Origin: Lichenibacterium ramalinae
GTDB taxonomy: Bacteria > Pseudomonadota > Alphaproteobacteria > Rhizobiales > Beijerinckiaceae
DNA length: 64,000 nucleotides
Assembly: GCF_004137085.1 (NCBI RefSeq)
Contig: NZ_QYBC01000013.1
Coordinates: 62,001-126,000, forward strand
Direction of reading: 5' to 3'
Position numbers and translations under genes: made by a program. Below are positions 1 through 64,000 of the stretch, piece by piece (the stretch's first letter is position 1; every line of letters begins with the position of its first letter). The notes beneath the pieces were generated by a model. The model had not been told where the DNA came from and searched no databases. It saw only the letters and a program-made list of their open reading frames with translations.

Positions 1-421
1 GCCAGAGCGACGCCCCGTCCCGCAGCCCGGCCTTGTCCACGATCCCGCGCCGATCAAAGCGGGCCATCATGGTTCCGACCTTGTGCGTCATGGTGAGGGC
101 AAGGCGCCTATCGTCGTGATCCCAGCCCTGAGACGTGATGACGTGTCGAGCAAGCTCACGAGTGGACAGGGGCTTGGTGGAGGCGTCCATGGCGGCCTTG
201 CAGAGCGCGAACATGTCCGACCGCTTCAGGGCCTTGGTGAGCCCGTGGTAGGCCGTGACAGGGCCTACAGCCGCCGCTGTGGGATCAAACAGCCGAACGG
301 CGCCGACCACGTGAATGAGATCCGCCTTGGCTTCGGCCAGGCGATCGGTCAGGCTATCGATCTGAGCTTCCACCTCGGCCTTCTTGAGAAGGAGCTGGGT
401 GACGACGTGAGGCGTAGACAT
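1..421 (-). CDS. Partial hypothetical protein, probable mobile-element cargo
   Basis: An open frame starts with ATG at 421 and runs off the left edge after 140 codons without a stop. The N terminus reads MSTPHVVTQL. Residues 8-35 are charged and heptad-like (probable coiled coil), and residues 84-130 look like a winged-helix DNA-binding fold (STRELARHVI, then HKVGTMMARF and RRGIV). I recall similar small proteins beside recombinases on integrative elements of Hyphomicrobiales, but this is memory, not a search. Base composition is visibly less GC-rich than the rest of the window, and the gene lies immediately beside the point where the neighbouring glycosyltransferase is broken. Function is unknown; DNA binding is an inference. 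Confidence 0.7.
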   Translation of the reverse strand, partial: MSTPHVVTQLLLKKAEVEAQIDSLTDRLAEAKADLIHVVGAVRLFDPTAAAVGPVTAYHGLTKALKRSDMFALCKAAMDASTKPLSTRELARHVITSQGWDHDDRRLALTMTHKVGTMMARFDRRGIVDKAGLRDGASLW

Positions 422-427
422 GCGCCA

Positions 428-1387
428 TCATAGGCAATGGCGAAGGCATCGCATAGGTTGATGTTTGTTGCGTTTCCTACATAAGGCCGGATAGTCGAGG
501 GCGTCGAGGTTGCGCACCACCTGCGCCAGCATCCGGGCCTCGCGGAAGAGCGGCACCACCAGCGTGTAGATCGGCAGGGCGCCGTCCGGGACGCGCGCCG
601 CGGGCGAAGCCGGGCGCCGGGCGCCGCTCGCCGCCGCCACGGCGAGGCGCTGCGCCACCGCGGCGGCGAAGAGCGGGAAGAGCAGGACCACGACGACCAG
701 CCATCCTCGCGGCGGGTCCGCCGCCGTGACGAAGGCCATCGACGCGGCCGCGCCCAGCGCCACCGCCTTCTGCACCGGCGTGGCGCCGCCCCGCGCCGAA
801 AGCGCCGCGTCCCAGGCCGCGAGGCCCGAGGCGCTCCGCTGGGCCAGCCCGGCCGCATCGTGGCGGCGCAGCAGCGCTTCGAAACGCCTGGGCGTCGTGA
901 TGGCGAAATCATAGGCGCCGGGGTCGGCGGCATGGGCGGCGAGCAGGCCGCGCAGTTCCTCGCCGCGCGGTGCCAGCACGGCATGGAGGTTCGCGGCATT
1001 GGGGGCCAGTGTCGCGGCGCCGGAGCGGCCGTGCGGGCCCGGCAGGACACCGCGGCTCAAGGGCAGGGCCCGGTCGAGATAGGGCACGCCGAGGTGCCGG
1101 GCGAGCGACCGGAAGTAGCGCGCCTCGGCGAAGCCAAAGCCCAGCAGGGCCGCTTCCCCCGTCACCGCCGCCGCCGCGGCCGCTGTCGCGGCGAGCCGCA
1201 GGAGCGACGGCGCGACAGCTTGCGCGAGGAGGAAGTCCAGTTCGGGCGGGAGCGCGTCGCTTCCGGCAAGCAGGCCGAAGGTGTCTCGCAGGCTCCGCGT
1301 CGGCGCGGCGGCCCCTGATGCCGCAGCGCGCCGCGCGGTCGCGACGGCAGGGCCGGCATCGGCAGCGAACGGGTCGGCAAAGGCCAT
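428..1387 (-). pseudogene. Glycosyltransferase family 2, truncated by an insertion
   Basis: The first 301 residues look native. Residues 30-230 resemble the GspE/PilB N-terminal-like domain placed before some membrane glycosyltransferases. A hydrophobic segment follows near 235-255 (WLVVVVLLFPLFAAAVA), and the GT2 catalytic domain begins at about 274 (YTLVVPLFREA). The frame then passes from LDALDYPA into an unrelated 18-residue tail and stops at 428. No DxD, acceptor or TM region of the catalytic domain remains, so the enzyme should be dead. The break falls at about 481-488, the start of the lower-GC segment holding the partial gene to the left. It is the last gene of a minus-strand run, 108 bp after the hydrolase. 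The alternative is a natural short protein, but the cut within the first strands of the fold argues against that. Confidence 0.75.
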
Positions 1388-1472
1388 GGCGGGCGCCCCG
1401 GTTGGACGGCCCGAGCCTAGCGGTTTCCACCACCTGTTGAAAGCGCGGCGAGCGCCCGATGAGCGCCTCGAC

Positions 1473-1488
1473 CACCGCCGACGGTGGC
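1473..1488. terminator. Small GC hairpin after the hydrolase gene
   Basis: CCACCG and CGGTGG form a 6-bp stem with a 4-nt loop 8 bp past the minus-strand hydrolase stop at 1496. There is no T-run, so it may be a weak attenuator or simply a fortuitous palindrome. Confidence 0.3.
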
Positions 1489-1495
1489 GCCGGCC

Positions 1496-2566
1496 CTACT
1501 CGCTCGCCACCAGGGCGGCGGCGGGGTTGCGGGGGAAGCCGCGCAGGCGCGCCAGGACGGCGGCGAGCGGGTCGCCCCCGAGGGCGGCGGTGACGAAGTC
1601 GCCGTGCGGCACCGCATCGCCCGCGTCGACGAAGACCACGCCGCCCGGCGCGATCGCGTCGCCGAGGCTGTCGTCCGAGACCGGCACGCCGCGCGCGGCG
1701 AGCCGCCGGCGCAGGGCCTCGTTGCCGGCGCGCGACGACTTGCCGTAGAGGCTGACGAAGACGCCCGGCCCGCGCCGCATCACGAAGTCGGCGAACGTGT
1801 CCTCCTCGCCGTAGAGCGCGTCGAGCAGAACGACGCCGCGCACGCGGCGCCCGGCGCCGCCGTAGCGCAGCGCCGCCGCGGCCGGGAGGTAGCCGCCCGA
1901 ATAGCCCACGAGGATCACCGGCGCCTCGTCGAAGACGAAGGCGGCCCCGGGGCGGCCGTCGAGTTCGGCGAGGCGGCGCGCCGCCTCCTTGAGGAACTGC
2001 GCGAAGACGCCCGGCTCCCAGAAGCGTCCAGCACTCGAATCCTTGGCGTCGAGCGCGAATTGCGGCGCCACCAGCACGGCGTTCATGTTGGACTGCGCCA
2101 GCTGGCGCGCCACGCCCTGCCGGTCGCGGACGTCGCGGTCGAGCCGGGCCTCGTTGCCGTGCAGGAAGACCACGATGGCGGCCGGCCGGCGCGGGTCGAA
2201 GCCCTTCGGGATCGACAGCAGGACGCGCTTCTCGCTGTAGCTCTGGTCTTCCCAGAGGACGCCGTTGCGGGCCGACGAGTGACCCAGGCGGCCGTTGTCG
2301 TCCACGTCCATGAAGGGCTTGTCGCGGCCCGGCACCGTCCCGTGGAACGGGAAGGGCGTCGTGTCGAAGGGGACCAGCGCGGTCGCGCCCGCCGAGGGGG
2401 CGAGGCCCGCGGTGCGGCGGGCGAGGTTGGCGGCGAGGCTGGGCGGGCTCGGCGTGCAGGCCCCCGCCAGGACGGGCAGGCCGGCGGCGAGCACCAGGAC
2501 GGAACGGCGGGAAAGGCTGCGCAAGAGGTCCGGACCGTTTCGCTTTCGTGAACGGACCTCGACCAT
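1496..2566 (-). CDS. Alpha/beta-hydrolase-like lipoprotein
   Basis: A 356-residue protein with SRRSVL at residues 19-24 followed by a hydrophobic stretch and a lipobox-like LAGAC, so a Tat-type or lipoprotein export signal is likely. The body has an alpha/beta-hydrolase pattern: a strand and loop reading VVFLHGNEA (oxyanion region) and a nucleophile-elbow-like VGYSGGY. Late aspartate and histidine residues occur near FVDAGDAVPHGDF, but I cannot assign a full triad with certainty. The substrate is unknown. The gene starts 15 bp after the stop of the spermidine-synthase-like gene and is probably cotranscribed with it and with the methyltransferase upstream, suggesting an envelope-associated job. 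Confidence 0.75.
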   Translation of the reverse strand: MVEVRSRKRNGPDLLRSLSRRSVLVLAAGLPVLAGACTPSPPSLAANLARRTAGLAPSAGATALVPFDTTPFPFHGTVPGRDKPFMDVDDNGRLGHSSARNGVLWEDQSYSEKRVLLSIPKGFDPRRPAAIVVFLHGNEARLDRDVRDRQGVARQLAQSNMNAVLVAPQFALDAKDSSAGRFWEPGVFAQFLKEAARRLAELDGRPGAAFVFDEAPVILVGYSGGYLPAAAALRYGGAGRRVRGVVLLDALYGEEDTFADFVMRRGPGVFVSLYGKSSRAGNEALRRRLAARGVPVSDDSLGDAIAPGGVVFVDAGDAVPHGDFVTAALGGDPLAAVLARLRGFPRNPAAALVASE

Positions 2567-2581
2567 GCGGCGCCTTGGTGA

Positions 2582-5284
2582 CTAAACTTTTAACGGCAGG
2601 GGGGTGGCGACCTCGGTGCGCGGCGCCGGCGTCCGGCCCGGTCCCTGGGGCAGCATGACGGCGAAGAAGGCCGGGATCGCCACCAGATAGGCCACGCCGC
2701 CGACCGCCAGCACGCTCGACAGGCCGAACGCCGTGGCGATGAGCGGCACGGCGGCGGCCCCCACCACCGAGAAGCAGCCGTTGATGCCCCAGGCCCACAG
2801 GAACATGTGCTCCTTGCCGAGCCGCGCCAGCCACGTCATGGCGGTCGGCATGGGGAAGCCCATGAGGAAGGCCGGCGGCGCCACGGTGAGGAAGCAGATG
2901 AGCAGGCGCCAGCCGTAGGGCAGCGTGCCGATCAGCACCAGCGCCTGGTCGAGGAAGAGGCCGTAGCCGATCAGGATGGCGCCGATGGCGAGCAGGATGA
3001 CCGGGAGGGCGGTGCGGGCGCGGCCGAGCAGGCGTTCCGCCGTGAGACTGCCGAGGCCCGAGAAGACCAGCATCGACGTGATGAGGATCGAGGCCGACAC
3101 GGTCGCGTTGTTCAGCGCCAGCGTGTAGTCGGCGATGAGCCCCACCTCCACGGTGATGTAGCCGAGGCCGAGGCAGGCGAAGTACAGGATGGTGCGGCCC
3201 TTGCCGGGCGCGGTGCTGAAGGCGGTGCGCCAGCCGAACACCACCGGGATGACGATCAGCGAGGCCGCCGCGATGGCGGCGATGCCCAGCGTCGCCCAGA
3301 GCAGCAGGTAGCCCCATTCGTCCTGCACGATCTCCAGCCGGTCGAGCAGGTTCGGCAGGTCGCGCGGCTTCACGTAGGCGGCGAAATAGGGCCGGTCGTT
3401 GGTGAGGGGCCGCGCGTCGAAGACGTAGCGGTCCGCGATGGCGGGCCAGCCGCCGAAGACCAGCGCGTGGAAGGCGAGCCGCCCCATCTGCGTCGAGGGG
3501 AGCACCTTCGGGGCCGGGCCGGGCCCATCATCGTCGACCTCCTCGGTTGCCGCCGTCCCGGTCCCGTCCGTGGCGGCCTTGCCGGCCGCCGGGGCGGAGG
3601 CGTCCGAGAAGATCGCGTTGCGGTAGTCGGCGAGCAGCTTGTCGGTGGCACCGGCGTCGAAGGGGATGCCGGGCCAGTAAACGTCGTCGAACGACATCGC
3701 GTGGGTGTGGTCGCGCAGCGTCGCGATCTCGGCGGGCGTGAAGCCGCCCTTCTTGTACAGCACGGTCGTGGTCGACAGGTAGGACGAGACCGCGAAGAAC
3801 GCGTTCTCGACCGCTTCGGGCCGGTCGTGCGATGCCGGGTCAGGCGCCACGGCGCGGGCCGCCTCCACCATGGTGCTGTAGAGCTTGAGGATCGACTTGG
3901 GCGGCTCCTCCTTGTTCCACAGCGTCACCGACAGGATGCCGCCGGGGCGCAGCGCCCGCATGTAGGTTTCCATCGCCTGGCGGGTGTAGCCGTATTTCTC
4001 GACGATGGCGAAGCCGCCCGGCGCCGACAGGCCCGCCGAATCGGCCAGGCTGAGGTCGACGACGTCGTAGGATTCGGGGTGTCCGGCCAGGAACAGGCGG
4101 CCGTCGTAGTCGACGACGTGGACGCGCGGGTCGTTCAACACGTCGCCCGTGAAGTCCCGCAGCGTCGGGTCGGTGCGGAAGGCCTTCAGGATGGCGGGGT
4201 TCGATTCCGCCACCGTGACGCTCTTCGAGCCGTCCCGCAGCGCCACGTCGGTCGAGATGCCGCCGCCGAACTGGATGACGAACGTGTCGGGGTTCTTGGC
4301 GACGAGATAGGGGTAGACCATCGGCAGGAAGCGGAAATAGGCCGTCTCGGCGGGCTTCAGGTCGCGGATGATGCCGCTCGGGCCCTCGCCGTCGATGTAG
4401 AGGCCGAGATAGGCATTCTCCGGCACCTGCGGCAGGTTGAAGGCGGCGTTGTCGCTGAGGCCGGGCGCGAAATGCAGGTAGGAGGAGCCGTAGACGGCGA
4501 TGTCGCCGAAGGGCGAGTAGTCCCGGTAGACGAGGTGGCTGTCGGGGAACTTGCGGGCGTAGGAGATGCCCTTGTAGTCCGAGACCGCCAGCGTGTTCAG
4601 CCCGAGGGCCGGCGGCAGCACGGCATGGGCGAGCAGCGCCAGCACGCCGCTCGCCAGCAGGGCGGCGTCGGCCCGCAGCGCGGACCGGCCGGGCGCGACG
4701 GCGGAGAACCAGCAGAAGCCTCCGGCGAGCGCCAGGACGATGGGGGTGACGACGAGGTTCTCGGGCGGCAGCAGGTACAGCGTGCCGAGGAAGGCCAGTC
4801 CTCCGAGCCCCGCCCCCACGAGGTCGGCGAAATAGACCCGGGCGAAGAACCGGTCCGCCTTGAGGAACACCGTCCCGAGGAACAGCGCCCCCGCCAGGAA
4901 GGGCACGAGGTAGAGGCAGAAGTTGGCGGCGAGGCGCCATTTCTGCATGGGGTCTGACAGCAGGAAGATGGCGTTGAACGGCACCTGCTGGGCGAGGAGG
5001 TTCGCCGCCACCAGCAGCGGCGCGAAGAGCAGCAGCGACGCCCCGGCGACGCCGCGCCACCGTCGGGCGAAGAAGCCCTTGCCGATGCACATGACGGCGC
5101 TCACGAGGCCGAAGGCCAGCATGGCGAGGCTGACGACGAGCGAGCCGAAATGCGCCCACGACCCCACCGAGAAGATCCGCATGATGCAGATCTGCAGCGC
5201 GATGACGGCGCCGGCCACGAGGCCGACGCCGAGGTAGAGCGGCAGGCTCGGCGAGAGCGGCGGGTCGGAGATCCTGTCCCTCAT
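2582..5284 (-). CDS. Membrane-bound spermidine-synthase-like protein
   Basis: A 900-residue protein. The N-terminal third has about six to seven hydrophobic segments (from LYLGVGLVAGAVIALQICIM onward). The middle carries a spermidine-synthase/methyltransferase-type Rossmann region (IQFGGGISTDVALRDGSKSV, then AESNPAIL and YDVVDLSLAD). The last third has roughly seven more membrane segments. This matches the large integral membrane members of the polyamine aminopropyltransferase superfamily, whose reactions are mostly unproven, so spermidine synthesis should not be assumed. A low-complexity acidic insert lies near residues 560-590. It starts 28 bp after the isoaspartate methyltransferase stop and is 15 bp before the hydrolase, so a three-gene operon is likely. 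Confidence 0.8.
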   Translation of the reverse strand: MRDRISDPPLSPSLPLYLGVGLVAGAVIALQICIMRIFSVGSWAHFGSLVVSLAMLAFGLVSAVMCIGKGFFARRWRGVAGASLLLFAPLLVAANLLAQQVPFNAIFLLSDPMQKWRLAANFCLYLVPFLAGALFLGTVFLKADRFFARVYFADLVGAGLGGLAFLGTLYLLPPENLVVTPIVLALAGGFCWFSAVAPGRSALRADAALLASGVLALLAHAVLPPALGLNTLAVSDYKGISYARKFPDSHLVYRDYSPFGDIAVYGSSYLHFAPGLSDNAAFNLPQVPENAYLGLYIDGEGPSGIIRDLKPAETAYFRFLPMVYPYLVAKNPDTFVIQFGGGISTDVALRDGSKSVTVAESNPAILKAFRTDPTLRDFTGDVLNDPRVHVVDYDGRLFLAGHPESYDVVDLSLADSAGLSAPGGFAIVEKYGYTRQAMETYMRALRPGGILSVTLWNKEEPPKSILKLYSTMVEAARAVAPDPASHDRPEAVENAFFAVSSYLSTTTVLYKKGGFTPAEIATLRDHTHAMSFDDVYWPGIPFDAGATDKLLADYRNAIFSDASAPAAGKAATDGTGTAATEEVDDDGPGPAPKVLPSTQMGRLAFHALVFGGWPAIADRYVFDARPLTNDRPYFAAYVKPRDLPNLLDRLEIVQDEWGYLLLWATLGIAAIAAASLIVIPVVFGWRTAFSTAPGKGRTILYFACLGLGYITVEVGLIADYTLALNNATVSASILITSMLVFSGLGSLTAERLLGRARTALPVILLAIGAILIGYGLFLDQALVLIGTLPYGWRLLICFLTVAPPAFLMGFPMPTAMTWLARLGKEHMFLWAWGINGCFSVVGAAAVPLIATAFGLSSVLAVGGVAYLVAIPAFFAVMLPQGPGRTPAPRTEVATPLPLKV

Positions 5285-5312
5285 GCCGCGGCTCCCGCTC
5301 CCCTGGTCTCGA

Positions 5313-6185
5313 TCACTTGTTGTGGTTGCCCTGGATGGCGTCGCCTTCGAGCTTGGTGAAGGGCACGAAGGGCACGACCTTGTTGAAGATATCGGACCGC
5401 GCCACCGTGATGGTGCCGTCGGCCGCGACGGTCTTGTCCACCTTGAGGACGCGCTGCGCGCCGGGCGGGCCGACCGGGATCACCATGATGCCGCCGGGCT
5501 TGAGTTGCTGGAGGAGCGGCGGCGGGATGTGGTCGATGCCGCACGTCACCACGATCTTGTCGAAGGGGCCGTTCTCGGCCCAGCCGTAATAGCCGTCGGC
5601 GTTCTTGGACGAGATGGCCTTGAACTCGTTGTAGCCCTTGGCGGCGAGGTCGTCGTAGGTGGCGCGGGTCCGCTCGGCGAGAGGCTTGATGATCTCGATC
5701 GACCAGACCTTGTCGGTCAGGTGGCTGAGGTAGGCGGACTGGTAGCCCGAGCCCGTGCCGATCTCGAGCACCTTCTCGCCGGGCTTGATGTCGAGCGAAC
5801 TCGTCATGCGGGCCACCGCATGCGGGCCCGAGATGGTGACGCCGTAGCCGATGTCGAGGAAGGCGTGGTCGTAGGCGCGGGACAGGTTGGCGGGGCGGAC
5901 GAAATGCTCGCGCGGCGTCAGCAGGAAGGCGCGTCCGTCCTTGGCGTCCCAGATGTCCTTGTTGTGCAGCAGGGCCTGGTAGCGGTCCCAGTGCTCGCCG
6001 AGGAACTTCGGGTCCTCGCCGCGGTTGGCCACCATCCACTTGATGTAGTCGTCGCGCCCCGTCACCGGCGGCGTCAGGCTGGCATCGTAGGGCTTCGGCA
6101 CGTCGGCCAGGGCCAGGCCCGGCCGCCACAGCGCCGCCGCTGCCACGAGGCTTCCCGCCCCGATGATGAATGTACGACGATCCAA
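5313..6185 (-). CDS. Tat-exported protein-L-isoaspartate methyltransferase-like protein
   Basis: I place the start at TTG 6185 because GGAGG lies 5 nt upstream and the resulting N terminus, MDRRTFIIGAGSL, is a good twin-arginine signal ending near ALA-DVP (about residue 30). The 290-residue product has the PCMT core: SGPHAVARM, the SAM-binding motif VLEIGTGSGYQSAYL, VWSIEIIKPLA and FDKIVVTCGIDHIPPPLLQQLKPGG. PCMT repairs isoaspartyl residues in aged proteins using SAM. A long in-frame extension upstream (to 6950) overlaps the divergent P450 gene and is not credible. It leads the operon with the spermidine-synthase-like gene. An exported SAM-dependent enzyme is odd because SAM is not known in the periplasm; the signal may instead act as an N-terminal anchor. 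Confidence 0.85.
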   Translation of the reverse strand: MDRRTFIIGAGSLVAAAALWRPGLALADVPKPYDASLTPPVTGRDDYIKWMVANRGEDPKFLGEHWDRYQALLHNKDIWDAKDGRAFLLTPREHFVRPANLSRAYDHAFLDIGYGVTISGPHAVARMTSSLDIKPGEKVLEIGTGSGYQSAYLSHLTDKVWSIEIIKPLAERTRATYDDLAAKGYNEFKAISSKNADGYYGWAENGPFDKIVVTCGIDHIPPPLLQQLKPGGIMVIPVGPPGAQRVLKVDKTVAADGTITVARSDIFNKVVPFVPFTKLEGDAIQGNHNK

Positions 6186-6275
6186 ATCCGCCTCCGAGCG
6201 AATGCCGCGCCAGGGCGCGCCGGCGGGACGATGCTGCACCGCGGTTGAATCGACGCTACGGGTGTCGCCTTCCCT

Positions 6276-6299
6276 TGGCAAGTCGGCTGGCAAGTCGGC
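6276..6299. repeat. Tandem 12-bp duplication in divergent promoter region
   Basis: TGGCAAGTCGGC occurs twice head to tail (6276-6287 and 6288-6299). It sits in the 280-bp gap (6186-6465) between the divergent methyltransferase and P450 genes, about 90 bp before the TTG start. It may be an operator pair or a slippage duplication. I see no other clear element in this gap. Confidence 0.6.
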
Positions 6300-6465
6300 A
6301 GGGCGGGCAGCTTCGCGGCCGCACCGGGCCGCCGGAGCCGGATTCCGCAGCGACGCCATCGGGTTGAGGGCGCCGGTCGCGTCACCGCCCCCGCGGTCGC
6401 GACCGGGCGGACTGCCGGTAGGGTGAACGGCGGGCCGGCGCGACCGCCTGCAGGAGGCGGGCGTC

Positions 6466-7845
6466 ATGGAGCGACAATCTGCGGTGGTGCCGTCCGGCGA
6501 CGGTCTCGTGACGGTGGACCGGTCCCTCGCCGCCATGCTGGTCGCCATGCTGCGCGACCCGCTCTCGGCCCTGCCGCCCGGCGTCTTCGACGCCCCGCTG
6601 GTGATGGAACGGGTCGCCGGGCGCCGGAGGCTGCACCTGCTCGACCCGGCCCTGATCCAGGACGCCCTGGTGCGCCACGCCGACGACCTCGTGAAGACCG
6701 ACGACATCCGCCGGGTGCTCGGGCCGGCGCTCGGCGAGGGGCTGCTCACCGCCGAGGGCGCGCATTGGCGCTGGCAGCGGCGCGGCGCCGCCCCCGCCTT
6801 CGCGGCGGCGCGGCTCGGCGCCTTCCTGCCCGCCATGCTGGCGGCGGCCGAGGCCACGGCGTCGCGCTGGGCGGCACGGGGCGACGGCGCCGTCCTCGAC
6901 ATCGGCCACGAGACCACGGTGACGACCTTCGACATCATCGTCGCCACCATGCTGTCGGGCGGCGCGGGGCTGGACGTGGGACGGGTCGAGCGGAGCGTCG
7001 ACGACTACCTCGCCCCCACCGCCTGGGTCTTCGCCCTCGGCCTGCTCGGTCTCCCGTCCTGGACCCCCTACCCCGGCCGGCGACGGGCCGCGGCGGCCAA
7101 GCGCTTCTTCCGGGGCGCCATGCGGGCGGCGGTGGCGCGGCGGCGGGCCGCCCCGGCGGGGGACGACGACCTCGTGTCGCTGCTGCTCGCCAGCGCGGAT
7201 CCCGACACCGGGCGCCGCATGACGGACGACGAACTCGCCGACAACATCGCGACCTTCATCGCGGCCGGCCACGAGACCACCGCCAACGGCCTCGCCTGGA
7301 CCCTGCACCTCCTGTCCCGCCACCCCGCCGAGGAGGAGCGGCTCGTCGCCGAGGTCCGGCGCGTGACGGGCGGCGGCCCGGTGCGGCCCGAGCATGTCGG
7401 GCGCCTCCCCTACACGCGGGCCGTCTTCGAGGAAGCCATGCGGCTCTACCCGCCGGCGCCGCTCATCGCCCGCCAGGCCCTGCGCCCCTTCACGCTCGGC
7501 CCCGTCCGGGTCGAGGCCGGCACCGCCCTGGTGGTGCCCATCCACGCGCTGCACCGCCATCGCCTGCTGTGGGAGGAGCCCGAGCGCTTCGACCCCGGGC
7601 GGTTCTCGCCCGAGCGCGCCGGGGCGCGACACCGCTACAGCTTCATGCCCTTCGGGGCCGGGCCGCGGATCTGCATCGGGGCCGGGTTCGCCACGCTCGA
7701 AGCGGTGGCGATCCTGGCGGTGCTGCTGGGGCGCTTCCGCCTCGACAGCCTCGGCGGTCCCGAACCGCGCCCCGCCATGCGGGTGACGCTGCGGCCGGCG
7801 ACGCCGATCCGCCTGCGGCTGCGGGCCAGGGACGGCGGGCCGTGA
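6466..7845 (+). CDS. Cytochrome P450
   Basis: A 459-residue soluble P450. The I-helix oxygen-activation motif AGHETT is at 267-272, the K-helix ExxR motif at E323-R326 (EEAMRLYPPAP), the PERF-like segment EPERFDPGRF follows, and the heme-binding loop FGAGPRICIG is at 396-405 with C403 as the proximal thiolate. No N-terminal membrane anchor is evident. It catalyses NAD(P)H-dependent monooxygenation with external redox partners, and no ferredoxin or reductase gene is adjacent. The substrate cannot be told. The ATG at 6466 follows GGAGG about 7 nt upstream. It reads divergently from the methyltransferase operon. Confidence 0.95.
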   Translation: MERQSAVVPSGDGLVTVDRSLAAMLVAMLRDPLSALPPGVFDAPLVMERVAGRRRLHLLDPALIQDALVRHADDLVKTDDIRRVLGPALGEGLLTAEGAHWRWQRRGAAPAFAAARLGAFLPAMLAAAEATASRWAARGDGAVLDIGHETTVTTFDIIVATMLSGGAGLDVGRVERSVDDYLAPTAWVFALGLLGLPSWTPYPGRRRAAAAKRFFRGAMRAAVARRRAAPAGDDDLVSLLLASADPDTGRRMTDDELADNIATFIAAGHETTANGLAWTLHLLSRHPAEEERLVAEVRRVTGGGPVRPEHVGRLPYTRAVFEEAMRLYPPAPLIARQALRPFTLGPVRVEAGTALVVPIHALHRHRLLWEEPERFDPGRFSPERAGARHRYSFMPFGAGPRICIGAGFATLEAVAILAVLLGRFRLDSLGGPEPRPAMRVTLRPATPIRLRLRARDGGP

Positions 7846-7933
7846 CGGCGGACCTGACGGTGGGAGGTGACGGTGGCCCGCCCCGCCCTTCCCCTCCGTC
7901 CGCCGCCGTGCTTCGGTTCCGCCGAGCGGAGGG

Positions 7934-8290
7934 ATGCAGATGCGGCGCACGACGACGGTGGCGATGGGTCTGGGTGTGGTTCTGGCGACCGGCCCCGCCC
8001 TCGCCGACTACAACAAGGGCCAGGAGCTGATGATCCTGATGCTGCATTCCGCCGTGCTGGCCGAGGCGCACTGCCCCTACCGGGTCGACGATCGCAAGAT
8101 GCAGGGCTTCCTGTCGCGCAAGGGGCTGACGCGCGGCGACCTGACCTCCGGGCGCTTCTCGCCGCTGCTGCAGGAGGACATGGCGGCCGACACGCAGCGC
8201 TACGACGGCGACGCGGCCGCGGCCTGCGATCAGGCCTGGGCCTCCTTCGGCCCGCAAAGCCCGCTCGGCGGCCTGCTCCGCGCCAAGTAG
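7934..8290 (+). CDS. Small secreted protein of unknown function
   Basis: A 118-residue protein with a classical signal peptide: basic MQMRR, a hydrophobic core, and a likely cleavage after ALA near residue 24. The mature part is about 93 residues with two cysteines (in AHCPYRV and AAACDQAW) that could form a disulfide in the periplasm. No domain is recognised. Codon use matches its neighbours, and it is flanked by the P450 and asparagine synthetase genes with gaps of about 88 and 68 bp, so cotranscription is possible but not shown. Confidence 0.7.
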   Translation: MQMRRTTTVAMGLGVVLATGPALADYNKGQELMILMLHSAVLAEAHCPYRVDDRKMQGFLSRKGLTRGDLTSGRFSPLLQEDMAADTQRYDGDAAAACDQAWASFGPQSPLGGLLRAK

Positions 8291-8358
8291 CGGGGGTTCC
8301 CCTGCCCGGCCGCCTCCGCTAACCCGGGGCGGGCGAGGACGAGGAGCCGGGGGATCCC

Positions 8359-10131
8359 ATGTGCGGCATTGCCGGGATGATGATGCGGGGCGGCGCCGCC
8401 GTCCCGCGCGAGCGCCTCGCCGCCATGGGTCGGGCCGTCGCGCATCGCGGGCCGGACGGCGCGCACGACCATGTGGCCGGGGACGTCGGGTTCCACCACG
8501 CGCGTCTCGCCATCATCGACCTCGCCACCGGCGACCAGCCGCTGCACGACGGCGCCGGGCGCGCCCTGGTGGTCAACGGCGAGATCTACAATTACGTCGA
8601 GCTCCGCGCCGCCCTGCCGGGCGTGCCGTGGCGGACGCAGGGCGACTGCGAGCCGCTCCTGGCCCTCTACGACCGCCACGGGCTCGACTTCCTCGCCGAG
8701 GTCCGGGGCATGTTCGCCCTGGCCCTGCACGACCCCGGGCGGGGCCGCGTCGTGCTGGCGCGCGACCCCTTCGGCATCAAGCCGCTCTATTACGCGGCCG
8801 ACCCCGACGGCCTGCTCTTCGCGTCGGAACCCCAGGCCATCGTGGCGGCACGCCGCGCGGCTTCGGGCGCCAACCATCAGGCCATCCGGCCGGAAGCCGC
8901 CCACGAACTGCTGCAGCTGCAGTTCACCACGGGGCGCGACACGATCTTCGCCGGCATCGCCCGCGTGCTGCCGGGCGAGATCCTGGTGGTCGAGGGCGGC
9001 GAGATCGTCGAGCGGCGCCGGGCCCCGCCGGTGCTGCCCGAAACGGTGCGGCGCCAGCCCGAGCGGGCCGCGCTCGCCGCCATCGACCGCGTGGTGATGG
9101 ACAGCGTCGCGCTGCACGAGCGCTCCGACGTGCCCTACGGCCTGTTCCTGTCGAGCGGCATCGATTCCGCGACGGTGCTGACCGCCATGACGCGGCTCGA
9201 CGCCGCCCCGGTGCGCTCCTACACGGCCGCCTTCCCGGAGACGGGCGTGCACGACGAGCGCGAGACGGCCGCCGCCATGGCCCGGGCCGCGGGGGCCCGC
9301 CACACCGAGCTGCCCATCACGGCCGAAGCCTTCTTCGCCCGCCTGCCCGAGATCGCCGCCTGCCTCGACGACCCCGTGGCGGATTACGCCGTGGTGCCGA
9401 ACTTCCTCCTGGCCGAACGGGCCGCCGAGGACGTCAAGGTCGTGCTCTGCGGCGTCGGCGGCGACGAGATCTTCGCCGGCTACAGCCGCTACCGGCGCCA
9501 GGCCCTGCCGCGCTGGCTCGGCGGACGGCCGCGCCGCCGCAAGGGCCCCTGCGACGGGCTCGACCTGTTCCGGACGCCCATGGCGGGATGGCGCGACGGC
9601 ATCGCGGCCGCCGAGGCCGAAACCGCCACCCACGCCTTCAACGGGTTGCAGCGCGCCCAGGCGCTCGACTTCGCCGACTGGCTGCCCCATTCCGTCCTGG
9701 TGGCGGTGGACCGATGCCTGATGCATTTCGGCCTCGAAGGGCGGACACCGCTGCTCGACCGGGCGGTGGCGGATTTCGGCTTCGCGCTGCCGAACGGGCT
9801 GAAGCTGCGGGGCGGTCAGGGCAAGTACCTGCTGCGCCGCTGGCTGGCCGACGCCAACCCCACCGCCAAACCCTTCGCCAAGAAGCTCGGCTTCACCGTG
9901 CCGGTCGGCGAATGGATCGCGCGCGACGGCGCGCGGCTCGGCGACCTCGTGGCGCGCGAGCCCGGCATCGCCGAACTCTGCCGCCCGGCGACGGTGCGCC
10001 AGGTCTTCGTCAGCCCCGACAAGGCCCACCGCCTGCTGGCCTGGCGCCTGCTCTTCTTCGCGCTCTGGCATCGCCGCCACATCCGCGGCCTGGCGCCCGA
10101 CGGTGGCACGCTGGCCTGCCTCGACGGCTGA
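8359..10131 (+). CDS. asnB: Asparagine synthetase (glutamine-hydrolysing)
   Basis: A 590-residue protein beginning MCGIAGMM, with Cys2 exposed as the N-terminal nucleophile of the class II glutaminase domain (about 1-200). Typical features follow: HRGPDG, the LVVNGEIYNY strand and the FALALHD region. The synthetase domain begins near 230; its ATP-pyrophosphatase loop LSSGIDSATV is at about 264-273, and VVLCGVGGDEIFAGY follows. It makes asparagine from aspartate, glutamine and ATP. Paralogues can amidate other carboxylates, such as cell-envelope substrates, so the exact role is inferred from family. A purine-rich site lies just before the ATG. Confidence 0.92.
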   Translation: MCGIAGMMMRGGAAVPRERLAAMGRAVAHRGPDGAHDHVAGDVGFHHARLAIIDLATGDQPLHDGAGRALVVNGEIYNYVELRAALPGVPWRTQGDCEPLLALYDRHGLDFLAEVRGMFALALHDPGRGRVVLARDPFGIKPLYYAADPDGLLFASEPQAIVAARRAASGANHQAIRPEAAHELLQLQFTTGRDTIFAGIARVLPGEILVVEGGEIVERRRAPPVLPETVRRQPERAALAAIDRVVMDSVALHERSDVPYGLFLSSGIDSATVLTAMTRLDAAPVRSYTAAFPETGVHDERETAAAMARAAGARHTELPITAEAFFARLPEIAACLDDPVADYAVVPNFLLAERAAEDVKVVLCGVGGDEIFAGYSRYRRQALPRWLGGRPRRRKGPCDGLDLFRTPMAGWRDGIAAAEAETATHAFNGLQRAQALDFADWLPHSVLVAVDRCLMHFGLEGRTPLLDRAVADFGFALPNGLKLRGGQGKYLLRRWLADANPTAKPFAKKLGFTVPVGEWIARDGARLGDLVAREPGIAELCRPATVRQVFVSPDKAHRLLAWRLLFFALWHRRHIRGLAPDGGTLACLDG

Positions 10132-10253
10132 CCTATCGAAATTCTCGATGGCCGCTGCCGAAGTTTTGCCGGTTTCGCCCCGGAACCATCGAGGCTAGAC
10201 CGAAGCGCCAGTGGCGGCCGTGCCGCCACGCCCATCGACAAGGTGCCCCGTCC

Positions 10254-10859
10254 ATGAAGACGATCCTCCTCGCCTCCGCGCTGCTCGCCGCCGCGGCCCT
10301 CCCGTCCTTCGCCCAGGGCCTCGTCACCGACGGCGCCAAGGTCGAGGCCGGCACCTACACGATCGAGCCCGAGCACACCCGCGTGCGGTTCGACGTGTCG
10401 CATTTCGGCTTCACCAAGTATGACGGCGAGTTCCGCAAGGTTTCGGGCACCATGACGCTCGACCCCGCCAAGCCGGACGCCTCGAAGGTCGACATCACCA
10501 TCGCGACGAACAGCGTCATGGTGCCCAACGCCAAGCTCAAGGAGGAGCTCGACGGCGCCCAGTGGCTCGACGCCGCGAAGTTCCCCGAGATCACCTTCAA
10601 GTCCACCAAGGTCGTCGCCACCGGCGCCGACACGGCCGACGTGACCGGCGACTTCACCCTCCACGGCGTCACCAAGCCCCTGACCCTCAAGGTCAAGTTG
10701 AACGGCGCCGGCGTCAACATGGTGAACAAGCACTATACCAGCGGCTTCGAGGCCAAGGGCACGATCAAGCGGGCCGACTTCGGCGTGAAGACCTACGTGC
10801 CGATGGTCAGCGACGCCGTCGACCTCGACATCGACGCCGCCTTCGAGAAGACCAAGTAA
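10254..10859 (+). CDS. YceI-family periplasmic lipid-binding protein (first copy)
   Basis: A 201-residue protein with a signal peptide (MKTILLASALLAAAALPSFAQ, about 21 residues). The mature part is a YceI lipocalin-like beta-barrel: YTIEPEHTRVRFDVSHFG, then WLDAAKFPEITFKST, DFTLHGVTKPLTLKV and RADFGVKTYVPMVSDAVDLDI. Family members bind polyisoprenoids such as ubiquinone precursors in the periplasm. It is followed 78 bp later by a cytochrome b561 and a second YceI, a common pairing thought to link quinone handling with redox or stress functions. The start fits the signal peptide and the gap from asnB is 122 bp, enough for its own promoter. Confidence 0.92.
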   Translation: MKTILLASALLAAAALPSFAQGLVTDGAKVEAGTYTIEPEHTRVRFDVSHFGFTKYDGEFRKVSGTMTLDPAKPDASKVDITIATNSVMVPNAKLKEELDGAQWLDAAKFPEITFKSTKVVATGADTADVTGDFTLHGVTKPLTLKVKLNGAGVNMVNKHYTSGFEAKGTIKRADFGVKTYVPMVSDAVDLDIDAAFEKTK

Positions 10860-10937
10860 GCGACCAAGACCAAGCCAGCGACCGCATCCGCCCCGGCCGG
10901 CCCGTGCCGGCCGGGGACCCGCCCGGGAGGCCCCGCC

Positions 10938-11576
10938 ATGACCGCAACCGCCGTCCCCTCCCGTGCCGCCCCGCGGCGTGGCGCCTCGCCACGCTACGGC
11001 TGGGTGGCGATCGCGCTGCACTGGACCATCGGCCTCGGCATCCTGGCCATGCTGGCCATGGGCCTCGCCATGGTGCATGCGCCGCTGGCGCCCCTGATGA
11101 AGTTCAAGCTCTACCAGCTCCACAAGTCGGTCGGCATCACGGTCCTGGCCGCCGCCCTGCTGCGCCTGCTGTGGCGCTTCACCCACCGCCCGCCTGCCCT
11201 GCCGGGCCACATGCCGGCCTGGGAGAAGGGCGCCGCCGAAGGCACGCACCTGCTGCTATACGGGCTGATGATCGGCATGCCGCTCGTCGGCTGGGCGCTG
11301 GTGTCGGTCGCGCCGCTGAACATCCCGACGGTGCTGTACGGCGTCCTGCCCTGGCCCCACATCCCCGTCACAGCCTGGTTCGGCTGGAGCAAGGCGCAGG
11401 CCGCGCCGGTGCTGGGCTTCCTCCATGCCTACGGCGCCTATGCGCTGATCGCCCTCGTCCTGCTCCATGCCGGCGCGGCGCTGGGCCACCACCTCGTGCT
11501 GCGCGACGACGTGCTGCGCCGCATGATCCCCGGGCTGCCGTGGTTCGGCCGCCGCTCCACCGAGAGGCTCCCCTGA
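10938..11576 (+). CDS. Cytochrome b561
   Basis: A 212-residue inner-membrane di-heme b-type cytochrome. It has four hydrophobic helices with family landmarks: YGWVAIALHWTIGLGIL (first heme histidine), LYQLHKSVGITVLAAALLRLLWR, a third helix around LLYGLMIGMPLVGWALV, and FLHAYGAYALIALVLLHAGAALGHH. The family moves electrons from quinol or superoxide to the quinone pool. GGGAGG lies about 6 nt before the ATG. Its TGA stop overlaps the next ATG (TGATG), so translation is coupled to the second YceI gene. Confidence 0.93.
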   Translation: MTATAVPSRAAPRRGASPRYGWVAIALHWTIGLGILAMLAMGLAMVHAPLAPLMKFKLYQLHKSVGITVLAAALLRLLWRFTHRPPALPGHMPAWEKGAAEGTHLLLYGLMIGMPLVGWALVSVAPLNIPTVLYGVLPWPHIPVTAWFGWSKAQAAPVLGFLHAYGAYALIALVLLHAGAALGHHLVLRDDVLRRMIPGLPWFGRRSTERLP

Positions 11577-12133
11577 TGCGATCGACCTTCGCCGCCGCCG
11601 CCCTGCTCCTCGCCATCGCCGGCTCCGCCGAGGCCGCCACCTGGACGGTGGACCCGGCCAAGAGCCGGCTCGGCTTCTCGGGCGCCCAGACCGGCGCACC
11701 CTTCACGGGGCGCTTCAAGACCTGGACGGCGGCGATCGACTTCGACCCGGCCCATCCCGAGTCCGGCCACGTCCTCGCCACCGTCGACACGGCCAGCGCC
11801 ACCACCGACGACCCGCAGAAGGACGAGGCCCTGCCGGGCAGCGACTGGTTCGACGCCGCAGGCTTCGCCAAGGCCACCTTCGAGGCCACGGGCTTCGTGC
11901 CCAAGGGCGGCGACAGCTACGAGACCGCCGGCAAGCTGACGCTGCGCGGCGTCGGCAAGGACGTGGTGCTGCCCTTCACCCTCACGATCGCCGGCGACCA
12001 GGCCCATGCCGTCGGCCACGCCAAGCTGGTCCGCACGGATTTCGGCGTCGGCCAGGGCAGTTGGGCGTCGGCAGACTATGTGGCGCTCGACGTGACGGTC
12101 GACCTCGACCTCGTCGCCACCCGCAAGCCCTGA
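11576..12133 (+). CDS. YceI-family periplasmic lipid-binding protein (second copy)
   Basis: A 185-residue protein with a short signal peptide (MRSTFAAAALLLAIAGSAEA) and a YceI domain: WTVDPAKSRLGFSGAQTG, DWFDAAGFAKATFEATGF, LTLRGVGKDVVLPFTLTI and RTDFGVGQGSWASADYVALDV. It is clearly divergent from the copy at 10254, so this is not a recent duplication. The GxW(A) ending is typical of the subgroup encoded beside cytochrome b561. The start is set by the 1-base TGATG overlap with the cytochrome gene. Confidence 0.92.
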   Translation: MRSTFAAAALLLAIAGSAEAATWTVDPAKSRLGFSGAQTGAPFTGRFKTWTAAIDFDPAHPESGHVLATVDTASATTDDPQKDEALPGSDWFDAAGFAKATFEATGFVPKGGDSYETAGKLTLRGVGKDVVLPFTLTIAGDQAHAVGHAKLVRTDFGVGQGSWASADYVALDVTVDLDLVATRKP

Positions 12134-12176
12134 CGGGCGGCGGGCGCCGCCGCCGTCCGGAGGCGCGGGCCGCGCT

Positions 12177-13202
12177 TCAGCCCTCGTAGGCGTGGGACGC
12201 GCCCCAGGGGTCCGTGACGGCGCCGTCGGCGATGTAGCCGGGCCCCACCGGCACCTTGCCGTGGCCGCCCGGGATGTCGAGCACGTAGGTGGGCTGGCAC
12301 AGGCCCGACACCCGCCCGCGCAGCGCCCGCATCAGCGCCTGGCCTTCCGCCAGCGGCACCCGCAGGTGCGCGGTGCCGGGCGCGAGGTCGCCGTGGTGCA
12401 GGTAATAGGGGCGGATCCTGAGTTCCACGAAGGCGCGCATCAGCGTCGCCAGCGTTTCGGCATCGTCGTTGACGCCGCGCAGCAGCACGGTCTGGCTGAC
12501 CAGCGCCAGTCCCGCGTCGAGGAGGCGCCCGCAGGCCTCGCGGGCGGCGGCCGTCAGCTCGCGCGGGTGGTTGCAGTGCAGCCCCACATAGGTGGTCTTG
12601 CCCGAAGCGCCGAGGGCCGCCACCAGCTCCGGCGTCACGGCCTCGGGCGTCACCACCGGCACGCGCGTGTGGAAGCGCACGATCCTGACATGCGGCATGG
12701 CGGCGAGCCGCGCCATGACGTCGGCGATGCGCCGGGGCGACAGCGCGAGCGGGTCGCCGCCCGTGAGGATGACCTCCCAGATCGCCGGCTGGCCCGCGAT
12801 GTAGTCCAGCGCCGCCGCGATCCGGTCGGGCGGCAGCACGGCGTCGGCGCCGGGCCCCACCCGCTCGCGGCGGAAGCAGAACCGGCAATAGACCGGGCAG
12901 ACGTAGAGCAATGTCAGCAACGCCCGGTCCGGGTAGCGGTGCACGATGCCCGGCACGGGGCTGTGGGCGGCGTCGCCGATCGGGTCCTCGAGTTCCTCGG
13001 GGCGCCGGTCGAGCTCCGCCGGGCGCGGCACGAACTGGCGGGCGATGGGGTCGGCAGGGTCGGCGGGGTCGATCAGCGCCGCCATGGCGGGCGACACCGC
13101 GACGGCGTAGCGCTCCGCCACCGGGGCCAGCGCGGCCGCCTCGGCGACGCCGATCAGGCCGGCACCGGCGAGGTCGGCGGGCGTGCGGAGGGTGGCGCTC
13201 AC
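12177..13202 (-). CDS. epmB: EF-P (R)-beta-lysine pathway aminomutase EpmB
   Basis: A 341-residue radical-SAM, PLP-dependent lysine 2,3-aminomutase-like enzyme that converts (S)-alpha-lysine to (R)-beta-lysine for EF-P modification. The radical-SAM cluster CPVYCRFC (C-x3-C-x2-C) is about one third into the protein, followed by VILTGGDPLALSPRRI, HTRVPVVTPEAVTPEL and RPYYLHHGDLAPGTAHLRV. It lacks the extended C terminus of true catabolic aminomutases. I set the start at GTG 13202, which overlaps the epmA stop as GTGA; the longer upstream frame is a shadow of epmA. Being next to epmA and efp makes the assignment firm. Confidence 0.93.
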   Translation of the reverse strand: MSATLRTPADLAGAGLIGVAEAAALAPVAERYAVAVSPAMAALIDPADPADPIARQFVPRPAELDRRPEELEDPIGDAAHSPVPGIVHRYPDRALLTLLYVCPVYCRFCFRRERVGPGADAVLPPDRIAAALDYIAGQPAIWEVILTGGDPLALSPRRIADVMARLAAMPHVRIVRFHTRVPVVTPEAVTPELVAALGASGKTTYVGLHCNHPRELTAAAREACGRLLDAGLALVSQTVLLRGVNDDAETLATLMRAFVELRIRPYYLHHGDLAPGTAHLRVPLAEGQALMRALRGRVSGLCQPTYVLDIPGGHGKVPVGPGYIADGAVTDPWGASHAYEG

Positions 13203-14254
13203 GCGTCCGCCACCGGCAGCCACAGCACGTCCTCGATGCGCGGCGCCCCGGCCGCCAGCATCACCAGCCGGTCGAAGCCGAGCGCGATGCCGCTGGCCTC
13301 GGGCATGGCGGCCAGGGCGGCGAGGAAATCCTCGTCGAGCGGGTAGGCCTCCTGGCCTCGCGCGGCCCGGCCCGCCATGGCGGCGACGAAGCGACGGCGC
13401 TGCTCGGCGGCGTCGGTGAGTTCGCCGAAGCCGTTGGCGAGCTCGACGCCGCAGCAGTAGAGCTCGAAACGCTCCGCCGTGCGCGGATCGCCGGGGCTCG
13501 GCCGCGCCAGGGCCGCCTCGGGCGCCGGATAGCGGTCGAGCAGGGTCGGGCGGCCGAGCCCGAGGTGCGGCTCGACGCAGGCGCTGAGCACCCGGCTGAA
13601 GACGTCCGACCAGCTGTCGTCCTCGGCGACCCGCAGGCCGGCGCGCACGGCGCCCGCCGCGAGGGCGTCGCGGTCGGGCTCCGGCCCCGCGAGGGTCGCC
13701 GGCAGGTCGATGCCGGCGTGGCGGGCGAAGGCTTCCGCCACGTCGAGCCGCTCGGGCGCGGCGAAGGGGTCGCAGCTGCGGCCCCGGTGGTGCCAGAGCC
13801 GGGACCCTGCGGCCTCGGCGGCGGCGGCGAGCAGCGCGCCGCAGTCCCGCATCAGCGCCTCGTAGGGCTCGGCCGCCCGGTACCATTCCAGCATGGTGAA
13901 CTCGGGGTGGTGGGTGGCGCTGCGCTCGCCGTTGCGGAACACCCGCGCCAGCGTGAAGAGCCGCGGTTCACCCGCCGCCAGCAGCTTCTTCATGGCGAAT
14001 TCCGGCGACGTGTGGAGGTAGCGCCGCCGCGGCGCGGCGTCGGGGCCCACGAGGTCGGTCGCGAAGGCCTCGAGATGGGCCTCGTTGCCGGGCGACACCT
14101 GCAGGACCGGCGTCTCGACCTCCAGGAAGTCCCGGGCGGCAAACCAGGCCCGCAGCGCCGCGGCGATGCGGCCGCGCGCCAGCAGGAAGGGGCGCCGGTC
14201 GGCATAGACGTGCGGCGACCAGGCGGGGGACGGGGACGGCGAGGCGGAGGACAA
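13199..14254 (-). CDS. epmA: EF-P lysyltransferase EpmA (GenX/PoxA)
   Basis: A class II lysyl-tRNA-synthetase paralogue that lacks the anticodon-binding domain and ligates beta-lysine to EF-P. Motifs in order: VYADRRPFLLARGRIAAALRAWF, FLEVETPVLQ, VFRNGERSATHHPEFTMLEWYRA (class II motif 2) and ASGIALGFDRLVMLAAG (motif 3). I chose the TTG at 14254 (351 residues), because homologues begin just before the SPHVYADRR segment and because an ATG start at 14365 would leave only 6 bp to the divergent efp start and no room for promoters. Other in-frame TTGs (about 14287) are possible; no strong ribosome site decides. epmB follows with a GTGA overlap. Confidence 0.88.
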   Translation of the reverse strand: MSSASPSPSPAWSPHVYADRRPFLLARGRIAAALRAWFAARDFLEVETPVLQVSPGNEAHLEAFATDLVGPDAAPRRRYLHTSPEFAMKKLLAAGEPRLFTLARVFRNGERSATHHPEFTMLEWYRAAEPYEALMRDCGALLAAAAEAAGSRLWHHRGRSCDPFAAPERLDVAEAFARHAGIDLPATLAGPEPDRDALAAGAVRAGLRVAEDDSWSDVFSRVLSACVEPHLGLGRPTLLDRYPAPEAALARPSPGDPRTAERFELYCCGVELANGFGELTDAAEQRRRFVAAMAGRAARGQEAYPLDEDFLAALAAMPEASGIALGFDRLVMLAAGAPRIEDVLWLPVADA

Positions 14255-14371
14255 GCGCTGGGGACTCGAGACTCTGGTCAAATGGGACGAAATCGCTATG
14301 GTGCCGGCCGATTGCGCGTCCGGCTGAAACACGCCCGGACCGCTTAGCAATTTTTCGAAGGTCAATCACCC

Positions 14372-14938
14372 GTGAGAGTCATCGCCAGCTCGGTTCGCAA
14401 GGGCAACATCCTCGAGAAGGACGGGCAGCTCTACGCCGTCCTCAGCGCCGAGTCCTTCCACCCCGGCAAGGGCACCCCCACCACGCAGATCGACATGCGG
14501 CGCATCAGCGACGGCGTGAAGGTGTCGGACCGCTACAAGACCACCGAGCAGGTCGAGCGCGCCCACGTCGAGGACATGAACTTCTCGTTCCTGTACCAGG
14601 ACGCCGACGGCTTCACCTTCATGAACGAGGAGAACTTCGAGCAGGTGGTGGTGCCGGCCGACGTGCTCGGCACGCAGGCGCAGTATCTCCAGGAAGGCAT
14701 GAAGGTCCAGCTGTCGATCTTCAACGAGACCGCCGTCTCCGCCACCCTGCCCCAGCGCGTCACCTTCGAGGTGGTGGAAACCGAGCCCGCCATGAAGGGC
14801 CAGACGGCGTCCTCCTCCTACAAGCCCGCCAAGCTGTCCAACGGCGCCCGCGCCATGGTGCCGCCCCACATCCAGCCCGGCACCCGCATCGTCATCCAGA
14901 CGGAAGACGGCAGCTACGTCGAGCGCGCCAAGGACTGA
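14372..14938 (+). CDS. efp: Translation elongation factor P
   Basis: A 188-residue EF-P with three beta-barrel domains, from a GTG start. The N-terminal domain has [18 protein letters not shown] and the loop SFHPGKGTP, whose Lys33 aligns with the beta-lysylated lysine of enterobacterial EF-P; the C-terminal domain ends with [22 protein letters not shown] rescues ribosomes stalled on polyproline. Its modifying enzymes EpmA and EpmB are encoded divergently just upstream, so all visible parts of the lysylation pathway are here. An AAGG lies about 9 nt before the GTG. A perfect inverted repeat follows the stop. Confidence 0.97.
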
Positions 14939-14946
14939 CATGCCGG

Positions 14947-14972
14947 GCCTTCTCCCGCCCGCGGGAGAAGGC
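14947..14972. terminator. Bidirectional terminator between efp and the HAD gene
   Basis: A perfect 12-bp inverted repeat, GCCTTCTCCCGC / GCGGGAGAAGGC, with a 2-nt loop fills the 35-bp gap between the convergent stops at 14938 and 14974. There is no T-run, but the location and symmetry suit termination in both directions. Confidence 0.65.
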
Positions 14973-14973
14973 G

Positions 14974-15777
14974 CTACGTCCCCCGCACGATCCCGAGTTC
15001 GAGCCCCACCAGAAAGGCCGCGAGGTCGTCGGTGGCGGCGTCGACGTGGGACGCATCCGCGCCGAGGCGCTCCCAGGGCTCGCGCCCGTCCTCGGCCGTG
15101 GTCGGCGGCACCACCAGCACGGTCGCCATGCCGCGAGCATGCGGCACCACGAGGTTCTTGCCGAGGTCCTCGAACATCGCGGCGCGGCGCGGGTCGACGT
15201 CGTGGAGGAGGAAGAACCGCTCGTAGGCGGCGGCCTCGGGCTTGGGGACGAGGTCGGCCGACACGATGTCGAAGACCGCCTCGAAGCCCCCGGCGGCGAA
15301 GCCGAGCCGTTCCGTGGTCCGCAGCGCGTGGTCCTTCGAGCCGTTGGTGAGGATCAGCTTGCGCCCCGGCAGCGCCGCCACGGCCTCGACCAGCGCGGGA
15401 TTGGGGGCGAGCGACGAGCGGTCGATGTCGTGCACGAAGGACAGGAAGGCCTCGGGCGCGACGGCGTGGTCCTCCATCAGGCCCTTCAGCGTCGTGCCGT
15501 AGCGGCGGTAGTAATATTTCTGCAGGCCGCGCGCCGTCAGGCCGTCGATCCCCATGAGGTCGGCGAGCCACCGGGTGATGCGCTCGTCGATCGCCGGCCA
15601 GACCGCGCTGCCGGCCGGGTAGAGCGTGTTGTCGAGGTCGAACACCCAGGTGTCGACGTGGGCGAAGCGGGCCCGGACCGACGCCGGAAGCCGCGGCCTC
15701 GACGCCAGGACCCGCTCGGCGGCCTCGGCACCGTCCAGCACGTCCCGGACGGCGGCGTCTGCGGGCTGTTCCGTCAC
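14974..15777 (-). CDS. HAD-family pyrimidine 5'-nucleotidase-like hydrolase
   Basis: A 267-residue HAD phosphatase of the YjjG/Sdt1 pyrimidine-nucleotidase type. Motif I is [10 protein letters not shown] (catalytic DxDxT), a helical cap follows with [14 protein letters not shown], motif II is LILTNGS, motif III lies in [11 protein letters not shown] and motif IV is MFEDLGKNL. The first 30 or so residues precede the domain. The start is the GTG at 15777, which overlaps the argB stop as GTGA; the frame upstream is an argB shadow. The argB pairing is frequent in this order as far as I recall; nucleotide dephosphorylation is the family prediction. Confidence 0.88.
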
Positions 15778-16667
15778 CGGGTGATGAGCGTCCCGGCGCC
15801 GTGGTCCGTCAGCAGTTCGAGCAGCACCGAATGCGGCACCTTGCCGTCGAGGATCACCACGCCCTCGACGCCCTGCTCCAACGCGTAGATGCAGGTCTCG
15901 ACCTTGGGGATCATGCCGCCCGTGATGGTGCCGTCGGCGATGAGCTCGCGGATGGCGTCGACCGACAGTTCCTTGATGAGCGTCTTGTCCTTGTCGAGGA
16001 CGCCCGGGACATCGGTGAGCAGCAGCAGGCGCTTGGCCTTGAGGGCGCCCGCGATGGCGCCCGCGAAGGTGTCGGCGTTGACGTTGTAGGTGGCGCCGTC
16101 GCTGCCCTGCGCCACCGGGGCCAGCACGGGGATAAGTTCGCGGCCCAGCACCTGGTCGAGCACCGTGGTGTCGACCCGGGACGGGTCGCCGACGAAGCCG
16201 AGGTCGACGCCGTGGTCGCCGTCGCTGCCGGCATCGGCCGGCACCTCGTATTTGGTCGCCGTGACCATGTTGCCGTCCTTGCCGCAGAGCCCGATGGCCC
16301 GGCCGCCCTCGGCGTTGATGAAGCCGACGATCTGCTTGTTGATGGAGCCGCAGAGCACCATCTCGACGATCTCGATCGTGGGCTTGTCGGTGACCCGGAG
16401 CCCGTTCGAGAACTGCGACTGGATGCCGAGCTTCTTCAGCATGGCGCCGATCTGCGGGCCGCCGCCGTGGACCACCACGGGGTTCACGCCCGACTGTTCG
16501 AGCAGCACCATGTCGCGCGCGAAGGAGCGCGCCGTGGCCTCGTCGCCCATGGCATGGCCGCCGTATTTCACCACCACGATGGCGTCGTCGTAGCGCAGCA
16601 TGTGGGGCAGCGCCTGGGTGAGGATCTCGGCGCGTTCCGCCGGGCTGCCCTTTTCCACGTCCGTCAT
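15774..16667 (-). CDS. argB: Acetylglutamate kinase
   Basis: A 297-residue amino-acid kinase that phosphorylates N-acetyl-L-glutamate in arginine biosynthesis. The nucleotide and substrate loops are clear: [12 protein letters not shown] near residue 30, [18 protein letters not shown], and [14 protein letters not shown]. The C terminus reads [27 protein letters not shown]. Length is normal. It overlaps the HAD gene by 4 bp and begins 58 bp after the engB stop, so engB-argB-HAD may form one transcript. Confidence 0.97.
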
Positions 16668-16725
16668 GGTTCACAGATCCGTCGGCTGGCGGTCGGTCGC
16701 CCGGGGCGCTGGGGCGCGGCGGACG

Positions 16726-17415
16726 TCAAAGCTTTAGCGCGAGAGCCCCGCGTTCGGCCAGGAGCCGGGCGACGCTTTCGCGCATTTCCGGTATTCCGGC
16801 CCCGGTCTCCGACGAGGTGAGGATCACCTGCGGATAGGCGGCCGGGTGCTTGGCGAGGGCGGCCTCGGTCTCGGCCACCCGGGCCGCGCGGTCCGCCGCC
16901 TTCACGGCGTCGCCCTTGGTCAGCACCACCTGGTAGGAGGCGGCGGCCCGGTCGAAGGCCGTCATCTGGGCGTGGTCCACCTCCTTGAAGCCGTGGCGTG
17001 CGTCGACGAGGAGGTAGACGCGCTGCAGCGAGGTGCGGCCCCGCAGGTAGCTTTCGATCAGCACGCCCCATTCGGCGATCTTGGTCTTGGACACGGCGGC
17101 ATAGCCGTAGCCCGGCATGTCGACGATGTTGAGGTGGCCGCCGAGGTCGAAGAAGTTGAGCTGCTGGGTGCGGCCGGGCGTGTGGGACACCCGGGCCAGC
17201 GTCTTGCGGCCCGTCATGGCATTGACGAGTGACGATTTGCCGACATTCGACCGGCCCGCGAAGGCGATCTCGGGCCGGGTGATGGGCGGCAGGATCTCGA
17301 CCGACGTGGCGCCGGCGAAGAAGAGGCATTCCCGCGCGAAGAGCAGGCGGCCCGCCTCGGCGAGGTCGCGGGCCGGCGGATCGCCCGGCCCCGCCGCGCC
17401 CTCGGGGTCAGACAC
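16726..17415 (-). CDS. engB: Ribosome biogenesis GTPase YihA/EngB
   Basis: A 229-residue small GTPase needed for large-subunit assembly. G1 is AGRSNVGKSSLVNAMTG, followed by RVSHTPGRTQQLNFF (G2), VDMPGYGYAAVSK (G3) and VLTKGD (G4, TKxD). An approximately 30-residue acidic, proline-rich N-terminal extension precedes the core. It overlaps the end of yidC by 8 bp, so coupling with yidC is likely. The yidC-engB-argB order is a familiar alphaproteobacterial arrangement. Confidence 0.96.
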   Translation of the reverse strand: MSDPEGAAGPGDPPARDLAEAGRLLFARECLFFAGATSVEILPPITRPEIAFAGRSNVGKSSLVNAMTGRKTLARVSHTPGRTQQLNFFDLGGHLNIVDMPGYGYAAVSKTKIAEWGVLIESYLRGRTSLQRVYLLVDARHGFKEVDHAQMTAFDRAAASYQVVLTKGDAVKAADRAARVAETEAALAKHPAAYPQVILTSSETGAGIPEMRESVARLLAERGALALKL

Positions 17416-19270
17416 GCTTGGTCTTCCGCACCATGTTGGACAGGTTGCCCCACAGCTCCACCTTGGCGCCCGCCTTCTTGGCGATCAGGTACTGCTGCAC
17501 CACCGACAGGGTGTTGTTCCAGGTCCAGTATATCACCAGCCCCGACGGGAAGGTGCCGAGCATGAAGGTGAAGATCACCGGCATCCAGGAGAACATGGTC
17601 TTCTGGACCGGGTCCGGCGGCTCGGGGTTCATCTTCATCTGCAGGAACATGGAGAAGCCCATGATCACCGGCCAGATGCCGATGGTGAGGAAGTGGCCGA
17701 TGAGCGGCACGGCGCCGGGATCGTAGGGCAGCACGCCGGCGAAATTGAAGATGGAGGTCGGATCGGGCGCCGACAGGTCGTGGATCCAGCCGAAGAAGGG
17801 CGCGTGGCGCATCTCGATGGTGATGAAGATCACCTTGTAGAGCGCGAAGAACACCGGGATCTGGATGACCATCGGCAGACAGCCCGCCACCGGGTTCACC
17901 TTCTGCTCCCGGTAGAGCTTCATGGTGGCTTCCTGCTGCTTCTGCTTGTCGTCGGGAAAGCGCTCCTTCAGGGCCGCCAGCTGCGGCTGCAGCTGCTTCA
18001 TCTTGGCCATCGACATGTAGGACTTGTTTGCCAGGGGGAAGAAGATCCCCTTGATCAGCACCGTCACGATCAGGATCGCCACACCGAAGTTGCCGGTGAG
18101 CTTGTAGAACCAGTCGAGGACCTGGAACAGCGGCTTGGTGATGAAGTAGAACCAACCCCAGTCGATGAGGTTGCCGAAGTTCCGGATGCCGTAGTCCTTC
18201 TCGTATTTGTTGAGGACGGCCGTCACCTTGGCGCCGGCGAAGACCCGGGTGGTGACGTCGGTGCTGGCGCCCGGCGCGACGGTGCGGGCCGGCAGCAGGG
18301 CGTCGGTCTGGTAGTCGCGGTTGGCATTGTCGGCGAAGGACGAGAAGCGGCCCTTGTAGGGCAGATCCTGCTGGGGAGCGATCACGCCCGCCCAGTACTT
18401 GTCGGTGATGCCGAGCCAGCCGCCGGTGCCGTCGAGCGTGCGCGAGTTGCCCGTCTCCTTGTCCATGGCGGCATAGGTGATGTCGGTCTCGCGGTTGTCG
18501 CCGATCTCGCCGACGAGACCCTCGTGCAGGACCGAATAGTTCGACGTCACCGGCGTGCCGTGGCGCGAGATGAGGGCGTAGGGCAGCAGGTTGACGGGGG
18601 CGGTGCCGGAATTCGTCACCGAATCCTTCACGGTGAACATGTACTGGCTGTCGACCGAGATGGCCCTGTGGAACAGGAGGCCCTGGCCGTTGTCCCAAGT
18701 GAGGGTCACGGGCTTGTCGGGCGTCAGCCGGTCGCCGTCGGCAGTCCAGACCGTGGAGGGACCCGGCATGGCGGCCGTCTCGCCAGAGGCCGCCACGAAG
18801 CCCGTCTCGGCGTAATAGGGATGGGGGGCGTTCGAGGGCGAGAACAGCTCGATGATCGGGCTCTGCCGGTCGGTGGTCTCGTGGTAGTCCTTGAGGGCGA
18901 CGTCGTCGATGCGTCCGCCCTTGAGGTCCACCGATCCCGCGATGGCGGGCGTGTCGATCACGACGTGGGGGTTGGCGGCGACGGCGGCGGCCCGGGTCTT
19001 CTGCACCTCGACGGGCGCCATGCCGGCGGCGGGCTGCGAGGCGGCGCCGTTCGGCGGGGAGGCCGCGGGCTGCTGCGCCAGTTCGCGCGACGCCTGGGCA
19101 TCCTTCTCCGTCACCGGCGTCGCGGCGCCCGGCACCGGCGTGGCGGCGGTCTGCTGCTGCAGCTGGCGCTGCTTCTGCATCTGGGGATAGCCGTAGAAGA
19201 AATTCCAGCCGATGATCACCAGGATGGACAGGGCGATCGCGACATAGACGTTCTTGTGTTCATCTTTCAT
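17408..19270 (-). CDS. yidC: Membrane protein insertase YidC/OxaA
   Basis: A 620-residue insertase. An N-terminal membrane anchor (VYVAIALSILVIIGWNFFYG) is followed by an Ala/Gln/Pro-rich linker, a large periplasmic beta domain (about 110-360) and the conserved Oxa1 region (about 370-590). That region starts DWGWFYFITKPLFQVLDWFY and contains ILIVTVLIKGIFFPLANKSYMSMAKMKQLQPQ, the cytoplasmic coiled hairpin, and NPVAGCLPMVIQIPVFFALYKV. It inserts inner-membrane proteins alone or with SecYEG. The C-terminal tail is basic. It lies downstream of rpmH and rnpA. Confidence 0.98.
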   Translation of the reverse strand: MKDEHKNVYVAIALSILVIIGWNFFYGYPQMQKQRQLQQQTAATPVPGAATPVTEKDAQASRELAQQPAASPPNGAASQPAAGMAPVEVQKTRAAAVAANPHVVIDTPAIAGSVDLKGGRIDDVALKDYHETTDRQSPIIELFSPSNAPHPYYAETGFVAASGETAAMPGPSTVWTADGDRLTPDKPVTLTWDNGQGLLFHRAISVDSQYMFTVKDSVTNSGTAPVNLLPYALISRHGTPVTSNYSVLHEGLVGEIGDNRETDITYAAMDKETGNSRTLDGTGGWLGITDKYWAGVIAPQQDLPYKGRFSSFADNANRDYQTDALLPARTVAPGASTDVTTRVFAGAKVTAVLNKYEKDYGIRNFGNLIDWGWFYFITKPLFQVLDWFYKLTGNFGVAILIVTVLIKGIFFPLANKSYMSMAKMKQLQPQLAALKERFPDDKQKQQEATMKLYREQKVNPVAGCLPMVIQIPVFFALYKVIFITIEMRHAPFFGWIHDLSAPDPTSIFNFAGVLPYDPGAVPLIGHFLTIGIWPVIMGFSMFLQMKMNPEPPDPVQKTMFSWMPVIFTFMLGTFPSGLVIYWTWNNTLSVVQQYLIAKKAGAKVELWGNLSNMVRKTKRV

Positions 19271-19341
19271 GGTGCGTCACGCTGCCTGGGTCCGGACTGC
19301 CGACGCGCCCGACGGGACGGCGAGGCTCCGCGAAGAGATGG

Positions 19342-19863
19342 TCATGGATGGGGGGTGTAAGACCCGGCCTCGCCCCCGCGCCCGGCGCCGGGCTTGCGGC
19401 GCGGCCCGGAGCCGCCCCGCGCGCGACCCTTGCCGGCATCCCGGCCCTTGGCGGCATCGGCCAGGCAGCGCCTGACCTCGCCCAACAGGGCCGCGAAGGG
19501 CGCGGCGAGCGCGTCGCGGCGGGCGACGATCACGTAGTCGTGGTCCGGCAGGGCTGCGAGGCCGGGGGCGCGCAGCGCTTCCCGGAAGCGCCGCTTGATC
19601 CGGTTGCGCTCGACCGCATTGCCGGCCTTCTTGGTCACCGTCAGGCCGACGCGGGCCCCGGTCTCGGGAGACGCGTCTCCGTCCCGGCGGCGGTAGACCT
19701 GCAGGCTGAGCGAGCGGGAATGAACCCGCCCCCCCGATGCGGCCCGGAGGAAATCCGGGCGTACCTTGAGCCTCGCCGGGACCGGAGACCCGACGTTGCG
19801 GCTCGGCTGCCCTTCGACGACACCGGGAACGTCGTCCCCGGGCCGCGCCGGAAGGGCATCCAT
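19342..19863 (-). CDS. rnpA: Ribonuclease P protein component
   Basis: A 173-residue RNase P protein, longer than the usual 115-130 residues. The core is RLKVRPDFLRAASGG, VGLTVTKKAGNAVERNRIKRRFREALR (the basic RNR signature) and DYVIVARRDALAAPFAALLGEVRRCL. Both the 27-residue N-terminal leader and the Gly/Arg/Lys-rich tail after residue 145 are extra; the tail may bind RNA. It starts 10 bp after the rpmH stop, so the two are cotranscribed. A shorter start inside the leader is possible. Confidence 0.95.
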   Translation of the reverse strand: MDALPARPGDDVPGVVEGQPSRNVGSPVPARLKVRPDFLRAASGGRVHSRSLSLQVYRRRDGDASPETGARVGLTVTKKAGNAVERNRIKRRFREALRAPGLAALPDHDYVIVARRDALAAPFAALLGEVRRCLADAAKGRDAGKGRARGGSGPRRKPGAGRGGEAGSYTPHP

Positions 19864-19873
19864 TCACAAGCTC

Positions 19874-20008
19874 TCAGGCCGAGAGGCGCTTGCGGCCGCG
19901 GGCGCGACGAGCGGCGATGATCTTGCGGCCACCGACGGTGGCCATGCGAGCCCGGAAGCCGTGGCGGCGCTTGCGCACGATCTTGCTGGGTTGATAGGTC
20001 CGCTTCAC
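19874..20008 (-). CDS. rpmH: Ribosomal protein bL34
   Basis: This 44-residue gene reads (GTG)[17 protein letters not shown], continues with [24 protein letters not shown], and is an unmistakable L34. It starts with GTG at 20008, with GGAG 7 nt upstream, and is followed 10 bp later by rnpA. The protein sits at the exit region of the large subunit. Confidence 0.97.
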
Positions 20009-20160
20009 TGTCCTGCTCCGTTTTCACCGCGGGGCACCTCGCGCCCTCTCGGCGTGGAACGGCGACCCTCTCGTTCGATAGCGATTCCGCGCCGCGTCGA
20101 AACGCGCCGAAAGCCTGCGGCAGCGTTGCGCCGACAGGCTCGAAATTCGTGGCGCATATA

Positions 20161-20259
20161 AGGGTCGCGCTCCCGCGAAGTCAATCAAAGCCGGAAGGGT
20201 CGCGCCCAAAGGGGGAAGGGTCGCGCCCAAAGCCCGAAGGGTCGCGCCGCGGATCCTCG
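20161..20259. repeat. 21-bp tandem repeats upstream of rpmH
   Basis: The decamer AGGGTCGCGC-like core occurs at 20161, 20196, 20217 and 20238. The last three are spaced exactly 21 bp with a unit close to GAAGGGTCGCGCCCAAAGCC. They lie between the small glycine-zipper gene and the rpmH promoter region. The 21-bp period is two helical turns, which would suit a regulator array, but slippage expansion is equally possible. Confidence 0.65.
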
Positions 20260-20284
20260 GGACCGCGCGGCGCGACCCGCGCCA

Positions 20285-20536
20285 TCACCGGACGGCGGGA
20301 GCGATGGTGGGGGCGACGGCCGGCACCATCGGCCGGGCGGCCGGCGTGACGGTCCTGCGATTGGCGAGGGCGCGGCCGGCGGCGCAGCCACCCACGGCGC
20401 CCAGGATGCCGTGGCCCACGGCATGGCCGGCGAGGCCGCCCACGAGCGCGCCCTTGATGCAGCCCTTGGCCTCGGCGGCCGCGGGCGCAGCCAGGAGGGC
20501 GCCGGCGCACAGCGCCGAAACGATCAGTCCACGCAT
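20285..20536 (-). CDS. Small secreted glycine-zipper protein
   Basis: An 83-residue protein with a signal peptide (MRGLIVSALCAGALLAAPAAAEA) and a mature region dominated by a Gly/Ala zipper: GALVGGLAGHAVGHGILGAVGGCAAGRAL with two cysteines. A Pro/Ala/Val tail follows. Such glycine-zipper proteins sit in or under the outer membrane and are often stress-linked; the exact role is unknown. I set the ATG at 20536, where the signal peptide begins. The much longer frame upstream is antisense shadow of other DNA. Confidence 0.75.
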   Translation of the reverse strand: MRGLIVSALCAGALLAAPAAAEAKGCIKGALVGGLAGHAVGHGILGAVGGCAAGRALANRRTVTPAARPMVPAVAPTIAPAVR

Positions 20537-20733
20537 GTCAGTGTCCTCGGTCGTCACGCCCGAATCGGGCGGCGCACCCCAGCGGCGCGCGTCCACCAGA
20601 TTGGACGCGCTACCAGGGGGCGCAAGTGGCGCCGCGGATGAAGGTTTCTTCACATGCCCCACCGTCCCCGCCGGAGCGGGGGAGGACGGCATCGTCAGGG
20701 GCCGGCGGCCCCGCGCCCGGGCGGGGCCGGGCG

Positions 20734-21531
20734 TCAGGCGGCCTTGGCGGTGCCCGTCACGGTCGCGTCGAAGCCGTGCAGCACGGCCGGGCGGCCGGAG
20801 CGGGCCACCAGCACGCAGCCTTGCGGGACTTCGCTCCACTGCGTGCGGTCCCCGTCGAGCGGCTCCGACACGACGACGAGGTTGCCGTGGTTCTGGCGCC
20901 AATACAGCGTCGGGGCGCGGCCGTCCGACGCCCAGCGAAAGGCGTAGAGGTCCCGGCCATCGGTCAGGCAGGCGGTGAAGCGCAACGCTTCGCGCAGGCC
21001 CGCCTTCAGCATCAGCCCGTGCACGGCGTGGAGCGTCGCCGCCATGCCGCCGATCGGGTCGGCGGCGAGGCCGTGGGCGAAGGCGGCGAGGAACAGCGCC
21101 TCCGAGTCCGTGGTGCCGGAGCGGTGGTGGTAGAGGTCGTCCGGGATCATCGCCTCGACCCGGCGCTTGATGGCGCAGAACTGGCCGATCTGGCCGTTGT
21201 GCATGAACATCAGCCGCCCCACCGTGAAGGGGTGGCAGTTGGCGCGCGCGATGGCGGGCCCGGTCGACGCCCGCACGTGGGCGAAGAACACCGACGCCTT
21301 CACCTGGTGGCACAGGTTGCGCAGGTTCTCGTCCGACCAGGCGGGCCGCACCTCCCGGTACACGCCGGGGCGGTCGCGGTCGCCGTACCAGCCGATGCCG
21401 AAGCCGTCGCCGTTGGTCACCACCTTGGCCTCGACGGAGCACAGCGACTGCGCGATCAGCGAGTGGGCGGGCTCGGCCACGAGGGCGTCGAGGAAGGTGG
21501 GTTCACCCTGGTAGGCGATCCATCGGCACAT
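20734..21531 (-). CDS. Class II glutamine amidotransferase (YafJ/EgtC type)
   Basis: A 265-residue Ntn-hydrolase-type amidotransferase domain. I start it at the ATG 21531, giving MCRWIAYQGEPTFL with the catalytic Cys2 exposed after Met removal; a start 9 bp earlier would bury it. Other landmarks are NGDGFGIGWYGDR, VFFAHVRASTGPAI, NCHPFTVGRLMFMHNGQI and SGTTDSEALF. Stand-alone proteins of this type hydrolyse gamma-glutamyl amide bonds; EgtC acts in ergothioneine synthesis, but no other egt gene is here. It sits upstream of nothing obvious and 61 bp after cobB, and may belong to the same transcript. Confidence 0.88.
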   Translation of the reverse strand: MCRWIAYQGEPTFLDALVAEPAHSLIAQSLCSVEAKVVTNGDGFGIGWYGDRDRPGVYREVRPAWSDENLRNLCHQVKASVFFAHVRASTGPAIARANCHPFTVGRLMFMHNGQIGQFCAIKRRVEAMIPDDLYHHRSGTTDSEALFLAAFAHGLAADPIGGMAATLHAVHGLMLKAGLREALRFTACLTDGRDLYAFRWASDGRAPTLYWRQNHGNLVVVSEPLDGDRTQWSEVPQGCVLVARSGRPAVLHGFDATVTGTAKAA

Positions 21532-21592
21532 GCGGAACACCTCGCGGCGCGATCGGGACTGGCTCGGTTCCCCTAGGATCGCGCCGCGAAAA

Positions 21593-22960
21593 TTAACAGG
21601 GCCTTAAACATGACGGAAGTTTTAACGACCCGTGACGTTCCGCCAACGCGTGGAAGAACGTGCCTGTGACATTTGCGCGACGGCTGCCGGCCGGTGCCGG
21701 CACGGCACCGTAGGCGTCGGTAGCCATCGCCAGGGGGTCGTCGCCGCCGCGGTCCAGCACCGTGGCGTAGTGGAACTCGTGGCCGCGCAGGCGCGTGCCG
21801 GCGGGGCCCAGCCCCGACGACACCAGGGTGGTGGCGTCGCGGTAGCCGAGGTTGAGCTTGCGCCGGGCGAAGCTCGTCTCGACGCCGAGCAACCCCGCCA
21901 TGGCGTGGCGCGCGCCTTCGCCGTCCACCAGCCCCTGCCCCAGCACCATGTAGCCGCCGCACTCGCCGTGGACCGGATGGGCGCCGGCGAAGGCCCGCAG
22001 GCCGGCGAGGAAGCGCGCCGCCGCCGCGATGCGGCCGGCCTGCAGCTCCGGGTAGCCGCCCGGCAGCCAGCAGGCGTCGCAACCCGCCGGCGGCGCCTCG
22101 TCGGCCAGGGGCGAGAAGAAGGCGAGTTCCGCCCCGGCGGCGCGCCATCCGTCGAGCACGTGCGGGTAGAGGAACGAGAACGCCGCGTCGCGCGCCACCG
22201 CGATCCGCTGACCGGGCGGGCGGAGCGGAACACCGGCGTCCCCTCCGGCGGGCGGGCCCCCGGCCGCAACGTCGGCGGGAAGGCCCGCCACCGCCATCAG
22301 GGCGTCGAGGTCGACGTGTTCGGCCACGACGTCGGCGGCCGCCTCCACCCGCGGCTCGAGGTCGCCGGTTTCGCCGGCCTGCACGAGGCCGAGGTGGCGT
22401 TCGGGCAGCGCCAGCCGCTCGGTGCGGGGCACCGAACCCAGCACCGGCAGGCCGACCCGCGCCACCGCGTCGGCGACGAGGCGCCGGTGCCGCTCGCTGG
22501 CGATGCGGTTGAGGATGACGCCGGCGACCCGGATGCGCGGGTCGTAGGCGGCGCAGCCCGCCAGCAGCGCGGCGGCCGATTGCGACTGGCCCGAACAATC
22601 GTGCACCATGACGACCGGCCAGCCCGCCAATGCGGCGACGTCGGCCGAGGAGCCGCCGCTGCCGTCGTCGGCCGGCACGCCGTCGAAGAGCCCCATGGAG
22701 CCCTCGCAGACCACGAGGTCGGCGTCGTCCGCCGCGGCGAGCCGCCGCAGCAGGTCCGGCGGCATGGACCAGCTGTCGAGGTTGTAGCTCGGCCGCCCCG
22801 TCACGGCGGCGTGGAAGGCGGGGTCGATGTAGTCGGGGCCGTTCTTGCGCCCGGCGACCCGCAAGCCGCGGCGGGCGAGCGCGCGCATCAGCCCGAGCGT
22901 CAGCACCGTCTTGCCCGAGCCCGAGCGGGTCGCGGCGATCATCAGGCCCGGGGCGCTCAC
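21593..22960 (-). CDS. cobB: Cobyrinate/hydrogenobyrinate a,c-diamide synthase
   Basis: A 455-residue two-domain enzyme. The N-terminal dethiobiotin-synthetase-like ATPase domain has LMIAATRSGSGKTVLTLGLMRAL and CEGSMGLFDG. The C-terminal class I glutaminase domain contains WLPGGYPELQAG, the nucleophile loop HGECGGYMVLG and GHEFHYATVL. It amidates the a and c side chains using glutamine and ATP. The start is GTG 22960, overlapping the cobA stop as GTGA. The arrangement with cobA and the late-insertion CobN implies that hydrogenobyrinate is the substrate. Confidence 0.95.
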   Translation of the reverse strand: MSAPGLMIAATRSGSGKTVLTLGLMRALARRGLRVAGRKNGPDYIDPAFHAAVTGRPSYNLDSWSMPPDLLRRLAAADDADLVVCEGSMGLFDGVPADDGSGGSSADVAALAGWPVVMVHDCSGQSQSAAALLAGCAAYDPRIRVAGVILNRIASERHRRLVADAVARVGLPVLGSVPRTERLALPERHLGLVQAGETGDLEPRVEAAADVVAEHVDLDALMAVAGLPADVAAGGPPAGGDAGVPLRPPGQRIAVARDAAFSFLYPHVLDGWRAAGAELAFFSPLADEAPPAGCDACWLPGGYPELQAGRIAAAARFLAGLRAFAGAHPVHGECGGYMVLGQGLVDGEGARHAMAGLLGVETSFARRKLNLGYRDATTLVSSGLGPAGTRLRGHEFHYATVLDRGGDDPLAMATDAYGAVPAPAGSRRANVTGTFFHALAERHGSLKLPSCLRPC

Positions 22961-23769
22961 GCGGGCAGGCCCGTCATGCCGCCGACGAGCAGCGCCCGCA
23001 GCGCCACGATGGACCCCACCGCCACGATGGCGGGGGACCTGAACCCGTCCCGGTCGGCCGCCGCCCGGGCCTCGGCCAGCGTCGTCACCAGCACGCGCTG
23101 GCGCGGCGTGGTGGCGTCCGACACGATGGCGACGGGCGTGTCGGGGGCGAGCCCGCCCGCGACGAGGTCGGCCGCGATGTCGTCGAGATGGGTCATCGCC
23201 ATGTAGAGGATCAGCGGCAGGCCGGTGCGGGCGATCGAGGCCCAGTCGCGCGGCGCGTCCGCCTTGGCGAGGTGGCCCGTCATCAGGATGACGCCCGTGT
23301 TGGTGTCGCGCGTCGTGGCCGGGATGCCGGCATAGGCGAGGCCGCCGATGCCGGCCGTGACGCCCGGCACGATGCGGAACGGCACGCCGGCGCGGGTGAG
23401 GTCGAGCGCCTCCTCGCCGCCGCGGCCGAAGACGAAGGGGTCGCCGCCCTTCAGCCGCAGCACGCGCTTGCCGGCCCGCGCGAGCTCGATCAGCCGGTCG
23501 GTGATGTCGCCCTGCTTGGGCGACAGCTTGCCGCCCCGCTTGCCGGCGAATTCCCGCGCCGCCTCCGGCCCGGCGAAGCCCATGACGGCCTCGGACACCA
23601 GGGCGTCGTAGACGATGGCGTCGGCGCTGCGCAGCGCGTGCAGGGCATGCAGCGTCAGCAGGCCGGGGTCCCCCGGCCCGGCGCCGCAGAGCCACACGGT
23701 GCCGGGCGCGAAACGCGGCAGGGCGCCGGCGGCGTCGAGGGTGGCGAGCGGGTCGTTCACGGCCGGCAA
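22957..23769 (-). CDS. cobA: Uroporphyrinogen-III C-methyltransferase
   Basis: A 270-residue SUMT that makes precorrin-2, the branch point to cobalamin and siroheme. Family motifs: VWLCGAGPGDPGLLTLHAL at 27-45, ADAIVYDALVS, VLRLKGGDPFVFGRGGEEA, VPGVTAGIGGLAYAGIP and TTPRQRVLVTTL. It lacks the CysG dehydrogenase/chelatase half. It reads divergently from cbiD with only 47 bp between starts and leads the cobA-cobB pair. Confidence 0.96.
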   Translation of the reverse strand: MPAVNDPLATLDAAGALPRFAPGTVWLCGAGPGDPGLLTLHALHALRSADAIVYDALVSEAVMGFAGPEAAREFAGKRGGKLSPKQGDITDRLIELARAGKRVLRLKGGDPFVFGRGGEEALDLTRAGVPFRIVPGVTAGIGGLAYAGIPATTRDTNTGVILMTGHLAKADAPRDWASIARTGLPLILYMAMTHLDDIAADLVAGGLAPDTPVAIVSDATTPRQRVLVTTLAEARAAADRDGFRSPAIVAVGSIVALRALLVGGMTGLPA

Positions 23770-23816
23770 TGCGTTTTCCTTTGTGCGGGCGCTTCGGCAC
23801 CATACATCATGAGGCG

Positions 23817-24890
23817 ATGACCGACCCCACCCTCCGCCGCGGCTGGACCACGGGCGCCTGCGCCACGGCGGCGGCGCGCGCCGCCTTCGCGGCGTTGCAC
23901 GGCGCGGGCCACCCCGACCCCGTGGAGATCGCGCTGCCGGGCGGGGCGCGCGTCGCCTTCGCGCTGGCGCTCGGCGAGGTCGGCGACGGCTGGGCCCGGG
24001 CCGGGATCGTCAAGGACGCGGGCGACGACCCGGACGTGACGCACGGGGCGCTCGTGGTCGCAACCGTGCGGCCCGCGCCGGCCGGCGCCGGCGTCGTCTT
24101 CCGGGCCGGCGAGGGCGTCGGCACGGTGACGCGGCCCGGCCTGCCCATCCCCCCCGGCGAGCCCGCCATCAACCCCGTGCCCCGCGCCATGATCCGGGCC
24201 GCCATCGCGGAAGCCGCGGAGCTGCTGGGTGTGGCGCCCGACGCCGACGTGGAACTCGCCGTCCCGGGCGGGGCGCTTCTCGCCGAGCGCACGCTGAACG
24301 GCCGGCTCGGCATCGTGGGCGGCCTGTCGATCCTCGGCACGACCGGCATCGTGGTGCCCTACAGCTGCGCGGCCTGGATCGACACGATCCACCGCGGCAT
24401 CGACGTGGCGCGGGCGCTGGGGCTCGGCCATGTCGCGGGCGCCACCGGCAACACGTCGGAGGTCGCCGTCAGGGCGCTGCACGGCCTCGCCGAGCCGGCG
24501 CTGATCGACATGGGCGACTTCGTCGGCGGCATGCTGAAATACCTGCGCCGCCACCCCGTCGCGCGCGTCACGGTGGCGGGGGGCGTCGCCAAGATGACCA
24601 AGCTGGCCCAGGGCCTGCTCGACCTCCACTCGAAGCGCGGCGAGGTGGATCGCGGCTTCCTGGCCGGGCGCGCCCGCGCCGCCGGGGGCGGCCCGGCCCT
24701 GGCGCAGGCCATCCTCGCCAGCAACACCGCCGCCGAAGCCTTCGGCCTCGCGGAAGCCGAGGGTGTCGCGCTCGGCGCCGAGATCGCCGGGGCGGCGCTC
24801 GCCACGGCCGCGGCCTGCCTCGGCCGGAGCGAAGGCCTCGACGTCGCGCTGTTCGACCGCACGGGCCGGCTGGTGGCGCGGGCGGGCTGA
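23817..24890 (+). CDS. cbiD: CbiD-type precorrin C1-methyltransferase
   Basis: A 357-residue CbiD. The start is the ATG at 23817 with GAGG 4 nt upstream, giving MTDPTLRRGWTTGACATAAA, the family N-terminal signature. Other landmarks are NPVPRAMIRAAIAEAA, TLNGRLGIVGGLSILGTTGIVVPYS and RVTVAGGVAKMTKLAQGLLDLHS. CbiD is the C1-methyltransferase of the anaerobic pathway (cobalt-precorrin-5B). Here it is embedded among oxygen-pathway (Cob) enzymes and no CobF is visible, so it probably fills the CobF step. It runs divergent from cobA and ends 5 bp from the cobM stop. Confidence 0.93.
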   Translation: MTDPTLRRGWTTGACATAAARAAFAALHGAGHPDPVEIALPGGARVAFALALGEVGDGWARAGIVKDAGDDPDVTHGALVVATVRPAPAGAGVVFRAGEGVGTVTRPGLPIPPGEPAINPVPRAMIRAAIAEAAELLGVAPDADVELAVPGGALLAERTLNGRLGIVGGLSILGTTGIVVPYSCAAWIDTIHRGIDVARALGLGHVAGATGNTSEVAVRALHGLAEPALIDMGDFVGGMLKYLRRHPVARVTVAGGVAKMTKLAQGLLDLHSKRGEVDRGFLAGRARAAGGGPALAQAILASNTAAEAFGLAEAEGVALGAEIAGAALATAAACLGRSEGLDVALFDRTGRLVARAG

Positions 24891-24895
24891 CGGGC

Positions 24896-25660
24896 TCAAG
24901 GCCCGGTGCCCCCGCGGAAGCGGCGGTGGTAGTCGGCGTCGTAGAGGGCGCTGTCGCGGAAGTCCTCGGCCGTCAGGGCCCGGCCGACGAGGATCAGGGC
25001 GGTGCGCTCGGCCGGCTCGGTCGCCATCAGGCCCGCGATGGTGCCGAGCGTGCCGCGGACGATCCGCTGCTCGGGCCAGGAGGCCCGCACCACCACGGCG
25101 ACCGGCATGTCGGCGCCGTGCACCGGCAGCAGCTCAGCCACGACGCGGTCGAGCGCATGGATCGACAGGTGGAGCGCCAGGGTGGCGCCGGTGGCGGCGA
25201 AGGCCGCCAGCCGTTCGCCCTCCGGCATGGCGGAGGCGCGGCCCGACGTGCGGGTGAGCACGAGCGACTGCGCCACGCCCGGCAGCGTCAGCTCGGCGCC
25301 GAGCGCCGCCGCCGCCGCCGCGAAGGCGGGCACGCCCGGCGTCACCGTGACGGGGATGCCGAGCCCGCGCAGGCGGCGCAGCTGCTCGCCCATGGCGCTC
25401 CACACCGACAGGTCGCCAGAATGGAGCCGCGCCACGTCCATCCCGGCCGCGTGGGCCGCCGCGATCTCGGCCGGGATGGCGTCGAGGTCGAGCGGCGCCG
25501 TGTCGACGATGCGGGCGCCCGGCGGACAATGGTCGAGCAGCGCCCGCGGCACCAGCGAGCCCGCGAAGAGGCAGACGGGGCAGCGCGCCAGCAGATCGCG
25601 GCCCCGCAGCGTGATGAGGTCGGGCGCGCCGGGACCGGCGCCGATGAAGTGGACCGTCAT
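24896..25660 (-). CDS. cobM: Precorrin-4 C11-methyltransferase
   Basis: A 254-residue SAM-dependent methyltransferase with the start [20 protein letters not shown] and the motifs [29 protein letters not shown] and [17 protein letters not shown]. It methylates C11 of precorrin-4. GGAGGA lies just before the ATG at 25660, and its first bases overlap the cobE stop (ATGA). It is the last gene of the minus-strand group cobL-cobE-cobM and converges with cbiD. Confidence 0.95.
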
Positions 25661-26112
25661 GGCTCCTCCCGGAACGCGATGGCGCAGGTGGCGGTATCGG
25701 ACGCGATGCGCGCCACGGCGAGCCGCGCCCCCGCCCCGGCGGCGGCGAGGGCGGAGGCTTCCGCGACCGACGGGATGCCGAGGCACGCGCGGGCGGCGGC
25801 GGACGCGACCGTGATGCGGTCATCGGGGTCGCGCAGCGACGCCTTGGGCAGGATGGCGACGGCGAGGCCGAGTCGGGCCGCGGCCTCGCGCAGCGCGGGC
25901 CGGTCCTTCTCGGCGATGGTGGCGAGCACGGCGGGCGCCCCGGCAAGGTCCGGGGGCAGCCGGGACAGGGCATGGTGGACGAGGGCGACGAGCGCCTCGG
26001 GGGTGGCGGCCTTGCGGAACCCCAGGCCGATGGCGAGGCGGAAAGGCCTTCTCCCCTCCGAGACGGGCGGGAGGAGGGCAGCGCCCGCCGGGTGTCGCGC
26101 GTCACCGCTCAC
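25657..26112 (-). CDS. cobE: CobE/CbiG C-terminal-domain protein
   Basis: A 151-residue protein matching CobE, the stand-alone version of the CbiG C-terminal domain: [38 protein letters not shown] and [18 protein letters not shown]. Its exact step in cobalamin synthesis is unsettled; in the anaerobic route CbiG opens the lactone and releases acetaldehyde before CbiD acts. The start is GTG 26112, overlapping the cobL stop (GTGA); its stop overlaps the cobM start (ATGA). Having it next to a CbiD-using cluster is suggestive. Confidence 0.88.
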
Positions 26113-27314
26113 GGCTTGATCCAGGTCCAATGCGTCACCGGCATGGCGGGCCGCCAGCCGTGGAAGCTGCCGACGGGGTCGGCCTCGGCGGTCGACAGGG
26201 TGGCGAGCCGGCCCCCGTCGCGCCGGAAGCGCGCGATCAGCAGCGCCTGGGTCTCGATCGTGACGGCGCTGACGACGAGGCGGCCGCCGGGCTTCAGCGC
26301 CGCCGCGCAGGCGTCGAGCACGCCCGCCCCCGTGGCGCCGCCGCCGACGAAAATGGCGTCGGGCCGCGGCAGGCCGGCCAGCGCCGCCGGCGCGGCGCCG
26401 TCGACGACCGACAGATCCGGCACGCCCAGCGTCGCGGCGTTGTGGCGGATGCGGGCCGCGCGGTCGGGGTGCCGCTCGACGGCATGGGCACGGTTCGCCG
26501 GGTGGGCCAGCATCCATTCGATCGCCACCGACCCCGATCCGGCCCCGACGTCCCACAGCACCTCGCCGGGCAGCGGCGCCAGGCGGGCGAGCGTCACGGC
26601 GCGGATGTCGGCCTTGGTGATCTGCCCGTCGTGGTCGAAGAGCGCATCGGGGCGCCCCGGCACCAGGGACAGCGACCTGCCCGGCCCCGCCACCGCGAGG
26701 GCGAGCGTGTTCAGGGGGTCGATCCCGTCGAGCGCGAAGCCCTCGGCGCCTGCCGCCCGCACCCGCTCGCGCGGTCCGCCCATGGCCTCCAGCACCGTGA
26801 CGGTCGCGGCGCCGAAGCCGCGCTCGCGCAGCAGCGCCGCGACGCGGCCGGGCGTCGCGGCATCGGCGGACAGCGCCACCACGCGGGCCCCCGGCCGCAG
26901 CGCCGGCACCAGGGTTTCGAGCGGCCGGCCGCAGAGCGACACGAGGGCGCAGTCCTGCTGCGCCCATCCCATGCGGGCCGTGGCGAGGCTGAAGGCTGAG
27001 GGCTGCGGGAAGCAGCGGGTTTCGGCCGCCGGCACATGCCGCGCCAGCACCCCGCCGACGCCGTGGCAGAAGGGGTCGCCGCTCGCCAGCACGGCGACGG
27101 GCGTGCCGCGCCGCGCCAGGATGGCCGGATAGGTGTCGGCCATGGGCGATGTCCAGGCCAGGGTTTCGCCCGGCACCGGACCCGCCAGGGCGAGGTGGCG
27201 CCGGCCGCCGACGACCAGCGCGGCTTGCGCCAGCGCGTCCCGCGCGCCACGAGAGAGGCCGTCGACCCCGTCCTCGCCGATGCCGACCAGCGTCAGCCAG
27301 GGTTCCGCGCTCAC
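26109..27314 (-). CDS. cobL: Precorrin-6Y C5,15-methyltransferase (decarboxylating)
   Basis: A 401-residue CbiE-CbiT fusion. The N-terminal CbiE half has LTLVGIGEDGVDGLS, VLASGDPFCHGVG and GPRERVRAAGAEGF. The C-terminal CbiT half (from about residue 205) has ITKADIRAVTLARLAPLPG, LWDVGAGSGSVAIEWML and FVGGGATGAGVLDAC. It methylates C5 and C15 and decarboxylates the C12 acetate. The start is a GTG at 27314; cobK starts divergently only 17 bp away, so the two promoters must lie inside coding DNA or overlap. Confidence 0.96.
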   Translation of the reverse strand: MSAEPWLTLVGIGEDGVDGLSRGARDALAQAALVVGGRRHLALAGPVPGETLAWTSPMADTYPAILARRGTPVAVLASGDPFCHGVGGVLARHVPAAETRCFPQPSAFSLATARMGWAQQDCALVSLCGRPLETLVPALRPGARVVALSADAATPGRVAALLRERGFGAATVTVLEAMGGPRERVRAAGAEGFALDGIDPLNTLALAVAGPGRSLSLVPGRPDALFDHDGQITKADIRAVTLARLAPLPGEVLWDVGAGSGSVAIEWMLAHPANRAHAVERHPDRAARIRHNAATLGVPDLSVVDGAAPAALAGLPRPDAIFVGGGATGAGVLDACAAALKPGGRLVVSAVTIETQALLIARFRRDGGRLATLSTAEADPVGSFHGWRPAMPVTHWTWIKP

Positions 27315-27331
27315 CCGACCCTCCCCGGCCC

Positions 27332-28090
27332 ATGAAGCTCCTGATCCTCGGCGGCACCACCGAAGCCACGGCCCTCGCCGCAGCCCTGGCGGGCCGGCAC
27401 GACCTGCGGCCCGTGCTGTCGCTGGCGGGCCGCACCGCCCACCCCGCCCTGCCCCCGATCCCGCACCGCATCGGCGGCTTCGGCGGGGTGGCGGGCCTGT
27501 CGGACTATCTCGAACGCGAGCGCCAGGAAGCGGTGGTGGACGCCACCCATCCCTTCGCGGCCCGCATCTCGGCCCATGCGGCGGAGGCCTGCGGCCGGCT
27601 CGGCCTGCCGCTGCTGGCCTTCACCCGCCCGCCCTGGCAGCCCGGCCCCGGCGACCGCTGGACCGGCGTGCCGGACCTCGACGCCGCGGCCCGCGCCCTC
27701 GGCGGGCCGCCGCGGCGCGTGCTTCTCACCGTGGGCCGCCTCGGCCTCGCGGCCTTCCGGGCGGCGCCGCAGCACCGCTACCTCATCCGCAGCATCGACC
27801 CGCCGGCGCCCGGGGACCTGCCGCCCGAGCATCGCGTCGTGCTCGACCGCGGCCCGTTCCGCCTCGCCGACGAGACGGCGCTGATGGCGGGCGAGGCGGT
27901 CGAGACGCTGGTCACCAAGAACAGCGGCGGCCCGGCGGCGGCGGCGAAGCTCGCGGCCGCCCGCGCCTTGGGGATCGGCGTCGTGCTGGTCGCGCGGCCC
28001 ACCGCGGCGGGGCCGCGCGACGAAGCCGTCGCGCTCCCCGACGTGCTGGCCTGGATCGACGCGCGGGCTCACGGCCGGGCCATGCCGTAG
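27332..28090 (+). CDS. cobK: Precorrin-6A reductase
   Basis: A 252-residue NADPH-dependent reductase giving precorrin-6B. The N terminus is MKLLILGGTTEATALAAAL, followed by RIGGFGGVAGLSDYL, VVDATHPFAARISAHAAEAC, VLLTVGRLGLAAF and TKNSGGPAAAAKLAAARALG, all family signatures. The start ATG at 27332 is where homologues begin. It is the only plus-strand gene besides cbiD in the cobalamin island, and its last 22 bp overlap the end of convergent cobJ. Confidence 0.95.
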   Translation: MKLLILGGTTEATALAAALAGRHDLRPVLSLAGRTAHPALPPIPHRIGGFGGVAGLSDYLERERQEAVVDATHPFAARISAHAAEACGRLGLPLLAFTRPPWQPGPGDRWTGVPDLDAAARALGGPPRRVLLTVGRLGLAAFRAAPQHRYLIRSIDPPAPGDLPPEHRVVLDRGPFRLADETALMAGEAVETLVTKNSGGPAAAAKLAAARALGIGVVLVARPTAAGPRDEAVALPDVLAWIDARAHGRAMP

Positions 28091-28833
28091 CTGCGCGGCG
28101 TCAGCATCCAGCGCCGCCCGTCGGCCCCCGCCACCCAGCGGGTCTCGCTCGACCCGATCACCACCAGGGTCGCCATGTCGACCAGCGCGGGATCGGCCTC
28201 ACCGAGGCTGGTGAGGTGGATGCGCTCGTCCGGCCGGCCGATCGCCCGGGCGAAGGCGACGGGCGTGGCGGCGTCCTTCAGGGCGCGCAGGTGCCCGAAG
28301 GCTTCGCCGAGCCGCGTGGGCCGGGCCTTCGAGGCGGGGTTGTAGAGCGCCAGCACGAAGTCGCCCTGCGCCACCGCCGTGAGCCGGCGCAGCACCACGT
28401 CCCAGGGCTTGAGGTTGTCGCTGAGCGACATGGCGCAGAAGTCGTGGCCGAGCGGCGCGCCGAGCCGGGCCGCCGCCGCCTGCATGGCGGAAAGGCCGGG
28501 CACGACCCGGACCGGCACGGCGCGGAAGGCGGGTTCGCCCTCCAGCGCCTCGAACACCGCCGCCGCCATGGCGAAGACGCCGGGGTCGCCGCCCGACACG
28601 ACGGCGACGTGGCGGCCCTCCAGGGCCAGCGCGAAGGCGTGGCGGGCGCGGTCGATCTCGACGCGGTTGTCGGACGCGTGGCGGATCAGGCCCGGCCGCT
28701 CCGGCACCCGTTCCACGTAGGGGATGTAGCCGACGAGGTCGGTGGCGGCGGCGAGGGCCACTTCGGCCTCGGGCAGCCGCCAGTCGGCGGTGCCGGGCCC
28801 GAGCCCGACCACGGCGAGGGTGCCGGCGGTCAT
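28069..28833 (-). CDS. cobJ: Precorrin-3B C17-methyltransferase
   Basis: A 254-residue ring-contraction methyltransferase making precorrin-4. Motifs: LAVVGLGPGTADWRLPEAE, LVGYIPYVERV, ALEGRHVAVVSGGDPGVFAMA, VVPGLSAMQAAAARLGAPLG and DFCAMSLSDNLKPWDVV. The ATG at 28833 begins the domain; the upstream extension lies in repeats. It is separated from cobI by 520 bp of tandem repeats rather than the tight spacing seen elsewhere in the cluster, so it may not be fully coupled to the riboswitch operon. It converges with and overlaps cobK by 22 bp. Confidence 0.95.
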   Translation of the reverse strand: MTAGTLAVVGLGPGTADWRLPEAEVALAAATDLVGYIPYVERVPERPGLIRHASDNRVEIDRARHAFALALEGRHVAVVSGGDPGVFAMAAAVFEALEGEPAFRAVPVRVVPGLSAMQAAAARLGAPLGHDFCAMSLSDNLKPWDVVLRRLTAVAQGDFVLALYNPASKARPTRLGEAFGHLRALKDAATPVAFARAIGRPDERIHLTSLGEADPALVDMATLVVIGSSETRWVAGADGRRWMLTPRSYGMARP

Positions 28834-28850
28834 GGCGCGACCGCCCGGAG

Positions 28851-29325
28851 GTTCGCCCTTCTCCCCTGCGGGGGGAAGGTCCGCACGGTGGGGATGAGGG
28901 GCTTTGCGGCGCCCCGGCACCCCTCATCCGGCGCTTCGCGCCACCTTCTCCCCAGAGGGGAGAAGGACAGGACCGCGCTGCCTGCCGGAAAGGTGCCGGA
29001 GACGGACCGGCACGGCCGCGAGCCCGGGAGGTTCGCCCTTCTCCCCTGCGGGGAGAAGGTCCGCACAGCGGGGATGAGGGGTTTTGCGGCGCCCTGGCAA
29101 ACCTCATCCGGCGCTTCGCGCCACCTTCTCCCCAGAGGGGAGAAGGGCAGGACCGCGCTGCCTGCCGGAAAGGTGCCGGAGACGGACCGGTACGGCCGCG
29201 AGCCCGGGAGGTTCGCCCTTCTCCCCTGCGGGGAGAAGGTCCGCACGGCGGGGATGAGGGGTTTGGCGGCGCCCTGGCAAACCTCATCCGCCCTGCCGGG
29301 CAGCTTCTCCCCGCTGGGGAGAAGG
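28851..29325. repeat. 180-bp tandem repeat containing palindromic elements
   Basis: Three copies with an exact 180-bp period (starting 28851, 29031 and 29211; the third is partial) fill the gap between cobI and cobJ. Each holds a palindromic core of about 115 bp with arms of the type CTTCTCCCCTGCGGGGAGAAGG and CACCTTCTCCCCAGAGGGGA, plus a spacer of about 65 bp. The third core diverges in its right half. Together they would fold into several strong hairpins in the cob transcript. A fourth, single core lies inside cobN at 34856. Confidence 0.9.
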
Positions 29326-29353
29326 GCACCATGGCCCGGCGCGTGCCGTCCCG

Positions 29354-30082
29354 TCACGGCCGCCGCCCCCGGCCGGGGACCAGCACCACCGAGAAATACG
29401 GCGCCACGTCGTCGGGCTTGTCGGCCAGCCGCATCACCGCCTCCGCCGCCATGGTTCCGCGCTCGACGTAGAGGGCGCGCTCCAGCAGCCCCGCGGCGGC
29501 GAGCGCGGCCCGCACCTTGGGGAGGTTGCGGCCGAGCTTCATCACCACGGCGGCATCCGCCGCGGCGAGCCGCGCCAGCAGCGGCTCGGCCGCCAGCGTG
29601 CCCGGCACCACGGTGAGCACGTCGTCGCCCCAGGTCATGGGCTCGCCGGCCGCCGTCCAGCAGCCCGACATGCCGGTGACGCCCGGCACGATGGCGCAGG
29701 GGAAGCGGTCGCGCAGCCGCACGTAGAGGTGCATGAAGGAGCCGTAGAACAGCGGATCCCCCTCGCACAGCAGCGCCACGTCGCGGCCCGCGTCGAGATG
29801 GCCGGCGAGCCGGTCGGCGGCTTCGGCATAGAAGCGCGACAGGGCCGCGGCGTAGTCGGGGTGGTCGAAGGGGATCTCCACCGTCACGGGATAGTGCAGC
29901 GGCAGTTCCTCGGCCCCGGCCGGGATCCAGCGGTCCGCGATGGTGCGGGCATTGCCGCGCCGCCCCGCCTTGGCGAAATAGCTCACGACGGGCGCGGCTT
30001 CGAGCGCCCGCACGGCCTTGACGGTCAGGAGGTCGGGGTCGCCCGGCCCGAGCCCGACGCCGACGAGGCGGCCCGGCGTCAT
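29354..30082 (-). CDS. cobI: Precorrin-2 C20-methyltransferase
   Basis: A 242-residue methyltransferase making precorrin-3A. Motifs: [78 protein letters not shown] and [19 protein letters not shown]. It overlaps cobH by 4 bp (ATGA). After its stop the 180-bp repeat block begins. Confidence 0.96.
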
Positions 30083-30720
30083 TCGGCGTCGCTCGCCAGG
30101 GCGTTGACGGCCGCCGCCGTCATGGCGCTGCCGCCCTTGCGGCCCCGCACCACGAGGGCGGGAAGGCGGGCAAAGGCGAGCAGCGCTTCCTTGGATTCCA
30201 TCGCCCCCACGAAGCCGACCGGCATGCCGATGACGGCGGCCGGCATCGGCGCGCCCGCCGCCACCATCTCGAGCAGGTGGAACAGCGCCGTCGGGGCGTT
30301 GCCGATCGCCACCACGGCCCCGGCCATCCGGTCGCGCCAGAGTTCGACGGCCGCCGCCGTCCGCGTGGTGCCGAGCCGCGCCGCCAACGCCGGCACTTCC
30401 GGGTCGTTCAGCGTACAGACCACGTCGTTGCCGGCCGGCAGGCGGCGGCGCGTCACGCCGTCCGCCACCATGCGGACGTCGCAGAGCACGGGCGCGCCGG
30501 CCCGCAGCGCCGCCTTGGCGGCCGCGACCGCGCCGGTCGCGAAGCGGATGTCGGCCGCCGCCTCCACCATGCCGCAGGCGTGGATGATCCGCACCGCCAC
30601 CGGTTCCTCGACCGGGTCGAAGGCGCGCAGGTCCGCTTCGGCGCGGATCATGGCGAAGCTCCGGGCGTAGATGGCGGCGCCGTCGCGGATGTAATCATAG
30701 GTCACGGGTGACGGTCCCAT
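30079..30720 (-). CDS. cobH: Precorrin-8X methylmutase
   Basis: A 213-residue enzyme that moves the C11 methyl to C12, giving hydrogenobyrinate. Motifs: [34 protein letters not shown] with the catalytic histidine, [13 protein letters not shown] and [19 protein letters not shown]. The ATG at 30720 lies inside the end of cobG (19-bp overlap). The long frame upstream is a shadow of cobG and cobN. Confidence 0.96.
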
Positions 30721-32002
30721 CGCAGCGTGGTCTTGAGGAGGCGGCGCGCTTCCTCGGGGTCGAGCCCGGCCGCGACCGGCTCGTCGCCGGCCGTGCCGTC
30801 CGCCACAAGGGCGTAGCGGCCCGCCGCGGCGACGAGGGTCAGCGGCGCCGCCCCCGGATGGGCGCAGCCCTTGGCGCAGCCCGACACGTGAAGCGCGATG
30901 CCGGCGCCGGCCTGGCCGGGGCCGAGGAGGCCGGCGAAGCGGGCGGCGTGGTCGAGCACGGGCGTCGAGCCGCGGGCGCAGCCCGCCGCGCCCGTGCAGG
31001 CGGCGACGCGCAGGCGCGGGTCCGCCGGGTCGACCACGAGGCCGGCGTCGGCGCAGGAGGCGGCGAGGCCGGACGCGCCCGGGGCGGACAGGCCCGGCAC
31101 CAGCAGGGCGCGCCAGGGCGTCACCCGCAACGCGGCGGCGCCGGCCCGCCGCGCCGCCGTCACCAGGGCATCGAGCTGCCCGGCGTCGAGCCGGCCGAAG
31201 GCGGCGGCGACGCCCAGAACCGTCGTGCCGTCGCCGAGCACCAGGGCTCCGATGCCCGGGGCCGCGCCGCGATGTGCAGCGGCGCCACCGGGCGGCGGCG
31301 CCACGCCGACGAGACCGTCGAGACCGGCCGCGCCGCACACCGCAGCCGCGCCCTCGGCGGCGACGAGGTCCCGCATGCGGCGCAGGCCGGGATCGCGCCG
31401 CCGCGCCGCCACGAAGGCGGCGGCGAGGCGCAGGGCGACCTCCGGCATCGCGTCGGGCGTCGCGGCGGCCAGGGCCGCGTCCTCGCCGTCGAGCCGCAGG
31501 GCGAAGCGCCAGTCCGGGCCGGCGTCGAAGCGGATGTCGGCCGCGACGGCGCCGAGCGGCAGCAGGCCGCCGCCGCAGACCGCGACGCCGAACTTCGACG
31601 GCAGCGCGGCCAGCGCGGTCGCGGCGGCGAAGCGCTCCTCGAGGCTCGCGACGGCGGCGCGGATGTCGCCGGCGGCCGAGGGGTCGAGCCCCATCAGCGG
31701 GCTGGCCAGCACGTTGCGGCGCCCCTCGGCGCCGGCATCGGCATCGAGCAACCCGAGGGCGTCGAGCTCCACCGTCGCGGCCGCGAGCCGCGCCTCGGAG
31801 ACGCCGCGGACCTGCAGGTTGGCCCGGGTCGTGAGGTCGAGGAGGCCGTTGCCGTGCCGGGCCGCCACCGCCGCGATGCCGCCCGCCTGGCGCAGCGTCA
31901 GCGCGGCGCCGCGCGGCTTCACCCGCAGGATCAGCCCGTCGCCGCTGGCCATGGGGCGCAGTGCGCCCGGGCACCAACCGACGCGCAGCTCCGCCGGGGC
32001 GC

Positions 32003-32006
<4 letters not shown>
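30702..32006 (-). CDS. cobG: Precorrin-3B synthase (Fe-S monooxygenase)
   Basis: A 434-residue member of the sulfite/nitrite reductase superfamily that uses oxygen to hydroxylate C20 and form the lactone of precorrin-3B. Two ferredoxin-like halves are visible: [18 protein letters not shown] near 50-70 and the 4Fe-4S/siroheme-type cysteines [10 protein letters not shown] and [18 protein letters not shown] near 350-400. Its presence marks the oxygen-dependent route. The start is GTG 32006, overlapping the cobN stop (GTGA). Confidence 0.94.
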
Positions 32007-35542
<3,536 letters not shown>

Positions 35543-35562
35543 GGCGCGACCCTATCCCGCCG

Positions 35563-36597
35563 TCACGCCCCGATGTCGACGGCGACGGCGGCCCGGTCGA
35601 GCCCCTTCTCGCCGATGACGACGAGGCGGCCGCGCCGCTCCTCGCCGGGCGCCCAGGGGCGGTCGAACTGCTGGCGGAAGCGCGTGCCGACGCCCTGGAC
35701 CAGGAGCCGCATGGGCTTGCCGGCCACGGCCAGGAAGCCCTTGGTGCGCAGGACGCCGTGGCGCTCCGCCACCAGGGCGAGCTTGCGCGTGAAGGCTTCG
35801 GGATCGTCGAGGGCGGGCACGTCGAGCACGAAGGAGTCGAAGTCGTCGTGGTCGTGCCCCTCCTCGGCATCGTGGTGGGAGGGGCGGTTGGCGAGGTCGT
35901 CCTCGGCGGCGGCGGCGAGGCCGAGCAGCACGGCGGCGTCGATGCGGCCCTCGCGGGTCGGCACGAGCTTCACGGCACGCGGGATCGTGGCGCGGATCTC
36001 GGCCGCGACGGCGTCGAGCTGCGCGGCCGAAAGCAGGTCCGCCTTGTTGAGCACGACGAGGTCGGCGCACAGGAGCTGGTCCTCGTAGACCTCCTCCAGC
36101 GGGTTGTCGTGGTCGACGGCGCCGTCGGCCTGGCGCTGGGCGGCGAGCTTGGCGGGATCGTCGGCGAAGCGCCCCTCGGCGACGGCGGCGCCGTCCACCA
36201 CCGCCACCACGCCGTCGACCGTCACGCGGGCGCGGATCGCCGGCCAGTCGAAGGCCTTGACCAGCGGCTTCGGCAGGGCGAGGCCGCTGGTTTCCACCAC
36301 GATGTGGTCGGGCCGCGGCTCGCGGGCCAGCAGCGCCTCGATGGCGGGCACGAAGTCGTCCGCCACCGTGCAGCACAGGCAGCCGTTGGCGAGCTCCACG
36401 ATGTTCTCCTCGGGGCAGGATTCGATGCCGCAGGAGCGCAGGATGTCGCCGTCGACGCCGACGTCGCCGAACTCGTTGATGATGAGCGCCAGCCGGCGGC
36501 CGTGGGCGCCTTCGAGCAGGTGGCGGATCAGCGTGGTCTTGCCGGCCCCGAGGAAGCCGGTCACCACCGTCACGGGGACCTTGGCGAGCGCGTTCAT
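35563..36597 (-). CDS. cobW: CobW-family metal chaperone GTPase
   Basis: A 344-residue G3E GTPase. Walker A is VTVVTGFLGAGKTTLIRHLL, followed by LIINEFGDVGVDGDIL, the metal-binding CxCC motif in NGCLCCTV, VVETSGLALPKPLV and VVLNKADLL. A His/Asp-rich stretch (HHDAEEGHDHDD near residue 240) may hold metal before the C-terminal CobW_C domain. CobW is thought to supply cobalt to CobN. The ATG at 36597 overlaps the DUF1636 stop (ATGA); the longer frame is a shadow. It is the second gene of the riboswitch operon. Confidence 0.95.
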   Translation of the reverse strand: MNALAKVPVTVVTGFLGAGKTTLIRHLLEGAHGRRLALIINEFGDVGVDGDILRSCGIESCPEENIVELANGCLCCTVADDFVPAIEALLAREPRPDHIVVETSGLALPKPLVKAFDWPAIRARVTVDGVVAVVDGAAVAEGRFADDPAKLAAQRQADGAVDHDNPLEEVYEDQLLCADLVVLNKADLLSAAQLDAVAAEIRATIPRAVKLVPTREGRIDAAVLLGLAAAAEDDLANRPSHHDAEEGHDHDDFDSFVLDVPALDDPEAFTRKLALVAERHGVLRTKGFLAVAGKPMRLLVQGVGTRFRQQFDRPWAPGEERRGRLVVIGEKGLDRAAVAVDIGA

Positions 36598-36992
36598 GCT
36601 GGGTTTCCTGCGATGGGGAGGGGCGGCACGCGGGCCACGACGCCGCGCTTGATGGGGTCGGCGCGCAGCTTCCAGGGGATCAGCCCGTCGGGGGCGGCGC
36701 CGTAGAGGCGGGCAGCCTCGGCCACCACCGGGGCGGCCCCGTCGGCCGGCAGGTCGCCGTAGACGTAGGTCCACTTGCCGGGCGCGGCGAACGACACCGT
36801 GCAGGGCCGCCGGCACACGCTGAGGCATTCGACCGGCACCAGCGCCACGGCGGCATCGGGCCCGAACTCGGCCTGCAGGGCGTCGTGCAGGCGCCGGCCC
36901 GCCCGGACGGGATCGGTCTCGCCCTCGGCCCGGCAGGTGACGCAGACGTAGACGGTGGTGGGAGCGGGCGGTGCCGCGCTGTGGTCCTGCAT
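36594..36992 (-). CDS. DUF1636 cysteine-rich protein, first gene of the cob operon
   Basis: A 132-residue protein with cysteines arranged CVTCRAEG near residue 18 and CLSVCRRPC near 58, consistent with a thioredoxin-like 2Fe-2S or metal-binding fold; the family is DUF1636. It is often encoded next to cobW, and a cobalt-delivery or metal-sensing role is the inference. I chose ATG 36992 because the family starts close to the first CxxC; an earlier in-frame ATG at 37058 would add 22 low-complexity residues. It overlaps cobW by 4 bp and is the first gene after the riboswitch. Confidence 0.85.
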   Translation of the reverse strand: MQDHSAAPPAPTTVYVCVTCRAEGETDPVRAGRRLHDALQAEFGPDAAVALVPVECLSVCRRPCTVSFAAPGKWTYVYGDLPADGAAPVVAEAARLYGAAPDGLIPWKLRADPIKRGVVARVPPLPIAGNPA

Positions 36993-37154
36993 GCCTGATC
37001 CGCCCCGCGTCCCTGCTTCACCGACGGGAAGGGATGCGGCGTCCCGCGGCGACGCCACGGGACCGACGGCCCGGCAACGGGCCGCTCAGGCTCCAGGACA
37101 CCCCGCCCGGCGCGCACCGACATCGCTGCGCCGTCTCGGTGGACGGCGGCGCCA

Positions 37155-37375
37155 GCACGGCAGGTTTCCTGACTCGCGGATCGAGCGCCGGGACCGTCGC
37201 CTTCCCGGGGCGCGGAGGGCGCCCCAGTGGCCTCGTGACGATCCGGCTCTCCGCTCACAGTTGCGGGGGCAGTTCCGGCCTCGGCCGGCCTCGCGGCCCG
37301 CCTCCGGTATTCCCGTCCGGCGCCCCGCGAAGGGCGCCTGCCCCCTCGCGGGGGACCGATGCTGGCCCGATGCAT
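37155..37375 (-). promoter_or_regulatory. Cobalamin (B12) riboswitch
   Basis: On the minus strand the leader contains the B12-box core CTGCCCCCGCAACTGTGAGCGG (around 37248-37270, given here in parts: CCCCCGCAACTG and TGAGCGG). Further on come CCACTGGGGCGCC, then GGGAAGGCGACGG, and the closing GAGTCAGGAAACCTGCC. Upstream hairpins near 37330-37375 fit the P1-P2 region. These elements in this order are the cobalamin riboswitch signature. It should lower expression of DUF1636-cobW-cobN-cobG-cobH-cobI when adenosylcobalamin is plentiful. The remaining leader (36993-37154) holds the expression platform, whose exact fold I cannot fix. Confidence 0.93.
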
Positions 37376-37492
37376 AGGCCCGCTCGGCCGGCCGGTCAAA
37401 TCCCGCGGCCGCCGTTTCCCGGTAGCATTCCGGGCGGATTTGCTATCAAACCGCGGCAGCGGCGCGACGCGCGCCCGTTCCCGGGAGGTCCC

Positions 37493-40400
37493 ATGCGCCG
37501 CCTCGCCCTGACGCTCGCGCTGTTGTCGGCCCTCAGCGCGCCCGCGCCGGCCCAGCAGGCGGCGGCCCCCGCCACCCTCGCCCCGAAGAGCTTCGACAGG
37601 CCGGACCTCGCGGCCGCGGCCCAAAGGCTCAAGGCGGAGATCAAGGCGAAGAGCGCCGCTGACGCCGACGGCCGCTCCGCCGCCGACTCTGGCGCCGATT
37701 TGGCCGCCGCCGCCGCCAAGGCCCCCCCGGGTTCGGAACAGGCGTTGAAGGCCTACGCCGCCGCCATCGCGGCGGGACGCGACGGCGCCGCGATCTGGCT
37801 CGGGCTCGCCACCGCGGCCGAGGCGGTCTCGGCCGCCCTGCCCGACACGGACGAGAGGCGCGACAGCCTCGCCCGATGGGTGATGCCGGCCGCCTACGCC
37901 TCCTACCTGCGGGCCACCACGCGCCGGGACGAGGCCGCGGCCCTGGCCCTCGGCGGCGCCTCCATGGCGCGGCAGGAACAATGGCGCCCGGCGCTCGACG
38001 CCGACCGGGCGAGCCTCGCGGCCCGCGAGGACCCGAAGCTGCGCGCCGCCTACGAGGCCCTGCGGGACGCGCACGGCTTCCACGTCGCCGACTACAGCGT
38101 CGACGCCGATGCCGTGGCGCCCCGCATCTGCCTGCAGTTCTCCGAAGACCTCAAGGGCAGCGCGGCCGAGCTCGCCCCCTACGTGACAGTGGCGGGCCAG
38201 GCCGATCCCGCCCTGTCGGCCAAGGACCGGCAACTCTGCGTCGAGGGGCTGGAGCACGGTCAGACCTACCATGTCGCGGTCCGCACCGGCCTGCCGTCGA
38301 CGGTGGGCGAGGCGCTGACCCGGCCGGCCGACTACGACGTCTTCGTGCCGGACCGGCCGGCCCGCATCGCCACGCTGGGCCAGGGCTACGTGCTGCCCCG
38401 CGTCGGGGCCGAGGGGATCCCGCTCCTGTCGGTCAACGTCGCCCGCATCGACGTGTCGATCGTCCACATCGGCGACCGCAACCTCGTGGCGACGCTGCGG
38501 GCGGGCAACTTCCGCAACCAGATCGGCGACGATGACGCCCGCCGCCTCGCCGAGGAGGAGGGCCGGCAGGTGTGGTCGGGCTCGCTCGCCGTCGCGGCGA
38601 AGCTCAACGCGGACGTGAAGACCGCCTTCCCGGTCCGCGAGGCCGTGGGGGCGCTGGCGCCGGGCGTCTACGTGCTGCAGGCGCGGCTGCCGGCGACCGG
38701 TGCGGAGGCGGGGCGCGATGGCCGCGACGGCGCCAGCGCCACCCAATGGTTCGTGGTGTCGGACCTCGGCCTCAGCGTGGTCGGGGGCGAGGGCGGCATC
38801 ACGGCCCTGGTGCGCTCGCTCGCCACCGCGGCGCCGGTCCCGGGCGTGACGTTGACGCTGCTGGCGCGCGACAACGGCGTGCTGGGCACCGCCGTCACGG
38901 GCGCCGACGGCGCCGCCCGCTTCGACCCCGGCCTGTCGCGCGGCGAGGGGGGCGCGCGGCCCGCGCTCCTCACGGCGGCGGCACCGGGCGGCGACACCGA
39001 CTTCCTCGACCTCACCGCGGCCCCCTTCGACCTGACGGACCGGGGCGACAAGGGACGGCCCGCCAAGGCGGGGCTCGACGCCCTGGTCTATGCCGAGCGC
39101 GGCGTCTACCGCCCGGGCGAAACCGTGTCGCTCACGGCGCTGCTGCGCGACGCCGCCGGCACGGCCGTGCCGGGCCTGCCGCTGACCCTCGTCGTGTCGC
39201 GGCCCGACGGTGTCGAGAGCCGCCGTGTCCAGGTGCCGGACGGCGGCATCGGCGGCCACAGCCTCGCGGTTCCGCTGCTGGCGGAAGCCGCATCCGGCAC
39301 CTGGAACGTCGCCGCCTATGCCGACCCCAAGGGCAAGCCGGTGGGCGAGACGACCTTCCTGGTCGAGGACTACGTCCCCGAGCGCCTCACCCTGGCCCTG
39401 ACGCCCGCGGCGCCCCGCCTCCGCCCCGGCCAGCCGGCCGAGATCCGCACCGAAACCCGCTTCCTCTACGGCGCGCCCGGTGCCGGGCTCGCCGTGACCG
39501 GGGACAGCACGGTGGAGGCGGCGCCCGGCCCGGCCTGGCCGACGCTGGACGGCTACCAGGCCGGCCTCACCGACGAGGCCGTGGAGTCGGCCACCACGGC
39601 CCTGCCCGAGCCGGTCACCACGGCCGCCGACGGCACCGCGGCCATCTCGGTGCCGGTGGCCGTGGTGACGGCGACGCGGCCGCTGCAGGCCCGCATCGCG
39701 CTCCGGGTGGCGGAGCCGGGCGGCCGGGCGCTCGAACGCGGCGTGACGATCCCGATCCTGCCGGCGACCGGCCTCATCGGGGTCAGGGCCACGGGCGACG
39801 GCGCCGCGGCCTTCGACGTCGTGACGGTGGATGCCGCCGGCCAGCGCTCGGCCGTGGCCGGCCTTCACTGGCGGCTGACGCGCGACGAGCACAATTTCCA
39901 ATGGTACAAGACCGACGAGGGCCATTGGCGCTTCGAGCGCGTCGACGGCTCGAAGCTCGTGGCCGAAGGCCGGATCGACACGGCGGCGGCGGCCCCGGCG
40001 CACCTGTCCGTCCCGGCCTCGGACGGCCACTACAGGCTCGACGTCACGGCGCCCGACCAAGCCCTGCCCGATGCAGGCCTGCCCGATGGAGGCCTACCCG
40101 CCACCGCCGTCGGCTTCGACATCGGCTTCGGCGCCGAGGCCGGCGGGGACAGCCCGGACCGCCTCGGCGTGACGCTCGACCGGGCCGACTATCGCCCCGG
40201 CGACACGATGCGCGTCACGGTCGCGTCGCGGTTCGCCGGCCATGCCACGCTGCTGGTCGGGCAGAACGGGATCGCGGCCCGGCGCGAGATGGACCTCGCG
40301 GCCGGCGACACCGTCGTGACGCTGCCGGTCGAGGCGGCCTGGGGCCCGGGCGCCTATGCCATGGTGCTGGCGCAGCGGCCGCTCGACGCCCCGGCGAAGC

Positions 40401-42787
40401 GCATGCCGGGCCGGGCGGTCGGCCTCGCCTGGTTCGCCGTCGGTGCGGCCGCCCGCGACCTCAAGGTCGAGCTCGGGGTGCCGGCGCTGGCCCGCCCCCG
40501 CGCGCCGCTGCACGTGCCGGTGCGCCTCGCCGGCCTGAAGCCGGGCGAGCCGGCCGCCGTGACGGTGGCGGCGGTCGACGCCGGCATCCTCAACCTGACC
40601 CGCTACGAGGCGCCGAAGCCCGGCGCCTTCTTCTTCGGGCAGCGCATGCTGGGGCTCGACCTGCGCGACATCTACGGCGGGCTGATCGACGGCTTGGGCG
40701 TCGCGGCCGGCGCCATCCGGCAGGGCGGCGACGCCGGCCTCGTCAGCAGTGCCGAGGCCCCCACCCAGCCGCCGCTGGCCCGCTATTCCGGCATCGTGCC
40801 GGTGGGCCCGGACGGCACCGCCACGGTGGATTTCGACATCCCGGCCTTCAACGGCACCCTGCGGGTCTCGGCCGTGGCCTGGTCGAGGACCGGGGCGGGC
40901 AGCGCCGAGGCCGACGTGGTGCTGCGCGACCCCGTCGTGGTCACGGCCTCGCTGCCGCGCTTCCTGTCGGTCGGCGACCGGGCGCGGCTGCGAGTCGACA
41001 TCGACGACGTCGAGGGCCCGGCCGGCGAATACCGGCTCGCCCTGGCGCCGCGCGGCCCCTGGTTCCTGCCCGCCGACGCGCTCGACCGCACGGTCGCGCT
41101 GCAGCCCGGCGCCCGCGGCGGGTTCGACGTTCCCGTGACGGCGGCCGGCCTCGGCGTCGCCGGGCTTTCCCTGCGCCTCACCGGGCCCGGGGGGCTCGAC
41201 CTGTCGCAGGAGGTGGCGCTGGGCATCGCGCCCGGGGCGCCCGCCGTGTACCGCCGCGTCGTCCACCCGCTGACGCCCGGCCAGGGCCTGACGCTGTCGC
41301 GCGACCTCCTGGCCGACTTCGTCCCGGGCACCGGGCGGGTGTCGCTCGCCGTGTCGCCGCTCGGCGACATCGACGTGCCGGCGCTGCTGCTCGGGCTCGA
41401 CCGCTACCCGGTCGGCTGTTCCGAACAGGTCGTCAGCCGCGCCCTGCCGCTGCTCGGCCTCGACCGGCTGGCCCCGCCCTCCGCGCTGATGCCGGACGGG
41501 GACCTGAAGCCGCGCCTGGCCGGCGCCGTCGCCCAGCTGCTCGCCCGCCAAACCGCCGAGGGCGGCTTCGGGCTTTGGACGGCGGAAGGGGGTGGCGGCG
41601 ACCCCTGGCTCGACGCCTACGTGACGGATTTCCTCACCCGGGCGCGCGAGGCGGGCTTCGCCGTCCCGCCCCGGGCCCTCGACGCAGCGCTGGACAGGCT
41701 GCGCAACACCCTGGCCGCCGGCACGCGCGACCGGTCCGCCGCCGCGCAGGACCGCGACCTCGCCCTTGGCTATGCCGGCTACGTGCTGGCCCGCAACGGC
41801 CGCCCCGTGATGGCCGACCTGCGCTACATCGCGGGCGAGCGCCTCGATGCCCTCGCCTCGCCCCTCGCCAAGGCGCAGCTCGCCGCCGCCCTCGCCCTGC
41901 TGGGAGACCGGCCCCGCGCCGCCGCGACCTTCGCGGCCGCGACGGCGGCGCTGGACCGCGAACCGGACGACCGCGGCTACCGCCAGGACTACGGCTCGCG
42001 GCTGCGCGACGCCGCCGCCGTGCTGACCCTCGCGGCGGATGCCGGGCTGGAGGCGGCCACGGCCCAGGCCGGCGAAGCCCTGTCGGCGGCCCAGCGCTCG
42101 CCCTACCCGCGCAACACGCAGGAACAGGCCTGGCTGGTCCTGGCCGCCCAGGCGCTGCAGGGCCGGGCGCAGCGGCTGGCGCTCGACGTCGACGGCGCCC
42201 GCCACGCCGGCCCGCTCTACCGCGACCTGCCGGCCGCCCGGCTCGACGCGGGTCCCCTCGCGCTCGTCAACGCCGGCCCCGACACCGCCGACGTCGTGGT
42301 GACGACGTCGGGCCAGCTGCCGGCGCCGGAGCCCGAGGCCAGCCACGGCTACGCGGTCGAGCGCCGCTACGTCGGGGTCGACGGCCGCGAGGTGGATCCC
42401 GCGCATGTCGCCCAGACGACGCGGCTCGTCGTCGTGCTGAAGGTGGCGGCGGCGCAGGCCACCCAGGCCCGTCTGCTTCTGACCGACCCGCTGCCGGCAG
42501 GCTTCGAGATCGACAACCCGGCCTTGGTGGCGGACGGCGTCGTGCCCGGCCTCAAGGGCCTCGACGTCGACGCCGCGCCCAGCCACACCGAGTTCCGCGA
42601 CGACCGCTTCACCGCCGCCTTCGAGCGCGCGCCGAGCGACCCGCCGGTCTTCACCGTGGCCTACACGGTGCGGGCCGTGACGCCGGGCCGCTTCGTCCAC
42701 CCGCCCGCCGTCGTCGAGGACATGTACCGGCCGGAACGGTTCGGCCGCACCGGCAACGGCATCGTCGAGGTGGCGCCCGCCCGCTGA
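37493..42787 (+). CDS. Bacterial alpha-2-macroglobulin with thioester
   Basis: A 1764-residue envelope protein of the YfhM type. The signal peptide is MRRLALTLALLSALSAPAPA, without a lipobox. MG domains follow, including YAERGVYRPGETVSLTALLRD and LVEDYVPERLTLAL; a bait-like region lies in the middle; the thioester motif GCSEQ has Cys1309 and Gln1312; and a C-terminal alpha/alpha thioester domain and receptor-binding-like region end the protein. Such proteins are thought to trap attacking proteases in the periplasm. The usual partner PbpC (penicillin-binding protein 1C) is not next to it. The start has GGGAGG 5 nt upstream; the frame before it crosses the riboswitch and is non-coding. Confidence 0.93.
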   Translation: MRRLALTLALLSALSAPAPAQQAAAPATLAPKSFDRPDLAAAAQRLKAEIKAKSAADADGRSAADSGADLAAAAAKAPPGSEQALKAYAAAIAAGRDGAAIWLGLATAAEAVSAALPDTDERRDSLARWVMPAAYASYLRATTRRDEAAALALGGASMARQEQWRPALDADRASLAAREDPKLRAAYEALRDAHGFHVADYSVDADAVAPRICLQFSEDLKGSAAELAPYVTVAGQADPALSAKDRQLCVEGLEHGQTYHVAVRTGLPSTVGEALTRPADYDVFVPDRPARIATLGQGYVLPRVGAEGIPLLSVNVARIDVSIVHIGDRNLVATLRAGNFRNQIGDDDARRLAEEEGRQVWSGSLAVAAKLNADVKTAFPVREAVGALAPGVYVLQARLPATGAEAGRDGRDGASATQWFVVSDLGLSVVGGEGGITALVRSLATAAPVPGVTLTLLARDNGVLGTAVTGADGAARFDPGLSRGEGGARPALLTAAAPGGDTDFLDLTAAPFDLTDRGDKGRPAKAGLDALVYAERGVYRPGETVSLTALLRDAAGTAVPGLPLTLVVSRPDGVESRRVQVPDGGIGGHSLAVPLLAEAASGTWNVAAYADPKGKPVGETTFLVEDYVPERLTLALTPAAPRLRPGQPAEIRTETRFLYGAPGAGLAVTGDSTVEAAPGPAWPTLDGYQAGLTDEAVESATTALPEPVTTAADGTAAISVPVAVVTATRPLQARIALRVAEPGGRALERGVTIPILPATGLIGVRATGDGAAAFDVVTVDAAGQRSAVAGLHWRLTRDEHNFQWYKTDEGHWRFERVDGSKLVAEGRIDTAAAAPAHLSVPASDGHYRLDVTAPDQALPDAGLPDGGLPATAVGFDIGFGAEAGGDSPDRLGVTLDRADYRPGDTMRVTVASRFAGHATLLVGQNGIAARREMDLAAGDTVVTLPVEAAWGPGAYAMVLAQRPLDAPAKRMPGRAVGLAWFAVGAAARDLKVELGVPALARPRAPLHVPVRLAGLKPGEPAAVTVAAVDAGILNLTRYEAPKPGAFFFGQRMLGLDLRDIYGGLIDGLGVAAGAIRQGGDAGLVSSAEAPTQPPLARYSGIVPVGPDGTATVDFDIPAFNGTLRVSAVAWSRTGAGSAEADVVLRDPVVVTASLPRFLSVGDRARLRVDIDDVEGPAGEYRLALAPRGPWFLPADALDRTVALQPGARGGFDVPVTAAGLGVAGLSLRLTGPGGLDLSQEVALGIAPGAPAVYRRVVHPLTPGQGLTLSRDLLADFVPGTGRVSLAVSPLGDIDVPALLLGLDRYPVGCSEQVVSRALPLLGLDRLAPPSALMPDGDLKPRLAGAVAQLLARQTAEGGFGLWTAEGGGGDPWLDAYVTDFLTRAREAGFAVPPRALDAALDRLRNTLAAGTRDRSAAAQDRDLALGYAGYVLARNGRPVMADLRYIAGERLDALASPLAKAQLAAALALLGDRPRAAATFAAATAALDREPDDRGYRQDYGSRLRDAAAVLTLAADAGLEAATAQAGEALSAAQRSPYPRNTQEQAWLVLAAQALQGRAQRLALDVDGARHAGPLYRDLPAARLDAGPLALVNAGPDTADVVVTTSGQLPAPEPEASHGYAVERRYVGVDGREVDPAHVAQTTRLVVVLKVAAAQATQARLLLTDPLPAGFEIDNPALVADGVVPGLKGLDVDAAPSHTEFRDDRFTAAFERAPSDPPVFTVAYTVRAVTPGRFVHPPAVVEDMYRPERFGRTGNGIVEVAPAR

Positions 42788-42813
42788 CCTCGGCGATGCC
42801 GTCGCCGAACCCG

Positions 42814-43173
42814 TCAGGGCTTCTTGTGGAGGCTGAGGGCGATGTCGTTGAGCTGCAGCGTCGCCGAGTTCACCTCGGTGGCGGTGTCGGTCAGGCCCTT
42901 CTGCAGGGCCGTCATGGCTTTGCCGACGTCGGCGTGGAAGCTCGCCGTCTCGGACTTCACCCCGGCGACGTCGGCCTTGAGGCTCGCCACGTCGCTGGAT
43001 TTCAGCTGCAGGTAGACGAGGCCGAGCAACGCCGCGATGCCGGCCAGCGCCACGGTCGACAGCGCCAGAAGTGTGACGACGATCCAACGGAAGCCGCGAC
43101 CCGCCGGGGGCGGGACAACCTCTGCGGCCCGCTCCACCGGGCCCCGCCGCGCCGCGTCGCGATTCGCCGTCAT
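42814..43173 (-). CDS. Single-pass membrane coiled-coil protein
   Basis: A 119-residue protein: a cytoplasmic basic N terminus, one membrane helix at about 33-56 (WIVVTLLALSTVALAGIAALLGLVYL), then a coiled-coil-like region with regular alternation (SDVASLKADVAGVKSETASF, then VGKAMTALQKGL). GGAGG lies 8 nt before the ATG at 43173. No family is recognised. It converges with the macroglobulin gene and is divergent from the helicase. Confidence 0.75.
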   Translation of the reverse strand: MTANRDAARRGPVERAAEVVPPPAGRGFRWIVVTLLALSTVALAGIAALLGLVYLQLKSSDVASLKADVAGVKSETASFHADVGKAMTALQKGLTDTATEVNSATLQLNDIALSLHKKP

Positions 43174-43468
43174 GTCGCCATCCTCCGCACCGGCCCCAGC
43201 GGCAGACGCGCGAGGCGAGCCTTTCGATGCACGGCCGCCGCATGGCTCCGTTGTCGCGCTGCACCCGTTGCTTTCGCGGCGCCGCGAGAGCATATGGGAC
43301 GGAGCCGGACACATGGGCTGCCGTAACGCGCCCATGCTTCTCCCACCACCGGAGTGGGAGCTTCCCGTCACCGGCCTTTTCGCGCCCTGCTCCGGACGAT
43401 GGCGGCTTCACACTCCCGAAGCCTGCCTGGAGGCTTGCGGCGCAGTTCGAACGAAAAGTCAGGACCCT
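43174..43468. other. Divergent intergenic region before the helicase
   Basis: These 295 bp lie between the divergent membrane-protein and helicase starts. No convincing ORF is present: the helicase frame extends through it but lacks coding character. A long untranslated leader would be typical of cold-inducible DEAD-box helicase genes, but I see no clear cold box. Confidence 0.4.
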
Positions 43469-44905
<1,437 letters not shown>

Positions 44906-44994
44906 ACGCGGTGCCGAGGGTGCGGTGAAATAGCCGCGCCCAGGCTCGCGGCGGCCCTTGCGCGACGCGCGGGCTCCGCCCTACCATCGCGTCC

Positions 44995-45501
44995 ATGGCC
45001 GAGACTCTCATCACGATCCGGGGGGCACGGACTGGCGATGCGCAGGCCATCGCGGCAGTCCACGACGCGGCTTGGCTCGACGCCTATCGGGGCATCATCC
45101 CGGGGCGCGAGCTCGACAAGATGGTGGCACGGCGCGGCCCGGCCTGGTGGCTGAAGGCGATCCGCAACGGCAGCCGCCTTTCCGTCCTGGACTTCGACGA
45201 CTGCATCGGCGGCTACACCAGCTACGGCCGCAACCGCGTACCTGCCCTGCCCTATCGCGGCGAGATCTTCGAACTCTACCTGGCGCCGCAATACCAGGGC
45301 ATGGGCTTCGGCCGACGCCTGTTCGAGGCCGCCCGCAAGGACCTCGGCGAGCACGGCTACGACAGCTGCCTCGTCTGGGCGCTGGCCGACAACGACCGCG
45401 CCATCTCGTTCTACCTCCGCCTCGGGGGCCGCATCGTGCGCCGGGCCGAGGAGCGTTTCGGGGCCGAGATGCGCGGCCGCATCGCCTTCGGCTTCGACTG
45501 A
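44995..45501 (+). CDS. GNAT-family N-acetyltransferase
   Basis: A 168-residue acetyltransferase with a complete GNAT fold: the N-terminal strand [22 protein letters not shown], a central strand [23 protein letters not shown] (the acetyl-CoA pyrophosphate loop Q-x-x-G-x-G/R) and a late [13 protein letters not shown] motif. The substrate is unknown; small-molecule or protein N-terminal acetylation are both possible. It stands between the helicase and ppa in the same direction with gaps of about 90 and 100 bp. Confidence 0.9.
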
Positions 45502-45604
45502 GCGGCAGTTCAAACCCGTTCCCTTACCGCCCCGCGTCGTTTATGAGCGGTCGCCATCCGGCGCGTGCGCCGCAGTCCCACCCAGAAACGACCGGAGACG
45601 CCCC

Positions 45605-46138
45605 GTGAACCTCGACGCCATCGCGATCGGCAAGAACCCGCCCGACGAGGTCAACGTGATCATCGAAGTGCCGATCGGCGGCGAGCCCATCAAATACGAG
45701 CTCGACAAGGAGGCCGGCATCCTCATGGTCGACCGCTTCCTGCACACGTCGATGCGCTACCCGGGAAACTACGGTTTCATCCCCCACACCCTGTCCGACG
45801 ACGGCGACCCCTGCGACGTCATCATCGCCAACACGCGCGAGATCGTGCCCGGCGCCATGATGGCCTGCCGCCCCGTGGGCGCGCTGCTGATGGAGGACGA
45901 GAGCGGCGGCGACGAGAAGATCATCGCCGTGCCGGTCACCAAGCTGACCAAGCGCTACGAGAAGGTGCAGGAATACACCGACCTGCCCCAGATCACGCTG
46001 GAGCAGATCGAGCATTTCTTCGCCCACTACAAGGATCTCGAGCCCGGCAAGTGGGTCAAGATCGTCAAGTGGGTGGGGGCCGACGAGGCCAAGGAGCTGA
46101 TTCGCCAGGCCATCGCCCGCGCCAAGACGGCGGGCTAG
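45605..46138 (+). CDS. ppa: Inorganic pyrophosphatase
   Basis: A 177-residue family I pyrophosphatase. Metal- and substrate-binding residues are visible in [37 protein letters not shown] (the D-x-D-P-x-D signature) and [14 protein letters not shown]. It hydrolyses PPi from biosynthesis and is essential in most bacteria. The start is the GTG at 45605. It stands alone, with no partner in an obvious operon. Confidence 0.97.
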
Positions 46139-46222
46139 AGCGCCTTCGCCCCCGGCCGCTCCGGACCGAGAGCCGGCGGTCGGCGACGGCACCACACGGG
46201 CCGGAGCGGCGGCGGCTCCGCG

Positions 46223-46441
46223 TCACCTGTTCCGGTCGCCGCGTCCGCTTTCGCCCGGCTCGAAGCCCACGGCATCGTCGCCGTCACGAGCTTCGAACGT
46301 GGCACGGAAGCCCGCCGCCCATTCCCGCCGCTTGTCGCTGCCGGCGCTGTAGGGATTGTCGCCCAGGGCCAGGCCGTCCTGCCGGGCCCGCAGCCCCTCC
46401 TTGAAGTAGTCGGTCAGGGATCTCGGTTCCGTCGGCTGCAT
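46223..46441 (-). CDS. RMF/CrpP-like small protein
   Basis: A 72-residue protein. Residues 15-45 match the spacing of the ribosome modulation factor family: EGLRARQDGLALGDNPYSAG then KRREWAAGF, that is a Gly-Ala-rich helix, NPY, and an R-x-x-W-x-x-G-x ending. RMF drives 100S ribosome dimers in stationary phase, and relatives of the CrpP group have other small-protein roles. The ATG at 46441 begins the family-like part; the tail after residue 50 is acidic and extra. It reads divergently from ispG. The assignment rests on motif memory only. Confidence 0.65.
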   Translation of the reverse strand: MQPTEPRSLTDYFKEGLRARQDGLALGDNPYSAGSDKRREWAAGFRATFEARDGDDAVGFEPGESGRGDRNR

Positions 46442-46726
46442 GGCGTCGAACCCTCTGGCATGGTGCGGACGTTCGCCGCCCATCCTATGCCCCGGTTCGC
46501 CGCAACCCGAAACCGGCAAGTCGGCCCTGACGCAGCGGAAGGGGCCTGCCGTGGCGGAAATATCGTCGACCGCAGCCGAACGGGCGAGGCCGCTCCAAGC
46601 GGAGGCGCGCCGTGAGCGTCGACCGCCTCGCAGGCCCGGCCGGCGGGCCGTGCACGGGTCCTGCGCTCGGCCTCGACCTCGTCGCCCGTCTTGACCTCGT
46701 TGCCTTTCCTCGACATTGAGTGCGCC
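46442..46726. other. Divergent promoter region of the RMF-like gene and ispG
   Basis: These 285 bp between the divergent starts show no coding pattern. They should hold the promoters of both genes. I cannot locate a confident -35/-10 pair. The apparent open frames here are shadows. Confidence 0.4.
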
Positions 46727-48028
46727 ATGACGATCAGCGGAGACGCGCCTCCCATGTCCGAGGCAACCTCGACCATCCCCGACGGACGCGCGGGGCCCGA
46801 GCCGCGGCGGCGCACCGTCGCCGTGAAGGTCGGCCACGTCACGGTCGGCGGCGGCGCCCCGGTGGTGGTGCAGTCCATGACCAACACCGACACGGCCGAC
46901 ATCGACGGCACCGTGCGGCAGGTGGCGGCGCTGGCCCGCGCCGGCTCGGAACTCGTCCGAATCACGGTGGACCGCGACGAGGCCGCCGCGGCAGTGCCGC
47001 GCATCCGCGAGCGGCTCGACCGCATGGGCTGCGACGTGCCCCTCGTCGGCGACTTCCACTACATCGGCCACAAGCTCCTGGCCGACCACCCGGCCTGCGC
47101 CGAGGCCCTGGCGAAATACCGCATCAACCCCGGCAACGTGGGCTTCAAGGACAAGAAGGACAGGCAGTTCTCGGCCATCGTCGAGACCGCGATCCGCTAC
47201 GGCAAGGCGGTGCGCATCGGCGCCAACTGGGGCTCGCTCGACGGCGAGCTGCTGACCAGCCTGATGGACGAGAACGCCCGCTCGGCGCGCCCCGTCGAGG
47301 CCCGCGCCGTCACCCGCGAGGCCATGGTGCGCTCCGCCCTCTATTCGGCGGAACGCGCCGAGGAGATCGGCCTACCCAAGGACCGCATCATCCTGTCCGC
47401 CAAGGTTTCGGCCGTGCAGGACCTCATCGCCGTCTACAAGACGCTGGCGTCCCGCTCCGACTATGCCATCCACCTCGGCCTGACCGAGGCCGGCATGGGA
47501 TCCAAGGGCATCGTGGCCTCGTCGGCGGCGCTCGGCATCCTGCTGCAGGACGGCATCGGCGACACGATCCGCGTGTCGCTCACCCCCGAGCCGGGCGGCG
47601 ACCGTTCGCTCGAGGTCAAGGTCGCGCAGGAGATCCTGCAGACCATGGGCTTCCGCACCTTCGTGCCGCTCGTCGCCGCCTGCCCGGGCTGCGGCCGCAC
47701 CACCTCGACGACGTTCCAGGAACTGGCGCGCGACATCCAGAGCTACATCGTCAACTCCATGCCGGAGTGGAAGACCAAGTTCCCGGGCGTCGAGAACCTC
47801 AACGTCGCCGTGATGGGCTGCATCGTCAACGGCCCGGGCGAGTCCAAGCATGCCGACATCGGCATCTCGCTGCCCGGCACCGGCGAAACGCCGGCCGCCC
47901 CGGTCTTCATCGACGGGCAGAAGGCCCTGACGCTGCGCGGCGCCAACATCGCCGCCGAGTTCAAGCAGCTGGTCGACGACTACATCGTCAACCGCTTCGG
48001 CACCGGAACGCGCGACGCCGCCGAATAG
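46727..48028 (+). CDS. ispG: 4-hydroxy-3-methylbut-2-enyl-diphosphate synthase
   Basis: A 433-residue 4Fe-4S enzyme of the MEP isoprenoid pathway. The barrel domain starts [21 protein letters not shown] (two adjoining segments) and contains [18 protein letters not shown] and [12 protein letters not shown]. The cluster ligands are CPGCGRTT and the late cysteine and glutamate in GCIVNGPGE. The ATG at 46727 is chosen; an ATG at 46691 and one 8 codons downstream are possible, and homologues vary here. The stop is 15 bp before selC. Confidence 0.96.
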
Positions 48029-48043
48029 CGGTCCGCGCCGCGG

Positions 48044-48140
48044 GGAAGAGAAACGCTCCCCGGTGGGACGTCCGGACTTCAAATCCGGGAAGGGCCGCGA
48101 GCCGGTCCTTGGTGGGTTCGACCCCCACTCTCTTCCGCCA
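48044..48140 (+). tRNA. selC: Selenocysteine tRNA, anticodon UCA
   Basis: The 97-nt sequence has an extended acceptor stem (GGAAGAGA with TCTCTTCC), the anticodon arm CCGGA-CTTCAAA-TCCGG with anticodon TCA, and a long variable arm (about AAGGGCCGCGAGCCGGTCC). The T arm GTGGGTTCGACCCCCAC follows, and GCCA ends the gene with an encoded CCA. An 8-bp acceptor, UCA anticodon and long extra arm are diagnostic of tRNA-Sec. No selA or selB and no obvious selenoprotein gene is in the window; formate dehydrogenase is the usual client. Confidence 0.95.
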
Positions 48141-48169
48141 TCCCCGGCTCCTCAGCCCCGGGCCGCCCC

Positions 48170-48799
48170 TTGCGAGGCCGCCCCGTGCTGGTGATCGCCG
48201 GCCTCCGCCGCCCCGGCTTCGGCCCCTTCGACCTGTCCGTGCCGCCCGGCACCTGCTGCGCCGTCACCGGCCCGTCCGGCGCCGGCAAGAGCGTGTTCCT
48301 GCGCATGGTGGCGGACCTCGACCCCTGCGAGGGCCGGGTCACGCTCGACGGCATCGACCGCGACGCCGTGCCGGCCCCGCTGTGGCGTCGCCGCGTCACC
48401 TATCTGCCGGCCGAGACCGGCTGGTGGGCCGAGACCGTGGGGGCCCATATGGCGGCGCCCGGCCCCGGCTTCGCGGCGGACCGCGCGGCCTTGCGCCTGC
48501 CCGCCGACGTGCTCGACTGGCCGGTGGCGCGCCTGTCCACCGGCGAGCGCCAAAGGCTGGCCTTCCTGCGCGGCCTCGCCGGGAACCCCCGCGTGCTGCT
48601 GCTCGACGAGCCCACGGCGGCGCTCGACCCCGCCGCCACCGAGGCCGTGGAGACGATCCTGCGCCGCCGGATGGCGGAGGGGATGGCGGCGCTCCTCGTG
48701 TCGCACGCGGCCGAGCAGGTGGCCCGGCTGGCGGATGCGCGCTTCCCCGTCGCGGACGGACGGCCGGAGATCCCGGCGGGCCGGGAAACGTCGGCATGA
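48170..48799 (+). CDS. fetA: ABC transporter ATP-binding protein (FetA/YbbL type)
   Basis: A 209-residue ATPase with Walker A GPSGAGKS at 34-41, the signature LSTGERQR and Walker B VLLLDEPTAALDP, plus the H-loop in LLVSHAAEQ. Paired with a FetB-type permease by an ATGA overlap, it matches the FetAB exporter family linked to iron efflux and oxidative stress in E. coli. The start is TTG at 48170; a GTG at 48185 is an alternative. It lies 29 bp after the tRNA. Confidence 0.88.
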   Translation: MRGRPVLVIAGLRRPGFGPFDLSVPPGTCCAVTGPSGAGKSVFLRMVADLDPCEGRVTLDGIDRDAVPAPLWRRRVTYLPAETGWWAETVGAHMAAPGPGFAADRAALRLPADVLDWPVARLSTGERQRLAFLRGLAGNPRVLLLDEPTAALDPAATEAVETILRRRMAEGMAALLVSHAAEQVARLADARFPVADGRPEIPAGRETSA

Positions 48800-49599
48800 A
48801 GACGGCCGTGCTGGGGCCCGCCGACCTCGCGCTGGCCTCGGTGCTGGTGCTGGCGAGTGCCGGGCTGAGCCTGGCGCTGGGCCTCGGCCTCGCCCGGACC
48901 TTCGCGGTGGCGGGGCTGCGCACAATGCTGCAGCTGACGCTGGTGGGCTTCGTGCTGCGCTGGATCTTCGCCGCGGCCTCGCCCTGGGTGGTGCTGGCCG
49001 CCGCCGCCGTGATGATGACCGCCGCCACGGCCGAGATCGCGGCCCGGCAGGAGCGCCCGCTGCGCGGGCTGTGGCGGCACGGCCTCGGCGGTGCCACGAT
49101 GGCGAGCGCCACCGTCCTGGCGGTGGGCTTCGGCTACCTCACGCAACTGCGCCCGGCCGTCTGGTACGACCCGCGGGTGCTGGTGCCGCTGGTCGGCATC
49201 GTTCTCGGCTCGGTGATGAGCGCCGTCAGCGTCGGGCTGAACGGGCTGGGCCTCGCCGTGACGCGGGAGCGCGCCGCCATCGAGGCGCGGCTGGCGCTGG
49301 GCGCCACGCGCTTCGAGGCGCTCGGCGGGCCGATGCGCGGCGCCATCCGGGCCGGGCTGATCCCCATCCTCAACCAGATGTCGGCGGCCGGCCTCGTCAC
49401 CCTGCCGGGCCTGATGACGGGCCAGATCCTGGCGGGCGCCGATCCGCAGGGCGCCGCCGACGTCCAGATCGTCACGCTGTTCCTGCTCGCCGGCGCGGGC
49501 GCACTCGGCACGGTGGCGGCCGTCTACGGCGCAGCCTGGCGGCTGACGGACGCGCGCCATCGCCTGCGGCTCGACCGGCTGGCGCCGCCGCGGCCCTGA
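48796..49599 (+). CDS. fetB: ABC transporter permease (FetB/YbbM type)
   Basis: A 267-residue membrane protein of the UPF0014 family. About seven helices include LALASVLVLASAGLSLALGL, LRTMLQLTLVGFVLRWIF and ASATVLAVGFGYLTQL, with the conserved cytoplasmic RERAAIEARLALGATRFEAL (coupling region) and the signature GLIPILNQMSAAGLVTLPGLMTG (two adjoining segments). It is the export channel partner of the upstream ATPase; the substrate in this group is probably iron or another metal. The frame to 46720 upstream is a shadow of ispG and fetA. Confidence 0.9.
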   Translation: MKTAVLGPADLALASVLVLASAGLSLALGLGLARTFAVAGLRTMLQLTLVGFVLRWIFAAASPWVVLAAAAVMMTAATAEIAARQERPLRGLWRHGLGGATMASATVLAVGFGYLTQLRPAVWYDPRVLVPLVGIVLGSVMSAVSVGLNGLGLAVTRERAAIEARLALGATRFEALGGPMRGAIRAGLIPILNQMSAAGLVTLPGLMTGQILAGADPQGAADVQIVTLFLLAGAGALGTVAAVYGAAWRLTDARHRLRLDRLAPPRP

Positions 49600-49631
49600 A
49601 GCCGCGGCGGCCCTGAAGCCGCGGCGGCTCC
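49586..49631. repeat. Nested GC inverted and direct repeats after fetB
   Basis: GCCGCCGCGGC and GCCGCGGCGGC form a near-perfect 11-bp stem with a 6-nt loop around the fetB stop, and CCTGAAGCCGCGGCGGC is duplicated directly afterwards. The stop codon TGA itself is in the repeat. It may terminate both convergent genes. Confidence 0.6.
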
Positions 49632-49649
49632 GAGGCCGTCGCGCGAGGC

Positions 49650-50270
49650 TCAGCGCCAGTGGTCCAGCACCTCCTCGGTCAGCGCGGTCTCGACCTGCTG
49701 GCCGTAGCGGCTGGTGTAGAGCAGCACCATGGCATCGTGGGTCTCGTCCGAGGCCGAGCAGAGCGCGTCGACCACGACGACGACGCGGTAGCCGCGGTCG
49801 ACCGCGCCCAGCACCGTGCCGAGCACGCAGACGTCCGTCTCGCCCCCCGTCACCACCAGCGTGTCGACGCCGCGGCGGCGCAGCCGGGCGTCGAGGTCGC
49901 CGTGGACCCAGGGCGCGTAGGTGGTCTTGTCGAAGACCGCGGCGGGCGGCACCGCCTCGCCGAGCGGCGCCATCAGCTCCACCATGGCGGGATCGAGCTC
50001 GTCGAGCGTCAGGGCGTGCCAGCGCTCGTAGTAGCCGCGCCACGTCCCCGAGGCCGCGTCGGCGTTGCGGGCCGGCACGAAGCGGGTGAACAGCGTGCGC
50101 GCCGGGTTGCGGCGCACGATGCGCTCGACGTTGGGCAGGACCCGCGCCATCCAGGGCGTGTGCCACGCCGTGTCCCCTGCGAACATGTTCTGCATGTCGA
50201 CGCAGAGGTGGAGGGCGCCGTCGCCCAGGGGGCCGAAGCGCAGCCCATGCTTCACCGGTCCGCCGTCCAT
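49650..50270 (-). CDS. Isochorismatase-family cysteine hydrolase
   Basis: A 206-residue hydrolase with the triad-like pattern of the family: an aspartate in LHLCVDMQNMF, a lysine in VFDKTTYAPW, and the nucleophile cysteine in VVTGGETDVCVLGTVLGAV. The cis-peptide-like glycine pair and the D-x-Q motif fit. Members cleave nicotinamide, isochorismate or N-carbamoyl compounds; the substrate is unknown. NAD synthetase lies just upstream on the same strand (90-bp gap), so a nicotinamide-salvage link is possible but only circumstantial. Confidence 0.88.
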   Translation of the reverse strand: MDGGPVKHGLRFGPLGDGALHLCVDMQNMFAGDTAWHTPWMARVLPNVERIVRRNPARTLFTRFVPARNADAASGTWRGYYERWHALTLDELDPAMVELMAPLGEAVPPAAVFDKTTYAPWVHGDLDARLRRRGVDTLVVTGGETDVCVLGTVLGAVDRGYRVVVVVDALCSASDETHDAMVLLYTSRYGQQVETALTEEVLDHWR

Positions 50271-50359
50271 CTCCGCCCTCCCCGCACCGCGTTGCCTCGC
50301 TTGGCTTGGCCGAACAACGGGCCGCGACCGGTGCGGGTTTGGGCCTGCGGCCCTCGGCC

Positions 50360-52402
<2,043 letters not shown>

Positions 52403-52496
52403 GGCGCCCTCCCCTCCACCGGCCCGGGCCGGACCCGCCAGGGTTTGCGCCGCGGGCCGCCGCGGGGTCAAGCGTCGACGCTGCCGCCCCCCGCCC

Positions 52497-53393
52497 TCAG
52501 AGGCCCAGCACGCGCCGGCACCCGTCCTCCGCCTCCGCGACGCCGATCGCCGCCATGTCGTCGCCGCCGCGCAGGATCCACCCCGCAGCCCGGCCGGCGG
52601 GCTCGACGCGGGCCGCCTGGTCGACGAAATGCGCCCGCAGCCCCAGGGTCGGGATGCCGGAGGCGGCCGCGAGGTGCATGAGGCCGGAATCGTTGCTGAC
52701 GGCGAGGGCGCAGCGGGCGAGGCAGGCCGAGACTTCGGGCAGGGTGAGGGCGCCGACGAGGTCGACGGCGTCCGGCAGGGCGGCGAGCAGCGGCGCCGCC
52801 CCCGCGCGCTCCCGCGCCCCGGGGCCGCCGAACACGGCCGCGCGGGCGCCCGGCAGCGGCCCGGCGGCGAGGCGCCGGAACAGCGCCGCGAAACGCTCCG
52901 CCGGCCACATCTTGGGCGTCCAGCTGGCGGTGGGGCAGAGCGCCACGACAGGCCCGCCTTCCGGGATCAGCGCGGCGGCCCGCGCCCGCTCGGCCGCCCC
53001 GGCCCAGGCCACCGGCAGGGGCGCGGGATCGATGCCGAGCAGCGCCGCGTGCTGCTGGTAGAGCCGCAGCCCCGGCATCGGCCGCCGCATGAACCGGTTG
53101 CGCGCCAGCACCGCATAGGGCAGGCCCGATCCCTTGAGGTCCACCGCCATGTCCCAATGCGTGCCCACCACGGCGGCCCAGAGCGCCAGCCAGTGGGTGT
53201 GGGTCTGGCGCTTGCGCACCACGATCACCCGATCGAGCCCCGGCATGTGGGTGAACAACCCCGCCGCCTCCGGCGCGGCCGCCACGGTGATGCGGGCCCC
53301 GGGCCGGGTGCGGGCGAGATGGTCGAGGATCCCGCAGGCCATGACGGCATCGCCGATCATCCGCGGCGCCACGAACAGGATCTTTTCCGACAC
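52497..53393 (-). CDS. Glycosyltransferase family 9 (heptosyltransferase-like)
   Basis: A 298-residue GT-B enzyme. The N terminus is KILFVAPRMIGDAVMACGIL, followed by DMAVDLKGSGLPYAVLARNR, the nucleotide-sugar domain VVALCPTASWTPKMWPAERFA and AVSNDSGLMHLAAASGIPTLGL. This resembles WaaF/WaaC and related lipopolysaccharide-core heptosyltransferases. The start is GTG 53393. The alternative ATG at 53576 gives an unlikely 61-residue leader. It stands alone, 94 bp after nadE starts upstream on the same strand. Confidence 0.88.
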   Translation of the reverse strand: MSEKILFVAPRMIGDAVMACGILDHLARTRPGARITVAAAPEAAGLFTHMPGLDRVIVVRKRQTHTHWLALWAAVVGTHWDMAVDLKGSGLPYAVLARNRFMRRPMPGLRLYQQHAALLGIDPAPLPVAWAGAAERARAAALIPEGGPVVALCPTASWTPKMWPAERFAALFRRLAAGPLPGARAAVFGGPGARERAGAAPLLAALPDAVDLVGALTLPEVSACLARCALAVSNDSGLMHLAAASGIPTLGLRAHFVDQAARVEPAGRAAGWILRGGDDMAAIGVAEAEDGCRRVLGL

Positions 53394-53771
53394 GCGCCCC
53401 AACCTTTCCACCGGCCCGGGAGGCGTTCTAGAGCCAGTCAGGCCGTTGTTGAAGCGAAGCTTCGACCCAAGCGCCGACCCCTCCGGCATCGTGCCGTCGC
53501 GCTCCGCCGCCGCATCGCGGCAACCCCGGCCAAGCACCAGCCTACGATAGGCACCACAATGCCGGTCGGTGTTCACCGATCGTTGTCTTAACCGGCCGAT
53601 AACGATTGCATTCTACAACGGACCATGCAACCCATCATGGCGACGCTGCATAGAGGTGACGCGTCCGAATACAGCGGCAAGAGAGACTTGTATTCCGGGC
53701 ATCTCGGGCTCCTCGTTCCTCGTATTCACACGCCTTTGCGCCGCGGGCAGATCAAGGGGATTTCGACTCCG
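53394..53771. other. Intergenic region before the ABM-domain gene
   Basis: These 378 bp separate the divergent glycosyltransferase and ABM-domain genes. The base composition becomes less GC-rich after about 53560. A 10-bp palindrome CGAAGCTTCG lies near 53455-53464. An open frame from 53625 runs into the ABM gene, but its first 49 codons look non-coding. Promoters for both directions should be here; none is confidently located. Confidence 0.4.
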
Positions 53772-54806
53772 ATGTACAAACCCAGCGGCGACGACATCCG
53801 GGATGCGGATGAAGGCAGTGAGCCCGGAGTCGTGCGGGTCGGCTCGGACGCGATGGAGGCCGGAGGGCTTAAGCCTGCCCGAGCATCCAAGGCTATCGCC
53901 ACCAGGGTCGCCATTCGGCCCGGCATGGAGACGGGTTTCGCGAACTGGCAGGCCACGTTCACCCGGGCGGCGTCCGCCACGGCTGATTTCGTCAGCCTGG
54001 ACATCATCCCGGCCTTTCCCGGCTCGGCCGAATGGCAGGTCATCCAGAGATTCCGTTCGCCCGAGGGGCTGGCCCGATGGGTCCGCGATGCGTCCCGCGC
54101 CGCTCTCCTGACCGAACTGACCGGCCTCGAAGATCCCGCACGCCCCGCCCACGCCGACGAGGCGGCGCCGGACTACCACTCGACCACCACGGTCACGGAA
54201 GTCATCACCACGGTGGTGAAGCCCGGCCAGGAGGAAGCGTTCCGCCTCTGGGGCGAGCGGATCCAACGCGTGCAGGCGTGCTTCCCCGGCTACATGGGCA
54301 CCCTGGTCCAGGCGCCCCTGTCATCGGACGTTCCGCATTGGACCACGCTGGTCCGCTTCGAATCCCCCGCCTTCCTCGATGCCTGGCTGGGGTCGGCGGA
54401 GCGAAAGGCCATCCTCGCCGAAGCGACGCCGCAGGTCTCGACGTGGCGGAACCATCGGATGAGCAACGCTTTCGCCGGCTGGTTCGCCAACGAACAGCGT
54501 CTGGCTCCGCCGCCGGCCTGGAAGCAGACGTGCCTCGTCCTCCTGGTTCTGTTCCCCATCGTCATGCTGGAGATCCGCTTCCTCGGCCCCGTGCTGAGGG
54601 GACTGCCGCTGACCGTGTCGACGTTCATCGGCAATGCCATCAGCGTCTCGGTCGTCTCGTGGCCCCTGATGGCTGTCGCCATCTTCGCGCTCGGCTGGTG
54701 GTTGAAGCCCACGGCGAAACCGCGCTGGCGCACCGAGTTCCTTGGCATGTCGGCCGTCGCCGGCCTCTATGCGATCGAAATACTGGCTTTCAGCCGTCTT
54801 CTATGA
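53772..54806 (+). CDS. Tandem antibiotic-biosynthesis-monooxygenase-domain membrane protein
   Basis: A 344-residue protein with two ABM ferredoxin-like domains: one near 40-130 (KAIATRVAIRPGMETGFANWQ, WQVIQRFRSPEGLARWV) and one near 140-235 (VITTVVKPGQEEAFRLWGERIQ, WTTLVRFESPAFLDAWL). Three hydrophobic helices follow (TCLVLLVLFPIVMLEIRFL, LTVSTFIGNAISVSVVSWPL, FLGMSAVAGLYAIEILAF). ABM domains usually act in small-molecule oxidation or heme handling; this fusion's substrate is unknown. The ATG at 53772 is chosen over one at 53625. It starts an accessory group with the deaminase and FAD enzyme. Confidence 0.82.
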   Translation: MYKPSGDDIRDADEGSEPGVVRVGSDAMEAGGLKPARASKAIATRVAIRPGMETGFANWQATFTRAASATADFVSLDIIPAFPGSAEWQVIQRFRSPEGLARWVRDASRAALLTELTGLEDPARPAHADEAAPDYHSTTTVTEVITTVVKPGQEEAFRLWGERIQRVQACFPGYMGTLVQAPLSSDVPHWTTLVRFESPAFLDAWLGSAERKAILAEATPQVSTWRNHRMSNAFAGWFANEQRLAPPPAWKQTCLVLLVLFPIVMLEIRFLGPVLRGLPLTVSTFIGNAISVSVVSWPLMAVAIFALGWWLKPTAKPRWRTEFLGMSAVAGLYAIEILAFSRLL

Positions 54807-54818
54807 CGTGACGTCATA
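54802..54818. promoter_or_regulatory. 17-bp perfect palindrome, candidate operator
   Basis: TATGACGT-G-ACGTCATA is an exact inverted repeat with a 1-nt centre. It covers the stop codon of the ABM gene (TGA 54804-54806) and lies 47 bp before the deaminase start. This shape suits a dimeric GntR- or TetR-type repressor. No regulator gene is adjacent. Confidence 0.65.
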
Positions 54819-54864
54819 CAGGACGGATATGGAGCCGAGATTCACCCCTAGGGAAAGTTGCCAC

Positions 54865-55347
54865 ATGACCGACCAACACAACGACTTCATGGCCCGGGCC
54901 ATTGCCCTGTCGGAGAAGACCTCCCTCGTCGACAGCGCCGGCGGTGTCTTCGGCTGCGTGATCGTGCAGGACGGCAAGATCATCGCCGAGGGCGCCAATC
55001 GCGTGGTCGCGGAGAACGATCCGACCTGGCATGGAGAGATCGAGGCCATCCGCAAGGCCTGCAAATCGGAAGGGACGTTCAAGCTCCGCGACGCGACGCT
55101 CTACACCAGCGCCGAACCCTGCCCCATGTGCATGGCGGCGGCCTATTGGGCCGGCATCAAGTCGGTCTATTACGCCGCGCAGGTCGAGGACGCGTTGGAA
55201 TACGGCGGGTTCGACGACAGCATGATCTATGCCGAACTGAAGAAGGACGTCGGGGAGCGCTCGATCCCCAGCAAGCAGATCATGCGGGCGGAAGCCGTCG
55301 AAGTCTGGAAGAAATACGCCCAGAAGGCGGATCGCGTCCCGTATTGA
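54865..55347 (+). CDS. Nucleoside deaminase (guanine/tRNA-adenosine deaminase-like)
   Basis: A 160-residue zinc cytidine-deaminase-superfamily protein. The zinc and catalytic motif is HGEIEAIRKAC with H and E at about 57-59, and the second is PCPMCMAAAYWAGIKSVYY. A TGVFG-like GGVFGCVIV precedes. Length and pattern resemble guanine deaminase (GuaD) or TadA-like enzymes; the YYAAQVEDALEYGGFDD loop is close to the guanine-deaminase type. The ATG at 54865 has GGAAAG upstream. It follows the palindrome and may be under its control. Confidence 0.88.
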   Translation: MTDQHNDFMARAIALSEKTSLVDSAGGVFGCVIVQDGKIIAEGANRVVAENDPTWHGEIEAIRKACKSEGTFKLRDATLYTSAEPCPMCMAAAYWAGIKSVYYAAQVEDALEYGGFDDSMIYAELKKDVGERSIPSKQIMRAEAVEVWKKYAQKADRVPY

Positions 55348-55380
55348 CGCCTCGACCGTCCCTCGTCCGATTACATTCTC

Positions 55381-55406
55381 CCACCCGGACAGCATCGTCC
55401 GGGTGG
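55381..55406. terminator. Strong hairpin between deaminase and oxidoreductase
   Basis: CCACCCGGAC-AGCATC-GTCCGGGTGG is a perfect 10-bp stem with a 6-nt loop, 33 bp after the deaminase stop and 27 bp before the oxidoreductase start. It lacks a T-run, so it may attenuate, process or bind a factor rather than fully terminate. Confidence 0.65.
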
Positions 55407-55432
55407 TATCCTCCTGCCTGACGGGCCCGAGC

Positions 55433-56830
55433 ATGACCATCGAGAACTTGAAACGGGCCTGCAAGGGTGCGGTCATCGCGGCGAGCGATGCGGGGTTCCT
55501 CGAGGCCATCCATGGCAACCTGTGGAACAAGCTGGTCCCCGACCGCGCCCCGGAGGCGGTGGTGCAGGCGGCGGACGAAGACGATGTGGTCGCGGCCGTC
55601 CGGTTCGCGCGCGCCAACGGCTTTAAGGTCGTGGTCCGTGGCGGCGGCCACAATTGGTGCCAGCCGTCCTTGCGCCGCGGCGGCATCATGATCGACCTCC
55701 GCCATTTCGACAAGGTGATCTCGATCGATGCCGGGAACCGCAGGGCGGTGATCCAGCCGATCGTCAGCAACCGCGACATTCAGAGGGCGCTCAATCCCCT
55801 CGGCCTCGCCTTTCCGACCGGCCATTGTCCGGAGGTCAAGGCCAGCGGCTACTTCCTCGGCGGCGGCATGGCGTGGAACCCGACGGTCTGGGGTTTCGGA
55901 GCCGAAAGCCTTGAGGCGATCGAGCTCGTCACCGCGGACGGCGAGCTGATCGAGGCCAGCGAGACCGAAAACCCCGATTACTTCTGGGCGGCGCGTGGCG
56001 CGGGCTACGGGTTCTTCGGCATCATCACCAAGTACCACCTCAGACTGCAGGCGCTGCCCAAGGCCATGCATGGCAGCACCGCCTTCTACCGGCTCGAGGA
56101 CGCGCCGGTGATCGGCAGCTGGTTGGGGGAAATGGCCCCGGCGATCTCGCCCAGCGTCGAGTTGAGCCAGTACATCGTGCAGGCGCCGCCCGAGCTGAAG
56201 CCGCTGGCGGCCGATCAGAACGGCTGGCTCTGCATGGTGACGGGGACGGCCTTCGAGGACACGCCGGACGCCGCCAGGGAGGCGCTGCGCCCGCTGGAGC
56301 GGCCGCCGGTCCCGTCCCTGTCGCGTTCGTTCGCGACGCCGCTGGACTTCGAGCAGCTCTTCGACGCCTCGGGAGCGCTCTGGCCGGAGGGCCTCCGCTC
56401 CAGGGTCGAGGCGACCTATTCCGATCACAGCCCGGGAGAGATGATGCAGGCGGTCCTGCAGCTGTTGCCAAAAGCGCCGTCGGCCACGACAGTGTTCCTG
56501 TTCACCATCTTCTGCGGCCCCGACGTCCCCGCCCCGCAGAAGGACATGGCGCGGTCCATGTCGGCCAAAGTGTACGGCGGGCCCTGGTCCATGTGGCGGG
56601 ACGCGGCGGACGATCAGGTCAACGCGGACTGGCATCAGGCGGTGGTGACGACGTTGCGGCCCTACAACACAGGCTATTACATCGGCGAGGCCAACACCGT
56701 GGAACGACCATCCAGTGCCGTGCAGGCCTTCGCGCCCGAGAAATGGCGGAAGCTCGGCGAGCTTCGGGACCGTTACGATCCGGACCGTGTGTTCTTCGAC
56801 TATTTCGAAGGCTTGTCGGACGGCCGGTGA
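55433..56830 (+). CDS. FAD-binding oxidoreductase (berberine-bridge-enzyme-like)
   Basis: A 465-residue PCMH-type flavoprotein. The FAD domain includes RAPEAVVQAADEDDVVAAVRF, KVVVRGGGHNWCQPSLRRGG (the histidine that attaches FAD in this family lies in the GGGH motif) and GYFLGGGMAWNPTVWGFG. The C-terminal BBE motif occurs near the end, YYIGEANTVERPS then LRDRYDPDRVFFDYF. It probably oxidises a small alcohol, sugar or amine. I chose ATG 55433; an earlier ATG (55403) lies within the hairpin. It ends the accessory group. Confidence 0.88.
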   Translation: MTIENLKRACKGAVIAASDAGFLEAIHGNLWNKLVPDRAPEAVVQAADEDDVVAAVRFARANGFKVVVRGGGHNWCQPSLRRGGIMIDLRHFDKVISIDAGNRRAVIQPIVSNRDIQRALNPLGLAFPTGHCPEVKASGYFLGGGMAWNPTVWGFGAESLEAIELVTADGELIEASETENPDYFWAARGAGYGFFGIITKYHLRLQALPKAMHGSTAFYRLEDAPVIGSWLGEMAPAISPSVELSQYIVQAPPELKPLAADQNGWLCMVTGTAFEDTPDAAREALRPLERPPVPSLSRSFATPLDFEQLFDASGALWPEGLRSRVEATYSDHSPGEMMQAVLQLLPKAPSATTVFLFTIFCGPDVPAPQKDMARSMSAKVYGGPWSMWRDAADDQVNADWHQAVVTTLRPYNTGYYIGEANTVERPSSAVQAFAPEKWRKLGELRDRYDPDRVFFDYFEGLSDGR

Positions 56831-56942
56831 GGACGGGCGACGTCAGCGGATGCGAGGGCCAGCACGGCGGGGCGCATGGCGCCCTTACCGATCGCGACCG
56901 GGCGCGATGCGGGAACCTTCGACCTGATGAAAGACAGCGCGC

Positions 56943-57740
56943 TTGGAAATCCTCGAAACCCTGGCGATCCTGGCCGTCCTGCTCGGCTGCACCCTGCTGG
57001 GCCGATGGGGCCGGCGCTGGCTCAAGGACCACCACAAGACGAGCCCCACCACCGAGTCGGTCCGCGCCATCGCCGCCATCGTGGCGACGATCTCGGGACT
57101 GGTGCTGGGCCTCCTGGTCAACTCAGGCAAGACCGAGTTCGACGCCCATGCCGAGACCTACCGGCGCTACGGCATCGCTTTGGCCGATCTCGACCGCCAC
57201 CTGCGCGACTACGGCGTCCCGGCGACGCCGCTCCGCACGGTGCTGCGGACCTTCACGGCGGCCGTGATCGCCGACCAGTGGCCGGACGAGCCGCACCCCT
57301 CCGGCCCCTACCCGTCCCCGGTCCACCCCGTCCAGCCCGGCAGCGGTGAGACGGCCGAATACACCGCCATGCTGACCGACATGGATGACGGGATCGAGGC
57401 GCTGTCGCCGTCCGGCGCCCGGCAGGACCGCCTCGCCGCGCTGCTCCGCCAGGACCTGCGCACCGTGCAGGCGATCCGCTGGTCGCTCATCGAGCGCGCC
57501 CCGTCGGACCTGTCGCCGATCCTGCTCGGGGTGCTGGTGGGCTGGCTCGCGGCTTTGTTCCTGATCTTCGGCCTCATGTCGCCGCGCAACCGGCTCACCG
57601 CCTTCGTGTTGGTGCTGTCGGCCGTGTCGGTCGCCTCCTCGGTCTACCTGATCATCGACTTCGATTCGGACATCGGCGGCCCCATCTCGGTGTCGAGCCG
57701 CCCGCTGCGCGACGCCCTGTGGCACATGGACCGGCCGTGA
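56943..57740 (+). CDS. Bestrophin-like DUF4239 membrane protein
   Basis: A 265-residue membrane protein with helices at about 3-20, 41-63, 183-203 and 210-232. The central soluble loop holds a conserved-looking VRAIAAIVATISGLVLGLLV and a helical hairpin. It resembles the bestrophin-like DUF4239 group, whose function is unproven. The start is TTG at 56943, which fits the hydrophobic N terminus. It precedes the cyclase by 113 bp in the same direction. Confidence 0.7.
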   Translation: MEILETLAILAVLLGCTLLGRWGRRWLKDHHKTSPTTESVRAIAAIVATISGLVLGLLVNSGKTEFDAHAETYRRYGIALADLDRHLRDYGVPATPLRTVLRTFTAAVIADQWPDEPHPSGPYPSPVHPVQPGSGETAEYTAMLTDMDDGIEALSPSGARQDRLAALLRQDLRTVQAIRWSLIERAPSDLSPILLGVLVGWLAALFLIFGLMSPRNRLTAFVLVLSAVSVASSVYLIIDFDSDIGGPISVSSRPLRDALWHMDRP

Positions 57741-57853
57741 CGCATGGGGACCGGACCGACGGGCCTGCCGCAGCTGTCCGGCCCCGACGGCGATCCTGGC
57801 GGGCGGCCACCGGCGAATCCGAGACCTGACGTCGCCTGCGGAGGACCCCCGCC

Positions 57854-59926
57854 ATGACCGTCCGCGTCGGGTCGACCCGGGCCGGCATCCGGTCGACGCA
57901 CCCGACCCTGCGCTTCCGGACCGTGCTGATCCTCGCCTTCACGCTCCTCGTCGTGGTGGCGGCCGCGGTCCCGCTCGCGCTCAGCGAGCGCACGCTCGCG
58001 TCGATGCGTCGGACGCAGGTCGAGCAGCAGTTCGCGCTCGTGTCGTCGGGCGTGCGCTCGAGGTTCGACGCCCAGTTCGGCGGCGCCAACGCCGTGCTCG
58101 CCACCCTGGCGGCGGGCTTCCCGTCGGACACGGCCGACGAGGCCGCCGCGGTCAGGTTGGCGCGCGTGCTGTCAGACCTTCGCGCGACGTCTCCGGTGGC
58201 GCTGGCGATCGTCTTCGCCAAGGCGGACGGAAGCTTCGGCCTCGCCCGCGCGCTGACGCCGGCGGACCGCGGCAGGGCCGAAGCGGCCGGCGTCGGCGAT
58301 GCAGCCTTCGAGGTCCAGACCGGCGCCACCCGCGACGGGTCGCGCTCCGACAGCTTCGCCTATCTCGACGCGACCTTCGGGATCCTCGCCCGGTCCCCGC
58401 CGACGCCGGCCGGCTACGATCCCCGGCAGCGTCCGTGGTACCGGCTCGCGCAGGCGACGGACCGCGGCGTCGTCACCCCACCCTACCGCTTCCAGGATTA
58501 TTCGGTCAGCGGCGTCACCCTCTCCCGTCGGGGTGGGGGGAGCGGGACGGACGTCTTCGGCATCGACGTCACGCTCGACGACCTGTCGGCATCGCTCCGG
58601 GACAGCGTGGCCTTCGACGGCGAGCAGGTCTCCATCCTGGAGGACGACGGCTGGCTCGTCGCCGACAGCGCCGTGACCGGCCTGCCCCTCATGCTGGACC
58701 GGGCGGATCACCAGTCGCGGAGCGGCACCACGACCGGGTTGGACCGGGTGGATGCCGTCTATCGCGCCTTCCGCCGCGATCCCGATCTGCGCGCCATGGA
58801 CCTCGACCTCCCCGGCGACCGCGTCCTCGCGAGCTTCGCCACCCTGCGTTTCGACAACCGCACCTTTCTGATCGCCAACACCCTGCCCGACGCGGTCTTC
58901 GACGCGCCGGTCCTGCGCTGGCTGCGGCGGGTGCTGGGCGTCGAATGCGCCGTGGTGGCCCTGGCCCTGGTGCTGGCGCTGCAGGCGGCGCGGTCCATGT
59001 CCGGTCCCATCATGGCCCTGGCATCGGACGTCGAACACATCGTCGCGTTTCGTGGCCTCCGCGCGCCGCGCCGCCCGAGCCGGCTTCGGGAGGTCGCGCG
59101 CCTGTCCGAGGCCGTCGATACCCTGGAGCTCGCGTTGCGGGCCTTCGCCACCTTCACGCCGCCACGCCTCGTCAAGGGCATCGTCGAACGCGGCGCCATG
59201 CCCGGCCTCGGAGGGATCAAGCAGGAGGTGGTCGTCATGTTCTCGGACATCGAGGGCTTCACCGCCCTGGCCGAGGACGTCGCCCCCGTGGACCTGACGG
59301 CGCAGCTGTCGCGCCACCTCGCCGCCATCGCCGACGCCGTGATCGCCTCGGGCGGGACCGTCGACAAGTTCATCGGCGACAGCGTCATGGCGTTCTGGGA
59401 CGGCGAGGGCGCGGCCGCGGCGGCCTGCACGGCGGCGCTCGCCGCCGAAGCGCGCATCGCCGGCCTCAACGCCGCCTTCGCCGCGGAAGGTCTGCCGGCC
59501 ATGCGGTCCCGCTTCGGCCTGCACAGGGGCGAGGCCATGCTGGGCAACGTCGGCACGCCCGGCCGCATGAGTTATACGGTGCTGGGCCATGTCGTAAACG
59601 TCGCGTCCCGCATCGAGGCGCTCAACAAGGAGCACGGGACGACCGTGCTGGTCAGCGACGCCGTGGTGGCGGTCGCCGGACGAACGATGGCCTTCCGGCA
59701 CGTCGCCGATGCCGTGGTGCGGGGAGCCAGGACGTCGGTCGGCCTCTACGCGCCCGTGTCGGAGGAGAGCGGGACCGTTGCAACATCCTCCGCGCCGCTC
59801 GGCGTCCCGGCGGGGGCGCCGTCGACGAGCCGGTCCAGCCCGGGTCGCGGCGTCGCCGATGCAGGCCAGGCCCGAAGCGGGAGCCTGGCGGGCTCTACGC
59901 CGGCAGAACCACGACCTTCGTCTTGA
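57854..59926 (+). CDS. Class III nucleotide cyclase with extracytoplasmic sensor
   Basis: A 690-residue receptor cyclase. A transmembrane helix at about 23-46 is followed by a dCache-like periplasmic domain (about 50-330, with DPRQRPWYRLAQA typical of this sensor), a second helix (VLRWLRRVLGVECAVVALALVL region, about 352-375), then the cyclase homology domain. Metal-binding Asp465 lies in MFSDIEGFTA and Asp509 in DKFIGDSVMAFWD; VLGHVVNVASRIEAL is the transition-state region. The tail of about 45 residues is Ser/Pro/Gly-rich. Product (cAMP or cGMP) cannot be told. Its last 32 bp overlap the convergent transpeptidase gene. Confidence 0.92.
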   Translation: MTVRVGSTRAGIRSTHPTLRFRTVLILAFTLLVVVAAAVPLALSERTLASMRRTQVEQQFALVSSGVRSRFDAQFGGANAVLATLAAGFPSDTADEAAAVRLARVLSDLRATSPVALAIVFAKADGSFGLARALTPADRGRAEAAGVGDAAFEVQTGATRDGSRSDSFAYLDATFGILARSPPTPAGYDPRQRPWYRLAQATDRGVVTPPYRFQDYSVSGVTLSRRGGGSGTDVFGIDVTLDDLSASLRDSVAFDGEQVSILEDDGWLVADSAVTGLPLMLDRADHQSRSGTTTGLDRVDAVYRAFRRDPDLRAMDLDLPGDRVLASFATLRFDNRTFLIANTLPDAVFDAPVLRWLRRVLGVECAVVALALVLALQAARSMSGPIMALASDVEHIVAFRGLRAPRRPSRLREVARLSEAVDTLELALRAFATFTPPRLVKGIVERGAMPGLGGIKQEVVVMFSDIEGFTALAEDVAPVDLTAQLSRHLAAIADAVIASGGTVDKFIGDSVMAFWDGEGAAAAACTAALAAEARIAGLNAAFAAEGLPAMRSRFGLHRGEAMLGNVGTPGRMSYTVLGHVVNVASRIEALNKEHGTTVLVSDAVVAVAGRTMAFRHVADAVVRGARTSVGLYAPVSEESGTVATSSAPLGVPAGAPSTSRSSPGRGVADAGQARSGSLAGSTPAEPRPSS

Positions 59927-60596
59927 TCGGCGTCCGGGCGTAGAGGTGGATCATGTCCTGGCTGAGCAGGCCGACGCAGCCGCTGGTGATGCCCTTGCCG
60001 ATCGTGTCCGGGTCGCTGCTGGCGTAGATCGTGTAGAGCGTATAGGCGCCGTTCTGGTAGAGGTGCAGGGTGCGGGCGCCGAGCGGGTTGTCGAGCCCCC
60101 CCGGCATGCCGTGGGCATAGGCGGCGGCCTCGGGCTGGCGCTGGATCATCTCCTTGGGCGGCGTCCACGTCGCCCATTCCGACTTGCGGCCGACATAGGC
60201 GTCGCCGTGCCACAGGAAGCCGTTGCGGCCGACATTGGCGCCGTAGCGGGTCGCCGAGCCCGCGCCCTCGATGCGGTAGACGTAATAGTTGCCGGGGTCG
60301 ACCACGATGGTGCCGGGCGCTTCGGGCGATTCGTACCGCACCGTCCGGCGGAAGAACTTCGGGTCCAGCTTGGCGATGTTCACCGCCGGGATCGGGAACT
60401 TCTCGTCCGGGATCGGGCCATAGGCCTTGGCGGCCTCGGCGAGCATCAGGGCGTCGGAGGTCGCGCAGCCGGCGAGCCCGAGCGCGCCGAACCCCGCGGC
60501 CGAGCCGACCAGGAACGACCGGCGGCTGAGGAAGCCCGCCCCGCGCGCGGGCGGGACGATCCCGCCGGCGACGCCATCCCCACCGTGCCTGGTCAT
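59895..60596 (-). CDS. L,D-transpeptidase (YkuD family), Tat/lipoprotein
   Basis: A 233-residue cell-wall enzyme. The N terminus has FLSRRSFLVGSAAGFGALGLAGC: a twin-arginine motif and a lipobox (LAGC), so export and lipidation are likely. The YkuD domain ends with HLYQNG and the catalytic GITSGCVGLLSQD (S-x-G-C with the nucleophile cysteine). It cross-links peptidoglycan or attaches lipoproteins. The ATG at 60596 is chosen; an ATG 24 bp upstream is possible. Its 3' end overlaps the cyclase gene by 32 bp. Confidence 0.9.
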   Translation of the reverse strand: MTRHGGDGVAGGIVPPARGAGFLSRRSFLVGSAAGFGALGLAGCATSDALMLAEAAKAYGPIPDEKFPIPAVNIAKLDPKFFRRTVRYESPEAPGTIVVDPGNYYVYRIEGAGSATRYGANVGRNGFLWHGDAYVGRKSEWATWTPPKEMIQRQPEAAAYAHGMPGGLDNPLGARTLHLYQNGAYTLYTIYASSDPDTIGKGITSGCVGLLSQDMIHLYARTPIKTKVVVLPA

Positions 60597-60722
60597 GTCC
60601 CGACGCGCCCCATGTCCCACGGCCGGGTGCGACGACGATCCACCGATCCCCCGACGCGCGGCCTGCCCGGTCGAGATAGCCGGTGGCGGGCTCGACTGAC
60701 AAGGGCATACGGCACCCCTGCC

Positions 60723-61325
60723 TCACGTCTCCGCCCGCCACCGCGCCAGCGGCAGCGGACGCGCCGCGGCGCTCATGCCCCAGTGTTCGCACAGCCGGTG
60801 CAGCCCCTCGCGCAGCCGCTCCAGCGCCAGGGCCTCGGCGGTGCGGGCATGGGCGCTGTCGGCGACGAGGTCGCGCAGGGCCGCGACGGGGCGGGCGGCC
60901 AGCACCACACCCGCCACATAGGGCATCAGGCGCACCCCGACGGCCGCTTCGGCCCGGCGCAGGGCGTCCCGGTGGCGGCGGGCGGCGTCGCCGGGGGTGG
61001 GGTCGGCGCTGCCGCCGTCGACGTGGGGACGGGCGAGGTCGACGGCCGACAGGGCGTCGAGGCCGGCGCGATGCCAGTGGGCGCGCAGACGGTCGCCGGC
61101 GTGCCACAGCGTCTCGTTGGCGGCGATGTCGTGGCGGTCGAGCAGGTTGCGGGCCCGCAAGACGTCGAAGGGGTCGGAGATGCGGCGCAGGCCGCCCGCC
61201 GCCACCGGCGCCTCGCCGTCCTGCCGGGCGTGGCGCAGGCGCTCGGGCGTGGCGTCCTGGTGGCCGGGCGCCACACGCCCGCCGGCCAGCGACACGGCCT
61301 CAACCTTGCGGCGCGGCACCGTCAC
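60723..61325 (-). CDS. DUF6456-family protein
   Basis: A 200-residue protein with a helical, Arg-rich core: LLDRHDIAANETLWHAGDRLRAHWHRAGL, RAEAAVGVRLMPYVAGVVLA (adjoining), and LERLREGLHRLCEHWG. I recall this as the DUF6456 type found beside phage-like regulators in Hyphomicrobiales. Function is unknown. The start is GTG 61325, overlapping the previous gene's stop as GTGA, so it is the third gene of a tightly coupled operon. Confidence 0.72.
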   Translation of the reverse strand: MTVPRRKVEAVSLAGGRVAPGHQDATPERLRHARQDGEAPVAAGGLRRISDPFDVLRARNLLDRHDIAANETLWHAGDRLRAHWHRAGLDALSAVDLARPHVDGGSADPTPGDAARRHRDALRRAEAAVGVRLMPYVAGVVLAARPVAALRDLVADSAHARTAEALALERLREGLHRLCEHWGMSAAARPLPLARWRAET

Positions 61326-61750
61326 GCCCTCCCGAAGACGGAGGCGAGCGTCGGGCCGCCGCGCGCCGGGCCCGGGCCGCCGGGCGGCCGCTCGACGCCG
61401 AGCCGGCGCAACGCCGCCCGGCCCTCCGCCAGGCTCGACACGACGGCGTGGGGGATGCGGAGGGCGATGCAGCGCTCGGCGAGGGCGCAGGCCGCCGGCC
61501 CCGGGCGCTCGGGGTCGCGCTCGATGCGCAGCAGCGCCACATGGCCGCGCGGCAGCAGCAGCGCCAGGGTGCGCCCGCTGGCGTCGGCAGGCTCAGCCCC
61601 GCCAGGCGACAGCGGCCAAACCTCCGGCAGGCGCAGCGCCAGGAAGCCGCGCAGACCCTCCTCCACCCGGGCGGGGTCGGGCCGGCGGCGCTCGTCGAGG
61701 CCAAAGGCGCCCCGCCGGCGCGGCGCGCGCAGCACGAGCGGCGGGCTCAT
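61322..61750 (-). CDS. Hypothetical protein, possible VRR-NUC nuclease
   Basis: A 142-residue protein. The middle reads LALLLPRGHVALLRIERDPE and ends with AAGRAALRRLG-like ALRRLGVERPPG, which resembles the strand-helix pattern of VRR-NUC holliday-junction-type nucleases, but the key catalytic residues are not clearly present. The start ATG 61750 overlaps the upstream stop (ATGA) and its own stop overlaps DUF6456. The nuclease idea is weak; unknown function is the safe call. Confidence 0.6.
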   Translation of the reverse strand: MSPPLVLRAPRRRGAFGLDERRRPDPARVEEGLRGFLALRLPEVWPLSPGGAEPADASGRTLALLLPRGHVALLRIERDPERPGPAACALAERCIALRIPHAVVSSLAEGRAALRRLGVERPPGGPGPARGGPTLASVFGRA

Positions 61751-61995
61751 GCCCGGCTCCCCGGCCCGGCGTGGCGCGACAGCCCGGCGTGCTGCGGGCA
61801 ATAGCTGGCGCCGGCCCGCCGCGCCGCGCCGCAGAAGGCGAAACCCGCGCTCCGCGGCTCCCCCAGGGGCCAGCGGCAGGCGCGGGGCGCCAGCCCGACG
61901 ACGGCCGTCGCGGCGGGCGGGAACCAGGGATAAGCGGGCGCGACCGGGCGCTCCGCGGCGAAAGCCGACGTCGACGGGACCATGATGTCCAACAT
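61747..61995 (-). CDS. Mini-GcrA: C-terminal domain of the GcrA cell-cycle regulator
   Basis: An 82-residue protein from ATG 61995 (an ATG at 61983 is also possible; neither has a clear ribosome site). Its second half, APRACRWPLGEPRSAGFAFC followed by GAARRAGASYCPQHAG, matches the C terminus of GcrA, the part that contacts sigma-70. The N-terminal helix-turn-helix that reads methylated GANTC sites is missing; the first 35 residues are Pro/Ala-rich instead. It is the first gene of the operon facing the XRE/S24 repressor across two palindromes. Confidence 0.7.
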   Translation of the reverse strand: MLDIMVPSTSAFAAERPVAPAYPWFPPAATAVVGLAPRACRWPLGEPRSAGFAFCGAARRAGASYCPQHAGLSRHAGPGSRA

Positions 61996-62051
61996 TGTCA
62001 GGGGTTGCGGGGCCGGAGGGTCTGGACGACTCGCCCCCGACCCGGCTAATA

Positions 62052-62066
62052 TGCCCATATTGGGCA
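62052..62066. promoter_or_regulatory. Operator O1 of the XRE/S24 module
   Basis: TGCCCATATTGGGCA is a palindrome with 6-bp arms and a 3-nt centre, located 56 bp before the mini-GcrA start and 49 bp before the repressor start. It pairs with the second copy at 62084; the centres are 32 bp apart, three helical turns, so both sites face the same side of the helix. Confidence 0.82.
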
Positions 62067-62083
62067 CGTCCGTCAAGCGTTTG

Positions 62084-62098
62084 TGCCCATTTTGGGCA
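62084..62098. promoter_or_regulatory. Operator O2 of the XRE/S24 module
   Basis: TGCCCATTTTGGGCA has the same 6-bp arms as O1 and differs only in the centre. It ends 17 bp before the GTG start of the repressor, so binding here would block its own promoter or initiation. Autoregulation is the natural reading. Confidence 0.82.
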
Positions 62099-62115
62099 TG
62101 TTCCTGGGGATCGCC

Positions 62116-62685
62116 GTGGCCAACAACCTGCGACAGCTGAGGGAAGGCCGCGGCTGGACGCAGGACGAGGCCGCCGCCGCCCTGGGAACCACCCGCAACC
62201 AATATGCCAAGCTCGAGGGCGGCAGCCGGCGCCTGTCGGACAAGTGGATCAAGCTCGCCGGCGAGGCCTACGGGGTGGACCCCGGCGACGTGGTGACGGA
62301 GCGGGCCGGCAGCGTGCCGATCGCCGGCTACGTGGGGGCCGGGACCGAGATGCATTTCTACGCCGAAACCCAGGGCCCGCTCGACGAGGCGCCAGCGCCC
62401 GAGGACGGCACGCCCGAAACGGTGGCGGCGGAGGTACGGGGCGAGAGCCTGGGCCCGCTGTTCAACGGCTGGCGGGTGTATTTCGACGACCGGCGCGAGC
62501 CCGTGACGGACGACCTCGTGGGCCGGCTCTGCGTGGTGGGGCTGGCGGACGGGCGTGTGCTGGTGAAACAGCTGCTGCGCGGCCGCATGGAGGGCCGCTT
62601 CGCCCTCCACGGCCAGTTCGGCGAGCCGGTGCTCGACGCCGACGTGCTCTGGGCCGCCAAGGTCAAGAGCATGATGCCGGGGTGA
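62116..62685 (+). CDS. XRE-family S24/LexA-like repressor
   Basis: A 189-residue two-domain repressor. Residues 3-55 are a helix-turn-helix (LRQLREGRGWTQDEAAAALG then TTRNQYAKLEGGSRRL). The C-terminal S24 domain has a cleavage-site-like Ala70-Gly71 (VPIAGYVGAG), catalytic-type Ser111 (GESLGP) and Lys151 (VLVKQLL). It may self-cleave when triggered, as CI and LexA do. I start it at GTG 62116, which has GGGGA 5 nt upstream; ATG 62098 and GTG 62083 overlap the operator and are less likely. It probably represses itself and the divergent mini-GcrA operon. Confidence 0.88.
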   Translation: MANNLRQLREGRGWTQDEAAAALGTTRNQYAKLEGGSRRLSDKWIKLAGEAYGVDPGDVVTERAGSVPIAGYVGAGTEMHFYAETQGPLDEAPAPEDGTPETVAAEVRGESLGPLFNGWRVYFDDRREPVTDDLVGRLCVVGLADGRVLVKQLLRGRMEGRFALHGQFGEPVLDADVLWAAKVKSMMPG

Positions 62686-62840
62686 CGTCGCGCCGGGCGC
62701 GGACAGGCAGAGCCGCGGCGGGACGCGAAGGGGCGGAGCCGCGGCGACGGCCCCGCGCGTTCGTGACCGCCCGGGCCCGGCTACCGGCGCGCCGCGGGAT
62801 CGCGTAAGGTCGTGGATCGTCCCGCCCCGGTGCCCATCCC

Positions 62841-63032
62841 ATGTCCGCCGCCACCGCCAACGCTTTCATCCTGGTCGCGATCGGGCTCGTCTTCGCCGTG
62901 TTGCTGGCCGGACTCGTCAACATGGTCCGGGGCGGCAGTTCCAACACGTCCCAGCGCCTCATGCGCTGGCGCGTCGGGCTCCAGTTCGTGGCCATCCTGG
63001 TGGTCATGACGGTGCTGTACTTCAGGGGGTGA
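62841..63032 (+). CDS. Twin-transmembrane HIG1-like protein
   Basis: A 63-residue protein with two helices (FILVAIGLVFAVLLAGLVNM and VGLQFVAILVVMTVLYF) and a short basic loop with SQRLMRWRVGLQF, the HIG1/hypoxia-induced-type pattern. Such small proteins are common just upstream of cob(I)alamin adenosyltransferase genes in alphaproteobacteria; a role in respiratory complexes is inferred from the family. The gap to the next gene is 4 bp, so they are cotranscribed. Confidence 0.82.
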   Translation: MSAATANAFILVAIGLVFAVLLAGLVNMVRGGSSNTSQRLMRWRVGLQFVAILVVMTVLYFRG

Positions 63033-63036
63033 TGCC

Positions 63037-63618
63037 GTGGTGATCCTCAATCGCATCTACACGCGCACCGGCGACGACGGGTCGACCGCGCTCGGCTCCG
63101 GCGAGCGGCGGCGCAAGTCGGATGCCCGCGTCGCCGCCTACGGCACGGTCGACGAGTGCAACGCCGCCATCGGCCTCGCCCGGCTCTCGGCCGCGACGGA
63201 ATCGCCCGAGCTCGACGCCATGCTGGGCCGCATCCAGAACGACCTGTTCGACCTCGGCGCCGACCTCGCGACCCCGCCGGCCGAAGCCGAGGCCGAGGGG
63301 GGCCGGCTGCGCGTCGTCCAGAGCCAGGTGGACCGGCTGGAGCGCGAGATCGACGCGCTGAACGCCGACCTCGCGCCGCTGCGCAGCTTCGTGCTCCCCG
63401 GCGGCACGCCGGCCGCCGCCGCGCTCCACCTCGCCCGCACCATATGCCGCCGCGCCGAGCGCCTCATGGTGGACCTCAAGGTCGGCCAGGGGGAGACGGT
63501 CGGCGACCCCGCCATCGCCTACGCCAACCGCCTGTCCGACTTCCTCTTCGTGGCGTCGCGCCACTGCAACCACCTGCGCGACGGCGACGTGCTCTGGGTG
63601 CCGGGCCGGGACCGGTAG
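63037..63618 (+). CDS. Cob(I)yrinic acid a,c-diamide adenosyltransferase (PduO type)
   Basis: A 193-residue PduO-family enzyme that adds the adenosyl group to reduced corrinoids. Signatures are RIYTRTGDDGSTALGSGERR, KSDARVAAYGTVDECNAAIG, DLFDLGADLATPP and RLSDFLFVASRHCNHLRDGD (the last with the adenosyl/cobalamin site). The start is GTG 63037. It completes the pathway to adenosylcobalamin with the cluster at 20-37 kb, although CobO-type enzymes elsewhere are possible. Confidence 0.94.
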   Translation: MVILNRIYTRTGDDGSTALGSGERRRKSDARVAAYGTVDECNAAIGLARLSAATESPELDAMLGRIQNDLFDLGADLATPPAEAEAEGGRLRVVQSQVDRLEREIDALNADLAPLRSFVLPGGTPAAAALHLARTICRRAERLMVDLKVGQGETVGDPAIAYANRLSDFLFVASRHCNHLRDGDVLWVPGRDR

Positions 63619-64000
63619 GGCAGGTGGCGATCGGGCGGCACCACCGGGTCGCGTGGCGCCGAGCCCCGCGGGCAGAAGGCGCCGCGGGGGCCCGCGGCAG
63701 ATCCGAAGCGCCGTCGGCTCCGGCGCATCCGCAGGAACATCGGACCGAGAGCGCTTTCGCCTTCGGCGAATTCGCTCCAGTTCCGAATGGAGAGCAGTTT
63801 CATCGGCTTGGAGTCGCCAATGCGACTCGGAGACGGCCGATGCTGCCCGAGAGCATTGCCGTCAGCCCGGGAGCGCCGGGCGATGCCGGGCCGCAGATAA
63901 TCTGGACTTGTTCTCATCTCCATTTCGAAACTTTCCAATAGATCCGGCCTATATTGACGGCTCGATCACGGCATCGGAAGACGAGGGGCCGACGGGCGCG
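63619..64000. other. Hairpin-rich intergenic region at the right edge
   Basis: No credible gene is seen in these 382 bp; an open frame on the minus strand (to 63938) overlaps the adenosyltransferase and lacks coding character. Three small hairpins lie in a row: TTCGCC/GGCGAA near 63760, CTCCA/TGGAG near 63775-63792, and GAGTCGC/GCGACTC at 63811-63828 with loop CAAT. This layout is like a repetitive extragenic palindromic element. Positions 63900-63960 turn AT-richer and probably hold the promoter of the next gene. Confidence 0.5.

What the first reader, a model, noticed from the sequence alone, without database searches (positions are those of the whole stretch)
60723..62685. XRE/S24 switch controlling a mini-GcrA operon
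Seen: two near-identical 15-bp palindromes (TGCCCAtatTGGGCA and TGCCCAtttTGGGCA) 32 bp apart between a CI/LexA-like repressor with cleavage residues and an operon of three genes with 4-bp overlaps. The first gene has only the sigma-70-contacting C terminus of GcrA and no DNA-binding half. Known: GcrA is a cell-cycle activator at methylated promoters. Inferred: a stress-cleavable repressor releases a small GcrA-mimic that could titrate sigma-70 or compete with GcrA, coupling stress to the cell cycle. This may be an undescribed, possibly domesticated prophage, switch.
Basis: partly seen in the sequence, partly recalled or inferred. Interest (0 to 1): 0.82.

Follow-up and report, generated by a model that had tools for sequence, protein, structure and literature searches.

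The report
Chromosomal phage-type switch without phage genes
A bacterium of the genus Lichenibacterium keeps, on its chromosome and with no recognised phage genes beside it, a phage-style on/off switch in which a repressor that looks able to cut itself faces an operon for half of the cell-cycle protein GcrA, a degenerate nuclease and a relative of the proteins that switch on gene transfer agents.

Summary
In detail: an XRE/S24 repressor (62116-62685) faces a three-gene operon (61983-60723) with 4-bp overlaps, across two 15-bp palindromes. Palindrome 1 lies inside the only sigma-70-type promoter match in the region. The exact pattern occurs only twice in the 5.8-Mb genome, both here.

Gene 3 is a diverged DUF6456 protein, the family of GafA/GafZ, which switch on gene transfer agents. 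In relatives it lies beside an S24 repressor next to terminase and portal genes, or between prophage primase and terminase genes. Gene 2 is a degenerate VRR-NUC. Gene 1 is the sigma-interacting half of GcrA.

All four genes occur in 6 of 6 genus genomes, in three chromosomal settings, with dN/dS below 1 in the pairs measured; both operators are clear in 4 of 6. A Mesorhizobium phage has a related repressor facing an operon with a GcrA half. The own genome shows no HK97 portal or capsid.

Best reading: a domesticated CI-type switch over a GafZ-like regulator plus a sigma-docking peptide, acting in trans on unknown targets. Coupling of stress to the cell cycle by sigma titration is neither shown nor excluded.

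The parts
62116..62685 (+). XRE/S24 (CI/LexA-like) repressor, 189 aa from GTG 62116; longer frames from ATG 62098 or GTG 62083 exist
   Evidence: the start at 62116 is favoured because MANNL is shared by the genus relatives and the phage has MGNNL
62084..62098 (.). Operator 2, TGCCCATTTTGGGCA, ends 17 bases before the repressor start
62052..62066 (.). Operator 1, TGCCCATATTGGGCA, inside the operon promoter
62048..62076 (-). Predicted sigma-70-type promoter TTGACG-17-CATATT of the operon
   Evidence: 1 found in 60500-63100, shuffle mean 0.0
61747..61983 (-). Gene 1: mini-GcrA, 78 aa, sigma-interacting domain only (an in-frame ATG 12 bases upstream also exists)
61322..61750 (-). Gene 2: degenerate VRR-NUC protein, 142 aa
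60723..61325 (-). Gene 3: diverged DUF6456 (GafA/GafZ family) protein, 200 aa

Best explanation
A domesticated phage/GTA-type switch. In the off state a CI-like repressor occupies operator 1, inside the operon promoter, and operator 2, next to its own start, so it silences the operon and limits itself (inferred from position). When RecA or another signal triggers S24 self-cleavage at Ala75-Gly76 (inferred from conserved residues), the operon is transcribed. The DUF6456 protein then acts, like GafZ or a phage late regulator, on RNA polymerase at target genes elsewhere, and the GcrA half docks on sigma-70 as its partner, the role that GafY, another sigma-70-contacting protein, plays in gafYZ operons. 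The nuclease relic is probably structural or vestigial. Shown: gene content, families, operator and promoter geometry, conservation, purifying selection. Inferred: repressor binding, cleavage, sigma docking, antitermination. Unknown: the targets.
For: Operator 1 lies in the single predicted promoter. Both operators are recognisable in 4 of 6 genus genomes, 31-33 bp apart by my count; L032 and L033 carry paired arm changes that keep the palindrome. The four-gene layout is in 6 of 6 genus genomes, in three settings; of the flanking proteins scanned (8 of the window, 10 of L032, L034 and L035) none matched a phage structural, packaging or integration family. dN/dS is below 1 for all four genes in the pairs measured. 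Gene 3 is DUF6456-related (relatives). In the three g33 loci read an S24 repressor is divergent from the DUF6456 gene, and in L047 terminase and portal genes follow it. In L050 a DUF6456 relative lies between primase and terminase genes. In 5 g27 genomes a related repressor, a small gene and a gene 3 relative form a cassette. Mesorhizobium phage vB_MseS-P1 has a 48% identical repressor facing an operon with a 106-aa GcrA-half protein. Papers, passages seen: RogA represses gafYZ (PMC9632790); GafY contacts RpoD and GafZ is an antiterminator (PMC11150451).
Against: No target is known, and the own genome has no HK97 capsid or portal match. Gene 3 itself matches no Pfam family, and its model has no significant fold match. 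The g33 repressor shares architecture but no significant BLASTP similarity with this one (E 0.079). None of 12 other loci with related repressors had a GcrA half within 4 kb on the divergent strand by motif search. The mini-GcrA lacks the basic tail of host GcrA and has the highest dN/dS (0.44-0.63). No DnaA-like GafY was recognised. L035 has one intact operator and L036 only degenerate ones. The S24 match is below cut-off.
Confidence: 0.55

Rival explanations
1. Prophage remnant kept mainly for the repressor, which gives immunity to related incoming phages; the operon persists as a by-product and does little.
For: Related repressors sit in phages and viral contigs and in several prophage-like loci (read by eye). 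The repressor is the best conserved gene (dN/dS 0.08-0.28), and gene 2 has lost the usual catalytic residues.
Against: All three operon genes are open in 6 of 6 genus genomes with dN/dS below 1, and the operon promoter and operators are kept in several of them.
Confidence: 0.22
2. One reading: the mini-GcrA is the effector. It titrates sigma-70 or competes with host GcrA and so slows the cell cycle under stress.
For: Its domain matches the sigma-interacting domain of GcrA, and host GcrA is full length in the same genome.
Against: It shares the operon with a conserved DUF6456 regulator and is the fastest-evolving gene; it lacks the basic tail. Nothing here shows sigma binding or a link to the cell cycle.
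Confidence: 0.12
3. Regulator of a gene transfer agent: the cassette replaced the lost gafYZ and controls remaining GTA genes, such as the tail-tip genes on contig C28.
For: Canonical DUF6456 is missing in the genus, while GTA_TIM is in 4 of 6 genomes and the own genome keeps baseplate-hub, NlpC/P60 and GTA_TIM genes. Across 149 genomes gene 3 relatives and strong DUF6456 tend to exclude each other (5 both, 94 DUF6456 only, 19 relative only, 31 neither; p 7e-7, not corrected for phylogeny). In g33 the DUF6456 relative lies about 14-18 kb from GTA_TIM.
Against: The cassette persists in G013 and G086, which show no GTA_TIM. The own genome has no HK97 capsid or portal match.
Confidence: 0.11

Closest known systems
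RogA-gafYZ control of the Caulobacter gene transfer agent
   Same: XRE plus S24-like repressor over an operon with a GafZ/GafA-family protein; a first product from a sigma-70-contacting family (GafY there, a GcrA half here); the activator operon stands apart from the main particle cluster
   Different: Here the S24 residues are conserved, while the authors say RogA lacks key ones (PMC9632790, passages); a GcrA half and a nuclease relic instead of DnaA-like GafY; no HK97 head match in the genome; repressor adjacent and divergent. Direct homology to RogA was not tested.
Immunity region of Mesorhizobium phage vB_MseS-P1
   Same: Related repressor (48.4% identity over 99%) divergent from an operon that includes a GcrA-half protein
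   Different: Annotated repressor C and CII-type genes and many other phage genes there; no DUF6456 relative in the 10.5 kb searched; linked phage genes absent here
GcrA cell-cycle regulator (PF07750)
   Same: Sigma-interacting domain
   Different: No DNA-binding half and no basic C-terminal tail
GcrA homologues of phiCbK-like phages and GcrA genes annotated in phiLM21-like prophages (PMC3556154, PMC12429752; passages)
   Same: GcrA relatives carried by phages
   Different: The passages describe no sigma-interacting half alone and no operon with DUF6456; the domain content of the phiLM21 proteins was not checked

Membership tests
RogA-gafYZ type GTA control | XRE plus S24-like repressor facing the activator operon | tested here: met
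   (architecture and promoter position; binding not tested)
RogA-gafYZ type GTA control | DUF6456 (GafZ/GafA C-terminal) protein in the operon | tested here: met
   profile comparison; gene 3 itself gives no Pfam match
RogA-gafYZ type GTA control | DnaA-like GafY encoded before GafZ | tested here: not met
   genes 1 and 2 are GcrA- and VRR-NUC-related, with no DnaA family match
RogA-gafYZ type GTA control | GTA head-tail cluster in the genome | tested here: not met
   no HK97 capsid or portal match in the own draft genome; three tail-tip genes found
RogA repressor | sequence homology to Caulobacter RogA | not tested
   no RogA sequence was fetched
Temperate phage immunity region | CI-like repressor divergent from an operon across operators | tested here: met
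Temperate phage immunity region | linked integration, packaging or structural phage genes | tested here: not met
   18 flanking proteins scanned: 8 of the window, 10 of L032, L034 and L035; other flanks read by eye
S24 self-cleaving repressor | Ser-Lys dyad and Ala-Gly site (motif recalled) | tested here: met
   S111, K151 and A75-G76 invariant in 12 of 12 aligned; PF00717 match is below cut-off
S24 self-cleaving repressor | RecA-stimulated cleavage | not testable with these tools
   needs biochemistry
GcrA | sigma-interacting domain | tested here: met
GcrA | N-terminal DNA-binding domain | tested here: not met
   78 aa, match only to positions 98-148 of 155
VRR-NUC nuclease | VRR-NUC fold | tested here: met
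   model of gene 2 finds 4qbn first (probability 0.99, E 0.036); L034 relative over the Pfam cut-off
VRR-NUC nuclease | catalytic PD-ExK-Q residues (motif recalled) | tested here: not met
   lost in window, L032 and L033; PD kept and the ExK part altered in L034-L036 (read by eye)

The most novel reading that the evidence does not exclude
A sigma-adaptor swap: a lone GcrA sigma-interacting domain has taken the place of GafY as the sigma-70-docking partner of a GafZ-type antiterminator, and a lineage without the matching particles keeps this pair under a self-cleavable repressor as a private stress regulon or a phage-triggered response.
Probability: 0.2. Interest if true: 0.75.

Novelty: new variant of a known kind. 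Interest (0 to 1): 0.52.

Why it matters
It links two subjects: GcrA as a sigma-70 cofactor, and DUF6456 proteins as activators of gene transfer agents. It points to a phage/GTA-type control module that is kept on the chromosome apart from particle genes, and suggests that the sigma-binding half of GcrA is used as a separate part, also in phages. The whole switch is 2 kb, so both ideas can be tested directly.

Tried and rejected
A plain GTA regulator: ranked low because the cassette is in two genus genomes without GTA_TIM and the own genome has no HK97 capsid or portal match. A single fixed site: the HIG1-cobalamin gene pair is in 6 of 6 genus genomes but the cassette is directly upstream only in the own one. 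A phage with the same operon: P0003 and P0001 had no match in the phage collection; in viral contigs P0003 and the L036 gene 2 had none, P0001 one weak match, P0004 six, P0005 one. Those scans find close relatives only. The GcrA half as a general partner of this repressor family: not supported (0 of 12 loci). Fold search of gene 3: nothing significant. The g33 repressor as a close homologue: not supported. Start of the repressor at ATG 62098: set aside on the alignment, not excluded.

Rows dropped before counts: A1 holds 18 of the 27 places. A2 holds 14 of the 30 loci fetched (those on the + strand). A3 holds 12 repressors, while one search found 35 genomes and five phage records. In one search, 7 of the 106 genomes with DUF6456 matches were not counted as strong (best E above 1e-10). 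dN/dS is a simple NG86 estimate on three pairs of the window/L032/L033 group and one further pair, L035/L036, whose dS (1.4-1.7) is near saturation; starts of gene 1 in that pair were guessed. Gene calls come from my own rough caller.

Full report
Setting. The window lies in an unnamed draft genome of 5.8 Mb in 76 contigs. A same-genus genome, G086, has a contig of the same length (188,951) as the L. minor RmlP026 record that carries the same cassette, so the genus is taken to be Lichenibacterium.

Observation. Two exact palindromes, 62052-62066 and 62084-62098, lie between a repressor gene and a divergent three-gene operon. The exact pattern occurs nowhere else in this genome; 28 places match with up to one mismatch, against 7 for the reversed control. 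In the window two-mismatch matches are no more than chance (5 against 3.66). The operon genes overlap by ATGA and GTGA.

Operator geometry. The only sigma-70-type promoter match in 60500-63100 is TTGACG-17-CATATT on the minus strand, 62076 to 62048 (shuffle mean 0.0). Operator 1 fills its spacer; operator 2 ends 17 bases before the favoured repressor start. In L032, L033 and L034 two sites recur 31-33 bp apart (counted by eye), about three helical turns. L032 has TGCCCTATTAGGGCA and L033 TGCCCGTAACGGGCA: both arms changed, symmetry kept; their second sites are less perfect. L035 has one intact site and L036 only degenerate ones. So both operators are clear in 4 of 6 species.

Gene 1. The 78-aa protein matches only the sigma-interacting part of GcrA (PF07750 positions 98-148 of 155, E 9.5e-14) and the GcrA chain of 5yix (E 2.4e-10). 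A review puts the DNA-binding domain at residues 1-45 and the sigma-interacting domain at 108-173 (PMC7403470, passages). Host GcrA is full length on C65; the small protein lacks its basic C-terminal tail, so sigma binding is plausible, not assured.

Gene 2. The window protein matched no Pfam family. Of four relatives scanned, L034 reaches VRR_NUC over the cut-off (2.8e-5), L035 weakly (0.042), L036 and L032 not. The predicted model of the window protein (pLDDT 74.3) finds 4qbn, a VRR_NUC domain, first (probability 0.99, E 0.036). The usual catalytic residues (recalled) are lost or altered.

Gene 3. It matches phrog_21451 (3.5e-8) and no Pfam family. A profile of 18 relatives aligns to 14 canonical DUF6456 sequences with probability 97.5%, E 5.3e-12, over 145 columns. 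Single relatives match PF20057 from 3.3e-8 (L043, over the cut-off) to 4.5e-4 (L050); L032, L045, L047 and L050 are below the cut-off, and L046 did not match. BLASTP hits of GafA are annotated as DUF6456 (PMC9638019, passages; also PMC9765227, passages). In Caulobacter GafZ is presented as an antiterminator and GafY as contacting sigma-70 (PMC11150451, passages), and RogA represses gafYZ (PMC9632790, passages). The authors say RogA lacks key cleavage residues.

Where relatives of gene 3 live. In the three g33 loci read (L045, L047, L048) the gene is divergent from an S24 repressor. In L047 that repressor is followed by terminase and portal genes; L045 and L048 were read by eye for these. GTA_TIM lies about 14-18 kb away in four g33 genomes. 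That repressor is not significantly similar to the window's by BLASTP (E 0.079), so the parallel is one of layout. In L050 the relative stands between a primase gene and the terminase genes, with small genes between, where phages often keep a late regulator (recalled). In five g27 genomes a repressor 42-46% identical to this one, a small unknown gene and the gene 3 relative form a cassette; the flanks of L041 show no recognised phage genes by eye.

Conservation in the genus. P0003 matches 24 of 149 family genomes, among them 6 of 6 of the genus. All six have the four genes in the same layout. Three settings are seen: the window, L032 and L033 share NAD synthase and heptosyltransferase genes (about 7 kb from the cassette in the window), L035 and L036 are syntenic on both sides, and L034 stands alone beside MinC and a MinD/ParA-type gene. 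Of 8 window flank proteins and 10 flank proteins of L032, L034 and L035, none matched a phage structural, packaging or integration family; PHROGs matches among the ten were an oxidoreductase, the MinD-type gene, an esterase, and one weak unknown in L034 (phrog_1365, 1.9e-4). dN/dS: repressor 0.08-0.28, gene 3 0.18-0.42, gene 2 0.22-0.57, gene 1 0.44-0.63.

Repressor. Ser111, Lys151 and Gly74-Ala75-Gly76 are invariant in 12 of 12 aligned relatives, the phage one included, while the HTH half differs between the genus and g27. The closest phage relative, in Mesorhizobium phage vB_MseS-P1, is 48.4% identical and faces an operon with a 106-aa protein annotated as GcrA that holds only the sigma-interacting motif. 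A viral contig with a 60% relative of that protein has a weakly similar HTH gene (28% over 61 aa) on the other strand 1.6 kb away. Against: 0 of 12 other loci with related repressors had a GcrA half within 4 kb.

GTA question. Strong DUF6456 (E below 1e-10) is in 99 of 149 genomes and in none of the six genus genomes; the one weak genus hit is gene 3 itself in G086. GTA_TIM is in 4 of 6, HK97 capsid in 2 of 6, portal in 3 of 6; the own genome has neither capsid nor portal match. It keeps baseplate-hub, NlpC/P60 and GTA_TIM genes on C28, downstream of an ornithine cyclodeaminase-type gene. So the switch is not tied to a complete particle.

Literature. GcrA with VRR-NUC: no paper. GcrA with truncated, prophage and repressor: no paper. 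DUF6456: two papers, both on GTAs. GcrA with prophage: 27 papers, 20 listed, four seen in passages; phage GcrA homologues are known (PMC3556154), and GcrA is annotated in phiLM21-like prophages (PMC12429752, a table passage). A search with GcrA, phage-encoded and sigma70 gave 159 papers, 20 listed. Most subscription papers are not held, so absence from print is not established.

Verdict. Anatomy and phage/GTA ancestry are well supported. Repressor binding, cleavage, sigma docking and antitermination are inferred. Targets are unknown.

Noticed in passing
Own genome C28, about 146-152 kb (L084 16039-20000, L085 1-1877): Open baseplate-hub, NlpC/P60 and GTA_TIM genes of an RcGTA-like tail tip in a genome without HK97 capsid or portal matches.
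   Followed up: partly
63037-63618 and own genome C13:131421-131999: Two cobalamin adenosyltransferase genes, 80% identical; the other five genus genomes gave one match each.
   Followed up: no
48044-48140: ARAGORN reports a selenocysteine tRNA gene.
   Followed up: no
L114 283-591 and L115 644-952: In two g4 genomes a repressor relative matched only in its HTH part has, on the divergent side, a small gene that looks to me like a GcrA DNA-binding half alone (read by eye).
   Followed up: no
L034 6453-8014: In G111 the cassette lies next to MinC (PF03775, 2.8e-26) and a MinD/ParA-type gene.
   Followed up: partly
L037, L038, L040, L041, L042, between repressor and gene 3 relative: The g27 cassettes carry another small protein, ending C-[STV]-S-P-x-x-L-C-A-E-[LF], where the genus has the GcrA half and gene 2; the one scanned (L038) had no Pfam match.
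   Followed up: partly
L039 6160-6693: A second gene 3 relative of G095 lies among genes that look phage-like to me (read by eye).
   Followed up: no
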